Assembly (NCBI RefSeq): GCF_014217835.1
Contig: NZ_CP055263.1
Location: 1,240,001-1,304,000, forward strand
DNA: 64,000 nucleotides
Reading direction: 5' to 3'
Origin: Metabacillus sp. KUDC1714
GTDB lineage: Bacteria; Bacillota; Bacilli; Bacillales; Bacillaceae
The position numbers were made by a program, and so were the translations under genes. The notes beneath the pieces were generated by a model. That model worked only from the letters and a program-made list of their open reading frames with translations, was not told where the DNA came from and did no database searches. Positions 1 through 64,000 of the stretch are shown here, piece after piece (the stretch's first letter is position 1; every line of letters begins with the position of its first letter).

Positions 1-50
1 GCATTAATCACACGTTTAAGACCATATTTAGCATTCAATGAATTCGCCAT
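1..50 (-). CDS. DgaE-like PLP-dependent enzyme, first 16 codons only (runs off left edge)
   Basis: An open frame starts at an ATG at 48-50 on the minus strand and continues to the window edge. It begins MANSLNAKYGLKRVINA. The KYGLKRVINA stretch is what I recall at the N-terminus of the SelA-like, PLP-dependent D-glucosaminate-6-phosphate ammonia-lyase (DgaE) family. A strong ribosome binding site GGAGTGG sits six bases upstream of the ATG. The frame overlaps the end of the amidohydrolase gene by 23 bp, so the two are translationally coupled in one operon. The pairing of a metallohydrolase with a DgaE-type enzyme under a GntR regulator is a common catabolic arrangement. Only a fragment is visible, so the family call rests on the motif and the context. 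Confidence 0.6.
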   Translation of the reverse strand, partial: MANSLNAKYGLKRVIN

Positions 51-1125
51 TTGCAACCACTCCTATTGTTTCAATTCTTCGATCCGCTACTCGCTTTTCT
101 CCTTCGGAATCAGTTAGTGTAATCGGTTCATTTCGAACGGTAAAAAGTGTTAAATTCGCAACGTCTCCGACCTTTATCCGGCCAAGTTCAGGTTTTTTAA
201 GCCAATTAGCTGCATTTGTTGTAACCGCTGTAATCACTTCTTCCAGCGAATATCCTAAGGAAAGAAATTTAGTCAGTACATTGGCCAAACTATATACAGG
301 ACCGTTCAATCGGTTCCCACGGTAGATATCTGTACTGATCGTATTTAAACCGATGTGATGTCGTTTGGCAGCTTCAGCAACTTTAAATGAGAAGCTCGCC
401 GTACCATGACCAACATCCAAATGCACACCGCGTTCAATTGCTTCCTTGAACACTTGGAGAGGCTCCTCTTGTGCATCGAAAAGATTATTTTGTTTTCCAT
501 TAAGATAATGCGTAATGATATCCCCTTTTTCCAAGAGTGAAATAACCTCATCAATAGTTGGCGGTCCCGAACCGATGTGGACCATTAAGGGCAATGATGT
601 TTCACTAGAAAGAGTACGAGCGATCCTTAATGGTTCGATACCGCTTTCACTAACAACACTTTTACTAATCCGCGCCTTTAAACCGACGATAACTTCTTTA
701 TAATCATTAACTGCTTGTACAACCTTCTCTTCATCAATCCATTCTAACTTGGATAGTTCATCCACTCTTTTTAAACCAATACGAGAAATATTTAAAAATG
801 CATATACGTTCGTTTTAGCTTTTTTTCTACTTGCTACCAAATCTGAAATTCGATCAGCTCCGCAGCTCCCTGCATCCACGATTGTCGTTACACCTTGACT
901 AACTCCAATTTCATCAATTTCATCACCATACGGATTAAATTCAGGAAATGCATGAACATGTAAATCAATCCAGCCACTAGATACATAAACACCTGAGTAA
1001 TCTAAAACAAGCTTTCCTTGTCCATACCCAGCCTTAGTCACCTGGGTAACTTCACCAGCCTCTATGACAATATCAATCTCTTCTCCATTTACTGTCTTTA
1101 CTTGGCTCAATACGAAGTCTTTCAA
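28..1125 (-). CDS. amidohydrolase/deacetylase family metallohydrolase
   Basis: This is a dihydroorotase-like amidohydrolase of about 365 residues. The metal ligands are visible in order: HVH near residue 58, the carboxylated-lysine candidate in VGLKARIS, histidines in MVHIGSG and ITHYLNG, and the late aspartate in STDIYRG. Family members deacetylate or hydrolyse N-acyl amino sugars or amino acids; the substrate here cannot be read. The frame is open from a GTG at 1134, but AGAGGTG reads as the ribosome binding site for a TTG at 1125, which gives the usual N-terminus. It lies downstream of a GntR regulator and upstream of the DgaE-like gene, which suggests an inducible amino-sugar-acid catabolic operon. 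Confidence 0.8.
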   Translation of the reverse strand: MKDFVLSQVKTVNGEEIDIVIEAGEVTQVTKAGYGQGKLVLDYSGVYVSSGWIDLHVHAFPEFNPYGDEIDEIGVSQGVTTIVDAGSCGADRISDLVASRKKAKTNVYAFLNISRIGLKRVDELSKLEWIDEEKVVQAVNDYKEVIVGLKARISKSVVSESGIEPLRIARTLSSETSLPLMVHIGSGPPTIDEVISLLEKGDIITHYLNGKQNNLFDAQEEPLQVFKEAIERGVHLDVGHGTASFSFKVAEAAKRHHIGLNTISTDIYRGNRLNGPVYSLANVLTKFLSLGYSLEEVITAVTTNAANWLKKPELGRIKVGDVANLTLFTVRNEPITLTDSEGEKRVADRRIETIGVVANGEFIEC

Positions 1126-1219
1126 TTCATTCACCTCTAATTTAAACGCGCTTACAATTTATATTGTAGACCTATTCCTCCCATAACATAGGTTGTGTGA
1201 GAGAAAAAATAAAATAATC

Positions 1220-1237
1220 ATAACGTTATAATGTTTG
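1220..1237. promoter_or_regulatory. candidate operator, copy 1 (ATAACGTTAT palindrome)
   Basis: The 18-mer ATAACGTTATAATGTTTG contains a 10-bp perfect palindrome, ATAACGTTAT. The identical 18-mer recurs 81 bp away at 1301. Both lie between the GntR regulator gene and the amidohydrolase it presumably controls. An exact duplicate of a palindromic site in this position is best explained as regulator operators; which protein binds is inferred. Confidence 0.5.
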
Positions 1238-1300
1238 ATGATTCAATAAGGTTAAGATTGTTATAACGATAAGATAACACAGAAAATCAACAAAGTAAAT

Positions 1301-1318
1301 ATAACGTTATAATGTTTG
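1301..1318. promoter_or_regulatory. candidate operator, copy 2 (ATAACGTTAT palindrome)
   Basis: This is an exact second copy of the 18-mer at 1220. A related half element, GTTATAACGAT, lies between them at about 1260-1270, which makes a three-site cluster upstream of the amidohydrolase operon. Confidence 0.5.
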
Positions 1319-1376
1319 TTAACTGAATTTACATGTAAAATATTCCATGTCCAAACCATGAATATCTGAATAACAG

Positions 1377-1414
1377 AAAAAAGCTAAGAACTTAATTGGG
1401 TAACTTAGCTTTTT
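1377..1414 (-). terminator. terminator after the GntR regulator
   Basis: An 11-bp perfect stem (AAAAAGCTAAG with CTTAGCTTTTT) encloses a 15-base loop and ends in a T-run on the minus strand. It starts just past the regulator stop codon. It should separate regulator transcription from the operon downstream. Confidence 0.8.
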
Positions 1415-1417
1415 CTC

Positions 1418-2128
1418 CTATACATTTAAATTCACAACATATTTATGAATATCGGTATTATAGTATCCGATTGAGTATTCGATTAATTGTTCATTGATAT
1501 CATATGAAAAACGAGTTCTTTGAAATAGCGGTTTCGATTCTATATTTAGCAAGTTCGCAATTTTTTCATTTGGTGTTTCTACACCAAATTCATCTTGAAA
1601 TCGATTAAAGTATACTCCCTTTTTATATAACAATTCATATAAGGAATCTTTAACTGTTTCAGGGTCTAATGAAAGTGAAAATCGATCAGGAATATAGTGT
1701 GTAAAATGAATATATGGTTGTTCATTTAACGTATAAATCCGCTCAATACAATAGCACTCTCTTTCAAAGTTTGTAGATAAAATTGGATGGTTTGAAACAT
1801 CAACTTTAGAGATCGTTACGTTGCCCTTCCTTAACGTATATCCTGTCGATAATAAATATTCAGAAAATCCCTGACCCTTTGATAATTTAGAGATTGCACG
1901 ATTATCCAATACTTTCGTACCAATACCGCTATGTTTTTCCACATAGCCCTCCATTGCCAATTGTTCAACAGCTTTGCGGATCGTGATTTTACTGACACCA
2001 AATTCCTTTTCTAATACGGGTTCAGGTGGGATTAACGAATTTTTTGGATATTCTCCTTTTATGATCCGTTCTTTTAATTCATTTTTTACTTGAATATAAA
2101 ATGGTCCCTTATTACGTAACAATCTCAT
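1418..2128 (-). CDS. GntR/HutC family transcriptional regulator
   Basis: The protein has 236 residues. An N-terminal winged helix-turn-helix spans about residues 8-72 (YIQVKNELKERIIKGEYPKNSLIPP, then FGVSKITIRKAVEQL). A UTRA effector-binding domain follows to the end, with the family's typical LFQRTRFSYD strand. HutC-type members usually sense sugar phosphates, amino-sugar derivatives or amino acids. The ribosome binding site GGAAAGG precedes the ATG. It lies directly upstream of the amidohydrolase operon on the same strand, with duplicated palindromes in between, so it most likely controls that operon. The effector is unknown. Confidence 0.85.
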   Translation of the reverse strand: MRLLRNKGPFYIQVKNELKERIIKGEYPKNSLIPPEPVLEKEFGVSKITIRKAVEQLAMEGYVEKHSGIGTKVLDNRAISKLSKGQGFSEYLLSTGYTLRKGNVTISKVDVSNHPILSTNFERECYCIERIYTLNEQPYIHFTHYIPDRFSLSLDPETVKDSLYELLYKKGVYFNRFQDEFGVETPNEKIANLLNIESKPLFQRTRFSYDINEQLIEYSIGYYNTDIHKYVVNLNV

Positions 2129-2533
2129 AAAGATATCTACCTTTCCAACGTTTCTAATCTTAAATCAAACAATGTTCAAATATTGTCTAAAGAAGCAACT
2201 GGTATGCTTTTCCTTTACATATGAAATTTTTGTTGTTCATAAAAGTGAACATTCATTTTTATTGTACCAGTAATTGTATAAATGTTGTATCTTTTTGAAA
2301 GTTGAAGGATTAATTGCTCTACAAAGCACCATGCATTTACATAACTAATGAGAATGGTCATTGGCTTTATTAATAATTAGGATTTGATTTGCTTTTATCT
2401 ATATATTTCATTAATAATTTTAAAATTCTTTAGGAAGTACCAATGTTTTTAAGACTTATAAGCATATTTATTTTAAATTATCAAATAATAATGAATAAAT
2501 TTTAGATATAACCAATCTTAAAGGAGACACACC
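2129..2533. other. intergenic region between divergent genes, with palindrome at 2234-2251
   Basis: This is 405 bp of AT-rich DNA without a gene. It holds the inverted repeat TGTTCA, six bases, TGAACA at 2234-2251, about 110 bp upstream of the GntR start, and a lone TGTTCA near 2172. These could be autoregulatory operators. I see nothing else in it beyond the ribosome binding site of the next gene. Confidence 0.4.
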
Positions 2534-3019
2534 ATGGAAAAGTTTATACAAAACTTAGATTTGTCAGCAAAAGGGATATGGTTTCCTATTACTTTAGGTA
2601 CTATCGCTTTGATTTACATACTTTTCATGCCAAAACGGTTAAATTGGAGAGAAATTTATCTTATCTTTGGTACGATTGGTTATGTAGCATTAATAATAGA
2701 TATGTTCTTTATGTTAAATTACTTTGATATCTTTGATCTAGGCCGTGATCCAAAGCAAGAAGGAATTGGTGATTTGATAAGTTATGGTATCATCCCTTCT
2801 TGTTACGCTGTAATATTTCTTAACCATTTTAAACCAGAAAAGAAATGGTTATATGTTGCTCTTTTTACACTTTTGTCCTTTTTATCTGAATGGATGCTTG
2901 TTCAAGTTGGATACATGAAATTAAAAGGATGGCAAACTTGGTGGTCTATCCCTGTATTTATTATTGTTTTTGGTTTTTGGTTACCTTGGCATTTAAAGTT
3001 ATTACGAAAAGAGTCATAA
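2534..3019 (+). CDS. CBO0543 family integral membrane protein
   Basis: The protein has 161 residues and about five hydrophobic segments. The tail pattern SEWMLVQVGYMKLKGWQTWW followed by SIPVFIIVFGFWLPWHL matches small membrane proteins I know as the CBO0543 family, which occur in many Bacillus and Clostridium. Its function is unknown. The AAAGGAG ribosome binding site is well placed before ATGG. It is a single-gene unit, divergent from the GntR gene and convergent with the his operon. Confidence 0.75.
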   Translation: MEKFIQNLDLSAKGIWFPITLGTIALIYILFMPKRLNWREIYLIFGTIGYVALIIDMFFMLNYFDIFDLGRDPKQEGIGDLISYGIIPSCYAVIFLNHFKPEKKWLYVALFTLLSFLSEWMLVQVGYMKLKGWQTWWSIPVFIIVFGFWLPWHLKLLRKES

Positions 3020-3110
3020 ATATAGGTTATTGAAAACAAGATATTGGAAACCTGTATAAAGCATTCATTTCTTAGTTTATAAACTCAATTAAATGGTCTA
3101 AAAATGAAAA

Positions 3111-3146
3111 ATGAGCGCTTATCCTTGTTCCAGGATAGCGCCCTTT
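3111..3146. terminator. hairpin between the CBO0543 gene and the his operon
   Basis: The stem GCGCTTATCCT pairs with AGGATAGCGC across a short TTGTTCC-type loop. T-rich DNA lies on both sides. It can serve the plus-strand gene and, read the other way, the end of the his operon about 120 bp away. Confidence 0.6.
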
Positions 3147-3266
3147 CATTAAATAAGCTTATTTAACATACTATCTATCATTTTGATCTTTCAAACCTAA
3201 GACTGTTGTTGCATCTGAAATCAGGTATGTATTAGACCCTAAAAAGACTCTTTCTCACCAACTTCA

Positions 3267-3896
3267 TTAGTCCTTCGCAACATGTCTCTTTTCTAACACA
3301 CTTAACACCTCATCTAATGGAAGCTTTTGTTCTCTCAGCAATACCATTAAATGAAATAGCAAATCAGCTACTTCCCATTTAAGTTCTTCAGCATCTCTAT
3401 TTTTTGACGCGATAATAACCTCTGATGCTTCTTCGCCAACCTTTTTCAGGATTTTATCGACACCTTCATTAAAAAGATAGGTTGTATAAGAGCCTTCAGG
3501 AAGTTCATTTTCACGTTCTGCAATAAGTTTTTCTAATGTGTTAAAAATTTGAAAGCGATCTTGAACGACTGATACTTCCTGTTTAGCAATTGTTTCACTA
3601 AAGCATGTGTATGCACCTGTATGACATGCAGGTCCAGCTGGTTGTACAAGAACTAAGATCGCATCCTGGTCACAATCATATCTCATTTCAACAACCTTTT
3701 GAATATTTCCTGATGTGCCACCTTTGTGCCAGAGCTCTTGTCTAGAACGGCTATAAAACCATGTTTCTTTCGTTTCTAACGTCTTTTTTAACGATTCCTC
3801 GTTCATGTAGGCTAAAGTTAATACTTCTTTACTTGCCGCATCCTGTACGATTGCCGGAACTAGCCCATTTTGGTCAAATTTAATCGATTCAATCAT
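3267..3896 (-). CDS. hisIE: bifunctional phosphoribosyl-AMP cyclohydrolase / phosphoribosyl-ATP pyrophosphatase
   Basis: This enzyme catalyses steps 2 and 3 of histidine biosynthesis in the cytoplasm. The N-terminal HisI domain shows the [14 protein letters not shown] motif and the zinc/magnesium cluster ([10 protein letters not shown], then [11 protein letters not shown]). The C-terminal HisE domain, from about residue 115, carries [12 protein letters not shown] and the helix [17 protein letters not shown]. The 209-residue length is normal for the fused form. Its ATG overlaps the hisF stop codon by four bases. It is the last gene of the operon. Confidence 0.97.
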
Positions 3897-4651
3897 CGTA
3901 CATTCACCCCCTGTTGATTTAAGTAAACTTTTACTTCTTTTACGGACGTTTCTTTATAGTGGAAAATTGATGCTGCTAGTGCTGCATCAGCTTTTCCTTC
4001 TTCAAAGGCAGCTAAAAAATGTTCTGCATTTCCTGCCCCACCTGAGGCAATCACAGGGACAGTTACTGCTTCACTTACCGCTTTATTTAATGCGAGATTA
4101 AAGCCGTTTTTCTCACCATCACTGTCCATACTTGTTAGTAGGATTTCTCCGGCACCACGTTTAACAGCTTCCTGTGCCCATTGAACAACTTCCCATTCTG
4201 TTGCATTTCTTCCACCATGGGTATAAACACGCCAGCTGCCTAATTCTTCATCATATTTCGCATCAATTGCGACAACAATACATTGAGAACCAAAGAATCC
4301 TGCTCCCTCTGTGATTAGCTCTGGATTTAGTAAAGCAGCTGTATTTAATGATACTTTATCAGCACCTGCTCGCAGTATTCTTTTCATATCTTCAAGTGAA
4401 TTTATGCCGCCACCAACAGTAAATGGGATCGCAAGCTGTGCTGCTACTTGCTCAACAACATCAACCATTGTTTTCCGTCCTTCATGTGACGCAGAAATAT
4501 CAAGAAAGACTAGCTCATCTGCACCCTCTTGATCATAAAACTTTGCTAGCTCAACTGGATCTCCTGCATCTCTTAATCCTAAAAATTGGATTCCCTTTAC
4601 AACTCGACCTTCTTTTACATCTAAGCAAGGAATAATACGCTTTGTGATCAT
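3893..4651 (-). CDS. hisF: imidazole glycerol phosphate synthase cyclase subunit
   Basis: HisF uses ammonia delivered from HisH to convert PRFAR to imidazole glycerol phosphate and AICAR. The 252-residue (beta-alpha)8 barrel opens [15 protein letters not shown] with the catalytic Asp11, and has VAIDAKYD with the second catalytic aspartate in mid-barrel. The phosphate-binding GGGIN and ASGGAG loops are present. It overlaps hisA and hisIE by four bases each, as expected for tight coupling. Confidence 0.97.
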
Positions 4652-5385
4652 GATGGATTTCCTACCTTCAATGCCTCTGTTAAACTAAATTGATTCGTGT
4701 AGAGCGCCTTTCCTACAATCGCACCAGATACTCCTTCACTTTCATATTCAGAAAGTGTTTCTAAATCCTTTAACGAGCTCACACCACCAGAGGCAATGAC
4801 TTGCTTATTTGTTGCCTTAGCCATTTCAACGATTGCCTCAACATTTGGTCCTGAAAGCATGCCATCTGTTGCAATATCAGTGAAGATAAATACTTCTGCA
4901 CCAGCATTAGCAAGTTCTTTACCAAGGTCTGTTGCTTTTACATTTGACGTATTTAACCAACCCTCTGTAGAAACATAGCCATCCTTTGCATCAATGCCAA
5001 TTGCAATCTTTTCACCATATGTAGCAAGCATCTTTTTTACGAATTCAGGATTTGATATTGCCGCACTACCAAGGATGACACGATCGACTCCATTTGATAA
5101 ATAAAATTCCACATCTTCTTCCGTACGAATGCCGCCACCAATTTGAATTTTTGCTGATAGCTTTGTAGCTGCGTCAATTACATGCTGATGATTCACAAGC
5201 TTTCCCTCTTTAGCACCATCTAGATCAACCATATGGATCCAGCTTGCCCCTTGATCATCAAATTGTTTTGCCATATCAAAAGGAGAATCGCCATATACCG
5301 TTTCTTTGTCATAATCACCTTGAAGCAATCTTACGCACTTGCCACCTCGCATATCAATTGCAGGATAAATAATAAATTGGCTCAT
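4648..5385 (-). CDS. hisA: ProFAR isomerase
   Basis: HisA catalyses the Amadori rearrangement of ProFAR to PRFAR. It is a 245-residue barrel homologous to HisF, with [15 protein letters not shown] at the start, GGGIRT and ASGGVSS phosphate loops, and [10 protein letters not shown] carrying the second catalytic aspartate. Two in-frame ATGs lie six bases apart. The GGAG site is seven bases before the second but only one base before the first, so the second (5385) is preferred. It starts two bases after the hisH stop. Confidence 0.96.
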
Positions 5386-5387
5386 CT

Positions 5388-6011
5388 TCATTCTCCTTCC
5401 ACGATCTTAATGTAATTTTTTAAAATGGCTAACCCAAGCTCACTACTTTTTTCTGGATGAAATTGGGTACCATACACATTTCCTTTTCCAACAACGGCTG
5501 GAACGTCAACACCATAATCAGCTGTTGCTAAAAGCGTGTCACCTTGCTCAGTATCAATGTAGTAAGAGTGAACAAAATAAGCATAGCCACTATCAATACC
5601 TTGAAGTAAAGGACTTTGATTTCGTATGTTCAAATCATTCCACCCCATATGTGGAACCTTAAGCGTGTTTCCCTCTATCGTGTCAGGAATTTTCACAACT
5701 TTACCTGGTAAAAGTGATAAACCTTTTGTTAATCCGTTTTCCTCACTCTCGTCAAACAAAAGCTGCATACCTAAGCAAATTCCTAAGAGTGGCTTGCCTT
5801 CTGCAACGATTTTTTGAATAAAGCTTGTTAAACCAGCTTCCGTTAATATCGCCATAGCATCCTTAAACGCCCCAACACCTGGGAGGATATAGCCATCCGC
5901 TTTTTCTAACACAGCTTCCTCGTGAGAAACAATATAGTCGACGTTCATTCGCTCTAGCGCTTTACTAACACTATATAAATTCCCCATTCCATAATCGATA
6001 ATGGCGATCAT
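5388..6011 (-). CDS. hisH: imidazole glycerol phosphate synthase glutaminase subunit
   Basis: This class I glutamine amidotransferase partners with HisF. The protein of 207 residues starts [12 protein letters not shown]. The nucleophile elbow [12 protein letters not shown] places the catalytic cysteine at residue 79, and GTQFHPEKS near the C-terminus supplies His and Glu. The open frame extends 22 codons further upstream into hisB, but the conserved N-terminus and an AAAGGAA site fix the ATG at 6011, one base after the hisB stop. Confidence 0.96.
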
Positions 6012-6012
6012 C

Positions 6013-6603
6013 TTATAACATTCCTTTCGTAGAAGGAAGAACACCCTCAATGCGTGGATCAACCATCGTGGCTTCATCCAAAGCTCTTGCTAATGCTTTA
6101 AAAATTCCCTCAATCATATGGTGTGTGTTATGTCCATAATGAACGATCACATGAAGGTTCATACGTGCTTCAAGGGCAAACTTCCATAAAAATTCATGAA
6201 CATTTTCTGTATCAAATGTTCCAACCTTTTGACTCGGTAACTCTCCTTTGAACTCTAAGTGTGGACGATTACTTAAATCAACTACAACCTGTGCAAGGGC
6301 CTCATCCATTGGTACAAACGCACTTCCATAGCGCTTAATTCCTCTTTTATCACCTAATGCCTCACGCAGAGCCTGACCTAAACAGATACCAATATCCTCT
6401 GTTGTATGGTGGTCATCGATTTCAATATCACCATTTGCCTCTACTGTTAAATCAAATTGCCCATGCTTTGTAAAAAGATCGAGCATGTGGTCCATAAACG
6501 GAACATCTGTCTTAAGTGAAGACTGACCTGTTCCATCTACGTTAAATGATAAGGAAATTTGTGTTTCTTTTGTATTACGCTCAACTGATGCCGTTCTTGT
6601 CAT
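6013..6603 (-). CDS. hisB: imidazoleglycerol-phosphate dehydratase
   Basis: This manganese enzyme dehydrates IGP to imidazole acetol phosphate. The 196-residue protein shows the duplicated metal-binding motifs [25 protein letters not shown] and [13 protein letters not shown]. The start at 6603 is chosen because AAGGAGG precedes it by the right distance and [14 protein letters not shown] is the family N-terminus. The frame is open 15 codons further upstream without support. It is a monofunctional HisB without the phosphatase domain, as in other Bacilli. Confidence 0.96.
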
Positions 6604-6616
6604 TAGTATTTCCTCC

Positions 6617-7885
6617 TTATTTTCGTCTTTCTTCCAAAGCACGAGCATGGGCTTCTAATCCCTCGAGCCTAGCTAATTTTGCAATTTTTTCATAGTTATT
6701 AGTAAATGCTTTTTCACTGTATGAGATAATACTCGATTTTTTCATGAAATCATCGACGTTTAACGGGCTAGAAAAACGTGCTGTACCATTTGTTGGTAAC
6801 ACATGGTTAGGACCTGCAAAATAGTCACCTACAGGTTCTGAGCTATATCGTCCAAGAAAAATCGCTCCTGCATGCTTTAGATCATTTAAAATCGCTAATG
6901 GATTTTCTGTTAGTACTTCGAGATGCTCTGGAGCAAGCTCATTCACAACAGCAATTGCTGTTTCTAGATCATCAGTCACGTAAATATGACCATACGTATC
7001 AACAGATGCCTTAGCAATCTCTTTTCGAGGTAAAGTAGCAACTTGTTTTTCTACTTCAAGCTTTACTTCCTCAGCCTGATTCATCGACGTTGTCACGAGA
7101 ATACTAGATGAGTTTTTATCATGCTCTGCCTGTGATAATAAATCTGCAGCAATTTCATTTGCCCTTGCTGTTTCATCACTTAAGACAACAATCTCACTTG
7201 GACCTGCGATCATATCAATATCAACAATACCGAATACTTCTCGTTTTGCTAACGCAACAAAAATGTTTCCTGGACCCATGATCTTATCCACAGCAGCAAT
7301 CGTTTCAGTTCCATATGCTAACGCTGCGATTGCTTGTGCTCCACCAACCTTATAAATTTCAGCAATGCCAAGTTCTTTGGCTGCAACTAAAACACCTGCT
7401 GGCAGTGTACCTTGTTGATTTGGAGGTGATGTAATAACAATCCGCTTTACCCCAGCAACTTGTGCAGGAATCACATTCATTAATACAGAGGACGGATATG
7501 CTGCGGTTCCACCTGGTACATAAACCCCCACTGCATCTAGTGCTGTGATTTTTTGTCCGAGCATTGTTCCCTCATCATTATAGCTAAACCAAGATTCACG
7601 CTTTTGTTTTTCATGAAAAGAGCGAATATTGGCTGCTGCTTCACGAATAATCTCAACTAATTCATTATCCAGCTCTTCATATGCTGCTGTAAATTCTTCT
7701 TCTGTCACCTTTAAGCTTGATAATGATACTTTATCAAATGTTTCTGTGTAGGAAAAAAGCGCCTTGTCTCCGTCAGATCGAACGGTTGAAATAATCGATT
7801 GAACGATTTTCCTTTGTTCTTCTGTCCCAGTATCAATTGTTCGTCTTAACGATACTTTTTTATCAGTAATACGGGTAATTTTCAT
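6617..7885 (-). CDS. hisD: histidinol dehydrogenase
   Basis: HisD performs the two-step NAD-dependent oxidation of histidinol to histidine. The 422-residue protein carries the zinc and catalytic region [19 protein letters not shown] followed by [14 protein letters not shown], and [18 protein letters not shown] in the core. The start at 7885 follows GGAGG by eight bases; the upstream in-frame extension overlaps hisG and has no support. Its 3' end overlaps the upstream in-frame extension of hisB but stops 13 bases before the chosen hisB start. Confidence 0.96.
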
Positions 7886-7889
7886 TGCA

Positions 7890-8519
7890 TTAACCTCCAA
7901 TGACTTTCGATAACCGTTCAACTAGTTCATCAATTGGCTCATCCTTCATACGATAGCTAACAGGGTTTACGATCAAACGAGATGTAATGTGACAAATATG
8001 CTCAAGCTCAACTAAACCATTCTCTTTTAACGTTCTTCCAGTCGAAACAATATCAACAATGCGATCTGCTAAACCAATCAATGGTGCTAGCTCAATTGAA
8101 CCATTTAATTTAATGATTTCAACTTGTTCTCCTTGTTCACGGAAGTAGCTTGATGCCACATTCGGATATTTTGTTGCCACTTTAGGAGCAACATCTGTTA
8201 GTTTTGCATTTGGAAGTCCGGCAACCGCTAAATAGCATTCACTAATTTTTAAATCAAGAACCTCATAAACGTCACGGTCTTCTTCTAACATGACATCCTT
8301 ACCCGCAATTCCAACATCGGCAACACCATGCTCTACATATGTCACAACATCCATAGGCTTTGCTAAAATAAAGCGAATATTTTCATTTGGGACATCTAAA
8401 ATCAACTTTCTTGATTCATCAAATTCAGGTGGGAGCTGATAGTCGGCTTTACGAAGCATATCTGCAGCTTCCTCAAAAATTCTTCCTTTTGGCATCGCGA
8501 TCGTTAACACATCTTTCAC
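7890..8519 (-). CDS. hisG: ATP phosphoribosyltransferase, short form
   Basis: HisG is the first and committed enzyme, condensing ATP with PRPP, and is the usual feedback target of histidine. At 209 residues it is the short form that lacks the C-terminal regulatory domain and needs HisZ. Visible motifs are AMPKGRI, the [10 protein letters not shown] loop and the PRPP loop [14 protein letters not shown]. The start codon is GTG, with GGAGGAG upstream. It begins one base after the hisZ stop. Confidence 0.96.
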
Positions 8520-8520
8520 C

Positions 8521-9687
8521 TCACAGCTCCTCCTTTCTTGAACCGATAAAATAGACTACCTCTTCAAAATGCTTTGTAAATGCATCAACATCTTTAATTC
8601 CATTTATATCTTGCATGACAACTCGTTTATTGTTCATGCGAAGCTCATTTGTATGGGCAATCGCCTCTGTACGGCGTTCCAGACTATAGATCACACATTG
8701 TAGCTGTTGTTCATCTGTCATTTTTAGAGACTCTATAATGCGATCAATGTGTAAACCAAATCCAGTTGCTGGTGCTGCTCGATTAAATTTTTCAAAAAGA
8801 TGATCATATCTTCCACCACTACCTATTGGAAAGCCAACATTGTCTGCATAGACTTCAAATAAAATCCCAGTGTAATAGCTCATATGACTGACAATATTTA
8901 AATCTAGCTTTAAATAATCTGTGACATGAAATGCTTCTAGTGTAGACCATAACTGAGTAATTTCTTCTAATGCGTCACGTGCAGCCCTTGATGAGACTAA
9001 ATCTTTAGCTGCTGCTACTTTATCAATGCCTCCACGTAAAGTTAATAAACTAAATAAGCGCTCTTTATCAATTGAAGATAGCGGCAGCCCTTTAACATGC
9101 TCTTTATAGCCTACATAATTTTTTTCATATAAGAAGCGCCTTAAAACATCGGCACGTTCTTGATTTCCTAAAACCTCTTTAAACAAGGCATCTGCATAGC
9201 CAATATGGCCGATGGCAATTTTAAAATTCTCAAGTCCAGCTTCCTTTAGTGAAGCAATCATCAATGCAATCACTTCAGCATCTGCACTTGTTGTTCCATC
9301 ACCGATTAATTCCACCCCAACCTGTTCAAACTCAGCGGGACGACCACCTTCTCGCTGCTGTGCGCGAAAAACATTTGCAGAATACGCAAGTCGTAAAGGG
9401 TAAAGATGATTATATAATTTAGATGCAGCAACTCGAGCTATAGGTGCTGTCATATCTGGTCTGAGCACCAATGTATGACCTTGCTGATCTAATAGTTTAA
9501 AAAGCTGTTGATCAAGTATCGCGGATTGAACCCCAACTGTCTCATAGTATTCAAGAGTTGGTGTTTCAATAAATTGAAAGCCCCATTGCTCAATGACATT
9601 TGTCATCGCATGACGCGTTTTCTTCTTTACTTCATATAGATTTGGTAATGTATCAACCATTCCAAGCGGTTTCTCAAACATAAACAT
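8521..9687 (-). CDS. hisZ: ATP phosphoribosyltransferase regulatory subunit
   Basis: HisZ is a histidyl-tRNA-synthetase paralog that forms a hetero-octamer with short HisG and confers activity and histidine inhibition. The 388-residue protein has HisRS-like blocks ([53 protein letters not shown]) but lacks the anticodon-binding domain. GGGGGT precedes the first of two close ATGs. It is the first gene of an operon that contains no hisC or hisJ; in Bacillus those functions lie elsewhere. Confidence 0.95.
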
Positions 9688-9742
9688 GTTTCTGTACCCC
9701 CGTCGTAATTTTCAGAATGCTTTACTTCGCTAATATGCTAAT

Positions 9743-9771
9743 ATACTACCAAAGTGAAGGAGTTTTTTCAA
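9743..9771 (-). promoter_or_regulatory. candidate sigma-A promoter of the his operon
   Basis: On the minus strand TTGAAA is followed after 17 bases by TAGTAT, about 55 bp upstream of hisZ. The -10 matches the consensus at four of six bases. No T-box or leader-peptide structure was recognised between it and hisZ. Confidence 0.35.
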
Positions 9772-9928
9772 GAAATTAATTACACAATTTGGCTAACCTT
9801 CGCTATTTATTAATTGTTTATTTATTCAGTCTTTTTAAAATATAGTTAAACAAACGTTTATTTAAATCATGATTAACGCTTGGCCTTCCTATGTTTTCAG
9901 ACAATAGCTTGGCCCATTATTAAGCAAA

Positions 9929-10150
9929 GGCTCAGTTCTAAAAGATTGTTTCTTTTAAAAAGAAAACTATTTAAGGTTGATTGGAGCGGAAGTGCGAGAC
10001 TCCTGCGGGAGCAGCGGGACAGGTGAGACTCATGCAGGCGTATACGCCGAGGAGGCTCACCGCCCGCCCCGCGGAAAGCGAGCATCTCTCGCTGCAATCA
10101 ACCACACTGCATTACTTGGTAAATAGCAACCAAGTTTGAGAATACAGAAT
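9929..10150 (+). mobile_element. MITE-like repeat, copy 1 (degenerate 8-bp flanking duplication)
   Basis: This is a 222-bp copy of a dispersed element that also occurs at 18433 and 42839. The left end is GGCTCAGTTCTAAAAGATTG; the right end is a decayed inverted relative of it. TAAGCAAA on the left and TATGCAAA on the right (9921 and 10151) look like an aged target duplication with one mismatch. The GC-rich core runs from GGTTGATT at 9975 to AATCAACC at 10103. It lies between the his promoter and the yvoF terminator. Short open frames inside it are spurious. Confidence 0.8.
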
Positions 10151-10155
10151 TATGC

Positions 10156-10184
10156 AAAAAGGCCACTAGTTTTTACTAGCAGCC
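10156..10184 (-). terminator. terminator overlapping the yvoF stop codon
   Basis: On the minus strand GGCTGCTAGT, four A bases, ACTAGTGGCC is followed by TTTTT. The stop codon of yvoF (10166-10168) lies inside the stem. The distal T-run overlaps the right flanking repeat of MITE copy 1. Confidence 0.75.
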
Positions 10185-10690
10185 TCCAGGTCCCTTTTTG
10201 CCAGCTCTTCTTTTGTATAAATAATTTGCATTGGATTTCCACCAACAAATGCACCTGCAGGAACATCCTTATGGACGAGTGTTCCTGCCGAGACAATAGC
10301 ACCGTCACCGATGATCACACCAGGGAGGATGGTAGAATTGGCACCAATTAGCACCTCGTTGCCAATCTTTACATCTCCTAGGCGATACTCGTTTATTAAA
10401 TACTCATGAGCTAGAATTGTTGTATTATAGCCAATCACAGAATTTCTACCTACTGATATTTTCTCAGGAAACATCACATCAAGCATCACCATTAGTGCAA
10501 ATGAAGCATGTTTTCCTACCTTCACTTTTAAAAAGGTTCGATAAAGAGAGTTTTTCACGGATAAAAATGGTGTATACCTTGCGAGCTGAATGACAATAAA
10601 GTTTCGGACAACCTTCCAAAATGGTACTGTCTTATAAACATGCCATAATGAATTCGCGCCAGAAACTGGGTATCTAGTCGTTCTTCTCAC
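10166..10690 (-). CDS. yvoF: hexapeptide-repeat acyltransferase (YvoF-like)
   Basis: The protein has about 174 residues. The C-terminal half is a left-handed beta-helix of hexapeptide repeats (VIGYNTTILAHEY, VLIGANSTILPGVIIGDGAIVSAG, then VHKDVPAGAFVGGNP), as in maltose/galactoside O-acetyltransferases. The sequence RYPVSGANSLWHVYKTVPFWK matches the YvoF N-terminus that I recall from B. subtilis. The start is taken as GTG at 10690, since GGAGTGG lies six bases upstream and the longer frame overlaps ppaX. It ends the hprK-lgt-yvoD-ppaX-yvoF operon. Its acceptor is unknown. Confidence 0.85.
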   Translation of the reverse strand: MRRTTRYPVSGANSLWHVYKTVPFWKVVRNFIVIQLARYTPFLSVKNSLYRTFLKVKVGKHASFALMVMLDVMFPEKISVGRNSVIGYNTTILAHEYLINEYRLGDVKIGNEVLIGANSTILPGVIIGDGAIVSAGTLVHKDVPAGAFVGGNPMQIIYTKEELAKRDLEAASKN

Positions 10691-10691
10691 A

Positions 10692-11333
10692 TCATTCCAC
10701 TCCGACGATTGGTAGTAAATCACTCATTTTTTCTAATAAATAATCTGGGTTATAGCTACTAATATACTCTCTACCTTTAATACTCCAAGCTACTCCTGCT
10801 GTTTTCGTTCCAGCATTTTTCCCTGCCTCAACATCATGATGATTATCGCCAACCATGATTGCTTCCTCAGGTGATGAATCAAGCTGCTTTAACGCCAATA
10901 AAACTGGTTCAGGATGTGGCTTCGCATTTTCAACATCATCAAGGGTAACGACTACATCAAAAAATTGATCAAGCTTAGTTAGCTTTAATCCCATATTCAC
11001 GGTGTCACGAATTTTCGTTGTAACAATCCCTAGTTTAAAACCTTGCTCCTTGAGTGTTTTAATTGTTTCAAAAACAGTTTCATATTCGGTTACAAGGGTA
11101 TCATGCTGTTCATGATTAAATTTACGATAAACTTTAACCATTTCATCCATTCGATCTTGATCCACACTGCCAAACGTATCATAAAGAGTTGGACCGATAA
11201 ACGGTAGAACATCTTCTCGTTTATATTTGCTTGGGAAATATGAATTTAACGTGTGAAGAAACGATGCAATAATGAGCTCGTTTGTATTAATTAATGTTCC
11301 ATCTAAATCAAATAACAGTGTATTAATTTTCAT
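10692..11333 (-). CDS. ppaX: pyrophosphatase PpaX (HAD family)
   Basis: PpaX hydrolyses the pyrophosphate released when HPrK/P dephosphorylates Ser46-P of HPr by phosphorolysis, which pulls that reaction forward. The 213-residue HAD phosphatase shows motif [10 protein letters not shown], motif [11 protein letters not shown] and motif [24 protein letters not shown] precedes the ATG. The order hprK-lgt-yvoD-ppaX is the classical Bacillus arrangement, which supports this call over a generic phosphoglycolate phosphatase. Confidence 0.93.
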
Positions 11334-12270
11334 AAGACGCTTCCTTTCTACTTGGTACAGCTTCTACCTTCCGCCAGATCGTCGCAATTGTTATTGTTAA
11401 TAGGATTGCCACAACTAGACGAATTGCAAGCAATGGTAAAACAGGAATTCCTAATGGAATAAAAATAAGTGTATCCTCAACAACCGCATGACATGCAACA
11501 AGGAAAATAAACGCTAACGTTAAATCTTTGCGACTTACATTATCCTCTTTTACAGCCTGGATCATCACACCTGCTCCATATGCCAATCCAATTGTAAGTC
11601 CTGCAACTAATGTCATCGACGTATTTTCTTTCATCCCTAACATCCTTGTCACCGGTGCCATCCATTTTGTGAAAACAGTTAATAAACCTAAGTCTTTTAA
11701 AAATTGAATCACAATCATTAATGGAATTACAATTAATGCTAGCTGGAGAACACCTAAGCCTGCCTTTTGTATGGCCAAACCAATGATTTCCAACCAACCG
11801 TTTGGGACAACCTCTGTTTTGCTTACAAAACCATATTGGGCCATTTCTCCACCACCCTGCCAGACAAGGTTCACAACGATGGCGGATACGAAGGCAAGAC
11901 CAATCCTTACAAATAGGATTACCCACAGCTTAAGACCAACTTTTGCTGCAACAGATGACTCAATAAGTAAATTGTGTGAAAAGGATAGCATGACAGCTAA
12001 GATAAAAACCTCTTTCACAGTTAAATCAAGCGATAAAATCGCCGCAATCCCTGCATACAGATTAAGAAAATTGCCGATGACTAACGGGATTGCCGCTTCC
12101 CCAGATAAACCGAAGATTCCCATAATCGGGGTAATCAGCGTTGCCAACCAATCTAGTACAGGCGTATGCTGTAGCAAACTAACAATTAACGTGATTGGAA
12201 AGATCACCTTTCCTAATGTCCAGGTTGTCTGGATCCCAGCTTGAAAGCCACTTTTTAAACTATTCCCCAT
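11323..12270 (-). CDS. yvoD: nucleoside-recognition domain membrane protein (YvoD-like)
   Basis: This 315-residue multi-spanning membrane protein has two Gate/nucleoside-recognition repeats; repeated glycine-rich motifs such as [14 protein letters not shown] and [15 protein letters not shown] mark the halves. The domain is related to concentrative nucleoside transporters and SpoIIM-type proteins, but no substrate is established. The frame is open from a TTG at 12276, but GGAGAGG abuts that codon and is six bases from the ATG at 12270. It overlaps ppaX by 11 bp. Confidence 0.88.
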
Positions 12271-12299
12271 AGCCAACCTCTCCTTGATGTGTAATACCT

Positions 12300-13118
12300 T
12301 TATTGACTTGAATCTAAGTATCTTACGTTAGAATGTCCTTTTACTCGGCGGAAAATCATGATTCCTACAGCAACTGCAATTAAAACAATCGAAATAACCT
12401 GAGCAATTCGTAAAGTCTCTGTAAGCATCAAGCTATCTGTTCGGAGACCTTCTATAAAGAAGCGACCGACCGAATACCAAATGACATAAGTTAAAAACAG
12501 CTCTCCACGTCTAAAATTAGCTTTTCTTAACAACAGCAAACCGATAACTCCAGCAAAATTCCACAAGGATTCATATAGGAAGGTTGGATGATAATAAGCG
12601 CCATTTATATACATTTGATTTACGATAAAATCAGGCAGCATTAATCCCTCTAAAAACTCCCTTGAAACTGTATCGCCATGTGCCTCTTGATTCATAAAGT
12701 TCCCCCAACGACCAATTGCCTGACCTAGGAGAATACTTGGTGCACCGATGTCAGCAAGCTGCCAAAAGGAAATTTTCTTTACTCTAGCATAGATTGCACC
12801 AGTAATAATTGCCGCAATAAGCCCACCATGAATAGCGAGACCACCATTCCATATTTTTATAATGTCACCGGGATTTTGAGAATAATAGTCCCATTGAAAA
12901 ATGACATAGTATGCCCTTGCCCCTAAAATTGCCATTGGGATTGCAAATAACACCACATCAACAAACGTGTCTTTATGTAACCCTCTTCTCTCACTTTCTC
13001 TAACTGCAAGTAAAAGCCCGAGTAATGCTCCAACACCAATAATGACTCCATACCAATGAATTTGTATCGGTCCTAATTCAAGAAATATTGGATCAAGAGG
13101 CTGTAAATTCTCTTCCAT
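12300..13118 (-). CDS. lgt: phosphatidylglycerol:prolipoprotein diacylglyceryl transferase
   Basis: Lgt transfers diacylglycerol from phosphatidylglycerol to the lipobox cysteine of prelipoproteins at the membrane. The 272-residue protein has seven predicted membrane segments and the Lgt signature [13 protein letters not shown], preceded by [11 protein letters not shown] and [13 protein letters not shown] precedes the ATG. Its conserved place behind hprK is shared with other Bacilli. Lipoproteins encoded in this window (the ABC and TRAP binding proteins) would be its substrates. Confidence 0.97.
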
Positions 13119-13172
13119 TCTCTCAACTCCCTCTATACTTATTTTTAATATATATAATCTATGTACTATCTT

Positions 13173-13222
13173 AGGGTCTGACCCCTCAAAACAACACCCT
13201 TAGATATGAGGGGTCTGACCCT
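13173..13222. repeat. long hairpin of two GGGTCTGACCC motifs
   Basis: AGGGTCTGACCCCTCA at 13173-13188 and TGAGGGGTCTGACCCT at 13207-13222 form a near-perfect inverted repeat around an 18-base loop. Each arm itself contains GGGTCTGACCC, which is almost palindromic. It sits between hprK and lgt, so the operon transcript would contain a very stable hairpin. Confidence 0.7.
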
Positions 13223-13237
13223 TTCTAAAACAAAATC

Positions 13238-14173
13238 CTATTCTTCCTCGCGATCAGCATCTTCTATGACACCAGCGAGCTTATTTGTAAATTGCTCTGC
13301 AGCATTTACACCCATACGCTTTAATCGGTAATTCATTGCAGCAACCTCGATAATGACAGATAAATTTCGTCCAGGTCGAACTGGAACAGTTAGCTTTGTC
13401 ACATCTGTATCAATAATTCGCATTTTGTCTTCTTCAAGACCAAGGCGATCATATTGTTTATTTTGATCCCAGAGCTCAAGGTTGATGACAAGTGTAATCC
13501 GCTTAAAGCTACGAACAGCGCCTGCTCCAAATAATGTCATGACATTGATTATTCCTAACCCACGAATTTCCAAAAGATGCTCAATTAACTCAGGAGCACT
13601 ACCAACTAATGTATCTTGGTCTTCCTGACGAATTTCAACACAATCATCTGCAACAAGACGATGACCACGTTTTACTAGTTCAAGAGCTGTTTCACTTTTA
13701 CCAACGCCACTTTTACCAATTATTAATACACCGACTCCATAAATATCTACCAATACACCATGTACTGCAGTAGTTGGAGCTAGCTTTCCTTCGAGAAAGT
13801 TTGTTAAATGACTAGATAATCTTGTCGTCTTCATTGGTGATCGTAGAACAGGAACACCATCACGATTTGAAGCTTCAATTAATTCAGCAGGTGGTTCATT
13901 TTCTCTCGTAAGAATGATTGCAGGTGTAACATCTGTACAAAGCTCGTCCATTCGATGCTTTTTCTCTTGTTCTGTTAATTGATGAAAAAATGAAAGCTCA
14001 GTTTTTCCGAGCAATTGAACTCGTTCCTTTGGATAATATGTAAAGAACCCAGCCATTTCAATACCAGGACGAGACAAATCACTTGTAATGATTGGTCGAT
14101 TAATTCCCTCTTCTCCACTAATTACCTCAAAATTAAATTTATCAATAAGATCCTTTGTGCGAACTTTAGGCAC
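13238..14173 (-). CDS. hprK: HPr kinase/phosphorylase
   Basis: HprK/P phosphorylates Ser46 of HPr at high fructose-1,6-bisphosphate and reverses this by phosphorolysis; HPr-Ser-P is the CcpA corepressor. The 311-residue protein has an N-terminal domain with [14 protein letters not shown], a Walker [15 protein letters not shown] near residue 153, the capping region VADDCVEI, and the family signature [19 protein letters not shown]. The start is GTG with GGAGG upstream. It heads its operon. The cre boxes found at 30915 and 30996 are targets of the same pathway. Confidence 0.97.
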
Positions 14174-14382
14174 GATTTATCCTCCTTTATGACAAGGGCT
14201 TTCACTATAGTTTATAACAAGCTTGGATATACCCTTGTATTCCTTTTCAAATGTTAAGAAAGACTCTGTTTATATTTTAGCATTAGAACATAACATTCCA
14301 AAATATTATTTTACTTTAACGCTACTCTCCTGCACTAAACTCCCTATATAAACAGTGAAGAAACTAATAGGAGGGTAAATTA

Positions 14383-15078
14383 ATGAAAATCATGATTGAT
14401 GCAGGACATGGGTATGAAACACCTGGAAAAAGAACGGTAGATGGGATGAAGGAATACGAATTTAATCGCGCTGTTGCAAATGAAATGAAAAAACTTTTTT
14501 TAACCTACGAACATGTAACCGTGCAATTTTCACATTCAGACAAAAAAGATGTTCCATTAAGTGAAAGGACTGCTAAGGCAAATCAAGCGAAGGCTGATCT
14601 ATTTGTTTCAATTCATGCGAATGCACATGGAAACGGGAAAGAATGGACGTCAGCCGCTGGTATCGAGACATATGTTTATTCATCGAAACCTAAGGCTGCT
14701 TATGAATTAGCAAAAATTGTCCAGGCTAACCTTGTAAAAGAAACTTCTAGGAAAGATCGTGGCGTCAAGACTGCTAATTTTCATGTGTTAAAAACAACAA
14801 GCATGACAGCAATCCTTTGTGAATGTGGATTTATGACCAACAAAGCTGAAGCAGGTCTACTACGTACAAGTGAGTATCGGAATCGATGTGCAGAGGCGAT
14901 TGTAAAGGGAATTGTTTCATATTACAAGCTCAAAAGAAAGAGTAAAATAGAAAATCCAACTCCCGAAAACGATTTTTTCAAGGTGCAAGTCGGTGTTTTT
15001 AACGAAAAGGAAAATGCAAAAAAACTTGCTGAGGAATTAAAAAGCAAGGGTTATGAAGCTATCATTGTGACTAGTTAA
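14383..15078 (+). CDS. N-acetylmuramoyl-L-alanine amidase with SPOR domain (CwlC-like)
   Basis: The 231-residue protein is an Amidase_3 zinc amidase: DAGHG at residues 7-11, ADLFVSIHANA near 85, and ILCECGFMTN with the catalytic glutamate near 148. A SPOR peptidoglycan-binding domain starts at about residue 197 (FKVQVGVFNEKENAKKLAEELKSKG) and appears short at the C-terminus. No signal peptide is present, which resembles CwlC-type amidases that lyse the mother cell after sporulation, or phage-type lysins. GGAGGG precedes the ATG. It is monocistronic, with a shared terminator behind it. Confidence 0.85.
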   Translation: MKIMIDAGHGYETPGKRTVDGMKEYEFNRAVANEMKKLFLTYEHVTVQFSHSDKKDVPLSERTAKANQAKADLFVSIHANAHGNGKEWTSAAGIETYVYSSKPKAAYELAKIVQANLVKETSRKDRGVKTANFHVLKTTSMTAILCECGFMTNKAEAGLLRTSEYRNRCAEAIVKGIVSYYKLKRKSKIENPTPENDFFKVQVGVFNEKENAKKLAEELKSKGYEAIIVTS

Positions 15079-15088
15079 GCTACCCTAC

Positions 15089-15126
15089 GAAAAAGCCAAA
15101 TTCAGCTATTTGAATTTGGCTTTTTC
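15089..15126. terminator. bidirectional terminator between convergent genes
   Basis: GAAAAAGCCAAATTCA, a short loop, then TTGAATTTGGCTTTTTC is a perfect stem of about 16 bp with T-runs on both strands. It overlaps the last bases of the metallophosphoesterase stop codon at 15125-15127 and follows the amidase stop by 11 bp. Confidence 0.92.
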
Positions 15127-16627
15127 AAGGTGAAAAAACAACCTTTTCATCTCGTATTTTCTTATAAACATTTATTTCAAAGTAACTTGTCGCAATCATT
15201 TTTTCCGTTCTTTTTACATCTATGTCCATTGAAAATGCATCCTTACCAGGGTATTTATCGGGATCGTAATAGAAATATTGATCCAGGTGGGGTGAGTATG
15301 TCTGAACATCAATTGAATTCGTCTCCTCATCAATATGAAGAAGACGGATAAAGCCGTTACCACCTTTAGGTCCCTTTTGGTAATCTGCAAGCAGTTGATA
15401 AACCTTCCGATCGAAAATCCCATCAAAATTATCATCAATTTCATCCACTAATAATTCACTATTATGATAATGTCCACAAAGAACCGCAACAACATTTTTG
15501 TTTGGTACAACTACCTTTTCAAAAATTTCATTGCCTTGTTGACTTCTCTTACCGTTTTTTTCTAAGTATTCGTGAAACGCTAAGATCGCTGTACGGTCTG
15601 AATAACGCTTTAATACCTTGTTCATCCACTCTATGTCCTTTTCTTCGATATCCCAGCCCATATAAAGGAAAACATAATCTTTACCATTCGCAGAGATTAG
15701 ATCATAATGGCCATGATTATTTTGATACGACTCACCATAATAATATTTTTCATAAAATCGATTCTCTCCGAAATATCGCTCATACTGCTTAAAGTCGTCA
15801 CCTTTATCATGATTTCCTGGGAGTACTCCATATGGGATTTTCGCTACGTCTAATGTATTCATGTAAGAATCAGCACGTTTCCATTGCCTCTCATCGCCAC
15901 CCTTATTGACGATATCACCAGTATGAAAGACATATTTAATTTTCATCACAGCTTTATTTTGTGAAATCCATTCTGTTAATGTCTTAAACACGGCAGGATG
16001 ATCTTGTGCATAATATTGAGTATCAGACATCCAGACAAAAGAGTAATCATAGCTTTTTGACTGTGATGATCCTACTTGATCCTGAACAATGACACTTATC
16101 TTTTTATCTTTTACATATTCACCAGCTGAGACCGTTCCATTAAGATCAAACTGATATTTTCCGGCTAATTTCCGATCAATCTCCAGCCACTTTTGTTTCG
16201 CAACATTCCAACCATACATTGTTACCTGTCTTCCTGGTAAAGACTTTCCTTCCCAATGGACAGTAATATTATCTGATGGTTGTATATCATTATTCACCTT
16301 AACGTCAAAACGGTGATAAGGAAACTTTGTTACTGATTTAGTTTTATTTGACTCACTGTCATTTTCCTTAAGCGCAAAGTATTTTTTAGTTGAAAATTCC
16401 TTTTCTCCTTTTGGGGCAAAAGTTTTCGGTGGTTCAGTACTTGTTGCATTTTCACTAACAAGTATGTGATTCTTTTTTGCGGAAGTATATTGATGAGCAT
16501 GATAAAAATTTTTCCCATTGATCTCAACACTAACCAGATCTATCGTGTTACTCTTCACAAGATGTGTTGGTATAAAGATTAGAATCATGATACATATGAC
16601 AAAAAAAACACTGTTAAATTTGTACAT
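15125..16627 (-). CDS. secreted or membrane-anchored metallophosphoesterase
   Basis: The protein has about 500 residues. Residues 1-30 form a signal peptide or anchor (FFVICIMILIFIP). Residues 30-200 form a beta-rich N-terminal region. A calcineurin-like domain follows with WMSDTQ, HTGDIVNKGGDERQW, GVLPGNHDKGDD, AFHEY and LCGHYHNSE as the metal-binding blocks in order. It probably hydrolyses an extracellular phosphoester, but the substrate is unknown. The frame extends to a GTG at 16636, but TTGGGTG is six bases from the ATG at 16627. It stands alone. Confidence 0.85.
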   Translation of the reverse strand: MYKFNSVFFVICIMILIFIPTHLVKSNTIDLVSVEINGKNFYHAHQYTSAKKNHILVSENATSTEPPKTFAPKGEKEFSTKKYFALKENDSESNKTKSVTKFPYHRFDVKVNNDIQPSDNITVHWEGKSLPGRQVTMYGWNVAKQKWLEIDRKLAGKYQFDLNGTVSAGEYVKDKKISVIVQDQVGSSQSKSYDYSFVWMSDTQYYAQDHPAVFKTLTEWISQNKAVMKIKYVFHTGDIVNKGGDERQWKRADSYMNTLDVAKIPYGVLPGNHDKGDDFKQYERYFGENRFYEKYYYGESYQNNHGHYDLISANGKDYVFLYMGWDIEEKDIEWMNKVLKRYSDRTAILAFHEYLEKNGKRSQQGNEIFEKVVVPNKNVVAVLCGHYHNSELLVDEIDDNFDGIFDRKVYQLLADYQKGPKGGNGFIRLLHIDEETNSIDVQTYSPHLDQYFYYDPDKYPGKDAFSMDIDVKRTEKMIATSYFEINVYKKIRDEKVVFSP

Positions 16628-16740
16628 GCTTTTCACCCAATGGTAGTATGTGCAGAAATTAGCTTTTTTACCATTAGAAAGCGCGGATTACCTATAAAAA
16701 AAGAGCGAGACAGACTCTCTACTCAAATTTAAACAAACGT

Positions 16741-17103
16741 TTATTTATTTTTTTGCAGCGGCTCAATGATCGCCTTCTGGATCATCAGATGAAGCAATGA
16801 AATAACAACGGCTGCAAGTATGGCTGTGCTGAAACCATCGATATTAAAGGCGTCCCCCATAAGACCCTCAGTAATCATCAAGGTGACCGCATTAATGACA
16901 AAGAGAAATAACCCTAAAGTTACAACTGTTACAGGCAATGTTAGCAGAATGAGAAACGGCTTAACAAGTACATTTAAAACCGATAAGATGAAGCTTGCCC
17001 CTAAAGCCGCTCCGATCCCACTTAAGTAGAATGAATCAAAATAGCCAGAAACGACAATTAATATGACTGCATTCACAAGAATGCTAACTAGCCATCTCAT
17101 CAT
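16741..17103 (-). CDS. yvlD: phage-holin-4-type membrane protein YvlD
   Basis: The 120-residue protein has four hydrophobic helices and no extensive soluble domain. The core LGASFILSVLNVLVKPFLILLTLPVTVVTLGLF is the pattern of the Phage_holin_4 superfamily found as YvlD in Bacillus. The longer frame includes 15 codons overlapping yvlC and is not supported; the ATG at 17103 starts one base after the yvlC stop. It is the last gene of the yvlABCD envelope-stress cluster. Despite the domain name there is no phage context. Confidence 0.85.
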   Translation of the reverse strand: MMRWLVSILVNAVILIVVSGYFDSFYLSGIGAALGASFILSVLNVLVKPFLILLTLPVTVVTLGLFLFVINAVTLMITEGLMGDAFNIDGFSTAILAAVVISLLHLMIQKAIIEPLQKNK

Positions 17104-17104
17104 C

Positions 17105-17302
17105 TTAAATAATGTCCGATTCTTCTGGCACAAGGAATATCCACGCAATATAGATAATACCTAATGGAAAAAATCCAGTAGGTATAAGCAATATGACAAA
17201 TAATATCCTTAATATTGAAGCATCAATACCCAAATAATCTGACAAGCCTCCAAGTACACCAGAAAGCTTTCGATCTGAGCGAGATCGGTGTAATTTTTTC
17301 AT
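17105..17302 (-). CDS. yvlC: PspC domain protein YvlC
   Basis: The small 65-residue PspC-domain protein reads LHRSRSDRKLSGVLGGLSDYLGIDASILR, followed by a hydrophobic hairpin. PspC proteins take part in membrane-stress sensing. Starts are possible at GTG 17311 and ATG 17302; AAGGGTG is six bases before the ATG. It lies between yvlB and yvlD. Confidence 0.88.
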   Translation of the reverse strand: MKKLHRSRSDRKLSGVLGGLSDYLGIDASILRILFVILLIPTGFFPLGIIYIAWIFLVPEESDII

Positions 17303-17313
17303 ACTCTTCACCC

Positions 17314-18402
17314 TTACATATTTTTAGTCAAAATTGATCCGGTTTTCGAATCAGCAAACATAGAAAGCTTTGTCTCCTTTGCTGTTCTGAACCTTAATTC
17401 CTTTTGAATCGTTTCATTCTTCTCAAGTGAAATGTCGATATCCTTTAGTTGTGCTGATAATGCACCAAGGTTGGATTTAAACTCACCTATAACTTTGCTT
17501 TCCTCTGGGATATTTATTTCAATATTCCCAGTTGTCGTTTTTGCATAAAGTGCTTCACATGCCATATCTGCTAGTGTTAATTGAAGGTTGCCATTAAAGC
17601 TTTGTGCATCAATTTTCTCAGCAGATCCATTGAACTGAATGATTCCAGTGATCGATTCTACTTCTACCTTTTCATACTTAGAATTTGAAAGCTTAATTTG
17701 ACCATTAGCTGTTTCAAACTCACCATGCTTACCATTAATAGAAGAGAATGATAATACACCATTTGCAGTCTTTGCCTTGATAGTGTCTACATTTAAATCT
17801 TCCCCTCTTATTGGACCATTAAACAGCTTTATCTTTATTTGATCATATGCTTGTTCTGGAACATACAATACGACATTGATTTTCATTGTTTTTTTATCAG
17901 AATGAAGAATAAGACGATTTCCCTCTAGTGTACATTCAACTTCAGATAAGAAACTTTGTCGTGCTTGCTCCATATTCTCTGCACGGTACACTTTCGCATC
18001 ACATTCTACTCGAATATCCTGCTCAGTCCATGGTTGGATATTCACACTACCATTTGGAAAATTGATATCGATGTCATGAAAGGATGCACCTTGAAATTGA
18101 AAGATATGGTGGATATCAATCGATTTCCCAAAATTCAAATCAAGATCGAGCTCCTTTACCCTTTTCACCGCTGTATCAACCCAATCCATTAATTTCGTAC
18201 CTAATGATGATTGCTTCTCATGGGGTTGTTTAGCATTATCTTCATGGTTATAATCAATGACTTCTGTTGATAATGCTGTTATCTTTTCTTCTTTTAATTG
18301 TTCATCACGATCTAGAGCCTCAATTAAAGACAATGCTTCGTCCGCAGATAACTTTCCATCTTCAACAAGTTTTAAAATTCGTATTCTTTGTTCTTTCATC
18401 AT
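17314..18402 (-). CDS. yvlB: YvlB/LiaX-like protein (SHOCT-like N-terminus plus DUF4097 adhesin-like domain)
   Basis: The protein has 362 residues. An N-terminal helical pair at residues 1-35 (RIRILKLVEDGKLSADEALSLIEAL) is the SHOCT-like segment. From about residue 100 a repetitive beta-solenoid DUF4097 domain follows, with recurrent TANG, FNG and TTGN turns. Relatives such as Enterococcus LiaX tune the LiaFSR cell-envelope response to antimicrobial peptides. GGAGG precedes two adjacent ATGs. In the B. subtilis order yvlA is next upstream; here a MITE lies between them. Confidence 0.85.
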   Translation of the reverse strand: MMKEQRIRILKLVEDGKLSADEALSLIEALDRDEQLKEEKITALSTEVIDYNHEDNAKQPHEKQSSLGTKLMDWVDTAVKRVKELDLDLNFGKSIDIHHIFQFQGASFHDIDINFPNGSVNIQPWTEQDIRVECDAKVYRAENMEQARQSFLSEVECTLEGNRLILHSDKKTMKINVVLYVPEQAYDQIKIKLFNGPIRGEDLNVDTIKAKTANGVLSFSSINGKHGEFETANGQIKLSNSKYEKVEVESITGIIQFNGSAEKIDAQSFNGNLQLTLADMACEALYAKTTTGNIEINIPEESKVIGEFKSNLGALSAQLKDIDISLEKNETIQKELRFRTAKETKLSMFADSKTGSILTKNM

Positions 18403-18432
18403 ATTTCCTCCCCTGATTTAACGTTTTCTAAA

Positions 18433-18652
18433 GGTTGTTTTCTAAGAGATTGTTACTTTAAAAACAAAAACTATTTCAGGTTGATTGGAGCGGAAGTGCG
18501 AGACTCCTGCGGGAGTAGCGGGACAGGTGAGACTCATGCAGGCGTTTACGCCGAGGAGGCTCACCGCCCGCCCCGCGGAAAGCGAGCATCTGGAGCGGAA
18601 ATCAACCACATCGCTTCACTTAGTAAATAACAACAAAGTTTGCGAGTCAGCC
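18433..18652 (+). mobile_element. MITE-like repeat, copy 2 (perfect 8-bp target duplication)
   Basis: This 220-bp element is flanked by exact TTTCTAAA copies at 18425-18432 and 18653-18660. The left end is GGTTGTTTTCTAAGAGATTG; the right end read inward is GGCTGACTCGCAAACTTTG. The core runs from GGTTGATT at 18479 to AATCAACC at 18607. It is inserted between the end of yvlA and the start of yvlB. Open frames across it (MRDSCGSSGTGET-like) are artefacts often predicted in such repeats. Confidence 0.9.
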
Positions 18653-18665
18653 TTTCTAAAAAAGC

Positions 18666-18989
18666 TTATATTCCTGATAAGAGTTTAATTCCTTTAACAA
18701 TGTTCCAAATAAAAACAATCAGATTAATTAACCCAACAACAAGAAAACCTCCGAAGAATACGGTTAAAAAGGTTGCTTCAGAAGGATTAGAAAAACCGCT
18801 AAACACAATCATCCCTATCACGCCCAGCACCGATAAAAAGGGAATAATATGAGAGATAAGTGCCTTCTTAGCATGCTGCTTCACTTCACTATGGTCGACA
18901 ATAAAATAGATCGCAATCGGCAAAAGAAACGGTGCAAAAAACACACTAAAATAATTCAATGATGCTAGCGCTTTATTCGTTTTATCCAA
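18666..18989 (-). CDS. yvlA: DUF4870 membrane protein YvlA
   Basis: The 107-residue protein has three to four hydrophobic helices and the DUF4870 layout (LNYFSVFFAPFLLPIAIYFI, VDHSEVKQHAKKALISH, then FIWNIVKGIKL). Gene order with yvlB-C-D matches B. subtilis yvlABCD. The start is TTG at 18989 behind GGAGAG. Only six bases separate its stop codon from the target duplication of MITE copy 2, so the element sits at its very 3' end. Confidence 0.85.
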   Translation of the reverse strand: MDKTNKALASLNYFSVFFAPFLLPIAIYFIVDHSEVKQHAKKALISHIIPFLSVLGVIGMIVFSGFSNPSEATFLTVFFGGFLVVGLINLIVFIWNIVKGIKLLSGI

Positions 18990-19082
18990 TTTCTTTTCAC
19001 TCTCCTTATCTTTAATACGTATGAAAGTTGGAGAGGTTTCACTATTTTATTTTTTAGGTTTGTTAAAATATATTTCAAAAAA

Positions 19083-19117
19083 AGAGAGCATCGATTGTTA
19101 CTTCGATGCTCTCTCTA
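19083..19117 (-). terminator. terminator of uvrBA
   Basis: On the minus strand GAGAGAGCATCGA, a short loop, ATCGATGCTCTC is followed by seven T bases. It lies just past the uvrA stop codon. Confidence 0.9.
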
Positions 19118-19143
19118 ACTGGATACCTTAGGAAATCAACTTT

Positions 19144-22017
19144 TTACTGCGCAACTTCCTCTTTCTCTTTAATTAACTTTTTCATTCGGTCACGATCACG
19201 TTCAATTACTGGTTTTAAATATTTTCCAGTGTAGGACTTCTCATTGTTCATAATATCTTCTGGTGTTCCAACGCCAACGATTTGTCCGCCTTTGTCTCCA
19301 CCTTCCGGACCTAGGTCTACAAGATAGTCTGCCGCTTTAATAATATCTAGATTGTGTTCAATGACTAATACAGTATCACCGTTTTCTACTAGTCTTTGTA
19401 ATACTTTCAAGAGACGAGCAATATCATCTACATGTAGTCCTGTTGTAGGTTCGTCAAGAATGTATAAGGAACGGCCTGTTGAGCGTCTGTGTAATTCTGA
19501 AGCTAGCTTTACTCGTTGTGCTTCACCGCCGGACAATGTTGTTGCAGGTTGCCCTAGTGTGATATAGCCTAAGCCCACATCAAAGATGGTTTGAAGCTTA
19601 CGTTTAATCTTCGGAATGTTTTCAAAGAATTCCACAGCATTTTCTACTGTCATTTCAAGAATGTCTGAAATGTTTTTCCCTTTATAGGTAACTTCAAGAG
19701 TTTCACGATTGTAGCGTTTGCCATGGCATACCTCACAAGGAACATACACATCAGGAAGAAAGTGCATTTCGATTTTAATGATTCCATCTCCACGGCAAGC
19801 TTCACATCGTCCACCCTTCACATTAAAGCTAAAGCGGCCTTTTTTATATCCACGTACTTTTGCTTCATTCGTTGTTGCAAATACATCGCGGATATCATCA
19901 AACACACCCGTATATGTCGCAGGATTTGATCTTGGTGTTCGACCAATCGGAGACTGATCAATATCAATTACCTTTTCTAGGTGTTCAATTCCTTTTACCT
20001 CTTTATGCTCACCAGGCTTGGCTTTTGCATGGTGAAGCTTTTGCGCAAGTGATTTATGAAGAATTTCATTAACTAATGTACTTTTTCCTGATCCTGATAC
20101 TCCTGTTACAGCAATAAATGTACCTAGAGGGAACTTTACACTTACGTTTTTAAGGTTGTTTTCCTTGGCACCTTTGATCTCAATATATCGTCCATCATGC
20201 TTCCTACGTTCAAATGGTAATGGAATAAACTTTTTACCTAATAAGTATTGACCGGTTAACGAGTTAGCATCATTCATAACCTCTTCCGGTGTCCCTGCTG
20301 AAATAATCTGGCCCCCATGAATTCCTGCTCCTGGACCAATATCAATTAAATAATCAGCAGCAAGCATTGTATCTTCATCATGTTCAACAACAATTAGCGT
20401 GTTGCCAATGTCACGCATGTTTTGCATCGTCCCAATCAGGCGATCATTATCACGTTGATGTAAGCCAATTGATGGCTCATCAAGTATGTACAAAACACCT
20501 GTTAATCGTGAGCCAATTTGCGTGGCAAGCCTAATCCGCTGAGCCTCTCCACCAGATAAAGTACCAGCTGCGCGATTCAAGGTTAAATAATCGAGTCCAA
20601 CATTATTTAAAAACCCTAGGCGCTCACTAATTTCTTTTAAGATCTGGTTTGCAATGGTCTTTTCCTTTTCAGATAGCGAAACATGTTCGAAAAAGGTAAG
20701 GGAATCCTGTACAGACAGCTTCGTAATCTCACCAATGTGATTTCCATCTATTAAAACAGCGAGCGTTTCTTTCTTTAAACGATATCCTTTACAAGAAGGG
20801 CAATTTTGCTGACCCATATACTTTTCCATTTGCTCACGGATATAGTCTGAGCTCGTTTCTTTAAATCGTCGTTCAACATTTCGAACAACACCTTCAAATT
20901 GAATATAGTTCTCTCTAATTTGTCCAAAATCATTTTCATAACGGAAATAAATTTCTTCTCCGTCACTGCCAAACAAAATTTTATCCAGCAAGTGCTTTGG
21001 AATGTCTTTAACTGGAATTTCCAAATCAATTCCATAATGATTACATACTGCCTCAAGCAATTGTGGATAATACTGTGAGCTTGTTGGCTCCCACGGTGCA
21101 ATTGCATGCTGATGAAGCGAAAGATCTTTATTCGGAATAATTAGATCCAAGTCAACTTCAAGCTTTGTTCCAAGTCCGTCACATTCAGGACAAGCACCAA
21201 ATGGGCTATTAAATGAAAACATTCTTGGTTCTAGTTCTCCTATCGAGAAGCCACATTGTGGACAAGCATGGTGCTCACTAAAAAGCAGCTCTTCTTCACC
21301 CATCACATCAATTATAACTCTCCCTTCACCAAGTCGTAATGCTGATTCAAGGGAGTCTGCTAAACGAGAGGCAACACCTTCTTTGACGACAATACGGTCA
21401 ATCACAACTTCTATCGAATGTTTTTTATTTTTCTCTAATTCAATTTCATCAGATAGCTCCTGCATTTCACCATCAACACGAACACGGACATAACCTTGTT
21501 TCTTAATATCTTCAAATACCTTAGCATGTGTCCCTTTTCTACCAGAAACAATCGGTGCAAGAACTTGAAGCTTTGTTCGTTCAGGATAGTCTAGTATCCG
21601 ATCAACCATCTGTTCAATCGTTTGCGAAGATATTTCAATTCCATGGATTGGACATGTTGGTCGACCAACTCTTGCAAATAATAGACGTAAATAATCATAG
21701 ATTTCCGTTACCGTTCCAACTGTAGAACGTGGATTTCGACTCGTTGTCTTTTGATCGATTGAAATCGCAGGTGACAGTCCTTCGATCGCATCTACATCAG
21801 GTTTATCCATTTGTCCGAGGAATTGACGCGCATATGCTGATAAGGATTCAACATAACGTCTTTGTCCCTCTGCATAAATGGTGTCAAAAGCCAACGAAGA
21901 TTTACCTGAACCTGATAAACCAGTTAAAACAACAAGCTTATCACGCGGAATGGTGACATCTACATTTTTTAGGTTGTGAGCACGCGCTCCCTTCACAACG
22001 ATATGTTCCATTGCCAT
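19144..22017 (-). CDS. uvrA: excinuclease ABC subunit A
   Basis: UvrA is the damage-recognition ATPase of nucleotide excision repair and loads UvrB. The 957-residue protein has two ABC modules with Walker [13 protein letters not shown] near residue 31 and [12 protein letters not shown] near residue 640, signatures [12 protein letters not shown] and [12 protein letters not shown], and the zinc-binding cysteine pairs CPQC/CPEC and CEAC/CEVC. Length and start ([18 protein letters not shown]) match Bacillus UvrA. It starts seven bases after the uvrB stop, in the same SOS operon. Confidence 0.98.
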
Positions 22018-22024
22018 AATTGTT

Positions 22025-24010
22025 TCATCCTTCCGCTTTAAGCTCTAAAATTAAATCACGTAATTCAGCAGCACGTTCGAAGTTCAAAGCCTTTGCCGCT
22101 TCCTTCATTTCGTTTTCCATTTCTGAAATGACTTTGTCTCGTTCCTTTTTCGTCATCTTTGTCAATTTCTTCGTGATCGATGTTTCATACTCTTCCAGTT
22201 CTTCAGCTGCAACTGTTGCACGAATTACTTCACGAATATCTTTTTGAATTGTTTGTGGTGTTATGCCATGTTTTTCGTTGTATGCCTGTTGAATTTCACG
22301 GCGGCGTTTCGTTTCATTTAAGGCCAATTCCATTGAATTCGTTATCTTATCTGCGTACATAATAACATGCCCTGCTGCATTTCGTGCTGCACGACCAATT
22401 GTTTGGATAAGGGAACGCTCTGAACGTAAAAATCCTTCTTTGTCAGCGTCTAGGATCGCGACTAATGATACCTCTGGAATATCTAGCCCTTCTCTTAACA
22501 GGTTAATCCCAACAAGAACATCATATTTACCAAGTCTAAGCTCTCTTATTATTTCAATCCGCTCTAATGTTTTAATTTCTGAATGCAGATAATTTATCTT
22601 TATCCCAATTTCCTTTAAATAGTTCGTCAAGTCTTCAGACATTTTTTTCGTTAGTGTTGTGATTAGTACACGTTCATTTTTCGCCACTCTAGCATGGATT
22701 TCATCAATTAGATCATCTATTTGTCCTTCAATAGGACGGACATCAATGGTTGGATCTAAAAGTCCTGTTGGGCGAATAATTTGCTCGATCATTTCTGGAG
22801 TGTGTTCCATTTCATAAGGACCAGGTGTTGCAGAAACAAACACAATGTTTTCAATATGCTTTTCAAATTCTTCAAAGCGAAGTGGACGGTTATCCATAGC
22901 TGACGGCAAGCGAAAGCCGTGATCAACCAATACTTGCTTACGAGCCTGGTCACCATTAAACATACCCCTGATTTGCGGTAATGTAACATGTGATTCATCG
23001 ATGACAATCAAGAAATCATCGGGAAAGAAGTCAAGCAATGTATAAGGTGTTGAGCCTGCTGGACGAAGTGTTAAATGACGTGAATAGTTCTCAATCCCTG
23101 AGCAAAAGCCCATTTCTCTCATCATCTCAAGGTCATATCTTGTTCGCTGCTCAAGACGCTGTGCCTCAAGAAGCTTGCCATTTTCGCGCATTATGGCTAA
23201 ACGTTCCTCAAGCTCAGCCTCAATATTGACGATGGCCTTCTCCATCTTTTCTTCTCTAGTTACGAAGTGGGATGCAGGGAAAATCGCAACATGCTCACGC
23301 TCTCCTAAAATCTCACCTGTTAATGCGTCGACCTCACGAATCCGGTCGATTTCATCACCAAAGAACTCAACGCGAATACATTGCTCATCTCGGGAAACCG
23401 GGAAGATCTCAACAACATCCCCACGAACCCGAAAAGTACCCCGGCGGAAATCTATATCATTGCGTTCATATTGAACATCAACTAATTTTCTCAATAACTG
23501 GTTTCTTTCAACTTCCATGCCTGTTCTTAAAGAAACAACAAGCTCTTTATATTCCTCTGGAGAACCGAGGCCATAGATACACGAAACACTGGCAATAATG
23601 ATGACATCATTACGTTCAAATAAAGACGATGTAGCTGAGTGACGAAGCTTATCGATTTCATCATTAATACTTGCATCTTTTTCAATAAATGTATCGGTTT
23701 GTGGAACATATGCCTCAGGCTGATAATAATCGTAATAACTTACAAAATACTCAACAGCATTGTTTGGGAAAAAATCTTTGAACTCACTATATAGCTGCCC
23801 AGCTAATGTTTTGTTATGGGCAATAACCAATGTGGGTTTATTCACTTCTTTTATAAGATTTGAAACAGTAAAGGTTTTACCTGTTCCAGTTGCACCTAGC
23901 AATGTTTGATGTTTTTTTCCTTGCTGAATTCCATCGACTAATGACTGGATCGCCTTAGGCTGATCACCCTGTGGCTTGTATTTCGAGACTAATTCAAATT
24001 GCTCGCTCAC
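22025..24010 (-). CDS. uvrB: excinuclease ABC subunit B
   Basis: UvrB verifies damage and recruits UvrC. The 661-residue protein has Walker A GATGTGKT near residue 39, the DNA-inserting beta-hairpin region [13 protein letters not shown], the DESH box, helicase motifs V/VI ([26 protein letters not shown]) and a C-terminal UVR helix pair. The start is GTG at 24010 with GGAGG seven bases upstream. A perfect LexA box lies about 70 bp upstream. Confidence 0.98.
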
Positions 24011-24081
24011 GCAAAAGCCTCCATTCAGAAAGTTTCAATAGTAATAGTTTACCACATTTATATGGAAAATCACTAAAAATA

Positions 24082-24095
24082 CGAACTATAGTTCG
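24082..24095. promoter_or_regulatory. LexA (SOS) box of uvrBA
   Basis: CGAACTATAGTTCG matches the Bacillus LexA/DinR consensus CGAAC-N4-GTTCG exactly. The palindrome extends outward to AAATACGAAC on one side and GTTCGTATTT on the other. It lies about 72 bp upstream of uvrB, so repression by LexA and induction by DNA damage are expected. Confidence 0.93.
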
Positions 24096-24150
24096 TATTT
24101 TTTATTTAGGTATGTAAGATCGGTGTAATTCGGATGTTAATCGTTAATTT

Positions 24151-24336
24151 AATCTTGCAAGTTTGGCTTTGGATTTTGCAACTTTTTATGTTAATCTTGC
24201 AACTTTAGCTTAGAATTTTGCAAACTTGGGGAAATCTTGCAACTTTGGATGAAATTTTGCAACTTCTGCTCATAATCTTGCAAATTTTCATGATAATCTT
24301 GCAAATTCCGCCCATAATCTTGCAACTACTCCATCC
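24151..24336. repeat. array of nine ~21-bp AATYTTGCAA repeats
   Basis: AAT(C/T)TTGCAA cores start at 24151, 24172, 24193, 24214, 24233, 24253, 24274, 24295 and 24316; the spacing is 21 bp except one 19 and one 20. The 10-11 bases between cores vary, with some bias to end in CAT or ATG. The array lies between uvrB and the csbA terminator. It is not CRISPR: the repeats are too short and degenerate. The second array at 60924 has the same unit. Confidence 0.85.
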
Positions 24337-24352
24337 TTTACCTTCAACCAAA

Positions 24353-24378
24353 GAAAAAAGAGCACCACCAGGTAGCTC
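24353..24378 (-). terminator. terminator of csbA
   Basis: On the minus strand GAGCTACC pairs with GGTGCTC around a short loop and is followed by TTTTTT. It lies about 45 bp past the csbA stop. Confidence 0.65.
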
Positions 24379-24421
24379 CCATCTCTCTATTAAGTATATC
24401 TACTTTTGACGATACTCAAAC

Positions 24422-24655
24422 CTATTTCTTCCTTATTAACTCTGCTTTCATTTTTCGCGCATATAAATATCCTGCGACAAGTGAGATAATGTCCAATGCA
24501 ATGATAAGCGGATCGTCTGTAAATCCTCTTACATATGAAGCTATAAGTAGAGCCGCTGTTAAGGATGTACCAACATAGTGGTTATAGCACACTCTAGTAA
24601 AGAGGATAACGAGTAAAAACGGAAGGAATAACGCTAATATAACTTTTAAAACCAT
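24422..24655 (-). CDS. csbA: general stress membrane protein CsbA
   Basis: The 77-residue protein has two to three hydrophobic helices. The stretch LFLPFLLVILFTRVCYNHYVG, followed by LTAALLIASYVRGFTDD, matches B. subtilis CsbA, a sigma-B-controlled protein encoded next to uvrBA in the same order. GGAG precedes the ATG. I could not identify a clear sigma-B promoter. Its molecular function is unknown. Confidence 0.88.
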   Translation of the reverse strand: MVLKVILALFLPFLLVILFTRVCYNHYVGTSLTAALLIASYVRGFTDDPLIIALDIISLVAGYLYARKMKAELIRKK

Positions 24656-24688
24656 TATTGATCTCCTATTCGAAAAATAGTTTGGATG

Positions 24689-25129
24689 TTACAGAGAAAG
24701 GTTGTAGAAAAATACAGCATCCTCTTTCACATAGCCTAACTGTTCATAAAGAGCTTGAGCCTTTGTATTATCCTTTGTTGTTTCTAAAAGAATTCCAGCA
24801 GCTTTTGTTTCTAAAGCAAACTCTTTTGCCTGATTCATTAATGCTTTACCAACACCATGGCGACGATATGTTTCGGCTACGAATAAATCATTAAGCAGCC
24901 ATTTACGTTTCATACCTACTGATGTGAAAATGGGATACAGTTGAACAAACCCCATTGGACTTTCTCCATCCATTGCTAGAAAAATAACGGATTCATTAAA
25001 TCTCATACGTTCTTCAATAAAGGTCTTTGCTCCTTCAAGATCAGCTTGCTTGCCATAAAAAATTCTGTACTCATTAAATAAGGTTGACACAAGATCTATC
25101 TCTTTCAAAGCTGCACGAAAAATTTTCAA
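24689..25129 (-). CDS. GNAT family N-acetyltransferase
   Basis: The 146-residue GNAT protein has the acetyl-CoA loop motif A, LFVAETYRRHGVGKALM, preceded by the beta-strand region MGFVQLYPIF and followed by GILLETTKDNTKAQALYEQLGY (motif B). The substrate is unknown; the compact RimI-like form suggests a small molecule or protein N-terminus. The start is TTG at 25129 with AGGGATG close upstream. It is monocistronic. Confidence 0.8.
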   Translation of the reverse strand: MKIFRAALKEIDLVSTLFNEYRIFYGKQADLEGAKTFIEERMRFNESVIFLAMDGESPMGFVQLYPIFTSVGMKRKWLLNDLFVAETYRRHGVGKALMNQAKEFALETKAAGILLETTKDNTKAQALYEQLGYVKEDAVFFYNLSL

Positions 25130-25211
25130 CTAGCATCCCTCGCTTCAATTTAAAACTATGTATGAATTCACAAATAATCATACCATGTTCTATTTTATAA
25201 AGACTATTAAA

Positions 25212-25240
25212 TTAAAAAGGCTAACTCCGAAGAATTAGCC
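25212..25240 (-). terminator. terminator of prfC
   Basis: On the minus strand GGCTAA, a ten-base loop, TTAGCC is followed by TTTTT, eight bases past the prfC stop codon. Confidence 0.75.
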
Positions 25241-25247
25241 ATAAACA

Positions 25248-26834
25248 TTATTTTTGTGATGTGACACCTTGGTAGTCATTCTCTTCTAAAAGATCAACTA
25301 ACTCAATTTCCTTTTGATTTTCTAGGAAGTATCTTAGTGTAAATTCATTTTCAAAAAGAACAGCATAGGCACCAAAACGGTCGCGGACTAGCATGCTTCT
25401 TGAATCGAAGAAACGTTTTTCAAACTTTTCACTTTTAATCCATCGAGGAATTCGTTCCCCAAGTGATGTGAACTCGATATCGACATTGTATTCAGCCTTC
25501 ATCCGGTATTCAAACACTTCAAACTGGAGCTGACCAACTGCACCAAGGATCATTGAATCATTTAGTTCCTGTCTAAATAACTGAATGGCACCTTCTTGAA
25601 CAAGCTGTTCAATTCCTTTTCTGAATTGCTTCGACTTCATGACGTTTTTCGCTTGAACTCGTTTAAATAGTTCAGGTGGAAATTGTGGGAGCTCTTCATA
25701 ATGATACTGCCCTTTTCCTTCTATTAACGTATCCCCGATTTGATAAATATTTGGATCATAAATTCCAATGATATCTCCAGGATAAGCTTCATCCACCGTA
25801 TCACGGTCTTTTGCCATGAAGGCTTGTGTTTGGTTCAGCTTAATCGTTTTATTTGTACGACTTAGGTTTACACTCATTCCACGCTCAAACTTACCTGAAC
25901 ACACACGGAAAAAGGCAATACGATCACGGTGAGCCGGGTTCATATTCGCTTGAATCTTGAAGATATAGCCTGAGAATTGATCCTTTTCTGGTTCTACCAA
26001 GCCCTGGTCTGTTTTACGTGGCTGTGGCTGTGCAGCAAATTGTAGGAATGTATCAAAAAAGGTTTGTACACCAAAGTTAGCTAAAGCACTACCAAAAAAG
26101 ACAGGTGTAAGCTCGCCTTTTTGAACACGCTCAGTTGTAAACTCATTTCCAGCCTCTTCAAGGAGTTCGATTTCACCTAATGTATCTTGATAAACAGGTT
26201 CATCTGCTAATCCATGGTTGGCAATTTCACTGATAGGGAAAACTTCCTCTTCCTCATCACCTTTAAAACGGACAAATTGATCATTAAAACGATCGTAAAT
26301 TCCTAAAAATCGTTTTCCACTACCAACCGGCCAATTCATTGGGTATGACTCGATCCCAAGTACTTCTTCTATTTCAGAAAGAAGCTCTAATGGCTCTCTT
26401 CCTTCACGATCTAACTTATTAATAAACGTAAAAATTGGAATACCTCTCATGCGACAAACCTTAAAAAGCTTAATCGTTTGCGGCTCAACACCCTTTGTCG
26501 AATCAATAATCATGACTACACTATCAACCGCTGTTAATGTACGATACGTGTCCTCACTGAAATCTTCATGTCCAGGTGTATCCAAAATATTTACATGAAA
26601 CTCATGATATGGAAAGCTCATTACACTTGATGTAACAGAAATTCCACGTTTTTTCTCAATTTCCATCCAGTCAGATGCAGCATATTTACCAGTTTTCTTT
26701 CCCTTTACTGTCCCAGTAGAACGAATAATCTGACCAAAATATAATAACTTCTCTGTTAACGTCGTTTTACCAGCATCAGGGTGAGAAATGATAGCAAACG
26801 TACGTCGTTTATTTATTTCCTGTTGTAAGCTCAT
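25248..26834 (-). CDS. prfC: peptide chain release factor 3
   Basis: RF3 is a translational GTPase that recycles class I release factors. The 528-residue protein shows G1 [12 protein letters not shown], the [10 protein letters not shown] switch region, G3 [14 protein letters not shown] and G4 [10 protein letters not shown], then domains II and III. The frame is open 21 codons upstream, but [19 protein letters not shown] is the family start and AGAGGT precedes it. RF3 is not universal in Bacillaceae. Confidence 0.95.
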
Positions 26835-26930
26835 TAGCAATACCTCTTTTAAATAAATTCGTGTTTCAAATATACTATAAAGATAAGGAAAGAACAATTT
26901 CTATATAGATGGAAATTGTTCTTTGAAACA

Positions 26931-26957
26931 GAAAAAAACAGGAGCTCGCCCCTGCTT
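26931..26957 (-). terminator. terminator after the small membrane protein
   Basis: On the minus strand CAGGGGCGAGCTCCTG forms a stem-loop followed by TTTTTT, about ten bases past the 55-residue gene. Confidence 0.65.
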
Positions 26958-26967
26958 TTCATCTTTC

Positions 26968-27135
26968 CTACCCTTTTTTTCTTTTATAATTGCTGATAGG
27001 ATCTCCATCAGAGTAGAGCATATCCCATGAACTTTTGTAGCGATATTTTTTCCCCCATACATGGATTAGCATTCTCAATCCTGTAATAAGGCTTAAAAGT
27101 AAAAGCGCGACAATTAAAAACAAGATTTCATTCAT
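26968..27135 (-). CDS. small single-span membrane protein, hypothetical
   Basis: The predicted protein has 55 residues: a single N-terminal membrane helix (ILFLIVALLLLSLITGLRML) and a basic, aromatic cytoplasmic tail (WGKKYRYKSSWDMLYSDGD). The ATG at 27135 follows GGGGGA by six bases; the longer frame adds ten codons without benefit. I do not recognise the family. It has its own terminator. Confidence 0.6.
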   Translation of the reverse strand: MNEILFLIVALLLLSLITGLRMLIHVWGKKYRYKSSWDMLYSDGDPISNYKRKKG

Positions 27136-27243
27136 ATCATTTCCCCCAATCATCCTTGTAGCCATATATATGTTTTCGCGCTAAAAACATGCGTAAAAGT
27201 TTTTGTTGGGGGGGAAATTTATTTCTTGATAATGAACTGACAT

Positions 27244-28230
27244 TTACGCAGCACTACTACCTCTTAAACGATCTAATAACACTGCCGCTACAATCACACC
27301 GCCTTTTACAACTAATTGCCAATAATAATTAACATCCATAAGTGTTAATCCATTACTAATCACACCCATGATGAGAACTCCAATAATCGTCCCTTGAATT
27401 CTACCTTTTCCTCCAGTTAAGCTTGTTCCACCTAAAATAACTGCAGCAATGGCATCTAGTTCATACATTTGTCCTGCAGTTGGCTGCCCAGAATACAATC
27501 TTCCTGCTAATACAACGCCACCTAAACCAGCTAATAAGCCACTAATGGAATAAACATTTATTAATGATTTTTCAACCTTGATTCCTGTTAAGCGTGCTGC
27601 TTCTTCGTTTCCACCAATTGCATAAATATGACGGCCAAACATTGTATATTTCAAAACAAAAAACATCACACCATAGACAAGAAGCATGATATAGATCGGT
27701 GTAGGTACTCCTAAAATAGCTCCACCACCAATAAATTTAAAGGTTTCATCTTGCAAAACAATTGGATAACCACCACTTATGACATAAGCAAGACCACGAA
27801 CATATGTAAAGCTCCCTAATGTAACGATAAATGAAGGTAGTTTGGTTTTTGCTGTAAAAAAGCCATTAATAAGTCCTACTGCATAACCTACCGCTGCACC
27901 TGATAGCATCGCAATAATTGGGTTGACTCCTGCAGCAGAAACCATTACAGAGATAACGCCAGATAAGGCAACTGTCGAACCAACTGATAAATCAATTCCA
28001 CCTGTTAAAATAACAATCGTCATTCCTGCTGCTAATATTGCAATAATCGAAACCTGCTTTAGAACATTTAACATATTTGCTGTATCTAAAAAGTTTGGTG
28101 CTGTAAACGAAAGAACAACACATAATAATAATAGAATCATAATCATGCCAAGACGATTCCATAAAGCATGAAAGATTTTGCCTAATTGAATGCTTTGAGA
28201 TGGTGAAGCGGTTTGAGTATTTACCCTCAT
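27244..28230 (-). CDS. ribose-type sugar ABC transporter permease (RbsC-like)
   Basis: The 328-residue integral membrane permease of the CUT2 class has 8-10 hydrophobic segments. Family motifs are GGIDLSVGSTVALSGV, FTYVRGLAYVISGGYPI and GGTSLTGGKGRIQGTIIGVLI. GGGGAG precedes the ATG. It is the last gene of the cassette, six bases after the ATPase gene. The sugar cannot be read; ribose-, fructose- and polyol-specific members look alike. No sugar kinase or RbsD follows, so it is not the canonical rbs operon. Confidence 0.88.
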   Translation of the reverse strand: MRVNTQTASPSQSIQLGKIFHALWNRLGMIMILLLLCVVLSFTAPNFLDTANMLNVLKQVSIIAILAAGMTIVILTGGIDLSVGSTVALSGVISVMVSAAGVNPIIAMLSGAAVGYAVGLINGFFTAKTKLPSFIVTLGSFTYVRGLAYVISGGYPIVLQDETFKFIGGGAILGVPTPIYIMLLVYGVMFFVLKYTMFGRHIYAIGGNEEAARLTGIKVEKSLINVYSISGLLAGLGGVVLAGRLYSGQPTAGQMYELDAIAAVILGGTSLTGGKGRIQGTIIGVLIMGVISNGLTLMDVNYYWQLVVKGGVIVAAVLLDRLRGSSAA

Positions 28231-28236
28231 TTTTCT

Positions 28237-29793
28237 TTACTCCCCTCTAGTAGCTAAGTGCATAATTTTTTCCTGTGTAGCTTCATCTCTCGACAGTTCT
28301 CCCGTTAATTTCCCTTCACTCATGACAAGGATTCGATCGCTAACCCCTAGAACTTCTGGCAGCTCAGAAGAAATCATTAATACTGCTAAACCTTCATCTG
28401 CAAGCTTTGAGACAATTTTGTGTATTTCAGTCTTTGCACCAATATCAACACCTCGCGTTGGTTCATCGAGGAGTAAAACCTTTGGTGAAATAGATAACCA
28501 TTTAGCAATAACTACCTTTTGTTGATTACCACCGCTTAGGTTTGAGACCTGCTGTTCGGGAGAGGCTATTTTTATATTTAGTTCTTGGATAAACTGGTCG
28601 GCACTGGCATTAACCTGTTTCCAATTAACAATTCCTGATTTGGAATGCCTTTTCAATTCGGCCATTAAAAGATTTTCCTTTACTGACATCGACAAGAATA
28701 AACCTTGTTCTTTCCGACTTTCAGGAACATGGGCAATTCCATTTGCCATCGCATTAATTGGCGATTTTATGTTTACAAGCTTTCCATCAACGTATATTTC
28801 TCCACTCTTCAATGTCGATACACCAAATAGTGCTCTAACCAGCTCTGTTCTGCCTGCACCTACAAGTCCTGCTAAACCAACAATTTCACCAGGATAAATT
28901 TTGAATGAAACATCCTTTACTATGGTGTTGTCAGATACATTTTTCAGCTCAAGAACTGGGGTAGCCCCATATGAAAGTGGCGCCTCAGAGACCTTTGTTC
29001 GATTAAATAAATCTTTTAGATCACGACCTACCATAAGCTTGACTAAGTGGTCGGGATTTGTCTCTTCAATTGGTCCGCTTCTGATCCACTCCCCATCTCG
29101 TAATACAGTGTATCGATTAGAAATCTTAAAAATTTCGTCCATCCGATGCGAAATATAAACGATCGCAACTCCTTGTTTTTTCAAATCGGCAATAATTTGA
29201 AACAGCTTCGAAATCTCTTTATCTGTTAGCGAAGCTGTTGGTTCATCCATAATTAGAACCTCTGCCTTAAAGGATAACGCTCGTGCGATCTCGACCATTT
29301 GTTGTTGTGCAACACTCAAGGTTGATACGAGTTGACGGGGACTTAGATTAGAGCCCATCGAATCTAATACCTTTTGTGCACGTTCATGTACCTCATCCCA
29401 TTTGACCATTCCTAGTCGGTTTCTCGGAAAAGTTGATCCCATTAAAATATTTTCACTGATTGTTAGATTAGGAGAGAGATTTAACTCCTGGTGAATTACA
29501 CTTATTCCTTTGTTCCTTGCATCAACAGGATCCTTCCATGATATAGGTTGACCTTTTAAATAGATCGTCCCGCCATCATGATCAGGAGAATGGATCCCTG
29601 CAAGGATTTTCATAAACGTTGATTTCCCAGCACCGTTCTCACCCATTAATGCGTGTACTTCACCTGGATAAAGCTCCATTCTCACATTGTTTAATACCTT
29701 TACTCCTGAGAAGGTTTTACTTATTCCTTCCATATTCAGTACCGGCATTTTTATCGAGTGTTGCTTTTTTATTACCTTTTCCTTAATCGCCAT
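28237..29793 (-). CDS. sugar ABC transporter ATP-binding protein (RbsA-like, duplicated)
   Basis: The 518-residue protein has two fused ABC domains as in CUT2 importers. The first has Walker A GENGAGKSTFMKIL and Walker B VLIMDEPTASLTDKEI. The second has the usual degenerate P-loop GLVGAGRTELVRALFG with LSGGNQQKVVIAKWL and LLLDEPTRGVDIGAK. GGGGTGATT precedes the ATG. It couples ATP hydrolysis to sugar import with the adjacent permease and binding protein. Confidence 0.92.
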   Translation of the reverse strand: MAIKEKVIKKQHSIKMPVLNMEGISKTFSGVKVLNNVRMELYPGEVHALMGENGAGKSTFMKILAGIHSPDHDGGTIYLKGQPISWKDPVDARNKGISVIHQELNLSPNLTISENILMGSTFPRNRLGMVKWDEVHERAQKVLDSMGSNLSPRQLVSTLSVAQQQMVEIARALSFKAEVLIMDEPTASLTDKEISKLFQIIADLKKQGVAIVYISHRMDEIFKISNRYTVLRDGEWIRSGPIEETNPDHLVKLMVGRDLKDLFNRTKVSEAPLSYGATPVLELKNVSDNTIVKDVSFKIYPGEIVGLAGLVGAGRTELVRALFGVSTLKSGEIYVDGKLVNIKSPINAMANGIAHVPESRKEQGLFLSMSVKENLLMAELKRHSKSGIVNWKQVNASADQFIQELNIKIASPEQQVSNLSGGNQQKVVIAKWLSISPKVLLLDEPTRGVDIGAKTEIHKIVSKLADEGLAVLMISSELPEVLGVSDRILVMSEGKLTGELSRDEATQEKIMHLATRGE

Positions 29794-29811
29794 ATGTAAT
29801 CACCCCTTGTT

Positions 29812-29857
29812 AGGGACAGTCCACACAGGCAGTCCCCACAGGCGGGGACTGTCCCCT
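29812..29857. repeat. GC-rich nested hairpin with GGGGACTGTCCCC palindrome
   Basis: The 78-bp gap between the binding-protein and ATPase genes holds GGGACAGTCC, AGTCCCC and the palindrome GGGGACTGTCCCC, which can pair in several ways. In the operon mRNA it would form a strong stem-loop. That could allow more binding protein than ATPase to be made; this role is inferred. Confidence 0.6.
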
Positions 29858-29870
29858 TTGGTTTAAAGAC

Positions 29871-30842
29871 TTACCACCCCTGATAAGAATCTAATGTATC
29901 CTGAGTGACAAGCTCAACAGGTACTTTAATAAGCTCTTCGACATCTTCCCCATTTTTTACTTTCATGCCAATTTCAACTGCCTTTTTCACCATTTCGCTA
30001 GGTGATTGAGCTGAAGTAGCCATGATCGTGCTTCCTTCTTTTGCCATGGCATCGGCTGCTTCGGGAGCACCATCAACGCCAACTACGAAAAACTCATCCT
30101 TACGTCCAGCTTGCTCTTGAGCAATTTCTACCCCGATTGCTTCAGGATCATTGATTGCAAAAACAGCGTCAATTGATCCAGAAGGATTTGCTTGTAAAAT
30201 ACTTTCCATAACAGTTAATGCTTTTTCACGGTTCCCCTCACCATTTTGCTTCGCAACTACTTTAATTTCAGAATCTTTAATTACATCCTCAAATCCTTTA
30301 ATACGATCGGCAACTGCTGAAACTGGAGGTCCATCAATAATGACAATGTCTCCTTTGCCATTTAATTGTTCAACCACATACTCACCAGCAAGTTTACCAG
30401 CTTGGTAGTTATCTGAAGTGACTGTTGCATCAACGCCCCCTTCAGCATTTGTATCAACTGCGATTACTGGTATTCCTGCTCCCTTTGCTTGTTGAACAGC
30501 GGCAGCGATCCCCTTCGTATCAACAGCATTTAATAAAATGACATCTACCTCTTTTGTAATAAAGTCTTCAATTTGCGAGGTTTGTTTTGCAAGATCATAT
30601 TCAGCACTTTCAACAAGAACCTCAGCACCTAATTCCTTCCCTGCTTCCTCAGCACCTTTTCCCATTGCAACGAAAAATGGATTTGCCAAAGTACCTACAG
30701 TTAATCCGATTTTTAACTGATCATCACTTTTTTTCTCGCCAGTGCCTTCGTTTGATGATTCACTAGCACTACTACAAGCTGACATTAAGGCCATTACAAT
30801 TGTTGACACTAGCACTAATAAGCTTTTTACATTCTTTTTCAT
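29871..30842 (-). CDS. sugar ABC transporter substrate-binding lipoprotein (RbsB-like)
   Basis: The 323-residue lipoprotein has a signal peptide ending LMSAC with the lipobox cysteine near residue 23, then a Ser/Gly/Lys linker and a periplasmic-binding-protein I fold (KIGLTVGTLANPFFVAM, DVILLNAVDTKGIAAAV, IPVIAVDTNA, VVGVDGAPEA). GGGGG precedes the ATG. It is the first transport gene, with two perfect cre boxes upstream, so CcpA repression by preferred sugars is expected. Confidence 0.9.
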   Translation of the reverse strand: MKKNVKSLLVLVSTIVMALMSACSSASESSNEGTGEKKSDDQLKIGLTVGTLANPFFVAMGKGAEEAGKELGAEVLVESAEYDLAKQTSQIEDFITKEVDVILLNAVDTKGIAAAVQQAKGAGIPVIAVDTNAEGGVDATVTSDNYQAGKLAGEYVVEQLNGKGDIVIIDGPPVSAVADRIKGFEDVIKDSEIKVVAKQNGEGNREKALTVMESILQANPSGSIDAVFAINDPEAIGVEIAQEQAGRKDEFFVVGVDGAPEAADAMAKEGSTIMATSAQSPSEMVKKAVEIGMKVKNGEDVEELIKVPVELVTQDTLDSYQGW

Positions 30843-30914
30843 TTGTGAACCCCCTAGAAAATTAAAAAATTATAATACCGTTTTTTTACGAACTACAACA
30901 TTGGCAATCTAATC

Positions 30915-30928
30915 TGTTAACGCTTACA
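30915..30928 (-). promoter_or_regulatory. cre box 1 of the sugar ABC operon
   Basis: TGTAAGCGTTAACA on the minus strand matches the catabolite-responsive element TGWAANCGNTNWCA at all positions. It lies about 70 bp upstream of the binding-protein start. Confidence 0.85.
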
Positions 30929-30995
30929 AAACTATAACTATTTCACCTCCTTAAATCATTCAATTATGATTCAGTTAAAAGTGCTGTTGAGTAGT

Positions 30996-31009
30996 TGTTA
31001 CCGTTTACA
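30996..31009 (-). promoter_or_regulatory. cre box 2 of the sugar ABC operon
   Basis: TGTAAACGGTAACA on the minus strand also matches TGWAANCGNTNWCA at all positions. It is 81 bp from cre box 1, close to eight helical turns, which suits CcpA looping. Confidence 0.85.
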
Positions 31010-31419
31010 TATTTTTCTCAAAGATTAACTCACAGGATGATTATTATTGGTTGTTTTAAATTCAATATTGCTTATTATTGACTACTTTTGATTGATTTTG
31101 ATTATATTACGCTCATTTACAATTGTCAACACATTAGGAAAATTCAGTAAATTATGTGAGGATACTAAATTTTTAGCTTTTACGACTAGTACACAACCTG
31201 TGTTTTAATAAGAATTTCTGAGCAAATCTCTTTCAAATTCTGATAAAACGATTTTTCAAAATATTTATTTTTGTGAAATTATCTATGTAAAAAAGAATTT
31301 TTTTCGAGTTGTTGCATAATGAAGGCAAAATAAAAAGAGCTTTAAACCCTATCTGTCAATCAGTAGACAAACGAGTCAGCTCCAAATTTAAACGGTTTAT
31401 GTAAAACAATGAAAGCTTT
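31010..31419. other. AT-rich upstream region, no gene seen
   Basis: Between cre box 2 and the DeoR regulator gene the DNA is AT-rich and non-coding. It contains loosely repeated CAATA/AATAAT words at 31040-31090 that could be regulator half-sites. Weakly paired DNA follows the DeoR stop codon (31340-31400). I see no convincing terminator. Confidence 0.3.
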
Positions 31420-32172
31420 TTAAAAAGCTACACTGTAAATTTCCACTTTCTCCTTATACTTGTCCAGGTTTATTGACTCCTCTTCATTTGTAATAATTTT
31501 AGCTTGATGTAGATCAGCAAATTTTGAAAAGGAAACCTCTCCAAATTTCCTATGATCTGTAAGGATAAACGGTTCACGAGAGAGGGCAATAGCCTTTGCT
31601 TTCAGTTGTGCTTCTTCAGGATCAGGAGTAGTAAAACCTAGTTCATAGTGAATTGCATTTGTTCCGATAAAGCATTTATCAAAACGATAATTTTGAATAC
31701 TTTCATATGCATTGCTGCCAATCATCGCTCTTGTTACTTTTTTTACACTTCCTCCGATGATATATGTATTTATATCCTTTTCTAGTAATGCATCCAAATG
31801 GTCAATCCCATTTGTAACCGCAACAATGTTCTTTCCTTCTAAATACTGGATCATTTGGTAGGTTGTTGTCCCTGCATCTAGGTAGACACAATCTCCATCT
31901 TCAATTAGCTTAGCTGCATATTTTGCTATCATGCTTTTTTCTTTTAAATTTTGAGTTGATTTTTCAACCATACTTAGTTCTTCACGTTTTCTTTGTAACA
32001 GTGAAGCACCACCATGTACGCGCTTTAAATAGTTCTGCTTTTCTAATTGATCCAAGTCACGTCTCAAAGTGGATTCTGAGCTATTTGTTAACTCGACTAA
32101 ATCATGAATTTTAACATTTTCTTTTTCTTTTAAAAGCTCTAATATCAAACGATGACGCTCAGTTATAAGCAA
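31420..32172 (-). CDS. DeoR family transcriptional regulator
   Basis: The 250-residue protein has an N-terminal DeoR helix-turn-helix (LITERHRLILELLKEKENVKIHDLVEL, SESTLRRDLDQLEK, KRVHGGASL) and a DeoRC sugar-phosphate sensor domain with the ligand loop YLDAGTTTYQMIQYL. The start is TTG at 32172, preceded by GGGGGGA; an upstream TTG lies inside that site. It sits upstream of the sugar ABC operon on the same strand and is its likely regulator, with a phosphorylated sugar as inferred effector. Confidence 0.87.
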   Translation of the reverse strand: MLITERHRLILELLKEKENVKIHDLVELTNSSESTLRRDLDQLEKQNYLKRVHGGASLLQRKREELSMVEKSTQNLKEKSMIAKYAAKLIEDGDCVYLDAGTTTYQMIQYLEGKNIVAVTNGIDHLDALLEKDINTYIIGGSVKKVTRAMIGSNAYESIQNYRFDKCFIGTNAIHYELGFTTPDPEEAQLKAKAIALSREPFILTDHRKFGEVSFSKFADLHQAKIITNEEESINLDKYKEKVEIYSVAF

Positions 32173-32308
32173 AAAAACTCCCCCCAAACAATGTTAATTA
32201 TCTTTTTACTTTAGTATAGTATAGAAATGCTTAAAAATCTTCCTAGGACAAATTAGGTTTCTCGAATATGACTTTTCTTAGCTAAGCAGAATTTCTAAAA
32301 TTACCCAT

Positions 32309-32332
32309 AAAAAAAAGCAGTCATTAACTGCC
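32309..32332 (-). terminator. terminator of the DUF47 gene
   Basis: On the minus strand GCAGT, a five-base loop, ACTGC is followed by eight T bases, 15 bp past the stop codon. Confidence 0.8.
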
Positions 32333-32347
32333 TAAAAATGGTTATAC

Positions 32348-32971
32348 CTATGCATTTTTCATGATGATCGTATCAAGTGTTTTGGCAACTTTACAGCAAT
32401 CATTTACGATACCTTCAAGAGATTCGTATATTTCTTTGTATTGAATAATCATAATCGGGTCTTTCATGGTTGCAAACAAATTTTTAATCGACATTCGCAA
32501 AAGATTATTCGTATCTGACTCTAGTTCCTTTATTTTTAAAGAATACGGTGTGATAGAAAGTAACTTTTTCCTGGATAAAAGATTGATAGCACTTGAAATT
32601 TCAATTGAGCTGTCATGAATTTTTTGAGCAAATTTCTTCATATGCTCTGTAGACTTTGTAACAGAATACATTTCTAATAAACCAGCCGTATGCTCCATAC
32701 CATCTAATACATCGTCCAAGTATACCGCCAATTGTAAGAGATCTTCACGCTCAATTGAAGTAATATAGGTATGGCTTAATTCTTTCGTAATTGTTTCTAC
32801 ATATCTATCTCCATTAACTTCATACTCTTTTATTGTTTTTAATAAGAGCTGTAGTCCTTGATTACTTGAAATATCTTGTGCCAAAAAAAACGTTGTTGCA
32901 CTTTGTAAATTATCTGTCATTTTTAATAGTAATTCTGAGAATTTATCCTTTTTTCCCCTAAAAAAAACCAT
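32348..32971 (-). CDS. DUF47 (PhoU-like) family protein
   Basis: The 207-residue all-helical protein is related to PhoU and to Pit-accessory proteins such as YkaA (FFRGKKDKFSELLLKMTDNLQ, LAVYLDDVLDGMEHTAGLLEMY). Such proteins usually modulate a Pit phosphate or metal transporter encoded next to them; no Pit gene is adjacent here. GGGGGA is seven bases before the ATG at 32971, and the five-codon upstream extension is not needed. A Spo0A-box-like site lies about 150 bp upstream. Confidence 0.8.
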   Translation of the reverse strand: MVFFRGKKDKFSELLLKMTDNLQSATTFFLAQDISSNQGLQLLLKTIKEYEVNGDRYVETITKELSHTYITSIEREDLLQLAVYLDDVLDGMEHTAGLLEMYSVTKSTEHMKKFAQKIHDSSIEISSAINLLSRKKLLSITPYSLKIKELESDTNNLLRMSIKNLFATMKDPIMIIQYKEIYESLEGIVNDCCKVAKTLDTIIMKNA

Positions 32972-33229
32972 TGTCTTTTCCCCCATTGAAACCCAAAAAA
33001 ATTAGAAAACGTTGTTGCTTCTCGTAAGAAATGGTGAAAATCTTCGTTCTTTGTAAACGAAGAAAATTTCACATCCTTAACGAATTATATAGAATTTTGA
33101 CGAGTTTTGATAGATTTTGTCGAATACTTTACAAAAAATTTACAATGTCATCATGTCTTGTCTTTAATATGAAGAGGTAAAACATGAGGTACAATTATTG
33201 TACATGAAAGCGATTGCTTTTTCTAATAT

Positions 33230-33259
33230 AAAAAAGATCTGACTAATGAAAGCCAGATC
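33230..33259 (-). terminator. terminator of swrC
   Basis: On the minus strand GATCTGG, a loop, CAGATC is followed by a T-run, nine bases past the swrC stop. Confidence 0.75.
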
Positions 33260-33267
33260 CTACATTT

Positions 33268-36200
33268 TTATTCTTCTTCAACTAATGACTTTTTACGACG
33301 AAGCTTACTCAATAATTCATAAACAATTGGGACCATGACAAGCGTTAACAGTGTAGAGCTTGTAAGACCACCAATAACAGTTACACCAAGTCCCTTCGAA
33401 ATAATCCCACTTCCTTCAAGACCTAATGCTAATGGAATTAATGCACCGATTGTCGCGATAGCTGTCATTAAAATTGGACGGAGACGAGTTGTTCCAGCTT
33501 CTAATAACGCCTCACGCGTACTTAGTCCTTCTTTCTCTTTATGGATCACTCGGTCAATTAAGACAATAGCATTCGTTACAACGATACCGATAAGCATTAA
33601 TGCACCAATCATCGCATTTACACTTAACGTTTCACCTGCAATTAGCAGTCCTACTAATGCACCAATGACCGTGAACGGTAACGAGAACAAGATCGCAAAT
33701 GGTGCCAAACCACCACCAAATGTAATAACTAGAATGAAATACACGATCGCGATTGCTGCTAACATTGCTAAACCTAGCTGTGTAAACGATTCTTGAATAT
33801 CTTCGGTTACTCCACCCATGTTAATATCAATTGAGGATGGAACATCGATATCCTCTACTTCAGCTTGAACATCTGCCGATACTTTAGCTACATCATCAGT
33901 CTTAATTTCTCCGGAAACTTGAACATAGATTTTCCCATCACGTCTTGTGACCGTATTAGAGGTTTCGCCTTCTTTCACCTCAACAACATCGCCAATCTTC
34001 ACTTTTTTTCCAAGTGGTGATTGAATCGTTTTATCTGTTAGGTCATCTATTGTTTCATAGTCTTCCTCTTCTACTTGTAGATAAACATTTAATTCTTCTC
34101 CATCCTTTTCAACTTTTGTTAAAACAGGACGTTCTCTTGTTGGACTTAGTTCCATACCAATTTGTGCTGCAGATAATCCAAGCTTGCTTAACTCTTCATG
34201 ATTTGCAACAAACGTATATTCATCATACGTTTCAGACATACTTGATTCGACATTCTTTAATGAATCATTACTTTCCATAATTTCTTGTACTTCTTTTACA
34301 ACTGGCTCGATGTCTTCCATGTTGTTCCCATATACAAACATCGTAATCGCATTACTTGCTCCAGTAGAAGTGAAGTCTTGTGAAGCCCACTCTCCGCCAC
34401 CCTTTGCAGTAGCCTTTAAGTCTTCAATTACCTTTTCTTTCTCTTCAGTAAAGTTTTCTGTATCATCCTCATATTCAACGAAGAAGATCGCACTATTTGT
34501 ATCACCAGGATTCATAGGATTTTCACTTCCTAATGAATATTGGACAGTTTTTACATCTTCTCGATCCATAAAGAAGCTTTCGGCAATTGCTGTCTGTTTT
34601 TCAGCCTGTTCTCTCGTTTCACCTGGTTTTGGTTTATACGTAACCATCATCATTTTTTCTTCCTCAGATGATATGAAACTCACGCCAATAATTGGAACAA
34701 GGAACAAACTACCAACTAACATTAAAATAGCAATCGATGACGTAATCACTTTATGATTTAATGTCCAATTTAAAATGCTGCGATACATTCCAGTGAACTT
34801 ACCTGGTTTATGTTCATCATGTTTAATCTTAGTTTCGCCGTAAAGGCTTTTCTTAAATAAACTATGGGCCATCATTGGAACAATTGTAATAGCAACTAGC
34901 AATGATGCTAAAAGTGAAAATACGATCGTTAAGGCAAAAGGTAAGAATAATTCACCAATCATTCCTTTAACAAGCGCTAATGGCAGGAATACTGCTATCG
35001 TAACGACTGTTGAGGACAAAATCGGCATGAACATTTCTTTCGTTGCTTCACGTACCAATGCTTTTCCTTTAAGAACCTCTCCTTTAAGAGACATTCTTCG
35101 ATAGATATTTTCAATAACAACGATAGAGTCATCAACGACACGGCCAATTGCTACAGTCATGGCTCCTAGGGTCATCATGTTTAGTGTAATATCCATTTGA
35201 TTTAGCAGGATAACCGCAATTAACAATGATAACGGAATCGAGATGATTGAAATCAATGTTGATTTAATATCTCTTAAAAAGATGAGAATAATCACAACAG
35301 CAAAGAGTGCCCCAAACAATGCTTTACTTAACATTGTGCTAACAGACTCTTCAATTGGAGTAGCTTGATCAAGTGTATACACAATATCTAAGCCTTTCAG
35401 TTCATCCTCAAACTCAGATAATTCTGCTTCCACTTCTTTTGCTACATCTACAGTATTTGCATCTGTTGCTTTTACAATTTGGATACCAATTGCTTCTTTC
35501 CCATTTGTTCTAGAAATGGATTCTGCTTTACCAACTAAATTAATTTCAGCTATCTCAGAAAGTTTAACTGTTGGTAGCTCAATTGCTTGTGCTGCTTGTG
35601 CTGCTTGAGACGCTTGCTCCTGACCAGCAGCTGCATTACCCATACCTGACTGACCAGTCATACCTGAAGCTTGTTCCCCCATTGCAGCTTGCCCAGCTCC
35701 TGGATTTTGAGGTGTAACAGGTATTTCTAGATTTTTCAGATCTTCTAAGCTTGTAATATTACCGTCTACTACAACTGATTTTTCTGTCTTATCTAATGTG
35801 TATAGGCCTAGCGGAAAATTAACGTCAGCTCCTTTAATAAGGTTTTGAACCGTTTCCTCATCAAGGCCGTACTCTTGCATTTTATCATCATTGAAGACAA
35901 ATTCTACTTCCTCTACTTGCTGACCTGATATTTGAACAGAAGATACCCCGTCAACTCCTTTTAATGCAGGAAGGATGCGGTCTTCAACGATCGTCGTAAG
36001 CTCAGCTAGTGATTGCTCATCATTTGCAATACTTAATGCTAGGATAGGAAAGGCATTTAGGCTAAGTCGAGAAACTTCAGGCTCATTTGCACCTTCTGGT
36101 AATTCAATATCTGCTAAAGCGTCGTTTAATTCATCCTCTGCTTCATCCATATTCTTTTCAAATCCATATTCTACTTGAATGGATGATGCATTTTGCATGG

Positions 36201-36453
36201 AGTTTGAGCTTACTACATTGACTCCATTTAGATTTTGAACGATTTGCTCAATTGGTACGGATACGTTATCGGCAACTTCCTCAGGTGTTGCTCCCGGATA
36301 TACTGTTGTAACTGATATGATTGGAGTGTTAATATTAGGTATTGTTTCCAACTTCATATTTAACCCCGAATACAGTCCGGCTACAGTGATAATGATCGTA
36401 AGTAACCATACAGCAAACTTGTTTCGTAAGACAAAATTAATTATGCTATTCAT
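33268..36453 (-). CDS. swrC: RND family efflux transporter (SwrC/YerP-like)
   Basis: The 1061-residue pump has the AcrB/MMPL-like layout: TM1 at residues 10-30, a large extracellular porter loop, a cluster of TM helices around 370-545 including AIGRVVDDSIVVIENIYRR with the proton-relay acidic pair, a second loop and a final TM cluster. B. subtilis SwrC exports surfactin and confers self-resistance and swarming. A Gln/Ala/Gly/Met-rich linker at about residues 249-291 is inserted in the first loop. GGGGG precedes the ATG at 36453. It is divergent from a TetR gene, as in yerO/swrC. Confidence 0.9.
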   Translation of the reverse strand: MNSIINFVLRNKFAVWLLTIIITVAGLYSGLNMKLETIPNINTPIISVTTVYPGATPEEVADNVSVPIEQIVQNLNGVNVVSSNSMQNASSIQVEYGFEKNMDEAEDELNDALADIELPEGANEPEVSRLSLNAFPILALSIANDEQSLAELTTIVEDRILPALKGVDGVSSVQISGQQVEEVEFVFNDDKMQEYGLDEETVQNLIKGADVNFPLGLYTLDKTEKSVVVDGNITSLEDLKNLEIPVTPQNPGAGQAAMGEQASGMTGQSGMGNAAAGQEQASQAAQAAQAIELPTVKLSEIAEINLVGKAESISRTNGKEAIGIQIVKATDANTVDVAKEVEAELSEFEDELKGLDIVYTLDQATPIEESVSTMLSKALFGALFAVVIILIFLRDIKSTLISIISIPLSLLIAVILLNQMDITLNMMTLGAMTVAIGRVVDDSIVVIENIYRRMSLKGEVLKGKALVREATKEMFMPILSSTVVTIAVFLPLALVKGMIGELFLPFALTIVFSLLASLLVAITIVPMMAHSLFKKSLYGETKIKHDEHKPGKFTGMYRSILNWTLNHKVITSSIAILMLVGSLFLVPIIGVSFISSEEEKMMMVTYKPKPGETREQAEKQTAIAESFFMDREDVKTVQYSLGSENPMNPGDTNSAIFFVEYEDDTENFTEEKEKVIEDLKATAKGGGEWASQDFTSTGASNAITMFVYGNNMEDIEPVVKEVQEIMESNDSLKNVESSMSETYDEYTFVANHEELSKLGLSAAQIGMELSPTRERPVLTKVEKDGEELNVYLQVEEEDYETIDDLTDKTIQSPLGKKVKIGDVVEVKEGETSNTVTRRDGKIYVQVSGEIKTDDVAKVSADVQAEVEDIDVPSSIDINMGGVTEDIQESFTQLGLAMLAAIAIVYFILVITFGGGLAPFAILFSLPFTVIGALVGLLIAGETLSVNAMIGALMLIGIVVTNAIVLIDRVIHKEKEGLSTREALLEAGTTRLRPILMTAIATIGALIPLALGLEGSGIISKGLGVTVIGGLTSSTLLTLVMVPIVYELLSKLRRKKSLVEEE

Positions 36454-36481
36454 GTTATCCCCCAATATATTGATTATCAAT

Positions 36482-36588
36482 TGACTAATAGGTCACAATA
36501 TCTAATAATATAAATGACCAAGTGGTCATAGTCAACATTTCTGGAAACAATCAGACATTAATTTTTTGTAAATGTGAACAAAAGGTCA
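36482..36588. promoter_or_regulatory. three TetR operator candidates (TGANN-N4-GGTCA)
   Basis: Between swrC and yerO lie TGACT AATA GGTCA (36482-36495), TGACC AAGT GGTCA (36515-36528) and TGAAC AAAA GGTCA (36575-36588). The middle one extends to the perfect palindrome ATGACCA-AG-TGGTCAT. All share the right half and the 4-bp spacer. They are the likely binding sites of the divergent TetR regulator on both promoters. Confidence 0.75.
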
Positions 36589-36642
36589 TAATACTTTTAG
36601 CATATCCAATACAATTGCTAAGAAACTCTTAAGGAGAAAAAG

Positions 36643-37491
36643 ATGAAGGAAAAGGAAAAGAAAATTATTGAAGCAGGAATTAGTCTTTTTGCTAGAAAAG
36701 GTTATTCTTCAACTTCGATCCAAGAAATCGTCGATGCTTGCGGGATTTCAAAGGGAGCATTTTATCTCTATTTCAAATCGAAAGAGGCACTATTACTAGC
36801 AGCTTTTAAATATCAATTTCAAACCATCCAATCAAAGCTAGATGCCTTGCCAGTAAAGGATTTAACACCACGCGAAACATTTATTGCCCAGCTAGTAACA
36901 CAGCTAGAAGAAGTTCAAAAAAATAAAGAATTTATCATTATGCAAACTCGTGAACAAACGATTCCGATCAATTCAGAGGTCGAAGAATTTGTTAGAAAAA
37001 TCAGTGCTGAGATCGGAAGTTTTTATCATAAATCACTACTAAATATATACGGCACAGCCATTAAACGTTTTATTTATGATTTAAACATAATTCTCCAAGG
37101 TATTGTTCATTCCTATTTAAAGCTAATTATCTTTGATAAAACTACCATTGATTTACACAAATTAGCGGGGTTTATTCTTAACAGAATGGATGATCTTGCA
37201 GCTGGATTTACAAGTTCAAATGAAGAACCTATTTTAACAGCTGATTGTATAGAAAAATTGTCTAAATTGTATCCAGAGCCGAGTCGGGAGGATATCGTAA
37301 GACAAATAAAGCTTTCTAAGGACAAGATAGATAACGAGGATATTATTATTACTCTAGATGTACTAGAGGGAGAAATTGAGAGGGAGACACCAAGAAGTCC
37401 TGTCATACAAGGTATGTTAGGTAATATTAGAGATGAACCTACTCTAGATGATTTGACCACAATGATCGAAAAGTTCTTCAAATTGAAGTAG
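36643..37491 (+). CDS. yerO: TetR/AcrR family regulator (YerO-like)
   Basis: The 282-residue regulator has an N-terminal TetR helix-turn-helix (IEAGISLFARKGYSSTSIQEIVDACGISKGAFYLYFKSKE) and a long ligand domain. It is divergently transcribed from the RND pump gene, as yerO is from swrC in B. subtilis, and three matching palindromes lie in between. It probably represses swrC and itself until a lipopeptide-like substrate binds. The ATG follows AAGGAG by seven bases. The call as yerO rests mainly on gene context. Confidence 0.85.
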   Translation: MKEKEKKIIEAGISLFARKGYSSTSIQEIVDACGISKGAFYLYFKSKEALLLAAFKYQFQTIQSKLDALPVKDLTPRETFIAQLVTQLEEVQKNKEFIIMQTREQTIPINSEVEEFVRKISAEIGSFYHKSLLNIYGTAIKRFIYDLNIILQGIVHSYLKLIIFDKTTIDLHKLAGFILNRMDDLAAGFTSSNEEPILTADCIEKLSKLYPEPSREDIVRQIKLSKDKIDNEDIIITLDVLEGEIERETPRSPVIQGMLGNIRDEPTLDDLTTMIEKFFKLK

Positions 37492-37513
37492 CTACAATAA
37501 GTAAATAAGTGAT

Positions 37514-37547
37514 AAAAAAAAGGATCTTCAAGTCAAGATCCTTTTTT
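37514..37547. terminator. bidirectional terminator after yerO
   Basis: AAAAAAGGATCTT, a short loop, AAGATCCTTTTTT is a perfect stem with T-runs on both strands. It serves yerO and the convergent small gene. Confidence 0.9.
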
Positions 37548-37548
37548 G

Positions 37549-37728
37549 TTAACGTTTGAAATAGAGAACAACGATAGCCAAAATTATTAATCCTATAAAT
37601 AAAAAGGGCCCTACACCCGAACTATATACAATATGAATTCTAACATGGAGAATAACATTAACAACAAGTGTTATTATTAGGAAAATACACAAAATAGTGA
37701 TTAGAAGCATCTTTCTATTTCTATTCAA
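37549..37728 (-). CDS. small two-helix membrane protein, hypothetical
   Basis: The predicted protein has about 59 residues and two hydrophobic helices (MLLITILCIFLIITLVVNVI, and LFIGLIILAIVVLYF) joined by a short loop. AAAGGGG lies nine bases before a TTG at 37728, which is the best-supported start; the frame is open further upstream. I do not recognise the family. The shared terminator supports it being expressed. Confidence 0.45.
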   Translation of the reverse strand: MNRNRKMLLITILCIFLIITLVVNVILHVRIHIVYSSGVGPFLFIGLIILAIVVLYFKR

Positions 37729-37791
37729 AACAATCAGCCCCTTTATGGACGCTTGTATTCTGATAAGAAGTAAGAAATCCTTATAAAACAA

Positions 37792-38169
37792 TATGTTAAC
37801 CTCACCTTGTATTATTCTGGAAATTAAATAACAAGCCCTTTAAAAAAGCCTAATGTTTCTGCATACTCTATGCAAAACAAGTTATCTTATGTACTTCATT
37901 TATCACTGGGATCGGGTTGTCGATCGCATATCCATAGTACAAGAATGATTTAGTTTTCGCTAAACAATAAAAAACGCTTGAACATATTTTGTAAGTAGTT
38001 CCGTTTTTGTGGAGAAACATTGTATTTAGCATATCAATTATCAAAGTAATTGGTATGCTCTTTTCGTTAGTACAACAACATGTTCTTTCCTAATTCCCCC
38101 AATGAAATGTAACCACTTGACATTTTTGTAGGCTGTTTTTAATACAATTCTTGATAGAGGTGATGAAAA
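37792..38169. other. intergenic region with hairpin at 38028-38059
   Basis: This stretch has no gene. AGCATATCAATTA pairs with TAATTGGTATGCT (38028-38059) and is followed by CTTTTC, a terminator-like structure without an obvious gene upstream on the plus strand. The ribosome binding site of cwlJ ends the region. A sporulation promoter is expected upstream of cwlJ, but I could not place one with confidence. Confidence 0.35.
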
Positions 38170-38610
38170 GTGACGAGAGTAAAACATAGAGATAGTGACA
38201 TTGATTTAATTGCACGGATGATGCGGGCAGAGGCTGTGGGTGAAGGGCGACTAGGGATGCTTATGGTTGGGAATGTCATTGTAAATCGAGCAGTAGTTGA
38301 TTGTTTAGATTTTAAGGATTTAAGAACCATACGGGATGTAATTTTTCATGTTCAAGGAGGAAATTACTCTTTTGAAGCAGTACAAAAAGGTAGTTTATTT
38401 TATAGTCCAGCAAGAGATGTAGAGAGAAGATTGGCACGAAATGTAGTAAAGTTTTGGAGACAACATCCTTCTAAGTATGCTCTTTGGTATTTTAATCCGT
38501 ATGGTACGTGTCCACCTACATGGTATAATCAACCATTTGCAGGTCAATATAAACAACATTGTTATTATGAGCCACAGGCTAATACATGCGAAAGTGCTTA
38601 TAGGTATTAA
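38170..38610 (+). CDS. cwlJ: spore-cortex cell wall hydrolase CwlJ
   Basis: CwlJ is a cortex-lytic enzyme of the SleB/Hydrolase_2 superfamily that sits in the spore coat and acts in Ca-dipicolinate germination. The 146-residue protein has the catalytic-region motif IARMMRAEAVGEGRLGMLMVGNVIVNR, and ALWYFNPYGTCPPTWYNQPF, FAGQYKQHCYY and a C-terminal TCESAYRY, which match B. subtilis CwlJ along its length. The start is GTG at 38170 with GAGGTGA upstream. The usual partner gerQ is not adjacent. This gene is the clearest sign that the host forms endospores. Confidence 0.92.
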   Translation: MTRVKHRDSDIDLIARMMRAEAVGEGRLGMLMVGNVIVNRAVVDCLDFKDLRTIRDVIFHVQGGNYSFEAVQKGSLFYSPARDVERRLARNVVKFWRQHPSKYALWYFNPYGTCPPTWYNQPFAGQYKQHCYYEPQANTCESAYRY

Positions 38611-38683
38611 AGAAAGCTTGACGACAGTTGTTACCTGTTCTTCAACTAACGTGGCATTTAATAAGCTATATACACTTCAAATC

Positions 38684-38720
38684 AAAAAGCTTGAGTTTTT
38701 TATTTGCCTCAAGCTTTTTT
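38684..38720. terminator. bidirectional terminator between cwlJ and the LacI gene
   Basis: AAAAAGCTTGAG, a loop, CTCAAGCTTTTTT forms a 12-bp stem with T-runs on both strands, placed between convergent genes. Confidence 0.88.
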
Positions 38721-38764
38721 GTCATCATCATTAGAATCGTTTATGTAGACACACGATCAGGTAC

Positions 38765-39787
38765 TCATTTTCCTTGTGACTCATTTAATTGCTTAACTGA
38801 GTTTCTGTAGACAATTTTACCTTTTACAGAAACTTGCTCCCATTTCTTTTGCTTACTTTTCAGCTTAGAAATGATTAAATTTACAGCGGTTCTCGACATT
38901 TCCTCGATATCTACTTCAACCGTTGTTAGCTTTGGTTCAGCAATTTGCGCATAAATATCATTATCAAAGCCTACAACTGAGCAATCCTCAGGTACACGAT
39001 AACCTAATGAATTCAGCTTGTTAATTAAATTATAGGCGATTTGATCACAGTTACAAACAAAGGCTGTAGGAAGCTTTTCGGGCATCTCCAAGTCAATATA
39101 CTTGCCACGATCATCACGATCATTGATAATATAAGCTTGATTTAATGGTAATTTATGCTCTAGTAGCGATTTATAATATCCTAAAAAACGATCTTGAATA
39201 CTACTAGTAGAATAGATATTTCCAACAAACCCGATCTCTTTGTGACCATTTTTTATAAGGTGATTCGTCATTTCATAAACACCAGAGAAATTGTCAGTGA
39301 TAACTGTATCTGCCTCGGCATCCTCATTATAAAAATCTATATAAACGATCGGGATTTCAATACGATTTAACAGATTTATATAGTCATTACTAATTTGTCC
39401 TAAAATAAGAAGTCCATCGACTTTTTTATCATAGTAGATTCTTGGTAATACATTGTGGTCCTCATCTTCAGAGCTAAGAATATGAAGAATACCACTATAC
39501 TGGTGCTGGTCCAAAACTCTTGCAATATGCTGGTAGAATTTCAAATAAAATGACTGTATTTCACCCGTAAAGCGCTCAGGAATAATAACACCAATATTGT
39601 ATGCTTGGCCTTCCTTCATTGATTTAGCTAAAGTATTAAATCGATAGCCCATCTCTTCCGCTACCTCTTTGATTTTTTGCTTTAGCTCATCGCTTACACC
39701 TTCTTTATCGTTCAATGCTTTTGAAATGGTGACACTACTTACACCAAGTCGAGCAGCAATGTCTCTCATTGTTACATTATTCCCCAA
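38765..39787 (-). CDS. LacI family transcriptional regulator
   Basis: The 340-residue protein has a LacI helix-turn-helix (TMRDIAARLGVSSVTISKALNDKEGVS) and a periplasmic-binding-type core (IGVIIPERF, DGLLILGQIS, VITDNFSGVYEMTNHLI, FVCNCDQIAY, VVGFDNDIYA). The start is taken as TTG at 39787, eight bases after GGAGG; a GTG at 39805 lies upstream of that site. The target is not evident: manA upstream has its own terminator and the region in front of this gene lacks a clear palindrome. Confidence 0.85.
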   Translation of the reverse strand: MGNNVTMRDIAARLGVSSVTISKALNDKEGVSDELKQKIKEVAEEMGYRFNTLAKSMKEGQAYNIGVIIPERFTGEIQSFYLKFYQHIARVLDQHQYSGILHILSSEDEDHNVLPRIYYDKKVDGLLILGQISNDYINLLNRIEIPIVYIDFYNEDAEADTVITDNFSGVYEMTNHLIKNGHKEIGFVGNIYSTSSIQDRFLGYYKSLLEHKLPLNQAYIINDRDDRGKYIDLEMPEKLPTAFVCNCDQIAYNLINKLNSLGYRVPEDCSVVGFDNDIYAQIAEPKLTTVEVDIEEMSRTAVNLIISKLKSKQKKWEQVSVKGKIVYRNSVKQLNESQGK

Positions 39788-39989
39788 AATACCCACCTCC
39801 GACACTCACTGAAATAAACAATTAAATTAATATAAGTAAATTGAATTAGAACGGAATTCTCCTTGTATATACATTTATTATAATGTAACTTGCATCTAAA
39901 TGCTCTATTATCTTTAAAAGAAATACTTACTAAAAGGACTTGATTACTAGAAAAAAGGGTTCGTTACTATTCTATTTTTGCCTTTATTC

Positions 39990-40015
39990 AAAAAAAATAG
40001 CCCCCTAAAGGAGCT
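39990..40015 (-). terminator. terminator of manA
   Basis: On the minus strand AGCTCC, a short loop, GGGGCT is followed by ATTTTTTTT. Confidence 0.7.
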
Positions 40016-40048
40016 TTAACTTTGACCACACAAATTCATATGCGGTGA

Positions 40049-40996
40049 TCATGGATGGGAAACAATTAGCTCTAGTGTCCCTGTTACAGTTAGCTGTGTT
40101 ATGTGTGCAGTTAGGATAAAGTGATCACCCTTTTTAACTGGAAGTGTTTCTTGACCAGTTGTTACCTCACCTTGTCCTTTGATCACACTACAAAGTAAAA
40201 ACGGCGCTTCACGTTCAGATTGATAGTCACCAGCAACCTCCCATTTATAAACAGAGAAGTACTCTCCTTCTACAAATGTCGTTATTTTTGTTCCACCTTG
40301 AACTTCAGATTGGAAATTCGCTTTATTCTCAGTATCAGGCACTGTTGTCACATCGATTGCCTTTTGTAAATGGAGTTCTCTTTTTTCACCGTTTTGATCG
40401 ACACGGTCATAATCGTATACTCGGTAGGTTGTATCAGAGCTTTGTTGTGTTTCAAGTACTAATGTCTCTTCACATAATGCATGGATTGTTCCGCTTGGTA
40501 CGTAAAAGAAATCACCAGGCTTTATCTTCACTCTTCTTAAAAGATCTTCCCACCTGCCTGAATGAATCATTTGCACAAGCTGTTCCTTAGAATGAGCATG
40601 GTGACCGAAAATCATTTCAGCATCTTGCTTACAATCAATAATATACCAGCATTCTGTTTTACCTAATTCACCGTTTTCGTTTACTTTCGCATATTGGTCA
40701 TTTGGGTGAACTTGTACACTTAAATCTGTCTTAGCATCCAATATTTTTGTGAGAAGTGGGAAACGATCTCCACTAACATTACCAAAGAGCTCACGATGAT
40801 GATCCCAAAGCCAGCTTAATTCTTTTCCTGCAAACGGTCCATTTTCAACTGTGCTATTTCCGTTTGGATGAGCACTAATCGCCCAGCATTCCCCAGTTTG
40901 TTCACTAGGAATTTCATAACCAAAGGAATCCTTTAAAGTTGTCCCACCCCAAATTCGTTCTTTAAAAACCGGTTTTAATTTGAGTAGCTCGATCAC
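40049..40996 (-). CDS. manA: mannose-6-phosphate isomerase, class I
   Basis: ManA interconverts mannose-6-phosphate and fructose-6-phosphate. The 315-residue zinc cupin shows the family start KPVFKERIWGGTTL, the zinc-ligand motif SVQVHPND, KTECWYII, and VPSGTIHAL with the second histidine. The start is GTG at 40996 with GGAGGAG upstream. A one-mismatch cre box lies about 130 bp upstream. No mannose PTS gene is adjacent. Confidence 0.95.
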   Translation of the reverse strand: MIELLKLKPVFKERIWGGTTLKDSFGYEIPSEQTGECWAISAHPNGNSTVENGPFAGKELSWLWDHHRELFGNVSGDRFPLLTKILDAKTDLSVQVHPNDQYAKVNENGELGKTECWYIIDCKQDAEMIFGHHAHSKEQLVQMIHSGRWEDLLRRVKIKPGDFFYVPSGTIHALCEETLVLETQQSSDTTYRVYDYDRVDQNGEKRELHLQKAIDVTTVPDTENKANFQSEVQGGTKITTFVEGEYFSVYKWEVAGDYQSEREAPFLLCSVIKGQGEVTTGQETLPVKKGDHFILTAHITQLTVTGTLELIVSHP

Positions 40997-41124
40997 ATAT
41001 TTCTCCTCCTTACAATCTACTTATTTATGACTAGTAACACTCTATAGGACTGTTCCAACAATCCTTTCTAGGTACGATCGATCATAGGTTTTATTCATCT
41101 ATTATTCTATGTATCTAACACTCA

Positions 41125-41138
41125 TATAAACGCTTTCA
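41125..41138 (-). promoter_or_regulatory. candidate cre box upstream of manA
   Basis: TGAAAGCGTTTATA on the minus strand matches TGWAANCGNTNWCA at 13 of 14 positions. It lies about 130 bp before manA. Confidence 0.5.
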
Positions 41139-41165
41139 TTATAGCATGAAATTATTTAGTAGAAT

Positions 41166-41200
41166 GGGGGTTTGGGGAGACAAGATGGAAACCCCCTTTT
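41166..41200 (+). other. hairpin GGGGGTTT...AAACCCCC followed by TTTT
   Basis: A stem of eight perfect pairs with a 15-base loop and a T-run on the plus strand lies between manA and cls, both of which read leftward. No plus-strand gene ends here, so its role is unclear. Confidence 0.4.
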
Positions 41201-41287
41201 CTGATTATAGATTACTTTATCGATAACTTCAAATAACTATATCGTTTAGTCTCTCAAGTTGTCAATGCTTGAATCAATAAATCCCGA

Positions 41288-42736
41288 TTACAAAATAGGT
41301 GAAAGCAAACGGGAGATCGACTCTTTGAAGCGGATTAATCTGGGGCGCTGATGATAGGCTTCTAATGATAGCTCCCTGGATAATGCGATATCGTTTTGAA
41401 AGAAATCATCAAGCTTTCGGGCAATCTCAGTGTCATAAATAAATGCATTTACCTCGAAATTTAATTTAAAGCTTCTCACATCTATATTTGCTGTACCTAC
41501 AGATGAGATTTCATGATCAACAATAATCGTTTTCGCATGGATAAAGCCATTTTCATAAATGTAAACACGTGCCCCTGAGCTTAACATTTCACCGATATAT
41601 GACATGGTTGCCCAATAAACAAATGGATGATCTGGTTTATTGGGAATCATGATATTGACGTCCACTCCAGATAAGCAGGCAATTTTTAAGGCATCAAGCA
41701 CACTTGCATCGGGAATAAAGTAAGGTGTTTGAATACGAATCGTCTTTCTCGCAGTTGAAATCATTTTAATATATCCGTTTTTAATCTGCTCCCATTCTGA
41801 ATCAGGACCACTTGTAACAATTTGTAAGCTACTATCCCCTTTTCTCACTGGCTTTGGAAAATGCTCTTGCAAGTACGAAATATTTCTCTTATGTGTTGCC
41901 TGGTTCCAGTCTAGGATAAATCGGGTTTGTATCGCATAAACGGCTGGACCTTGGATTCTTAAATGGGTATCGCGCCAATAACCAAACTTAGGGTCAAGGC
42001 CTAAGTACTCGTCACCAACGTTAAAGCCACCTACATATCCGATCTGACCGTCTATAATCACAAGCTTACGATGGTTTCGATAATTAAGACGTAAATTAAT
42101 CCATCTTAGCTTAGATGGAAAAAATTCTTCCACCTCACCCTCTGCCGCTCTTAGCTCGGCAAAAAAGGAACTTCGTAATCCTCTCGAACCTAAATCATCG
42201 TATAACACTCTTACCTTTATTCCTTGCTGGGCCTTTTTGGTTAACGCCTTTATAAGTCGATTTCCAAGCTGGTCATTTTTTAGAATGTAATATTGGAGAT
42301 GAATATGATCTTTCGCATTTTCGATATCCTCTAGCAGCTTATCAAATTTCTTATTTCCATCAATAAACACATCTACATGATTTTCTTTTGTTAACACTGC
42401 ATCATTATTGATCAAATGCATGTAAATAAGCTGTTTATTATCTCGCTCAGTTTCACTACGAAATTCAAACGTATCGTTCCGTATTTGCTCTAATTGCTTG
42501 CTTAATAATGTTTCAATCCCAAGCTTTTTCCGATCCTCCCACTGAAACATATGGTACCGACTTAAGTTTTGCCCAAAAAGCAAGTAAAGCAGAAACCCAA
42601 GCAAGGGGATAAAAAATAACACAAGTAACCATGCCCATGACGAAGAAGCATCTCTGCGTTCACGAAAAATTACAACAACTGCAAAAACAATATTTAATAA
42701 AATAATAATTCCAAGTAAAATTGATACAATATGCAT
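41288..42736 (-). CDS. cls: cardiolipin synthase
   Basis: This membrane phospholipase-D-family enzyme joins two phosphatidylglycerols to cardiolipin. The 482-residue protein has two N-terminal membrane helices (residues 1-60) and two HKD motifs: HRKLVIIDGQIGYVGGFN and HAKTIIVDHEISSVGTAN. The length is normal. GAGG precedes the ATG. It is monocistronic, with MITE copy 3 about 100 bp upstream. Which of the several Bacillus cls paralogs it is cannot be decided here. Confidence 0.94.
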   Translation of the reverse strand: MHIVSILLGIIILLNIVFAVVVIFRERRDASSSWAWLLVLFFIPLLGFLLYLLFGQNLSRYHMFQWEDRKKLGIETLLSKQLEQIRNDTFEFRSETERDNKQLIYMHLINNDAVLTKENHVDVFIDGNKKFDKLLEDIENAKDHIHLQYYILKNDQLGNRLIKALTKKAQQGIKVRVLYDDLGSRGLRSSFFAELRAAEGEVEEFFPSKLRWINLRLNYRNHRKLVIIDGQIGYVGGFNVGDEYLGLDPKFGYWRDTHLRIQGPAVYAIQTRFILDWNQATHKRNISYLQEHFPKPVRKGDSSLQIVTSGPDSEWEQIKNGYIKMISTARKTIRIQTPYFIPDASVLDALKIACLSGVDVNIMIPNKPDHPFVYWATMSYIGEMLSSGARVYIYENGFIHAKTIIVDHEISSVGTANIDVRSFKLNFEVNAFIYDTEIARKLDDFFQNDIALSRELSLEAYHQRPRLIRFKESISRLLSPIL

Positions 42737-42838
42737 GTATGATCCTCGCTTACTATATTTATATACATAGTATATCGCGGAAACCGCTATTTCAGAAATA
42801 AACTACCAGTAAATGTTAGAATGAAGTTTATAATATTT

Positions 42839-43055
42839 GGCTCTTTTCTAAAAGATTGTTGTTTTTGAACAAAACTGATTAGGGTGATTGGAACGGATAT
42901 GCGAGACTCCTGTGGGAGTAGCGGGACAGATGAGACCCCGCAGGCGCTTCGCGCTGAGGAGGCTTATCGCCCGCCCCACGGAAAGCGAGCATCCTCTCGC
43001 TGCAATCAACCAACCCAATACTATTTTAAAAGCAACAAAGTTTGCGAAAACAGCC
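42839..43055 (+). mobile_element. MITE-like repeat, copy 3 (perfect 8-bp target duplication)
   Basis: This 217-bp element is flanked by exact TAATATTT copies at 42831-42838 and 43056-43063. The left end GGCTCTTTTCTAAAAGATTG and the right end read inward, GGCTGTTTTCGCAAACTTTG, agree at 18 of the first 23 bases (counting three further bases). The core from 42882 to 43011 is the most diverged of the three copies and shows paired changes in its stems. It lies between cls and the aminotransferase gene. Confidence 0.92.
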
Positions 43056-43060
43056 TAATA

Positions 43061-43072
43061 TTTTGTCGAATA
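43061..43072 (+). promoter_or_regulatory. Spo0A-box-like site upstream of the aminotransferase
   Basis: TTTTGTCGAATA contains TGTCGAA, a match to the 0A-box TGNCGAA. The same 12-mer occurs at 33115, 59217 and 60801. It directly abuts the right flanking duplication of MITE copy 3 and is about 85 bp upstream of the gene. Confidence 0.45.
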
Positions 43073-43157
43073 CACTGTGAGAATACTCTTTAGTATGTTA
43101 AAATATTTCTTAATGAATTTTCAAAATTTTTATCTTCCATAGAGGTGAAACGAGATA

Positions 43158-44450
43158 ATGAATGAATTAGCACAAGCTTTAAATAATTCAATGAAAGAAG
43201 ACAACGAACATGTCTATAATATGTTGTCTCAATTAGGGAAAGAATTGTTTTATCCAAAGGGGATTTTAAGCCAATCTGCAGAAGCAGGGAAAAAAGCCCA
43301 TCGTTTCAATGCAACAATTGGTATCGCTACTGAAAACAATCAACCGATGCACTTTCAACACATTCAAAATCTTTTCGGTGATAAAATCGCACCTAAGGAC
43401 CTTTTCCCATACGCACCACCACAAGGAAAAGAAGATTTACGTAAAGTTTGGAAGAAAAAAATTCTTAATGATAACCCTAGCTTAAATGAAGAATTAGTCG
43501 GTTCACCAGTCGTAACAAATGCCCTTACACATGGATTAAGCATTGTGGCTGACTTATTTGTCGACGAAGGCAACCCAATCATCCTTCCAGATAAATATTG
43601 GGGTAATTACAACATTACCTTTAAAGTGCGTCGTGGAGGAACGGTTACAACGTATCCATTATTCAACGAAGCAGACGGTTTTAATGTTGAAGGCTTAAGA
43701 GAAGCGATCCAATCGCAAAAAGCAGCTGGAAAAGTTGTCGTGTTATTAAACTTCCCGAACAATCCAACCGGCTACACACCTCTTGAATCAGAAGCAAAAG
43801 AAATTGTTGCTGTTCTTAAAGAAGCAGCTGAAGAAGGCATAAATGTAGTAGCACTTATTGATGATGCGTATTTTGGATTATTTTACGAAGATTCAATTAA
43901 GGAATCAATCTTTAGCCTATTAGCTGACGCACACGAACGCATCCTCGCGATTAAAGTAGATGGAGCAACAAAGGAAAACTACGTATGGGGATTCCGTGTT
44001 GGATTTATCACATATGCTAGCAAAAGCGCTGCCGTTCTAAACGCATTAGAGCAAAAAACAAAAGGAATCATCAGGGGAACCATTTCAAGTGGCTCACACC
44101 CTTCTCAATCAATTATTCTACAATCATTACAGTCAAATGAGTTCAATGTAGAAAAAGAGCAAAAATTTGCGCTAATGAAACGCAGAGCAGATAAAACGAA
44201 AGAAGTACTTGCAAAAGAAGAATACCAAAAGTACTGGACATACTATCCATTTAATTCTGGATACTTTATGTGCCTTAAACTTAACAACATTAACGCAGAA
44301 GAGCTTCGTTTACACCTATTAGATAAATACGGAGTCGGAACAATTTCAATCAATTCTACAGATCTTCGTATTGCATTCTCATGTGTTGAGGACTCAGACA
44401 TAGAGGAATTATTTGATCTGATTGCTAAAGGTGCAGCAGACTTGCAGTAA
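43158..44450 (+). CDS. aminotransferase class I/II (fold type I, PLP-dependent)
   Basis: The 430-residue protein has the aminotransferase I/II pattern: VVTNALTHGLSIVADLFVDEGNPIILPDKYWGN in the PLP region, LLNFPNNPTGYTPLE, LIDDAYFGLF, and the Schiff-base lysine region AIKVDGATKENYVWGFRVGF. It resembles a group of Bacillus aminotransferases of unassigned specificity that begin MNxLAQALNxxI. GGTGAAA precedes the ATG. It is monocistronic with its own terminator. The amino donor is unknown. Confidence 0.85.
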   Translation: MNELAQALNNSMKEDNEHVYNMLSQLGKELFYPKGILSQSAEAGKKAHRFNATIGIATENNQPMHFQHIQNLFGDKIAPKDLFPYAPPQGKEDLRKVWKKKILNDNPSLNEELVGSPVVTNALTHGLSIVADLFVDEGNPIILPDKYWGNYNITFKVRRGGTVTTYPLFNEADGFNVEGLREAIQSQKAAGKVVVLLNFPNNPTGYTPLESEAKEIVAVLKEAAEEGINVVALIDDAYFGLFYEDSIKESIFSLLADAHERILAIKVDGATKENYVWGFRVGFITYASKSAAVLNALEQKTKGIIRGTISSGSHPSQSIILQSLQSNEFNVEKEQKFALMKRRADKTKEVLAKEEYQKYWTYYPFNSGYFMCLKLNNINAEELRLHLLDKYGVGTISINSTDLRIAFSCVEDSDIEELFDLIAKGAADLQ

Positions 44451-44468
44451 TCATATATGATTAGAAAT

Positions 44469-44497
44469 GCCCGCCATGAATGAATTGGCGGGCTTTA
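44469..44497 (+). terminator. terminator of the aminotransferase gene
   Basis: GCCCGCCA, a nine-base loop, TGGCGGGC is followed by TTTATATT, 18 bp past the stop codon. Confidence 0.85.
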
Positions 44498-44611
44498 TAT
44501 TATCTTAAAAGAGAAGAATACATTCAAAAAAAGACTACCCCTTTGTATCGACCTCACCTCAACCATATACTTTGACGGCTACTCTTGCCATCCACCCTAC
44601 TATTATAATTC

Positions 44612-44659
44612 TGTCACTTTAGACGGTATTTTGCACCTTTTTTAAGTACTATTTTGCAC
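44612..44659 (+). repeat. left terminal inverted repeat of the cassette
   Basis: Blocks in order: TGTCACTTTAG, ACGG, TATTTTGCA, CCTT, TTTTAAG, TAC, TATTTTGCAC. The TATTTTGCA submotif is repeated at 23-bp spacing, as expected for paired transposase-binding sites. Confidence 0.88.
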
Positions 44660-44971
44660 ACCCAACATTAAAACCCAACAACCTTCACATTAGAAGATAA
44701 GCTGGGTTTCTTCATTAATTATGTCCAATCACTAAACTATTTCGTGCAGCTTCTACTACTTCGGTGGTAATTGATGTAAGGTGATTTATTTCGAGTTCAA
44801 TTTGAGTAAATAGACGGTGAAGACAGGTTGCTTTTTTGATAAAGAGCGCTTTTTTAATTTTGTTCCACAATCTGGCCAGATTCTTGCATAACAGCAGGTA
44901 AATTTGTTGATGATGTAGAAATTTAATCGTATAGTCGTTGTTAATCGAATTATACAAGGGTGGGAGTTAAT
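44660..44971. other. left flank inside the cassette, hairpin at 44671-44709
   Basis: AAACCCA and TGGGTTT pair around an inner CTTC/GAAG stem at 44671-44709. Beyond it the DNA to the S66 gene is AT-rich. A minus-strand open frame of 80 codons (44715-44957) has no ribosome binding site and a TTG start, and I do not accept it as a gene. Confidence 0.4.
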
Positions 44972-46003
44972 GTGTTAATAAAACCAAAGAAATTGCAGCC
45001 AGGAGATATTGTTGCAACAATAAGTCCTTCATGGGGAGGGGCAGGTGATCCTGAGCTAATATGGCGTTATGAGCAAGGTGTAAAGAGATTAGAAGAAGTT
45101 TTCGGTCTTAAGGTTGTCCCAATGCCGAATAGTTTGAAAGGTGGAGATTACCTTTATAAGAATCCACAAGCTCGTGCGGAAGATTTGATGACGGCATTTA
45201 AAGATAAGAGCATTAAAGGAATCTTTGCAAATATTGGTGGAGAAGATAGTATTCGTTTACTTCCTTATATTGATTTTAATGTAATACATGAGAATCCAAA
45301 AATTTTTATGGGCTATTCAGATGTAACGATTTCGCATTTGTTTTGCCATAAAGCAGGTATATCATCTTTTTACGGCCCAGCGATTTTAGTTGATTTTGCA
45401 GAAAATGTTGAAATGGATACATACACAATTGAAAGGGTAAGGCGAATGTTCTTTTCAAATGAAGTTATCGGTGAAATTCAACCAGCTAAAGAATGGACAA
45501 GTGAGTATTTGGAATGGGATGAAGCGAATAAGAACAAGCGCCGTACGATGCAGCAGAATTCGGGTTATGAATTACTTCAAGGTTCAGGTATCGTACAAGG
45601 GCGTTTGATTGGTGGTTGTATTGAAGTGTTAGAGTTCGCGAAAGGAACAGAAATTTGGCCTGATAAGAAATATTGGGATGATAGCATTCTTTTCTTTGAA
45701 ACATCTGAAGAAAAGCCAAAACCAGAACATATAAAATATTGGCTGCGGAATTATGCTGCACAAGGTATTCTGCAAAAAGCGAATGGAATCATTTTTGGTA
45801 AACCACAAGACGAGGAGTATTACGAAGAATATAAAGTAGAAATTCAAAAAGTCATGAAGGAATATGATTTGGAAAATTTGCCGATTCTTTATAACTTGAA
45901 TTTTGGTCATACCGAACCGAAGTTTATTTTACCATATGGCGCGATGGCAGAGATTAACTGTAACAATGAGACTTTCTTTATTTTAGAAAGTGGAGTGGAG
46001 TAA
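44972..46003 (+). CDS. S66 family serine peptidase (LD-carboxypeptidase / MccF-like)
   Basis: The protein has about 343 residues. The S66 catalytic elements are present: the nucleophile in FMGYSDVTISHLF near residue 114, a glutamate candidate in ILFFETSEEKPKPEH, and the histidine in LNFGHTEPKF. S66 enzymes either trim the peptidoglycan L,D-peptide bond (LdcA) or, as MccF, cleave microcin-C-type peptidyl nucleotides; the lack of a signal peptide and the extended loop fit the MccF branch slightly better. A frame is open from GTG 44960, but GGGAG is five bases before the GTG at 44972. It is the first cargo gene of the mobile cassette. Confidence 0.85.
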   Translation: MLIKPKKLQPGDIVATISPSWGGAGDPELIWRYEQGVKRLEEVFGLKVVPMPNSLKGGDYLYKNPQARAEDLMTAFKDKSIKGIFANIGGEDSIRLLPYIDFNVIHENPKIFMGYSDVTISHLFCHKAGISSFYGPAILVDFAENVEMDTYTIERVRRMFFSNEVIGEIQPAKEWTSEYLEWDEANKNKRRTMQQNSGYELLQGSGIVQGRLIGGCIEVLEFAKGTEIWPDKKYWDDSILFFETSEEKPKPEHIKYWLRNYAAQGILQKANGIIFGKPQDEEYYEEYKVEIQKVMKEYDLENLPILYNLNFGHTEPKFILPYGAMAEINCNNETFFILESGVE

Positions 46004-46097
46004 ATTAATTTTCTAAACGGTTTCTATTGGGAATTCCATAACAAATAACGAATTAATTAAATATGTTTGTCACACAATTTTCATGGGGGAATTATCA

Positions 46098-46607
46098 ATG
46101 AAACTTTTCCATTTTAGTGAAAATCCTAATATTACTTACTTCGAACCACATGTTCCCAAAACCAATTCCAAGGAAGAATCATTTGTCTGGGCAATTGATG
46201 AAGAGCACGCACCACATTATTATTTTCCTCGTGAATGCCCACGTGTGGCTTTCTGGACATCTTCAGAAACTACAGGTGACGACTTAATTCGTTTCTTTGG
46301 CCATACTTCTGTCAATCGAATTATCGCAATAGAAACATCTTGGCTTAAACGTATTAGAGAAACAGAACTATATGCTTACACGTTACCATCTGAAACTTTT
46401 GAGTGCTTTGATGTAAATGCTGGTTACTATGTTTCTCGAAAAGCTGTTACCCCCCTTTCTGTTGACCCTGTTGGAGATTTATTAGATAGACTTGTGCAAA
46501 CAAACATAGAATTACGAATTACACCAACCCTCTGGAAGCTTCGTGATGAAATCATACATTCATCAGTAAGCTTTTCTATCATTCGAATGAGGAATGCATC
46601 ACACTAA
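46098..46607 (+). CDS. DUF6886 family protein
   Basis: The 169-residue soluble protein starts MKLFHFSENPNITYFEPHVPK; with VWAIDEEHAPHYYFPRECPRVAFW this matches proteins I know as DUF6886, of unknown function. The opening LFHFSE, a histidine-rich first strand and a fold tied to ligand-like pockets recall ADP-ribosyltransferase-like DUFs, but that is only a similarity of appearance. The ATG at 46098 follows GGGGGA by seven bases. It is the second cargo gene. Confidence 0.7.
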   Translation: MKLFHFSENPNITYFEPHVPKTNSKEESFVWAIDEEHAPHYYFPRECPRVAFWTSSETTGDDLIRFFGHTSVNRIIAIETSWLKRIRETELYAYTLPSETFECFDVNAGYYVSRKAVTPLSVDPVGDLLDRLVQTNIELRITPTLWKLRDEIIHSSVSFSIIRMRNASH

Positions 46608-46660
46608 TATTAAGCTATAGGGCAGGAGTATTGAATAAGGGAGCTATTGGAGGAAGTAAG

Positions 46661-47080
46661 ATGAAGACCGTGTGTAAGGCTATTATTGAAGATTTGGAAA
46701 AAATAGTTAATATAGACAGTGAGGTTATTGGCAACACAAGCAGACGAGACTATATTGAGAATGCCATTAAGCTAGGACACTGTATAATAGCGAAAGAAGA
46801 AGAGTACATTGTGGGATTTTTAATTTACGATACTAACTTCTTTGAATGTTCTTTTATATCACTAATTATTGTGTCACCGTCCAAAAGACGAAAAGGATAT
46901 GCAAGCTTACTGATGGATTATATGATGAGTACATCCCCTACTACGAAGGTATTTTCTTCTACTAATCGTTCTAACATTAATATGCAAAAAGTATTTAATA
47001 CAAATGGATTTATTCAGAGTGGCATAGTAGAAAATTTAGATGAAGGAGATCCTGAAGTCATATACTTTAAATCAAAGTAG
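46661..47080 (+). CDS. GNAT family N-acetyltransferase (RimI-like)
   Basis: The 139-residue GNAT domain has ISLIIVSPSKRRKGYASLLMDYMM (motif A, acetyl-CoA loop) and MQKVFNTNGFIQSGIVENLDEGDPEVIYF (motif B and final strand). The start at 46661 follows GGAGG by seven bases; the longer frame adds ten codons. It is the third cargo gene of the mobile cassette and ends 40 bp before the IS110 remnant. The substrate is unknown; a detoxifying role is possible given the MccF-like neighbour. Confidence 0.78.
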   Translation: MKTVCKAIIEDLEKIVNIDSEVIGNTSRRDYIENAIKLGHCIIAKEEEYIVGFLIYDTNFFECSFISLIIVSPSKRRKGYASLLMDYMMSTSPTTKVFSSTNRSNINMQKVFNTNGFIQSGIVENLDEGDPEVIYFKSK

Positions 47081-47120
47081 TAGTTATTCAAGATTAGGGG
47101 TCAAAAGTGGAAGGTCGTTA

Positions 47121-47931
47121 TTAATGTCTTTGATCAATTTCCTGCTCTAGTACGTTGAGAAACTCTCGTTGTTGGAGAAGCATTTGAATATACATTTTTA
47201 GAGTAACCAAATGGCTTTGATACAGTGTTTTCTTAAATGGATTCCGTTTTGCTGCCTCTTTTAACTTCAATGCCTTTTCGAAAAACCAACCATATGATCT
47301 CTTTCCTCCTAGACCATGCATCTCCTTAGCTAATTCATCAGTTTGTACCTTCAACACGTCATCAGAAGTAGGATAGGTGAGTAAAGTCTTTAATGATATA
47401 GGAGAATATAAATTACTAAAAACCCCTTTATATTCAGGGAAAACTTGATCAAGAATGGTTTGAAACTGTAGTTTAAGTTGAACATAATTGCGGGTTAATG
47501 AATCGTGTTGTCTACTCAAATTTCTCAAGTTCATGGTTTGAACACTCTTACGATGAAACGCTGTTAAGTCTTCTTTGTAGTACAGTTCACACAAATGTTT
47601 CGCATCAGCAGGATCCGACTTCACTTTTCGAAGTCTACTTTTTTTCGTTTCGTAAGAAACAACCGGATTTACTAAGTAGTAGGTAATTTTTCTTTCCTCA
47701 AGATACTGTAAAATCGGTTCGTGGTAATGACCTGTAGATTCAAAAATGATGACTGGTTCAGCGTCAGCGTGTCGTTCTACCTCTTTATAAAATACATAAA
47801 AATCACACAGTCCATTAGTGTCATGCTTAAACTTAAAGGTCTTTCCATAGTCCATAGGGATGCTTTCTTGCCAGGAAAGCTTGAACTTGGCTTTCTCCTT
47901 TTGCGACATCCAGGCCAATCACTGGATCCAT
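47121..47931 (-). pseudogene. IS110 family transposase, frameshifted and missing its C-terminal domain
   Basis: The true start is ATG at 47931 (MDPVIGLDVAKGESQVQAF), carrying the first Asp of the DEDD RuvC-like domain; Glu (IIFESTGHYHEP) and two Asp (KSDPADAKHLCEL) follow. The frame breaks at a 7-bp tandem duplication, TCCATAG twice, at 47844-47857; removing one copy restores HPYGKTFKFKHD in frame. At the 3' end a second frame change follows LEQEID, and the Transposase_20 domain with the catalytic serine is absent. IS110 recombinases are about 400 residues, so roughly a third is lost. Confidence 0.85.
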
Positions 47932-48218
47932 ACTTTATCACATCTCCTCATACTAGATTTGTCGGTAGCCCCTGTCTATCTTGTAGTATCATAGCTTCGC
48001 TTGTTATGCGGGGTCTAAGCCCCAACCAGCCTCAAACATGTTTCTACAAGTAGGGGGTGGACAGTATAACGGACGGGATCTATTTGATACCAGAAGTCCC
48101 AAGGGCGCTTGCGTCCTACCCCGACTACCTAAAGAATAGCCTATAAAAAATAGGCCATCCAGATAAAAAAACAATCTGGATGACCTTATAATACGAAGGG
48201 CGCTTTTCCGGAGTAACG
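47932..48218 (-). other. non-coding 5' end of the IS110 remnant
   Basis: About 190 bp upstream of the IS110 start is GC-richer and structured (GGGGTCTAAGCCCC near 48010, GGGCGCTTGCGTCC near 48103). Two hairpins follow: GCCTAT/ATAGGC near 48139-48154 and CATCCAGAT/ATCTGGATG at 48155-48182. In IS110 elements the non-coding end 5' of the transposase encodes the bridge RNA, so this stretch may preserve one. The assignment is inferred. Confidence 0.4.
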
Positions 48219-48266
48219 AAAAAAGTCCAATTTCTCAATTTTAATGCTGAGAAATTGGGCTTTTTT
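48219..48266. terminator. strong terminator-like hairpin near the right end of the cassette
   Basis: AAAAAAGTCCAATTTCTCA, a ten-base loop, TGAGAAATTGGGCTTTTTT forms a long stem with T-runs on both strands. It lies just inside the right terminal repeat and would insulate the cassette from outside transcription. Confidence 0.8.
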
Positions 48267-48279
48267 ATATTTACTTATA

Positions 48280-48327
48280 GTGCAAAATAACGCTTAAAAT
48301 ATATGCAAAATAACTCCTAAAGTGACA
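48280..48327 (-). repeat. right terminal inverted repeat of the cassette
   Basis: Read inward on the minus strand: TGTCACTTTAG, GAGT, TATTTTGCA, TATA, TTTTAAG, CGT, TATTTTGCAC. It agrees with the left end at 39 of 48 positions, and the submotif spacing is also 23 bp. Confidence 0.88.
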
Positions 48328-48348
48328 TATAATTCTAGTAATCTTTCA

Positions 48349-48390
48349 AAAAAATATCCCAATAAGGTTCACCTTATTGGGATATTTTTT
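48349..48390. terminator. terminator of the TRAP operon
   Basis: AAAAAATATCCCAATAAGG, a four-base loop, CCTTATTGGGATATTTTTT is a perfect stem with T-runs on both strands, 37 bp past the dctM-like stop codon. Confidence 0.92.
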
Positions 48391-48426
48391 AAAAAAGTTG
48401 GTTAAAGAAAATTTCATCTTTGTTTA

Positions 48427-49701
48427 TTACTCAGTGAACCAACTTAATGGAACAGTCACTAATTCAGGGAATAGAACTAATAGTATCAAGATCCCCAGCT
48501 GTACTAATAAGAATGGCATGATCCCCTTAGTAATATCAACAATACTAATTTTGCTGATGCCACACCCAATATAAAGTACGGTTCCAACTGGAGGAGTAAT
48601 TAATCCAATCGATAGATTAATAACCATTAATAACCCAAAGTAAACTGGATCAATGCCAACAGCGGTCACTACAGGAAGTAGTACTGGAGTAAAGATTAGA
48701 ATTGCAGGTGTTAAATCCATTACACAACCAACAACCAGCAAGAAAAGCATAATAATCAATAATAAAATGGTCGGATTGGTTGTAAGGCCACTTAAAAACT
48801 CAACCAATTCTCTAGGTATTTGTGCAACAGTGATGGCATAACCTGAAACAACAGCGGTAGATGCTACAAACATAACGATACCTGTTGTTTTTGCAGTATC
48901 CACAAACACATTAGACAACTGTCTCCATTTAATTTCTCTATAGAAAAAGCTAATAATCAATGCATAAATTGCTGCTACTACTCCCGCTTCTGTAGGAGTA
49001 AAAATGCCACCACGAAGCCCTACAATAATAATGACTGGAAGCATAAGCGCCCAAAAAGCTCGTATTAAGGCTGTCCATTTTTGTTTAGCCGTTGCTTTTG
49101 GCACTGTTTCACTTTGATCTTTTTTTGATACAAAGTACCAAACAACTACAAGTCCTACAGCAATTAAGATTCCTGGAACGATACCTGCCATGAATAATTG
49201 TGTAATTGAAACGCCTCCAACTACTCCAAATAAAATCATTGGGATACTTGGTGGAATAATTGTACCAATGATCCCTGTTGCTGCAACAAGACCTGTTGAA
49301 GAGTTTTTGTTATAACCTTTTGCAATCATCATTGGAATTAAGATCGCACCTAGTGCTGCTGTATCTGCTACAGCTGACCCTGACAACCCTGCAAAAATAA
49401 CACCTGACATAATGACAACATATCCAAGTCCGCCTCTAATATGCCCTACAAATGCACTCGCGAATTCTACTATTCGCTTTGAAACACCACCAGCATTCAT
49501 GATTTCACCGGTTAGGATGAAGAATGGAATGGCCATCAATGAAAAGTTATTTGCCCCTTTTACTAAATAATCACCCAGAATACCAGTATCAAATAAACCT
49601 AGCACAGCTAGCATGACTATCGCACTGCTTAGCATAGAGATGGCAACAGGAACTCCTATTAGAAGGAAAAGAAACAAGGTTAGCAAAAATACTAAGATCA
49701 T
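48427..49701 (-). CDS. TRAP transporter large permease (DctM-like)
   Basis: The 424-residue integral membrane subunit has about 12 hydrophobic segments and is the transport channel of a sodium- or proton-driven TRAP system. Family motifs include GVPVAISML, GSAVADTAALGAILIPMM, GIIGTIIPPSIPMILFG and LITPPVGTVLYIGCGI. Its ATG overlaps the small-permease stop by four bases. It is the last gene of the operon. The substrate is probably a sugar acid, given the kinase and aldolase upstream. Confidence 0.93.
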   Translation of the reverse strand: MILVFLLTLFLFLLIGVPVAISMLSSAIVMLAVLGLFDTGILGDYLVKGANNFSLMAIPFFILTGEIMNAGGVSKRIVEFASAFVGHIRGGLGYVVIMSGVIFAGLSGSAVADTAALGAILIPMMIAKGYNKNSSTGLVAATGIIGTIIPPSIPMILFGVVGGVSITQLFMAGIVPGILIAVGLVVVWYFVSKKDQSETVPKATAKQKWTALIRAFWALMLPVIIIVGLRGGIFTPTEAGVVAAIYALIISFFYREIKWRQLSNVFVDTAKTTGIVMFVASTAVVSGYAITVAQIPRELVEFLSGLTTNPTILLLIIMLFLLVVGCVMDLTPAILIFTPVLLPVVTAVGIDPVYFGLLMVINLSIGLITPPVGTVLYIGCGISKISIVDITKGIMPFLLVQLGILILLVLFPELVTVPLSWFTE

Positions 49702-50213
49702 TTTGTGTCCCCCATTTCATTCTCAGACTTTGCCCAAAGTGGAGCATCTTGATTAAAAAATACAAAACGAATTGTTTGTACACTCGTTATGATAATCATG
49801 AGAATAGAGGCAACAATACCAGCTAAATAAAAGACTGCTTCTGGTATTCCTGTCGCAGGACCCGATACCATTTTATTGACCTCCATCATTTTGAAAAGAC
49901 CATCAATAAATAGGGTTAAAACAAATACTATTAAAGAGTTAGCTATAAAGTACAGAACTTTTTGGAATTTTCTAGGGACTGAGCTAATCAAAAGATCCAC
50001 ACCAAGATGACCTTTTTCTTTTGTTGCAACAACTGCTCCCAAAAAAACAACCCAGACGAACAAATAACGAGCAAGTTCTTCTGACCATGTAATCCCGGAG
50101 TCAAAGGCATAACGTAGAACAACGTTTAAAAACACCAGTGATACCATGGAAACAAGGATCAATATGATGACGCCATTTAATATGCTATTGAGAACTTTTA
50201 ACACTTTCTCCAT
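49698..50213 (-). CDS. TRAP transporter small permease (DctQ-like)
   Basis: The 171-residue protein has four membrane helices and the DctQ pattern (VVLRYAFDSGITWSEELARYLFVWVVFLGAVVATKEKGHLGVD). It docks the binding protein to the large permease. AGAGGTG is eight bases before the ATG at 50213; six upstream in-frame codons are not needed. Confidence 0.92.
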   Translation of the reverse strand: MEKVLKVLNSILNGVIILILVSMVSLVFLNVVLRYAFDSGITWSEELARYLFVWVVFLGAVVATKEKGHLGVDLLISSVPRKFQKVLYFIANSLIVFVLTLFIDGLFKMMEVNKMVSGPATGIPEAVFYLAGIVASILMIIITSVQTIRFVFFNQDAPLWAKSENEMGDTK

Positions 50214-50280
50214 CTTATTTTCACCTCTCAAAAATCATTCAAAGTCTACTTAAATGAACAAGATTGACTGAAGATTTTTT

Positions 50281-51300
50281 CTATTTTTGACTTTCAATTA
50301 ATTGAATGAATTCTTCTGCCCAATCGTATTTCTTATAAAGCTCTTCATAAACAGGTTCCATAGATTCCCTCAAATTAGCGATAAACTGTTCATCTGGAAC
50401 AATGATTTCAAGACCTTCCTCTTTTAAGTCTTGCTTTACTTTTTCCTCTGACTCTTGTAGCAGCTCCCACTCATAATTGGCTGATTCCTGGGCTGCTTCT
50501 AAAACGATATCCTTCGTTTTTTCATCTAAATTATCAAAAAATGTTTTATTCATAAGATAAACATTTGGACTGAACATATGATTTGTTTCTACGACATGAC
50601 TCTGTACTTCATACAATGCTGATTCTTTTAAAGTTACATAAGGGTTCTCTTGTCCATCGATAACACCTTGTTCAAGTGCAGTAAATACTTCAGACAACGC
50701 AAGTGGTTGTACATTTACCCCCATAGCATTACCCGTATTAATAAAGATAGGAATGTTAGGCATCCTTAGACGTAATCCTTTAAACTCTTCTTTTGATTCA
50801 ATAGCCCGATTGGATGATACAACACGGAATCCATTTGCTGTCCATGCGATTGGTTCCACCCCGAGTTCTCGGAAGGATACAGAGATTTCCTCTCCTACTT
50901 TACCGTTCAAAATACGTTTTGCTTGGTCATAACTATCAAACAAATATGGCCATTCGACAGCCCCGATTTTCGGATTTGCTGTTTGTAAACCCATCCCTGT
51001 GATTGCCATTTGAATTGATCCAATGCGTGCACCGCTAGTGAATTGTGCTTCATCTCCAAGCTCATTTGCTGGATAGATTTCCACTTTGTATTTTCCATTT
51101 GTTTTTTCTTCAATAATAGGTTTAAACTTTTCTTTAAGTGCAATATTTTGCGGATGTGTTTCTGAGAAATAGTGTGCAATTTTAATAGTAGTAACTCCGT
51201 CTGAATTAGCTTTCCCTGCTGTTTCCAGCAAGGTACAGCCAGTTGTCATGAAGAGGCATGCTGTTGCAATAATACCAGCTAAAAACGCTTTCATTTTCAT
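50281..51300 (-). CDS. TRAP transporter solute-binding lipoprotein (DctP-like)
   Basis: The 339-residue protein has a lipoprotein signal ending MTTGC (Cys22), then the DctP fold: IKIAHYFSETHPQNIALK, VEIYPANELGDEAQFTSGARIGSIQMAIT, the substrate-binding arginine region LKGLRLRMPNIPIFINTGNAMG, and ALEQGVIDGQENPY. The conserved arginine in LRMPN binds the substrate carboxylate. GGGAGGG precedes the ATG at 51300; the 14-codon upstream extension is rejected. Confidence 0.92.
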   Translation of the reverse strand: MKMKAFLAGIIATACLFMTTGCTLLETAGKANSDGVTTIKIAHYFSETHPQNIALKEKFKPIIEEKTNGKYKVEIYPANELGDEAQFTSGARIGSIQMAITGMGLQTANPKIGAVEWPYLFDSYDQAKRILNGKVGEEISVSFRELGVEPIAWTANGFRVVSSNRAIESKEEFKGLRLRMPNIPIFINTGNAMGVNVQPLALSEVFTALEQGVIDGQENPYVTLKESALYEVQSHVVETNHMFSPNVYLMNKTFFDNLDEKTKDIVLEAAQESANYEWELLQESEEKVKQDLKEEGLEIIVPDEQFIANLRESMEPVYEELYKKYDWAEEFIQLIESQK

Positions 51301-51367
51301 TAAAAGCCCTCCCTTATCTTGAAAGTAGAGGCAGGATAGCATATTACTCTCCTGCTTAGAATATTAA

Positions 51368-52006
51368 TCAATCTCTTGCATTGCGAACCGCTTCGACAAA
51401 TAGTGTTGCCTTTTGTTCTAGGTCAATGAAATACTGATCATTCATTAATTTCTTTGTATTTACAAGTGAGCTTCCGATTCCAGCCGCCACTGCTCCGGCT
51501 TTAATATATTCTCCTACATTATGCACATCAAGCCCACCTGTTGGCATTAATGGGATTTGCGGTATTGGTCCATGAATGTCCTTTAAATAGCTTGGACCAA
51601 ATACATTTGCAGGAAACACCTTTATTATATCAGCACCATTTTCATAGGCTGTTAATATTTCCGTTGGTGTTAAAGCACCAGGTATACTAATAACTCCATA
51701 GCGTTTTGTAATTTTTATTGTTTCAATATTCACAGTTGGAGAAAAGATAAATTTGGCACCTGCCATTATCGCTGAACGTGCTGTTTCAGGGTCAAGCACC
51801 GTTCCTGCTCCAACTATCACCTCATCACCCATCTCGCTTGAAACCCTTTGAATCAATTCTAATACTCTTGGAGTTTCTACGGTGATTTCAAGAGTCTTTA
51901 CACCACCAGCTTTCAAAGCTCTAGCGATTGGGACAATATTTTCAGGTTCAGCACCACGGATTACAGCTACAATGCCGTTTTCTTTAATCTTGTCTAGTAA
52001 GTTCAT
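51368..52006 (-). CDS. eda: KDPG / 4-hydroxy-2-oxoglutarate aldolase
   Basis: This class I aldolase cleaves 2-keto-3-deoxy-6-phosphogluconate to pyruvate and glyceraldehyde-3-phosphate. The 212-residue barrel shows GIVAVIRG, VGAGTVLDPETARSAIMAGAKFIFSPTV with the Schiff-base lysine, and IKVFPANVFGPSYLKDIHGPIPQIPLMPTGG. The ATG at 52006 is preferred because AGGTGG lies seven bases upstream, while the first ATG is too close. It works with the adjacent kinase on imported sugar acid. Confidence 0.93.
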   Translation of the reverse strand: MNLLDKIKENGIVAVIRGAEPENIVPIARALKAGGVKTLEITVETPRVLELIQRVSSEMGDEVIVGAGTVLDPETARSAIMAGAKFIFSPTVNIETIKITKRYGVISIPGALTPTEILTAYENGADIIKVFPANVFGPSYLKDIHGPIPQIPLMPTGGLDVHNVGEYIKAGAVAAGIGSSLVNTKKLMNDQYFIDLEQKATLFVEAVRNARD

Positions 52007-52026
52007 CACCATACCACCTTGTCAAA

Positions 52027-52977
52027 TTATCGATCAACATCTTGATTTATGTTATTGAAAAGTCCTTCAATTTCTTCAGCGTCTGGAAGACCTTCAACAT
52101 CTCCATTCACAGTTGTGACAAAGGCTCCCACAGCATTAGCCTGTTTTACTGCATCTTGAAGGCATAATCCTTTTAGAAGTCCTGAAAGGAACCCAGCCGC
52201 AAAACCATCTCCGGCACCAACCGGATCTACTACCTGGTCTACTGGATATCCTGGTACAAATTCATAATCTTTATTTGTATAATACGAGGCTCCTTTTGCG
52301 CCAAGTTTAACTACAACAGTCGAAGCACCGTTATTCAAATAGCACTCGGCTATTTTTTTAGGATCACTTTCTCCAAACATAAACTCACCTTCGGAAATAC
52401 CTGGTAGAACGATATCTGCTTTAGAAGCGATATTTAAAAGAACACTTCTTGCTTTTTCTTCACTCCAGAGTTTCCTCCTTAGATTTGGATCAAAAACAAC
52501 TTGCACTCCATTCATTTTTGCAATTTCAATCGCTTCCAAAATTGTGTCTTCACAAGAGTCACTTAAGGCTGGAGTAATGCCTGTAACATGGAGGTACTTT
52601 GCCTTCGCAATATATTCACCATCTAAATCTACTTTTGATAATGCACTTGCTGCAGAGCCTCTTCGATAATAGTAGACTCTTACATCATTTGCTCGACGAA
52701 GTTCCTTGAAATAGATCCCTGTAGGTAGTGTTTGATCTACTTTCACTCTGCTTACATCAACGCCTTCACCTTTAATAAAGGAAACCAGCGCTTTTCCAAA
52801 CTCATCATTCCCTACTTTGCTAATCCAGCCTACCTGATGTCCTAATCTCGCCAAACCAATAGCAACATTTGATTCAGCTCCACCAAACTTCATGGAAAAC
52901 TGATTAGCATATCTCATAAATCCAGTTGTGTTAGGTGTAAAGAGCACCATTGTTTCTCCTATTGTTACAACATCCAT
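52027..52977 (-). CDS. kdgK: PfkB-family sugar kinase (2-keto-3-deoxygluconate kinase-like)
   Basis: The roughly 316-residue ribokinase-family protein has FGGAESNVAIGLARLGH (substrate side), DPNLRRKLW and the anion-hole motif DPVGAGDGFAAGFLSGLL with the catalytic Asp. Its place beside KDPG aldolase argues for KDG as substrate; a fructose-type PfkB paralog is the alternative. Several starts lie within four codons (GTG 52986 to ATG 52977); the ATG at 52977 is taken. Confidence 0.85.
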   Translation of the reverse strand: MDVVTIGETMVLFTPNTTGFMRYANQFSMKFGGAESNVAIGLARLGHQVGWISKVGNDEFGKALVSFIKGEGVDVSRVKVDQTLPTGIYFKELRRANDVRVYYYRRGSAASALSKVDLDGEYIAKAKYLHVTGITPALSDSCEDTILEAIEIAKMNGVQVVFDPNLRRKLWSEEKARSVLLNIASKADIVLPGISEGEFMFGESDPKKIAECYLNNGASTVVVKLGAKGASYYTNKDYEFVPGYPVDQVVDPVGAGDGFAAGFLSGLLKGLCLQDAVKQANAVGAFVTTVNGDVEGLPDAEEIEGLFNNINQDVDR

Positions 52978-52996
52978 TACCATCACACACCATTTC

Positions 52997-54009
52997 TTAA
53001 TTTTGACTTAAGTAGTCGTATACAGTTTGAGTAACAGGGACACCATTAATAAGCCTTTCCTCTTCTCGTTGCTGCTCTGGTTCTCCTGGCACCATCACTT
53101 TAGTGAACCCTTGAGCAGGCGTTGTATGATGAATTTCATCTATCATTCTATCCATATTTTCTAAGAAGGCTTCGCTTTCTGTAAATACGGCTGGGTTAAT
53201 TACAAACATGAAATGCCCTAGTTTACGTTTTTTATCGTAATCCCCATACATTGTAGTAATATGAGGGCCAAAAGCTGATCCCGTTAAAAGGCCTGATAAT
53301 ATATCAACTACCATTGCTAGACCATATCCTTTTGGACCAGCGAAAGGTAATAAAGCATTTACCTCATGAGGATCAGCAGTTGGTGAACCGCTTTCATCAA
53401 CACCCCAATCACTTGGTATAGATGTTCCCGCTTCTCTCGCATGAAGCACTTTACCAAAAGCTACATTACTAGTTGCCATATCTAAAATGACTGGCTTATT
53501 TTTTTAGCTGGGAAACCGTATGCAATTGGATTTGTACCAAAATAGGGTTCTGCACCACCAAAAGGGACTACCACTTTATCAGTATGTGTAACTGCCATTC
53601 CAACAAATCCTTGCTCTGCCGCTTGGTTAACAAAATAAGATAATGCACCGCAATGACTACTGTTTATAACAGCAACTGTACCAATACCATTCTTCCTAGC
53701 AAGCTCGATCGCGTGATCCATTGCTTCTTTAGCGATAACATGCCCAATCCCATCATCACCATCAAAAATAGCAGAAGAAGGACCAGTACCTTTAATTGAG
53801 AATTCAGGATTTGGATTCAAACCTCCTTCTAATAGACGTTTTACATAGTGCTCTGTTCGCAATACACCGTGTGAACTTACACCTCTCAAATCAGCATGAA
53901 CAAGTACATCGGCAACGATTTTAGCGTGCTCCTCTACTAATCCACCTTTAACTAGCTTATTGATTACTAATTCTTTTAATTTTTCGTGATTAACATTTGT
54001 AGTTGTCAT
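52997..54009 (-). pseudogene. Ldh2/malate-dehydrogenase family oxidoreductase, single-base frameshift
   Basis: Two open frames together cover one NAD(P)-dependent dehydrogenase of about 337 residues of the 2,3-diketogulonate reductase / malate-L-lactate dehydrogenase family. The N-terminal part has [13 protein letters not shown] and [12 protein letters not shown] with the catalytic His; the C-terminal part has ATSNVAFGKVLHAREAG and FAGPKGYGLAMVVDIL. They are separated at a run of seven A bases (53499-53505); an eighth A would give [15 protein letters not shown] in frame. It could be a real mutation, slipped-strand variation or a sequencing error. GAGGG precedes the ATG at 54009. Confidence 0.88.
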
Positions 54010-54488
54010 ATAAATTCCCTCTTTTTAATTTAGTCAATGTTTTTTCAACTGTGTTGCGAAATACAAGAAAATTGGACCATATTGGATGTGGCTCACACCA
54101 TTTAAAACGCTTACTTTTTAGTTTTTAATATACATAGTTTCAATCATCAGCGGATGAATTGCTGATTGAAAAACGTAGAGTAAGAGAGTCTACATTAATA
54201 ATTGAATTCTGAATTTAATAGTGTAAGCAGCTCATGCAATCAGAAATATATTTTAATATTCCGAAATGTGATATGTAACATTTCACACTTTACATGTTAT
54301 GAACTAATATTATAGCTTTCTAGTTTATTCGTCAATTCTTTTATAAAAAATTTAAATAAAAGTTTATTATTATTGTCATCTATGTTATTAACTTGCATAA
54401 GAAATTGACTATATTTATCAAATTATCCTATAATTTATTAAAAGATGTTACATGTAACATGTTAATTATAACTATTAGGAGGGTTACT
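54010..54488. promoter_or_regulatory. divergent control region with FCD-regulator operator
   Basis: ATGTTACATGTAACAT at 54445-54460 is a perfect 16-bp palindrome located just downstream of a promoter, TTGACT (54405-54410), 18 bases, TATAAT (54429-54434), that drives the regulator gene. Related half-sites ATGTAACAT (54273) and ACATGTTAT (54292) lie nearer the catabolic operon. The pattern fits autoregulation plus control of the divergent TRAP/eda operon by the GntR protein. Confidence 0.75.
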
Positions 54489-55178
54489 TTGGCCGAAATG
54501 ATTGAAACTTCAGCTCTTGCTACACAAATATATAAAGTACTTCGAAAAGAAATAATTAGTGGGATTTTTGCCCCCGGAGATAAATTAGATATAAATGAAT
54601 TAGCAAATAAATATGGCGTTAGCCGATCACCCGTAAAAGAAGCAGTTAATCAATTAGTACACGAAGGTTTAATTGAAATATTACCACGGAAAGGAACTTA
54701 CATAACCCAATTACGTTTCAAAGATTGTATGGAAGCATTAGATGCTCGATTTATGGTTGAAACATGGGCCGCAGCACAGGCAGTTAAGCTTGTATCAGAT
54801 GAACAGATAGGTAATTGGAACCAAATAATTAAAAAAATGGATGCATTATTGGTCGTACAACCCTTTTCGTATGAAGCATACAGTAAACTTGATATGGAGT
54901 TTCATCAATTATTAGTGCAATGGACTATGAATCAAAAGGTTCAAAACATTTATTATTCAATTAATCCACTTATTTCATTGGCACGAGTTGGTTACAGTGA
55001 GGTTTTTGAACACAGCTTAAAAAGACATAAAGATCATCATAATATGCTAGAAGCTTTAAAAAATCGTGATCTCTCCTCCTTAATTGATGCATTGCAACAA
55101 CACAACCATACCTTAAAAGAGGACACTAAGTTACATTGGAATGAACAATTGTATGGACCAATTGATGAATCCAATTAA
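54489..55178 (+). CDS. GntR/FadR family regulator (FCD domain)
   Basis: The 229-residue protein has a GntR winged helix (IYKVLRKEIISGIFAPGDKLDINELANKYGVSRSPVKEAVNQLVHEGLIEILPRKGTYI) and an all-helical FCD effector domain with metal-ligand positions in LDMEFHQLLV and HKDHHNMLEAL. The start is TTG at 54489, six bases after GGAGG; 32 upstream codons are open but cross the promoter and operator. It is divergent from the sugar-acid operon, which it probably represses until a catabolic intermediate binds. Confidence 0.88.
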   Translation: MAEMIETSALATQIYKVLRKEIISGIFAPGDKLDINELANKYGVSRSPVKEAVNQLVHEGLIEILPRKGTYITQLRFKDCMEALDARFMVETWAAAQAVKLVSDEQIGNWNQIIKKMDALLVVQPFSYEAYSKLDMEFHQLLVQWTMNQKVQNIYYSINPLISLARVGYSEVFEHSLKRHKDHHNMLEALKNRDLSSLIDALQQHNHTLKEDTKLHWNEQLYGPIDESN

Positions 55179-55341
55179 TATCACCCTTTACTTTTTTATA
55201 AAGGGACATATCTTCTAAACAGGGAAACAATTCCATGATAAATTTGAATATACCTATCTTATTAGAGCGGTGGGATAAAATTGATCGTTTCGATAATTGC
55301 CAATCAATCCAATGATCGACTCCTTTTTCCTTCTACAAATT

Positions 55342-55383
55342 AAAAAAGATCCCCTTTGCTTATTAAATACCTAAAGGGGACCT
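55342..55383 (-). terminator. terminator of the mannitol operon
   Basis: On the minus strand AGGTCCCCTTT, a loop, AAAGGGGATCT is followed by TTTTTTAA, just past the mtlD stop. Confidence 0.88.
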
Positions 55384-55391
55384 AATTCTTT

Positions 55392-56528
55392 TTAATATAA
55401 TGCTACTACTTTCTCAACTAACGGATGATCCAGCGTAAGTCCTGTAATTTCACTAAAAGCAGGTCCAACACCTTTTTCTTGAACCTTCTCCTTAAGTGTT
55501 AAGGATTCCTGATCTTCCTCAGAAACAAATTTTAGCGCAGCAACAATGACATTTACTAAGTGTTCTGGTACTTGATCAAATTCGTTCATGTATTCAAGCG
55601 CAGGGGCAACTAAGCGATCCTTTGCACCCAATTTACGAAGTGGTGCTCTTCCTACTCGTTGTACATCATCGATGATATTTGGATTTGCGAATCTACCGAT
55701 AATTTTTTCGATATATTTCTGGTGTTCGTCTGCCTGAAAGGCATATTTTGCGATAAGTACTTTACCCGTTTCTTCAAGGGTACCCAATACTGCCTGCTTA
55801 ATCTTTTCATCACTAATTGTATCGGCAATCGTTGTGTGTCCGGCCAAATTTCCAAGATAAGCTGTTGCAGCATGTCCTGTATTCACGGTAAATAACTTCC
55901 GCTCAATATAAGCTTGCAGATTTTCTACAAAAAGAGCTTCCTTAATATCAGGCTTTGTCCCTTTTAATTCAGTAGAGTCTATAACCCACTCGTGGAAGGG
56001 TTCAACTAAAACGTCTAAAAGCTTTTCATTATGCTGGTTAGGGACAATCCGATCTACAGCTGAATTCGGGAAGCCTACATGCTCCTGCACCCATGCTGCT
56101 TCATCTGCGGTTAATTTTTCGAGAACATGTTTTTTAAGCTCGCTGCTTCCGCCAACCATATTTTCACAAGCAATAATATTAACAGGCTGACTATTAGCTT
56201 GCATGCGCTTTTTAAGTCCTTCAGCGATAAGAGGTGCAACAAATTTTAAAATATGCGGGCCTACAGCTGTTGTTACTAGATTGGCTGTTGAAATTGCTTG
56301 AATCACAGCTTCTGGAGCTTGCCCACTGTTTATTCCTGATACACCTTTAACTTGAAATGCTTGTTTTTCTTCATTAGCAAGGATGACACGATAGGCCTTT
56401 TCTTTGTTTATTTCATCGATTACTGTTTCATTCACATCAACAAATTCCACTTCATAGCCAGATTGATGTAATAAAAGACCGATAAAGCCTCTCCCGATAT
56501 TTCCAGCGCCAAAATGAGTCGCCTTCAA
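55392..56528 (-). CDS. mtlD: mannitol-1-phosphate 5-dehydrogenase
   Basis: MtlD oxidises mannitol-1-phosphate to fructose-6-phosphate with NAD. The 378-residue protein shows the Rossmann motif HFGAGNIGRGFIG, the catalytic-region motif NTGHAATAYLG and the conserved VDRIVPN. The start is TTG at 56528, preceded by GAGGTG. It begins one base after mtlF stops. Confidence 0.96.
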   Translation of the reverse strand: MKATHFGAGNIGRGFIGLLLHQSGYEVEFVDVNETVIDEINKEKAYRVILANEEKQAFQVKGVSGINSGQAPEAVIQAISTANLVTTAVGPHILKFVAPLIAEGLKKRMQANSQPVNIIACENMVGGSSELKKHVLEKLTADEAAWVQEHVGFPNSAVDRIVPNQHNEKLLDVLVEPFHEWVIDSTELKGTKPDIKEALFVENLQAYIERKLFTVNTGHAATAYLGNLAGHTTIADTISDEKIKQAVLGTLEETGKVLIAKYAFQADEHQKYIEKIIGRFANPNIIDDVQRVGRAPLRKLGAKDRLVAPALEYMNEFDQVPEHLVNVIVAALKFVSEEDQESLTLKEKVQEKGVGPAFSEITGLTLDHPLVEKVVALY

Positions 56529-56529
56529 A

Positions 56530-56961
56530 TTAGTTCACCTCGCTTAGAAGCTGAAGAATTTCCTCTTTCGACTTTGCTTGGACTAATTTCTCAACATTTT
56601 CTTCCTCTGAGCAGACAATCGCAATTTTTGAAAGAATATCTAAATGCTCGTTGCCCTTACCAGCAATACCGATTAAGATTTTAACAATATTCCCGCCGCC
56701 AAAATCAACACCTTCTGGAGCTTGGATAACAGAAAGTCCTGATTCTATGACAGCCTCCTTCGCTTCTTCCGTTCCGTGTGGGATTGCTATGAAGTTCCCC
56801 ATGTATGTTGAAGATAACTCTTCTCTTTTTAGCATTTGCTCAATATATTCTTGCTTTACATACCCATTATCAACTAAGATTTGACCAGTTGCTTTAATTG
56901 CTTCTGTTTTGTTTTCAAGGTTTTTATTTAATACAATGTTTGCTTCATTTAAAATACTCAT
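56530..56961 (-). CDS. mtlF: mannitol PTS EIIA component
   Basis: This 143-residue EIIA accepts phosphate from HPr-His-P on the histidine in FIAIPHGTEEAK and passes it to the EIIB domain of MtlA. GGAGTG precedes the ATG. It lies between mtlR and mtlD, as in Geobacillus mtlARFD. Confidence 0.94.
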   Translation of the reverse strand: MSILNEANIVLNKNLENKTEAIKATGQILVDNGYVKQEYIEQMLKREELSSTYMGNFIAIPHGTEEAKEAVIESGLSVIQAPEGVDFGGGNIVKILIGIAGKGNEHLDILSKIAIVCSEEENVEKLVQAKSKEEILQLLSEVN

Positions 56962-56964
56962 GTT

Positions 56965-59070
56965 TTATTCACTCCTTAAATTTTGGACAAAGTTTGTAAA
57001 ATATTTTTGGCTTATATATTGAATTAAGCTACTTTTAGCAGCTGTTTCAAAGTTATGAACACTCTCTTTTGATTCGATAATGCTTGCACTTATAAAGCTC
57101 ATAATCTCTAATTCGTTAGGATCTGCTTGTTCTGGAGCTAATAATAAAAGGATTCTGTTCACATTGATTATCTCGTTGTCCATCGCTTTTAATGTCATTG
57201 GTGAGTTCAAATCAATTGTATGAAAGCTAGCTCGAGCAACAGCATCACTTCTAGTATGAAACAATGCAAGCTTTGTTCCAGGTATCGCTAATCCGCCAAT
57301 ACGCTCACGATGCAGTAAGGCCATCACAAGCTCTTTCCCGTTATGAACAAGCCCTTTACCTACTAGCATTTCACTTACTTTGTTTAAGATACCTTCTATC
57401 TTTAACGTTTGATCTATCTGAAATGCCTCCATTACCTCTAATAAATCGAGAAGTAATTGAGATTGACCTGTAAAAGATTTGTAAGCCTCATAGCTTACAT
57501 ACATGTCTGCTTTTTCATACTTGTTATCATTCACTTGATTATTTGTGATTGTAACTCCCTTTTGATGAATAAAGTCCTTTATCATGTCTAATTGATCAGG
57601 TGTTAGTATCGGACTAACAAGCAAATAGTCGACTGAAATTTCCTCAATCGGAATCGTAGAAAGGATGATATCATATTTCTTTACATCCATATCCTTTAAC
57701 TCAAATGCAGAGATATTTTTCAGTTCTGCAAGGTCAGGGATTTGGTTTTTTATTTGCGTTGCTAGCATCTTTGATGTACCAATACCACTTGAACAAATAA
57801 TTAATACCTTTAATTTTGCCTTCATTATCCGCTCATTGATCGCAGCTCCAAAGTGGAGAACGAGATAGCCGATTTCTTCATCAGGTACATCATCAAATGG
57901 AAAAGCATTTGCTACTGCTTGTGTGACGATATCAAAAAGCTCACGATAATCTCTTTTGATTTCTACAAGGAGTGGATTTGTAATTTTCATCCCTTGCTTT
58001 ATGCGATAAATCGCAGGTTGTAGATGTGCTAATAACCCTTGAAATAACGATGAGTCTTGCTTTAGATTTTTTCCAGCAATGTGTTCAACCTGTTCGATTA
58101 AACGTTGCACAAGATAAGCAATTTCAACATTTTCATCCTGAATATCGATTTTTCCTTCGAAGCGGAGTTTTGCTCCCCTTAAATGCATAGTAATATAGCC
58201 AATTTCATCTTCTGGAATTGCTAATTGAAAGGTTTCTTCAAGCCTTTGGGCGATTTCTTGTGAAAAATGAAATTCCTTGGAGCTTTTGAGCTGTGAAAGG
58301 TATTCATGTTTTATTGTGATGTTTTCACCACGCTGAATTCGTTCAATAGCTAACGCTAGATGGACAACTAATCCAACGTAAGAGCTATCAGCCAAAGGAT
58401 AAGGTAACTGTGAATTAATTTGATTAATTAAATTCTCAATGATAATAAGCTTTTCCTTTTGAACGAGACCGAGTAATCGTTCTGATATGGAATCAATTTT
58501 ATTCGTCGATTTTTTTTCAATACTGCCTTTTACCATTTTTAAAAAATCAGTCACATCAAATTGGTCAGAGATGAGACTACTTATTGCCCTTCTTTTCGCT
58601 GCCTCAGAACCAATAAGTTCAATCCCGTACCCTCTTCTTCTTATGAGTGTTAAGCCATATTCTTGAACAAATGGTTCCATTTTGTCGAGATCATGACTAA
58701 TTGTTGCTGTTGTTACACCTAATTCATTTGCTAGTGTTAGCAACTTAATTGGCTCCTGATGATCTAACAGGGTGCAAAGAGCAACCATCAATCTCTCATC
58801 TGGGGTATATTCCTTATAATCTTGCTTTTGAATTGCTAGTCTTAATTCATGCAAATTTGCTTTATTTCCAACGATCTTAATCCCAATACCGGCACGCTTG
58901 ATTAATTCTAATTGAAACTCTTTTAGAATCGACTCGATATTTTTCAAATCACGATGGACCGTTCTTTCGCTGACATCGATTTGCTCAGCGAGTTCTTTAA
59001 TTGTCACTTCCTGGTTCGCCTCATCCATTAAAAATTGCAAAATGAGACGTTCTCTCGCCGAAACAATCAT
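56965..59070 (-). CDS. mtlR: mannitol operon transcriptional activator (PRD-containing)
   Basis: The roughly 701-residue BglG-type activator has an N-terminal HTH_11 (KELAEQIDVSERTVHRDLKNIESIL) and a second HTH. Two PTS regulation domains follow between about residues 180 and 400 with conserved histidines (VGLVVHLALAIERI, GYITMHLRGAKLRF, GYLVLHFGAAIN). An EIIB-Gat-like domain has Cys in LIICSSGIGTSKML, and a C-terminal EIIA-like domain has LALFHTRSD. PTS phosphorylation of these sites couples activity to mannitol and glucose supply. The ATG at 59070 is preferred over a TTG three codons upstream. Confidence 0.93.
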   Translation of the reverse strand: MIVSARERLILQFLMDEANQEVTIKELAEQIDVSERTVHRDLKNIESILKEFQLELIKRAGIGIKIVGNKANLHELRLAIQKQDYKEYTPDERLMVALCTLLDHQEPIKLLTLANELGVTTATISHDLDKMEPFVQEYGLTLIRRRGYGIELIGSEAAKRRAISSLISDQFDVTDFLKMVKGSIEKKSTNKIDSISERLLGLVQKEKLIIIENLINQINSQLPYPLADSSYVGLVVHLALAIERIQRGENITIKHEYLSQLKSSKEFHFSQEIAQRLEETFQLAIPEDEIGYITMHLRGAKLRFEGKIDIQDENVEIAYLVQRLIEQVEHIAGKNLKQDSSLFQGLLAHLQPAIYRIKQGMKITNPLLVEIKRDYRELFDIVTQAVANAFPFDDVPDEEIGYLVLHFGAAINERIMKAKLKVLIICSSGIGTSKMLATQIKNQIPDLAELKNISAFELKDMDVKKYDIILSTIPIEEISVDYLLVSPILTPDQLDMIKDFIHQKGVTITNNQVNDNKYEKADMYVSYEAYKSFTGQSQLLLDLLEVMEAFQIDQTLKIEGILNKVSEMLVGKGLVHNGKELVMALLHRERIGGLAIPGTKLALFHTRSDAVARASFHTIDLNSPMTLKAMDNEIINVNRILLLLAPEQADPNELEIMSFISASIIESKESVHNFETAAKSSLIQYISQKYFTNFVQNLRSE

Positions 59071-59194
59071 TGCTATCAACTCGTTTCAAAGTGAGTTATT
59101 GACATAGTTTAATTATAAATGTGAATGATTGGTTGTTTCAAAGGAATGTAAAGTTGATTTTTTCAGATGGGTTGCTGACATTTTTTAATTGTTT

Positions 59195-59211
59195 GTGGTG
59201 CCTGTCACCAC
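59195..59211. repeat. GTGGTGCCTGTCACCAC palindromic motif
   Basis: A six-base stem (GTGGTG with CACCAC) surrounds CCTGT, upstream of mtlR. It belongs to the same class of short GC-rich intergenic palindromes as those at 13173 and 29812. Confidence 0.5.
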
Positions 59212-59216
59212 CCGAA

Positions 59217-59228
59217 TTTTGTCGAATA
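59217..59228 (+). promoter_or_regulatory. Spo0A-box-like site between mtlA and mtlR
   Basis: TTTTGTCGAATA, with core TGTCGAA, lies about 150 bp upstream of the mtlR start and is identical to the 12-mers at 33115, 43061 and 60801. Confidence 0.4.
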
Positions 59229-59242
59229 ACAAACCTCACACT

Positions 59243-59286
59243 AAAAAGGAGGACGCATCTACACAAAGTAGCAGCATCCCCCTTCT
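59243..59286 (-). terminator. terminator after mtlA
   Basis: On the minus strand AAGGGGGATGC-type and GCGTCCTCCTT-type arms pair with some G-U pairs and are followed by TTTTTAG, within 10-50 bp of the mtlA stop. It would make mtlA partly separate from mtlRFD. Confidence 0.6.
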
Positions 59287-59294
59287 TCAATTCG

Positions 59295-60725
59295 TTATTT
59301 TAATTCGTTTATGATCTCTTCATATCTTGGACTGTTAAGGAAGTTATCAACTGAAACATGATGTGCATTAGGCAGTTTCGCTTTTGCACGATCAGTTAAG
59401 TCCTTATGTGTGATCACGATATCAGCATCATTTGGGATGTTATTAATAGAAGTATTTGTCACCTCTACATCTTTTATGTCTGCCTTTTGGACTTTATTGC
59501 GTAGGATAGAAGCACCCATCGCACTAGAACCCATACCCGCATCACATGCGAAAATAATTTTATTAACATTGTTAAAATCAAATTCTTCAGCAGTTTTTAC
59601 AGGTTCTGCTGTTGTTAATGTTTCACTTACTGAGCTCTTTTTACCTTTTAATGCTTCCATTTTTGCTGTTGCATCTGTTAAATCTTCTTCTTTTTGCTTG
59701 CTAGCTTTTAAGATTAATGAAGCAACTGCAAATGATACAGCTGTAGCCACAATTACACCTAGTAGTACACCAGTATAGTTACCTCTTGGTGTCATAGCAA
59801 GTAAAGCAATAATACTTCCTGGTGAAGGACTTGCAACTAAGCCTGCATTAAAGATTGAGAACGTGAAGACCCCACTAATTCCACCAGCAATCGCTGCAAG
59901 GATTAACATTGGTTTCATAAGAATATACGGGAAGTAGATCTCATGAATACCACCTAAGAAGTGGATAATAACTGCTCCAGGAGCTGTTTGTTTTGCAGAG
60001 CCTCTTCCAAAGAACATGTAAGCTAATAAAATCCCTAACCCAGGACCAGGGTTTGATTCTAGTAAGAAAAGAATTGACTTGCCAGCTTTTGAAGCTTGCT
60101 CTATTCCAATCGGACTTAAAATACCGTGGTTAATGGCATTGTTTAGGAATAGTACCTTTGCTGGTTCGATGAAAATACTTGCAAGTGGTAATAAACCTGC
60201 ATCAAAAATTGCTTGAACCGCACCAGCTAGTACTTTATTTATTCCTTCTACAACAGGGCCGATCCCCATTAGTGCTGCTAATGTTAACAAAGCACCTAAA
60301 ATACCAGCTGAAAAGTTATTCACTAGCATTTCAAAACCTGATCTAACTTTATCCTTTAATAAGCCATCAAGCTTTTTGATTAAATATCCACCAAGTGGAC
60401 CCATAATCATTGCACCCAAGAACATTGGGATTTCTGCGCCAACGATTACCCCCATTGTTGCAGTCGCACCAACGACACCACCACGAACATCATAAATCAT
60501 CTTACCACCTGTGTATCCAATTAAGAGTGGCAACAGATACGTAATCATTGGACCTACTAATGTTGCGAGTTGTTCATTTGGCGTCCATCCTGTAGGAATG
60601 AATAATGCAGTAATAATTCCCCATGCGATAAATGCTCCTATATTTGGCATAATCATGCCGCTTAAATAACTTCCGAAACGTTGAATCTTAACGCGGAAGT
60701 CACCTTTATTTTGGTTTGTTTCCAT
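59295..60725 (-). CDS. mtlA: mannitol PTS EIICB component
   Basis: MtlA imports mannitol as mannitol-1-phosphate. The 476-residue protein has the EIIC membrane domain (MIMPNIGAFIAWGIITALFIPTG, the GGIHEIYFPYILMKP motif binding mannitol) and a C-terminal EIIB domain with phospho-cysteine in IIFACDAGMGSSAMGASIL. EIIA is separate (mtlF). GGGGTG is six bases before the ATG at 60725; three upstream codons are rejected. Confidence 0.96.
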   Translation of the reverse strand: METNQNKGDFRVKIQRFGSYLSGMIMPNIGAFIAWGIITALFIPTGWTPNEQLATLVGPMITYLLPLLIGYTGGKMIYDVRGGVVGATATMGVIVGAEIPMFLGAMIMGPLGGYLIKKLDGLLKDKVRSGFEMLVNNFSAGILGALLTLAALMGIGPVVEGINKVLAGAVQAIFDAGLLPLASIFIEPAKVLFLNNAINHGILSPIGIEQASKAGKSILFLLESNPGPGLGILLAYMFFGRGSAKQTAPGAVIIHFLGGIHEIYFPYILMKPMLILAAIAGGISGVFTFSIFNAGLVASPSPGSIIALLAMTPRGNYTGVLLGVIVATAVSFAVASLILKASKQKEEDLTDATAKMEALKGKKSSVSETLTTAEPVKTAEEFDFNNVNKIIFACDAGMGSSAMGASILRNKVQKADIKDVEVTNTSINNIPNDADIVITHKDLTDRAKAKLPNAHHVSVDNFLNSPRYEEIINELK

Positions 60726-60800
60726 GTAAGTCACCCCTTTTGATATCTTGACTTAATAATAAAGCGATTACAGTCTTTAAACAATTTAAACTAAATACGA

Positions 60801-60824
60801 TTTTGTCGAATAGGATGTTGACAA
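60801..60824. promoter_or_regulatory. mtlA control region: Spo0A-like box and TTGTC-N12-GACAA inverted repeat
   Basis: TTGTC at 60803-60807 and GACAA at 60820-60824 form an inverted repeat of the type reported for MtlR operators (TTG-CA symmetric sites). The left arm overlaps TTTTGTCGAATA (60801-60812), the same 12-mer seen at 33115, 43061 and 59217. A poor cre-like sequence lies closer to mtlA (60760). Confidence 0.45.
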
Positions 60825-60923
60825 GATTAATTTTGGAAAGAAGTAGGTATTTTATGCGCTTTTTTACTTTGTACACAGGGAAACGAACTCTATTTTCTTA
60901 TGAATTACACACGAGATGGTGAT

Positions 60924-61028
60924 AATTTTGCAGATTCTAGTATTAATTTTGCAGATTCAGATCATAATTTTGCAACTTTTACTATAAATTTTGCAAATTT
61001 GGTTCATAATTTTGCAAATACTCAATTT
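60924..61028. repeat. array of five 21-bp AATTTTGCA repeats
   Basis: AATTTTGCA(A/G) cores start at 60924, 60945, 60966, 60987 and 61008, exactly 21 bp apart, with variable 10-11-bp tails. The array sits between the mtlA control region and the drug-exporter terminator. It has the same unit as the array at 24151. Confidence 0.85.
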
Positions 61029-61033
61029 CACCA

Positions 61034-61071
61034 TAAAAAAAGAGTTAAAGCTCAATAAAAGCTCTAACTCT
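61034..61071 (-). terminator. terminator of the DHA2 exporter gene
   Basis: On the minus strand GAGTTAGAGCT, a loop, AGCTTTAACTC is followed by seven T bases. Confidence 0.88.
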
Positions 61072-61085
61072 AAGAAAAACATCTA

Positions 61086-62537
61086 TTAATGCTCAACTCG
61101 CACGCGTTTAATAAAAAATGCAATTATCAATGCAATCCCTGCAGCAATTAACGCAAATATAAAGCCATCCTGAATTCCTGCTGTTAGGGAAGCTGGGATG
61201 TTGATTGGATCAGCAGGATCTTCTACCGTACCTAAATAATCTTGTTGACCAGCAGACATGATACTTACAGCAACAGCGGTACCTATTGCACCCGCTACCT
61301 GTTGCAGGGTATTCATTATCGCTGTTCCATCTGGATAATACTGCTTTGGCAATTCATTAAGACCATTTGTTTGTGCAGGCATCATCACCATCGCAATACC
61401 GATCATTAAAAAGATATGCAATGTAACAATTAATGTAATCGTTGATGCAGTTGTAACTCCTGATAAAAACCAAAGCACTACGGCCACAATTACTAAACCT
61501 GGAATGACAAGCCACTTCGGTCCGTATTTATCAAACAACCTACCCATAACTGGTGATAAAAGCCCATTTATAACCCCACCCGGTAAAAGTATAAGCCCTG
61601 CGACAAACGCAGATAACACCATTCCACCTTGTAAATAGAGTGGCAGTAGTAACATTGAGGAAAGAATGACCATCATACAAATAAACACGAGCACTACGCC
61701 TATCGTAAACATCGGATAGCGAAAGGCTCTTAAGTTAATCATTGGCTGCTCCATTTTTAATTGACGTAAACAAAAAAGAACAAGAGAGACAATTCCTACA
61801 AGGATGAAAATAATCACTTTAGGACTGCTCCAGCCTTCTGGTCCTTCACCAGCACTACTAAAGCCAAACACCACTCCTCCGAAGCCTAATGTTGATAGGA
61901 CAACAGAGAGTATATCAATTTTTGGTTTGGTTACTTCTGAGACGTTTTCCATATAAAAAACACCCGCTAACAAACCAATCACTAAAAACGGAAGTGACAT
62001 CCAAAAAATCCAATGCCATGAAAGGTTTTCAAGAACCAATCCAGAAAAAGTCGGTCCCACAGCTGGTGCAAACATAATAACCAAACCGATCATTCCCATT
62101 GCTCCTCCACGTTTTTCTGGAGGGAAAATCAGTAAAATCGTGTTAAACATTAAAGGTAAAAGCAATGCAGTTCCCATCGCTTGAAACACACGGGCAACCA
62201 TTAAAATTTCAAAACTAGGTGCCATAGCGGCAATCAACGTTCCAATAATTGATAAACATAACGACGTAATAAACAGCTGTCTCGTTGTAAACCATTGAAG
62301 CAAAAGCCCTGAAATCGGAACTAAAATACCTAATGTTAATAAATATCCAGTCGTTAACCATTGAACAGTTGCAGCATTCGTATTAAAAACCTGGATTAAT
62401 TCACTCAATGCTATATTCAACGCTGTTTCACTGAATAACCCAATAAAACCACTAATAAGAAAAGCAACCAAAATCGGAACTACCTTATACTCTTTATCAG
62501 CACTTTGTGGAGCTGATACACTTGCAGTTGCATTCAA
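61086..62537 (-). CDS. MFS drug exporter, DHA2 (EmrB/QacA, LmrB-like) family
   Basis: The roughly 483-residue protein has 14 predicted helices. Motif A-like GRLFDKYGPK, the antiporter motif C region GMIGLVIMFAPAVGPTFSGLV and motif D1 IALSELIQVFNTNAATVQWLTTGYLLTLG are present. Closest in feel to B. subtilis LmrB (lincomycin and puromycin efflux), but substrates cannot be read. The start is TTG at 62537, eight bases after AGAGGAG. No TetR regulator is adjacent. Confidence 0.88.
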   Translation of the reverse strand: MNATASVSAPQSADKEYKVVPILVAFLISGFIGLFSETALNIALSELIQVFNTNAATVQWLTTGYLLTLGILVPISGLLLQWFTTRQLFITSLCLSIIGTLIAAMAPSFEILMVARVFQAMGTALLLPLMFNTILLIFPPEKRGGAMGMIGLVIMFAPAVGPTFSGLVLENLSWHWIFWMSLPFLVIGLLAGVFYMENVSEVTKPKIDILSVVLSTLGFGGVVFGFSSAGEGPEGWSSPKVIIFILVGIVSLVLFCLRQLKMEQPMINLRAFRYPMFTIGVVLVFICMMVILSSMLLLPLYLQGGMVLSAFVAGLILLPGGVINGLLSPVMGRLFDKYGPKWLVIPGLVIVAVVLWFLSGVTTASTITLIVTLHIFLMIGIAMVMMPAQTNGLNELPKQYYPDGTAIMNTLQQVAGAIGTAVAVSIMSAGQQDYLGTVEDPADPINIPASLTAGIQDGFIFALIAAGIALIIAFFIKRVRVEH

Positions 62538-62675
62538 AATAAATTCTCCTCTCAAACTAGTTATTTTTGATCTTTACAAAATCAGTCTATATTGTAAAAT
62601 ATTGTTTTTTTATTCAACCGGTAAATTATAGTTTACTCTTTCTTTTGCTGTCAATTAAGAAGCATTTTAAAGCAC

Positions 62676-62707
62676 AAAAAGAGAAGTGAAAAATCACTTC
62701 TCTTTTT
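62676..62707. terminator. bidirectional hairpin AAAAAGAGAAGTGA...TCACTTCTCTTTTT
   Basis: A 14-bp perfect stem with T-runs on both strands. On the minus strand it would end transcription coming from the EamA gene or the small frame at 62890 before the drug-exporter promoter. Confidence 0.8.
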
Positions 62708-62889
62708 GGAGGAAATGCATGTTATTTAGTTATAGAGTAAATATCTGTAATTATACGTTTTATAGACTCCCTGCATAAAGTGGGGAGATGAGGTAATATT
62801 CTTTATTCTAGACTGTTTTGTTAGATCACTTTTGATTCAACTTTTTTAAATTAGTAAATAAGGTTTATAGATTAAAACCTTTATACTTT

Positions 62890-63015
62890 CTAAACAAAAA
62901 TATAGCAGAAAAACCATTCATTTTCAAGAAAAATGCTATCAATAATAGTTGCAGGTTTCGGTAACACTTTACCTTCTATTTTATTAAAATAAAATAAATC
63001 TATATTAACGAGCAT
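62890..63015 (-). CDS. possible small protein with ideal ribosome binding site
   Basis: AAGGAGG lies five bases before an ATG at 63015 that opens a 41-codon frame: MLVNIDLFYFNKIEGKVLPK, then PATIIDSIFLENEWFFCYIFV. The frame is also open upstream to overlap the EamA gene end, which may mean it is a remnant of a longer gene. I do not recognise it. It stands in an otherwise empty stretch of about 390 bp. Confidence 0.35.
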   Translation of the reverse strand: MLVNIDLFYFNKIEGKVLPKPATIIDSIFLENEWFFCYIFV

Positions 63016-63098
63016 TTTAACCTCCTTCCATAAGCTATATGCGATGCCATTCATTGTTTTCATCTTTATAAATTTAGCTATCTCACTTGAACATGTAG

Positions 63099-64000
63099 TT
63101 AGTTTTTCTCTGTTAGTGATCCTTTTTTTGAAACGGTAGCATTTTTGCCTAATATAACAGAAAAGACAACAATCACTGCTATTACAGAAGTGAAAAATGT
63201 GATGGATTCATCGAGGAAAACTGTTGCAAATAGTATCATCAAAAATGGTTGTAAGTATTGAATCTGACTAACTCTTGCTATTCCGCCCATAGCCATTCCG
63301 CTATACCAAGCAACATATGCTAGAAATTGACTAACAACTGCGAGATAAATAAAACTGACCCAAGCTTGTATTGGAGCATGGAGCATTTCAGTTGTAAGGT
63401 TTAGTCCAACTGGGATAATGAAAAATGGGGCACCGATCATAATCGCCCAAGCAATTACTTGCCAACTCCCTAATTCTTTCGCTAATTTCCCACCTTCTGC
63501 GTAACTAAGTCCAAGGATAATCACTGCTGCTAATAAAGCTAAATCGGCAAATTGTAATTGACCTAACCCTAGATGAAGTGCATACACAATAACTGCTAAA
63601 GAGCCGATTATACTAGAAATCCAGAATTTTAGAGAAGGGACTTCACCAGCTCTAAACATTGCAAATCCGGCTGTGGCTAATGGTAACAGAGCTAATTCCA
63701 CTGCTCCATGAGAAACAGGCAAGGATTCCATTGCACTAGAAGTGAGGAGAGGAAATCCTAAAACTGCACCAAAAGCAACAATAAGTAGACTTTTGAATTG
63801 GCGAAGAGAAGGGAGCTTTTCTTTACGAACAATGAATACACCAGCAACTAAAATTGCGGCAACAACTGTTCTTCCTAAACCGACGACCATGGTCCCAAAA
63901 TACTCTACTGCAATACTTGTAGAAGGGAGCGTTAAGCTAAAACAAATAACACCTACTAATCCTAACAATAACCCAAATTTCTCTCTGGTTTCACTCTGCA
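63099..64000 (-). CDS. EamA/DMT family permease, 5' end outside the window
   Basis: The protein has ten hydrophobic segments in two EamA repeats (FGAVLGFPLLTSSAMESLPVSHGAVELALLPLATAGFAMF; VVSQFLAYVAWYSGMAMGGIARVSQIQYLQPFLMILFATVFLDE). The frame runs to the window edge: SETREKFGLLLGLVGVICFSLTLP precedes the first in-window start-like codon (TTG 63968) and looks like the true N-terminal region, so the start is beyond 64000. It exports an unknown metabolite. Confidence 0.85.
   Translation of the reverse strand, partial: QSETREKFGLLLGLVGVICFSLTLPSTSIAVEYFGTMVVGLGRTVVAAILVAGVFIVRKEKLPSLRQFKSLLIVAFGAVLGFPLLTSSAMESLPVSHGAVELALLPLATAGFAMFRAGEVPSLKFWISSIIGSLAVIVYALHLGLGQLQFADLALLAAVIILGLSYAEGGKLAKELGSWQVIAWAIMIGAPFFIIPVGLNLTTEMLHAPIQAWVSFIYLAVVSQFLAYVAWYSGMAMGGIARVSQIQYLQPFLMILFATVFLDESITFFTSVIAVIVVFSVILGKNATVSKKGSLTEKN

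Follow-up and report, generated by a model that had tools for sequence, protein, structure and literature searches.

The 64,000-nucleotide stretch of the Metabacillus sp. KUDC1714 genome analysed here (the window) carries, between an aminotransferase gene on one side and a TRAP-transporter operon on the other, a 3,716-bp inserted unit (44612–48327) that is bounded by 48-bp inverted ends. The unit raises the questions of which transposon family its ends belong to, how it entered the chromosome and whether it could move again. The initial annotation saw in it the form of a mobile insertion cassette, a description that is borne out by its intact complex ends, target duplication, passenger genes and lack of an enzyme of its own. 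From left to right, the features are:

44604–44611, no strand: left copy of the target duplication, TATAATTC, abutting the left end
44612–44659, plus strand: left 48-bp end, of the ATPase-side type, with TGTCACTTTAG and two TATTTTGCA sites
44671–44710, minus strand: terminator-like hairpin inside the left end (fold z −4.0, minus strand)
44724–44825, minus strand: relic of a Tn552-type ATPase gene (residues 233–268 of a 270-aa relative)
44826–44852, no strand: deletion/fusion joint, where ATPase homology stops and native S66 upstream DNA starts
44960–46003, plus strand: S66 peptidase, 347 aa, LD-carboxypeptidase/MccF-like (PF02016, PF17676), from the first of two possible starts
46083–46607, plus strand: DUF6886 protein, 174 aa (PF21820, E 1e-71)
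46631–47080, plus strand: GNAT acetyltransferase, 149 aa (PF00583, E 3e-9)
47121–48205, minus strand: IS110-type insertion sequence relic (ORF 47121–47918)
48219–48266, no strand: strong terminator-like hairpin inside the right end (fold z −7.0 / −5.3; terminator scan)
48280–48327, minus strand: right 48-bp end, of the cargo-side type, paired with the left arm
48328–48335, no strand: right copy of the target duplication, TATAATTC, abutting the right end (copies identical, 8/8)

The two arms agree at 39 of 48 positions (44612–44659 against 48280–48327) and each contains the doubled TATTTTGCA that was first noted, starting at positions 16 and 39 of the end with a spacing of 23 bp. The octamer is perfect on both sides, and the proposed 8-bp target duplication stands. 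A search of 43000–49800 with Rfam matched nothing up to E 0.1.

The S66, DUF6886 and GNAT reading frames are whole, as initially described, and the gene held to be a dead IS110 copy encodes 265 aa with an N-terminal DEDD domain only, compared with 445 aa in another copy in the host genome. Among solved structures, those nearest to the S66 peptidase, such as chains of 5f9m, bear the name MccC family protein, and none of the three cargo proteins matched anti-phage models. Among the matches listed, the best DNA relatives of the S66 (92%), GNAT (90%) and DUF6886 (86%) genes each lie in a different genome. In searches of 397 genomes from the order (2 candidate places scored in each) and of 20 congeners (14 in each), the host locus is the sole listed match that covers two or more of these genes, and the trio without terminal repeats, which would have spoken against a cassette, is absent among these matches.

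Tn552-type ends and the remnant of a transposition module

Best known as the transposon that carries penicillinase in staphylococci, Tn552 in its classical form encodes a 480-aa transposase and a 271-aa ATPase between 48-bp ends. When genome records were scanned for the 24 outermost bases of an end, with four positions free to vary, 47 stretches were recovered, nearly all labelled as Bacillales, and 38 ends from many Bacillales align gaplessly in the form of the window end, the left end scoring 53.9 bits against the end model (R1). In three of the elements found (L053, L025 and L044), such ends bound genes for a resolvase, a 482–485-aa transposase and a 269–270-aa ATPase; the Pfam domains in L053 are Resolvase, rve with Mu-transpos_C (transposase) and AAA_22 (ATPase), and its transposase is 54.5% identical to TnpA of Tn552 from a Staphylococcus aureus plasmid. 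The ends of that Tn552 start with TGTCACTTT and carry a doublet at 23-bp spacing, as does the window element, although the repeated motif is ATGAGAA in Tn552 and TATTTTGCA in the window. The S. aureus record (LC784010.1) shows an 8-bp duplication, GATTAGGG, the same length as in the window; target duplications of relatives with TnpA measure 5–7 bp, and only the staphylococcal copy matches the 8 bp, a point against the derivation proposed below. As judged from these alignments, the window ends are of the Tn552 type and not of the IS231, IS21 or Tn7 types.

In the Tn552 family the ATPase gene lies downstream of the transposase gene, beside one end, and the window element retains its last ~36 codons in the expected place and orientation. 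By contrast, the resolvase and transposase genes are both missing and the cargo is not bla: no serine resolvase gene occurs among the ORFs inside the element, and a DDE transposase with Mu-transpos_C is absent from both the element and the host genome, which identifies the unit as a derivative of a Tn552-type transposon rather than an autonomous member. The ATPase remnant escaped the initial annotation; the left 214 bp hold the end of this gene, indicating that the element arose by deletion from a transposon of a known kind. When the ATPase of L053 was used as query against the whole host genome, the single match was 44724–44825 on the minus strand (79% identity, E 2.3e-6).

The closest counterpart is a 13,408-bp element of a congener (L091, genome G014), whose layout matches that of the window element. 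Its left end is identical at 196 of 220 positions (89%) and its right end at 129 of the last 132 bp (98%), its ATPase gene corresponds to the relic in place and direction, and the relic is 87% identical to it over 38 aa. The transposase gene of L091 contains one in-frame stop, so that L091 may itself be inactive. Homology to L091 on the left side ends at 44819, while at S66 loci of other species homology begins at 44853–44863 in three of them; together these boundaries indicate that the resolvase gene, the transposase gene and most of the ATPase gene were deleted. The resulting joint between ATPase tail and S66 upstream DNA was seen in no other genome of the sets searched, among the matches listed. 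The left hairpin lies downstream relative to the reading direction of the ATPase gene, and a comparable hairpin is present at the ATPase-side end of L091, L025, L048, L144 and L142.

These observations make it very probable that the window element is an internally deleted, non-autonomous derivative of a Tn552-type transposon that entered the site by transposition. Its ancestor would have had the L091 layout, in which one end adjoins the genes for ATPase, transposase and resolvase and the other end adjoins the cargo; deletion would have taken all of this module except the last ~36 codons of the ATPase gene, leaving both 48-bp ends, the subterminal hairpins, the S66/DUF6886/GNAT block and the IS110 relic. 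Entry into the chromosome by Tn552-type transposition would have produced the 8-bp duplication between the aminotransferase gene and the TRAP operon. A Tn552-type transposase provided from elsewhere would bind the two sites in each end, and the element may still be mobile whenever a helper enters the cell.

Enzyme-less relatives with the same ends

The initial annotation had suggested looking for these ends around other cargo, and such loci were found. Left and right ends follow each other in the proper arrangement at 24 loci (reached by similarity to the window end, not drawn at random). A transposase matching over 475 residues or more is present in 14 of them and absent from 10, where L093 and L162 represent one cassette, the right ends of L142 and L143 are weak (18.8 and 16.8 bits), both ends of L028 and of L056 are of the cargo-side type, L014 has a complete ATPase gene ~11 kb away and may belong to a larger element, L014, L157 and L158 contain several end pairs but were counted once, and single-end loci were left out. 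Duplications of at least 5 bp flank 7 of the 14 loci with transposase and 3 of the 10 without; the 7 enzyme-less pairs that show none weigh against the derivation preferred here.

One case of dispersal is a cassette without full TnpA, L093, which probably lies on a plasmid of Metabacillus sp. B2-18, has a 6-bp duplication (CTAAAC) and recurs in another genus as L162 in the genome of Bacillus sp. B1-b2. The two copies share 4,698 bp at 99.9% identity and a further 445 bp at 99.6%, with unrelated flanks; only a 104-aa transposase fragment remains in each, and the L162 copy contains a nested Tn3-family transposon. A second case is formed by L142 and L144, in which a common joint removes tnpA-tnpB (transposase and ATPase) and leaves the resolvase. 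They share this joint at 91–93% identity, with different cargo and flanks, and L144 has a 7-bp duplication (CACGGAA). The same joint is present in L153 and L154, where the outer end has been lost.

Smaller forms occur on plasmids, for which the counts are lower bounds drawn from 30 of 108 plasmid records. Priestia plasmids carry at least two ~430-bp MITEs bounded by such ends; the pair is 89% identical, and in both a 29-residue ATPase tail is joined directly to the opposite end. The plasmid records also yield a DinB-gene relative of these MITEs and a 1,010-bp GNAT cassette. No duplication was seen around these four small plasmid elements, which likewise weighs against the preferred derivation. 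The Priestia MITE L225 is 97% identical to the complete element L025 in its cargo-side end and the 2.5 kb of flank outside it, and may therefore have arisen in place.

Enzyme-less relatives in related soil bacteria probably borrow the enzymes that move them. For such cassettes as a class, movement in trans has good support; for the window copy, we infer it. On a wider view, which we favour only slightly, Tn552-type ends would define a Bacillales pool of enzyme-less cassettes that swap cargo and pass between genera with the aid of helper transposases, much as Tn402 and the class 1 integrons do among Gram-negative bacteria. The smallest members of this pool would be the ~430-bp MITEs, followed by cassettes with a single gene (DinB, GNAT, macrolide-type glycosyltransferase) and by multi-gene ones such as the window element, with detoxification-type genes as a common load.

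Mobilisation in trans or decay in place

The main rival holds that a complete Tn552-type transposon inserted at this site and then lost its enzymes by deletion, partly via IS110, leaving an immobile fossil. The persistence of the ATPase tail fits this account, as does the IS110 relic, a sign of internal decay, and the common flank of L225 and L025 suggests that small forms can arise in this way. The joint is unique to the host genome among the matches listed in the sets searched, so that nothing shows this very derivative to have moved.

Comparison of the flanks gave no empty site. The aminotransferase locus was found by nucleotide search in 19 of 20 congeners, and none of the 19 downstream sequences (~1.5 kb, 153 bases in one) aligns to the TRAP side; likewise, the joined flanks gave no match across the junction at the 19 congener aminotransferase loci, the TRAP locus of G014 or others. 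A ~107-bp repeat in the left flank (44502–44608) occurs at three further places, one in the host (L104) and two designated L105 and L106; L106 was considered as an empty site and rejected, its match passing the joint by 9 bases, too short to count.

The host also lacks a recognisable helper at present, as decay in place would have it. A TnpA search of the host genome (a single contig of 5,764,082 bases) found no transposase relative, with a query that matched relatives down to 27% identity in other genomes. Within the window, nothing able to move these ends is present, as initially stated, and as far as the TnpA search tells the same is true of the whole genome. At E 0.001, TnpA matched in 24 of the 51 genomes searched, several of these matches being partial or only 26–30% identical, and there was none in the host, G066, G070 (which has 10 ends), G090 or G108; helpers, if acting, are thus mostly absent now. 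An end is also present in the nearest congener (G001), probably Metabacillus bambusae (L050, genome G110). With the end model at E 0.001 and stricter filters, the host genome yielded the two window ends only. Elsewhere in the host there are traces of an ATPase-side end, now decayed, around 3,215,382–3,215,479 and of the subterminal hairpin around 3,239,975, from which it appears that the lineage has met other such elements.

Against decay in place stand the 8/8 duplication, the well-preserved ends and the intact cargo ORFs, together with the demonstrable dispersal of other enzyme-less cassettes with these ends, and we give this rival a little under an even chance. For the preferred reading, a deletion derivative that may be mobile in trans, it is about equally likely that the window copy moved before or after enzyme loss.

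Other families, chance and comparable systems

Elements of the IS21 family and Tn7-like elements have complex ends with two binding sites and a TG start, and it was to these that the ends were initially likened. A derivation from either is very improbable: the identical end type bounds Tn552-type TnpA/ATPase/resolvase modules, and no IstA or IstB genes were found with these ends in the elements examined. Matches to the IstB model in the host are three, weak (27.9–40.9 bits) and unlinked to the ends, and the model also matches 13 of 14 control genomes.

An IS231-type (IS4-family) cassette, as in the B. cereus group, has a similar general form: like the window element, MIC231 has transposon ends around passenger genes and encodes no transposase. 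The ends of MIC231 are of the IS231/IS4 family, in contrast to those in the window, which align with Tn552-type ends, and an IS231 affiliation is accordingly most unlikely.

A chance inverted repeat beside a chance octamer, for which the AT-rich DNA and local hairpins near the right end could be cited (scores of 43 at 48337–48396, outside, and 40 at 48219–48266, inside, match or exceed that of the ends), is negligible in view of the homologous ends in other genomes, whose profile the window ends match, of the best inverted 48-mers, which reached 29–32 when the 4-kb segment was shuffled ten times and 31–34 in six 4-kb pieces from other parts of the window, against 39 here, and of a frequency of 3.75e-5 for an exact 8-mer duplication at random pairs of window positions (400,000 draws). 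The ends are the sole distant inverted pair scoring at least 38 in the segment, and the inverted-repeat bounds first described are upheld.

MITEs and TIMEs also arise by deletion and are mobilised in trans. The window element differs from them in its length of 3.7 kb and in carrying genes; Tn552-ended forms of MITE size are the ~430-bp examples on Priestia plasmids. Searches of open-access papers listed no description of enzyme-less Tn552 cassettes and no joint use of ‘mobile insertion cassette’ and ‘Tn552’, subscription papers lying outside their scope. The available sections of a MITE review (PMC10969869) and of a B. cereus mobilome paper (PMC6542083) do not mention Tn552, and excerpts of PMC12486829 describe the tnpABC of Tn552-II as Tn554-like. 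The Tn552 end type surrounds varied enzyme-less cargo in soil Bacillales, including a cassette that two genera share in near-identical form. Cassettes of this kind, if they are mobilised in trans, would escape annotation keyed to transposases, and the short ends with an ATPase tail provide a simple signature for finding them.

The closest analogues are the tni-defective elements of the Tn5053/Tn402 family and class 1 integrons (Tn6606, Tn6607, In0, In2), in which, according to portions of PMC7765201, intact ends surround cargo with the module wholly or partly deleted, as in the window, and which are held there to move with tni functions in trans. Tn6607 retains a resolvase without the rest of the module (PMC7765201), as do L142 and L144. 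As far as those portions go, the Gram-negative elements differ in having Tn5053-type ends and 5-bp repeats, often at res sites, whereas the window element has Tn552-type ends and belongs to Bacillales. The window insertion lies between an aminotransferase gene and a TRAP operon, with no resolvase gene seen next to it. Several of its relatives adjoin resolvase genes lying outside their ends.

Resolvase genes and transposase-bearing elements

A serine resolvase gene lies directly outside the Tn552-type ends of many elements, among them the 13.4-kb congener element L091, the enzyme-less cassette L093 and those at L092, L036-L038, L042 and L206, the arrangement to be expected of transposons that seek res sites. 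L206 is also one of three loci, together with L205 and L207, each from a different genome, that carry a transposase-bearing element of 7,923 bp, bounded on both sides by ATPase-side ends and with flanks that differ among the three genomes; the target duplication at L206, GTCTACT, also flanks an element at L159, which is not the same element. The complete element L025 has 99.6% identity to a Priestia megaterium plasmid element and Priestia-like flanks; the record, which is titled Sphingomonas, is probably a contaminating contig.

Cargo in other genera

At L048 in Peribacillus butanolivorans, an enzyme-less end pair of 1.9 kb (5001-6890), with no duplication seen at its flanks, encloses a macrolide-family glycosyltransferase gene (TIGR01426). 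In Macrococcus and Gracilibacillus (L014 and L044), Tn552-type ends enclose genes that, judged by sequence, probably encode a P-type ATPase for heavy metals, a regulator resembling ArsR and a CadD-like protein.

Related sequences in the host genome

Outside the window, the host genome contains decayed Tn552-type subterminal DNA near 3,215,382-3,215,479 and a second such relic near 3,239,975-3,240,046. The left flank of the window element (44502-44608) is a conserved intergenic repeat of ~107 bp, for which window positions 43000-49800 gave no Rfam match (to E 0.1); further copies are present elsewhere in the host (L104) and in two congeners (L105 and L106).
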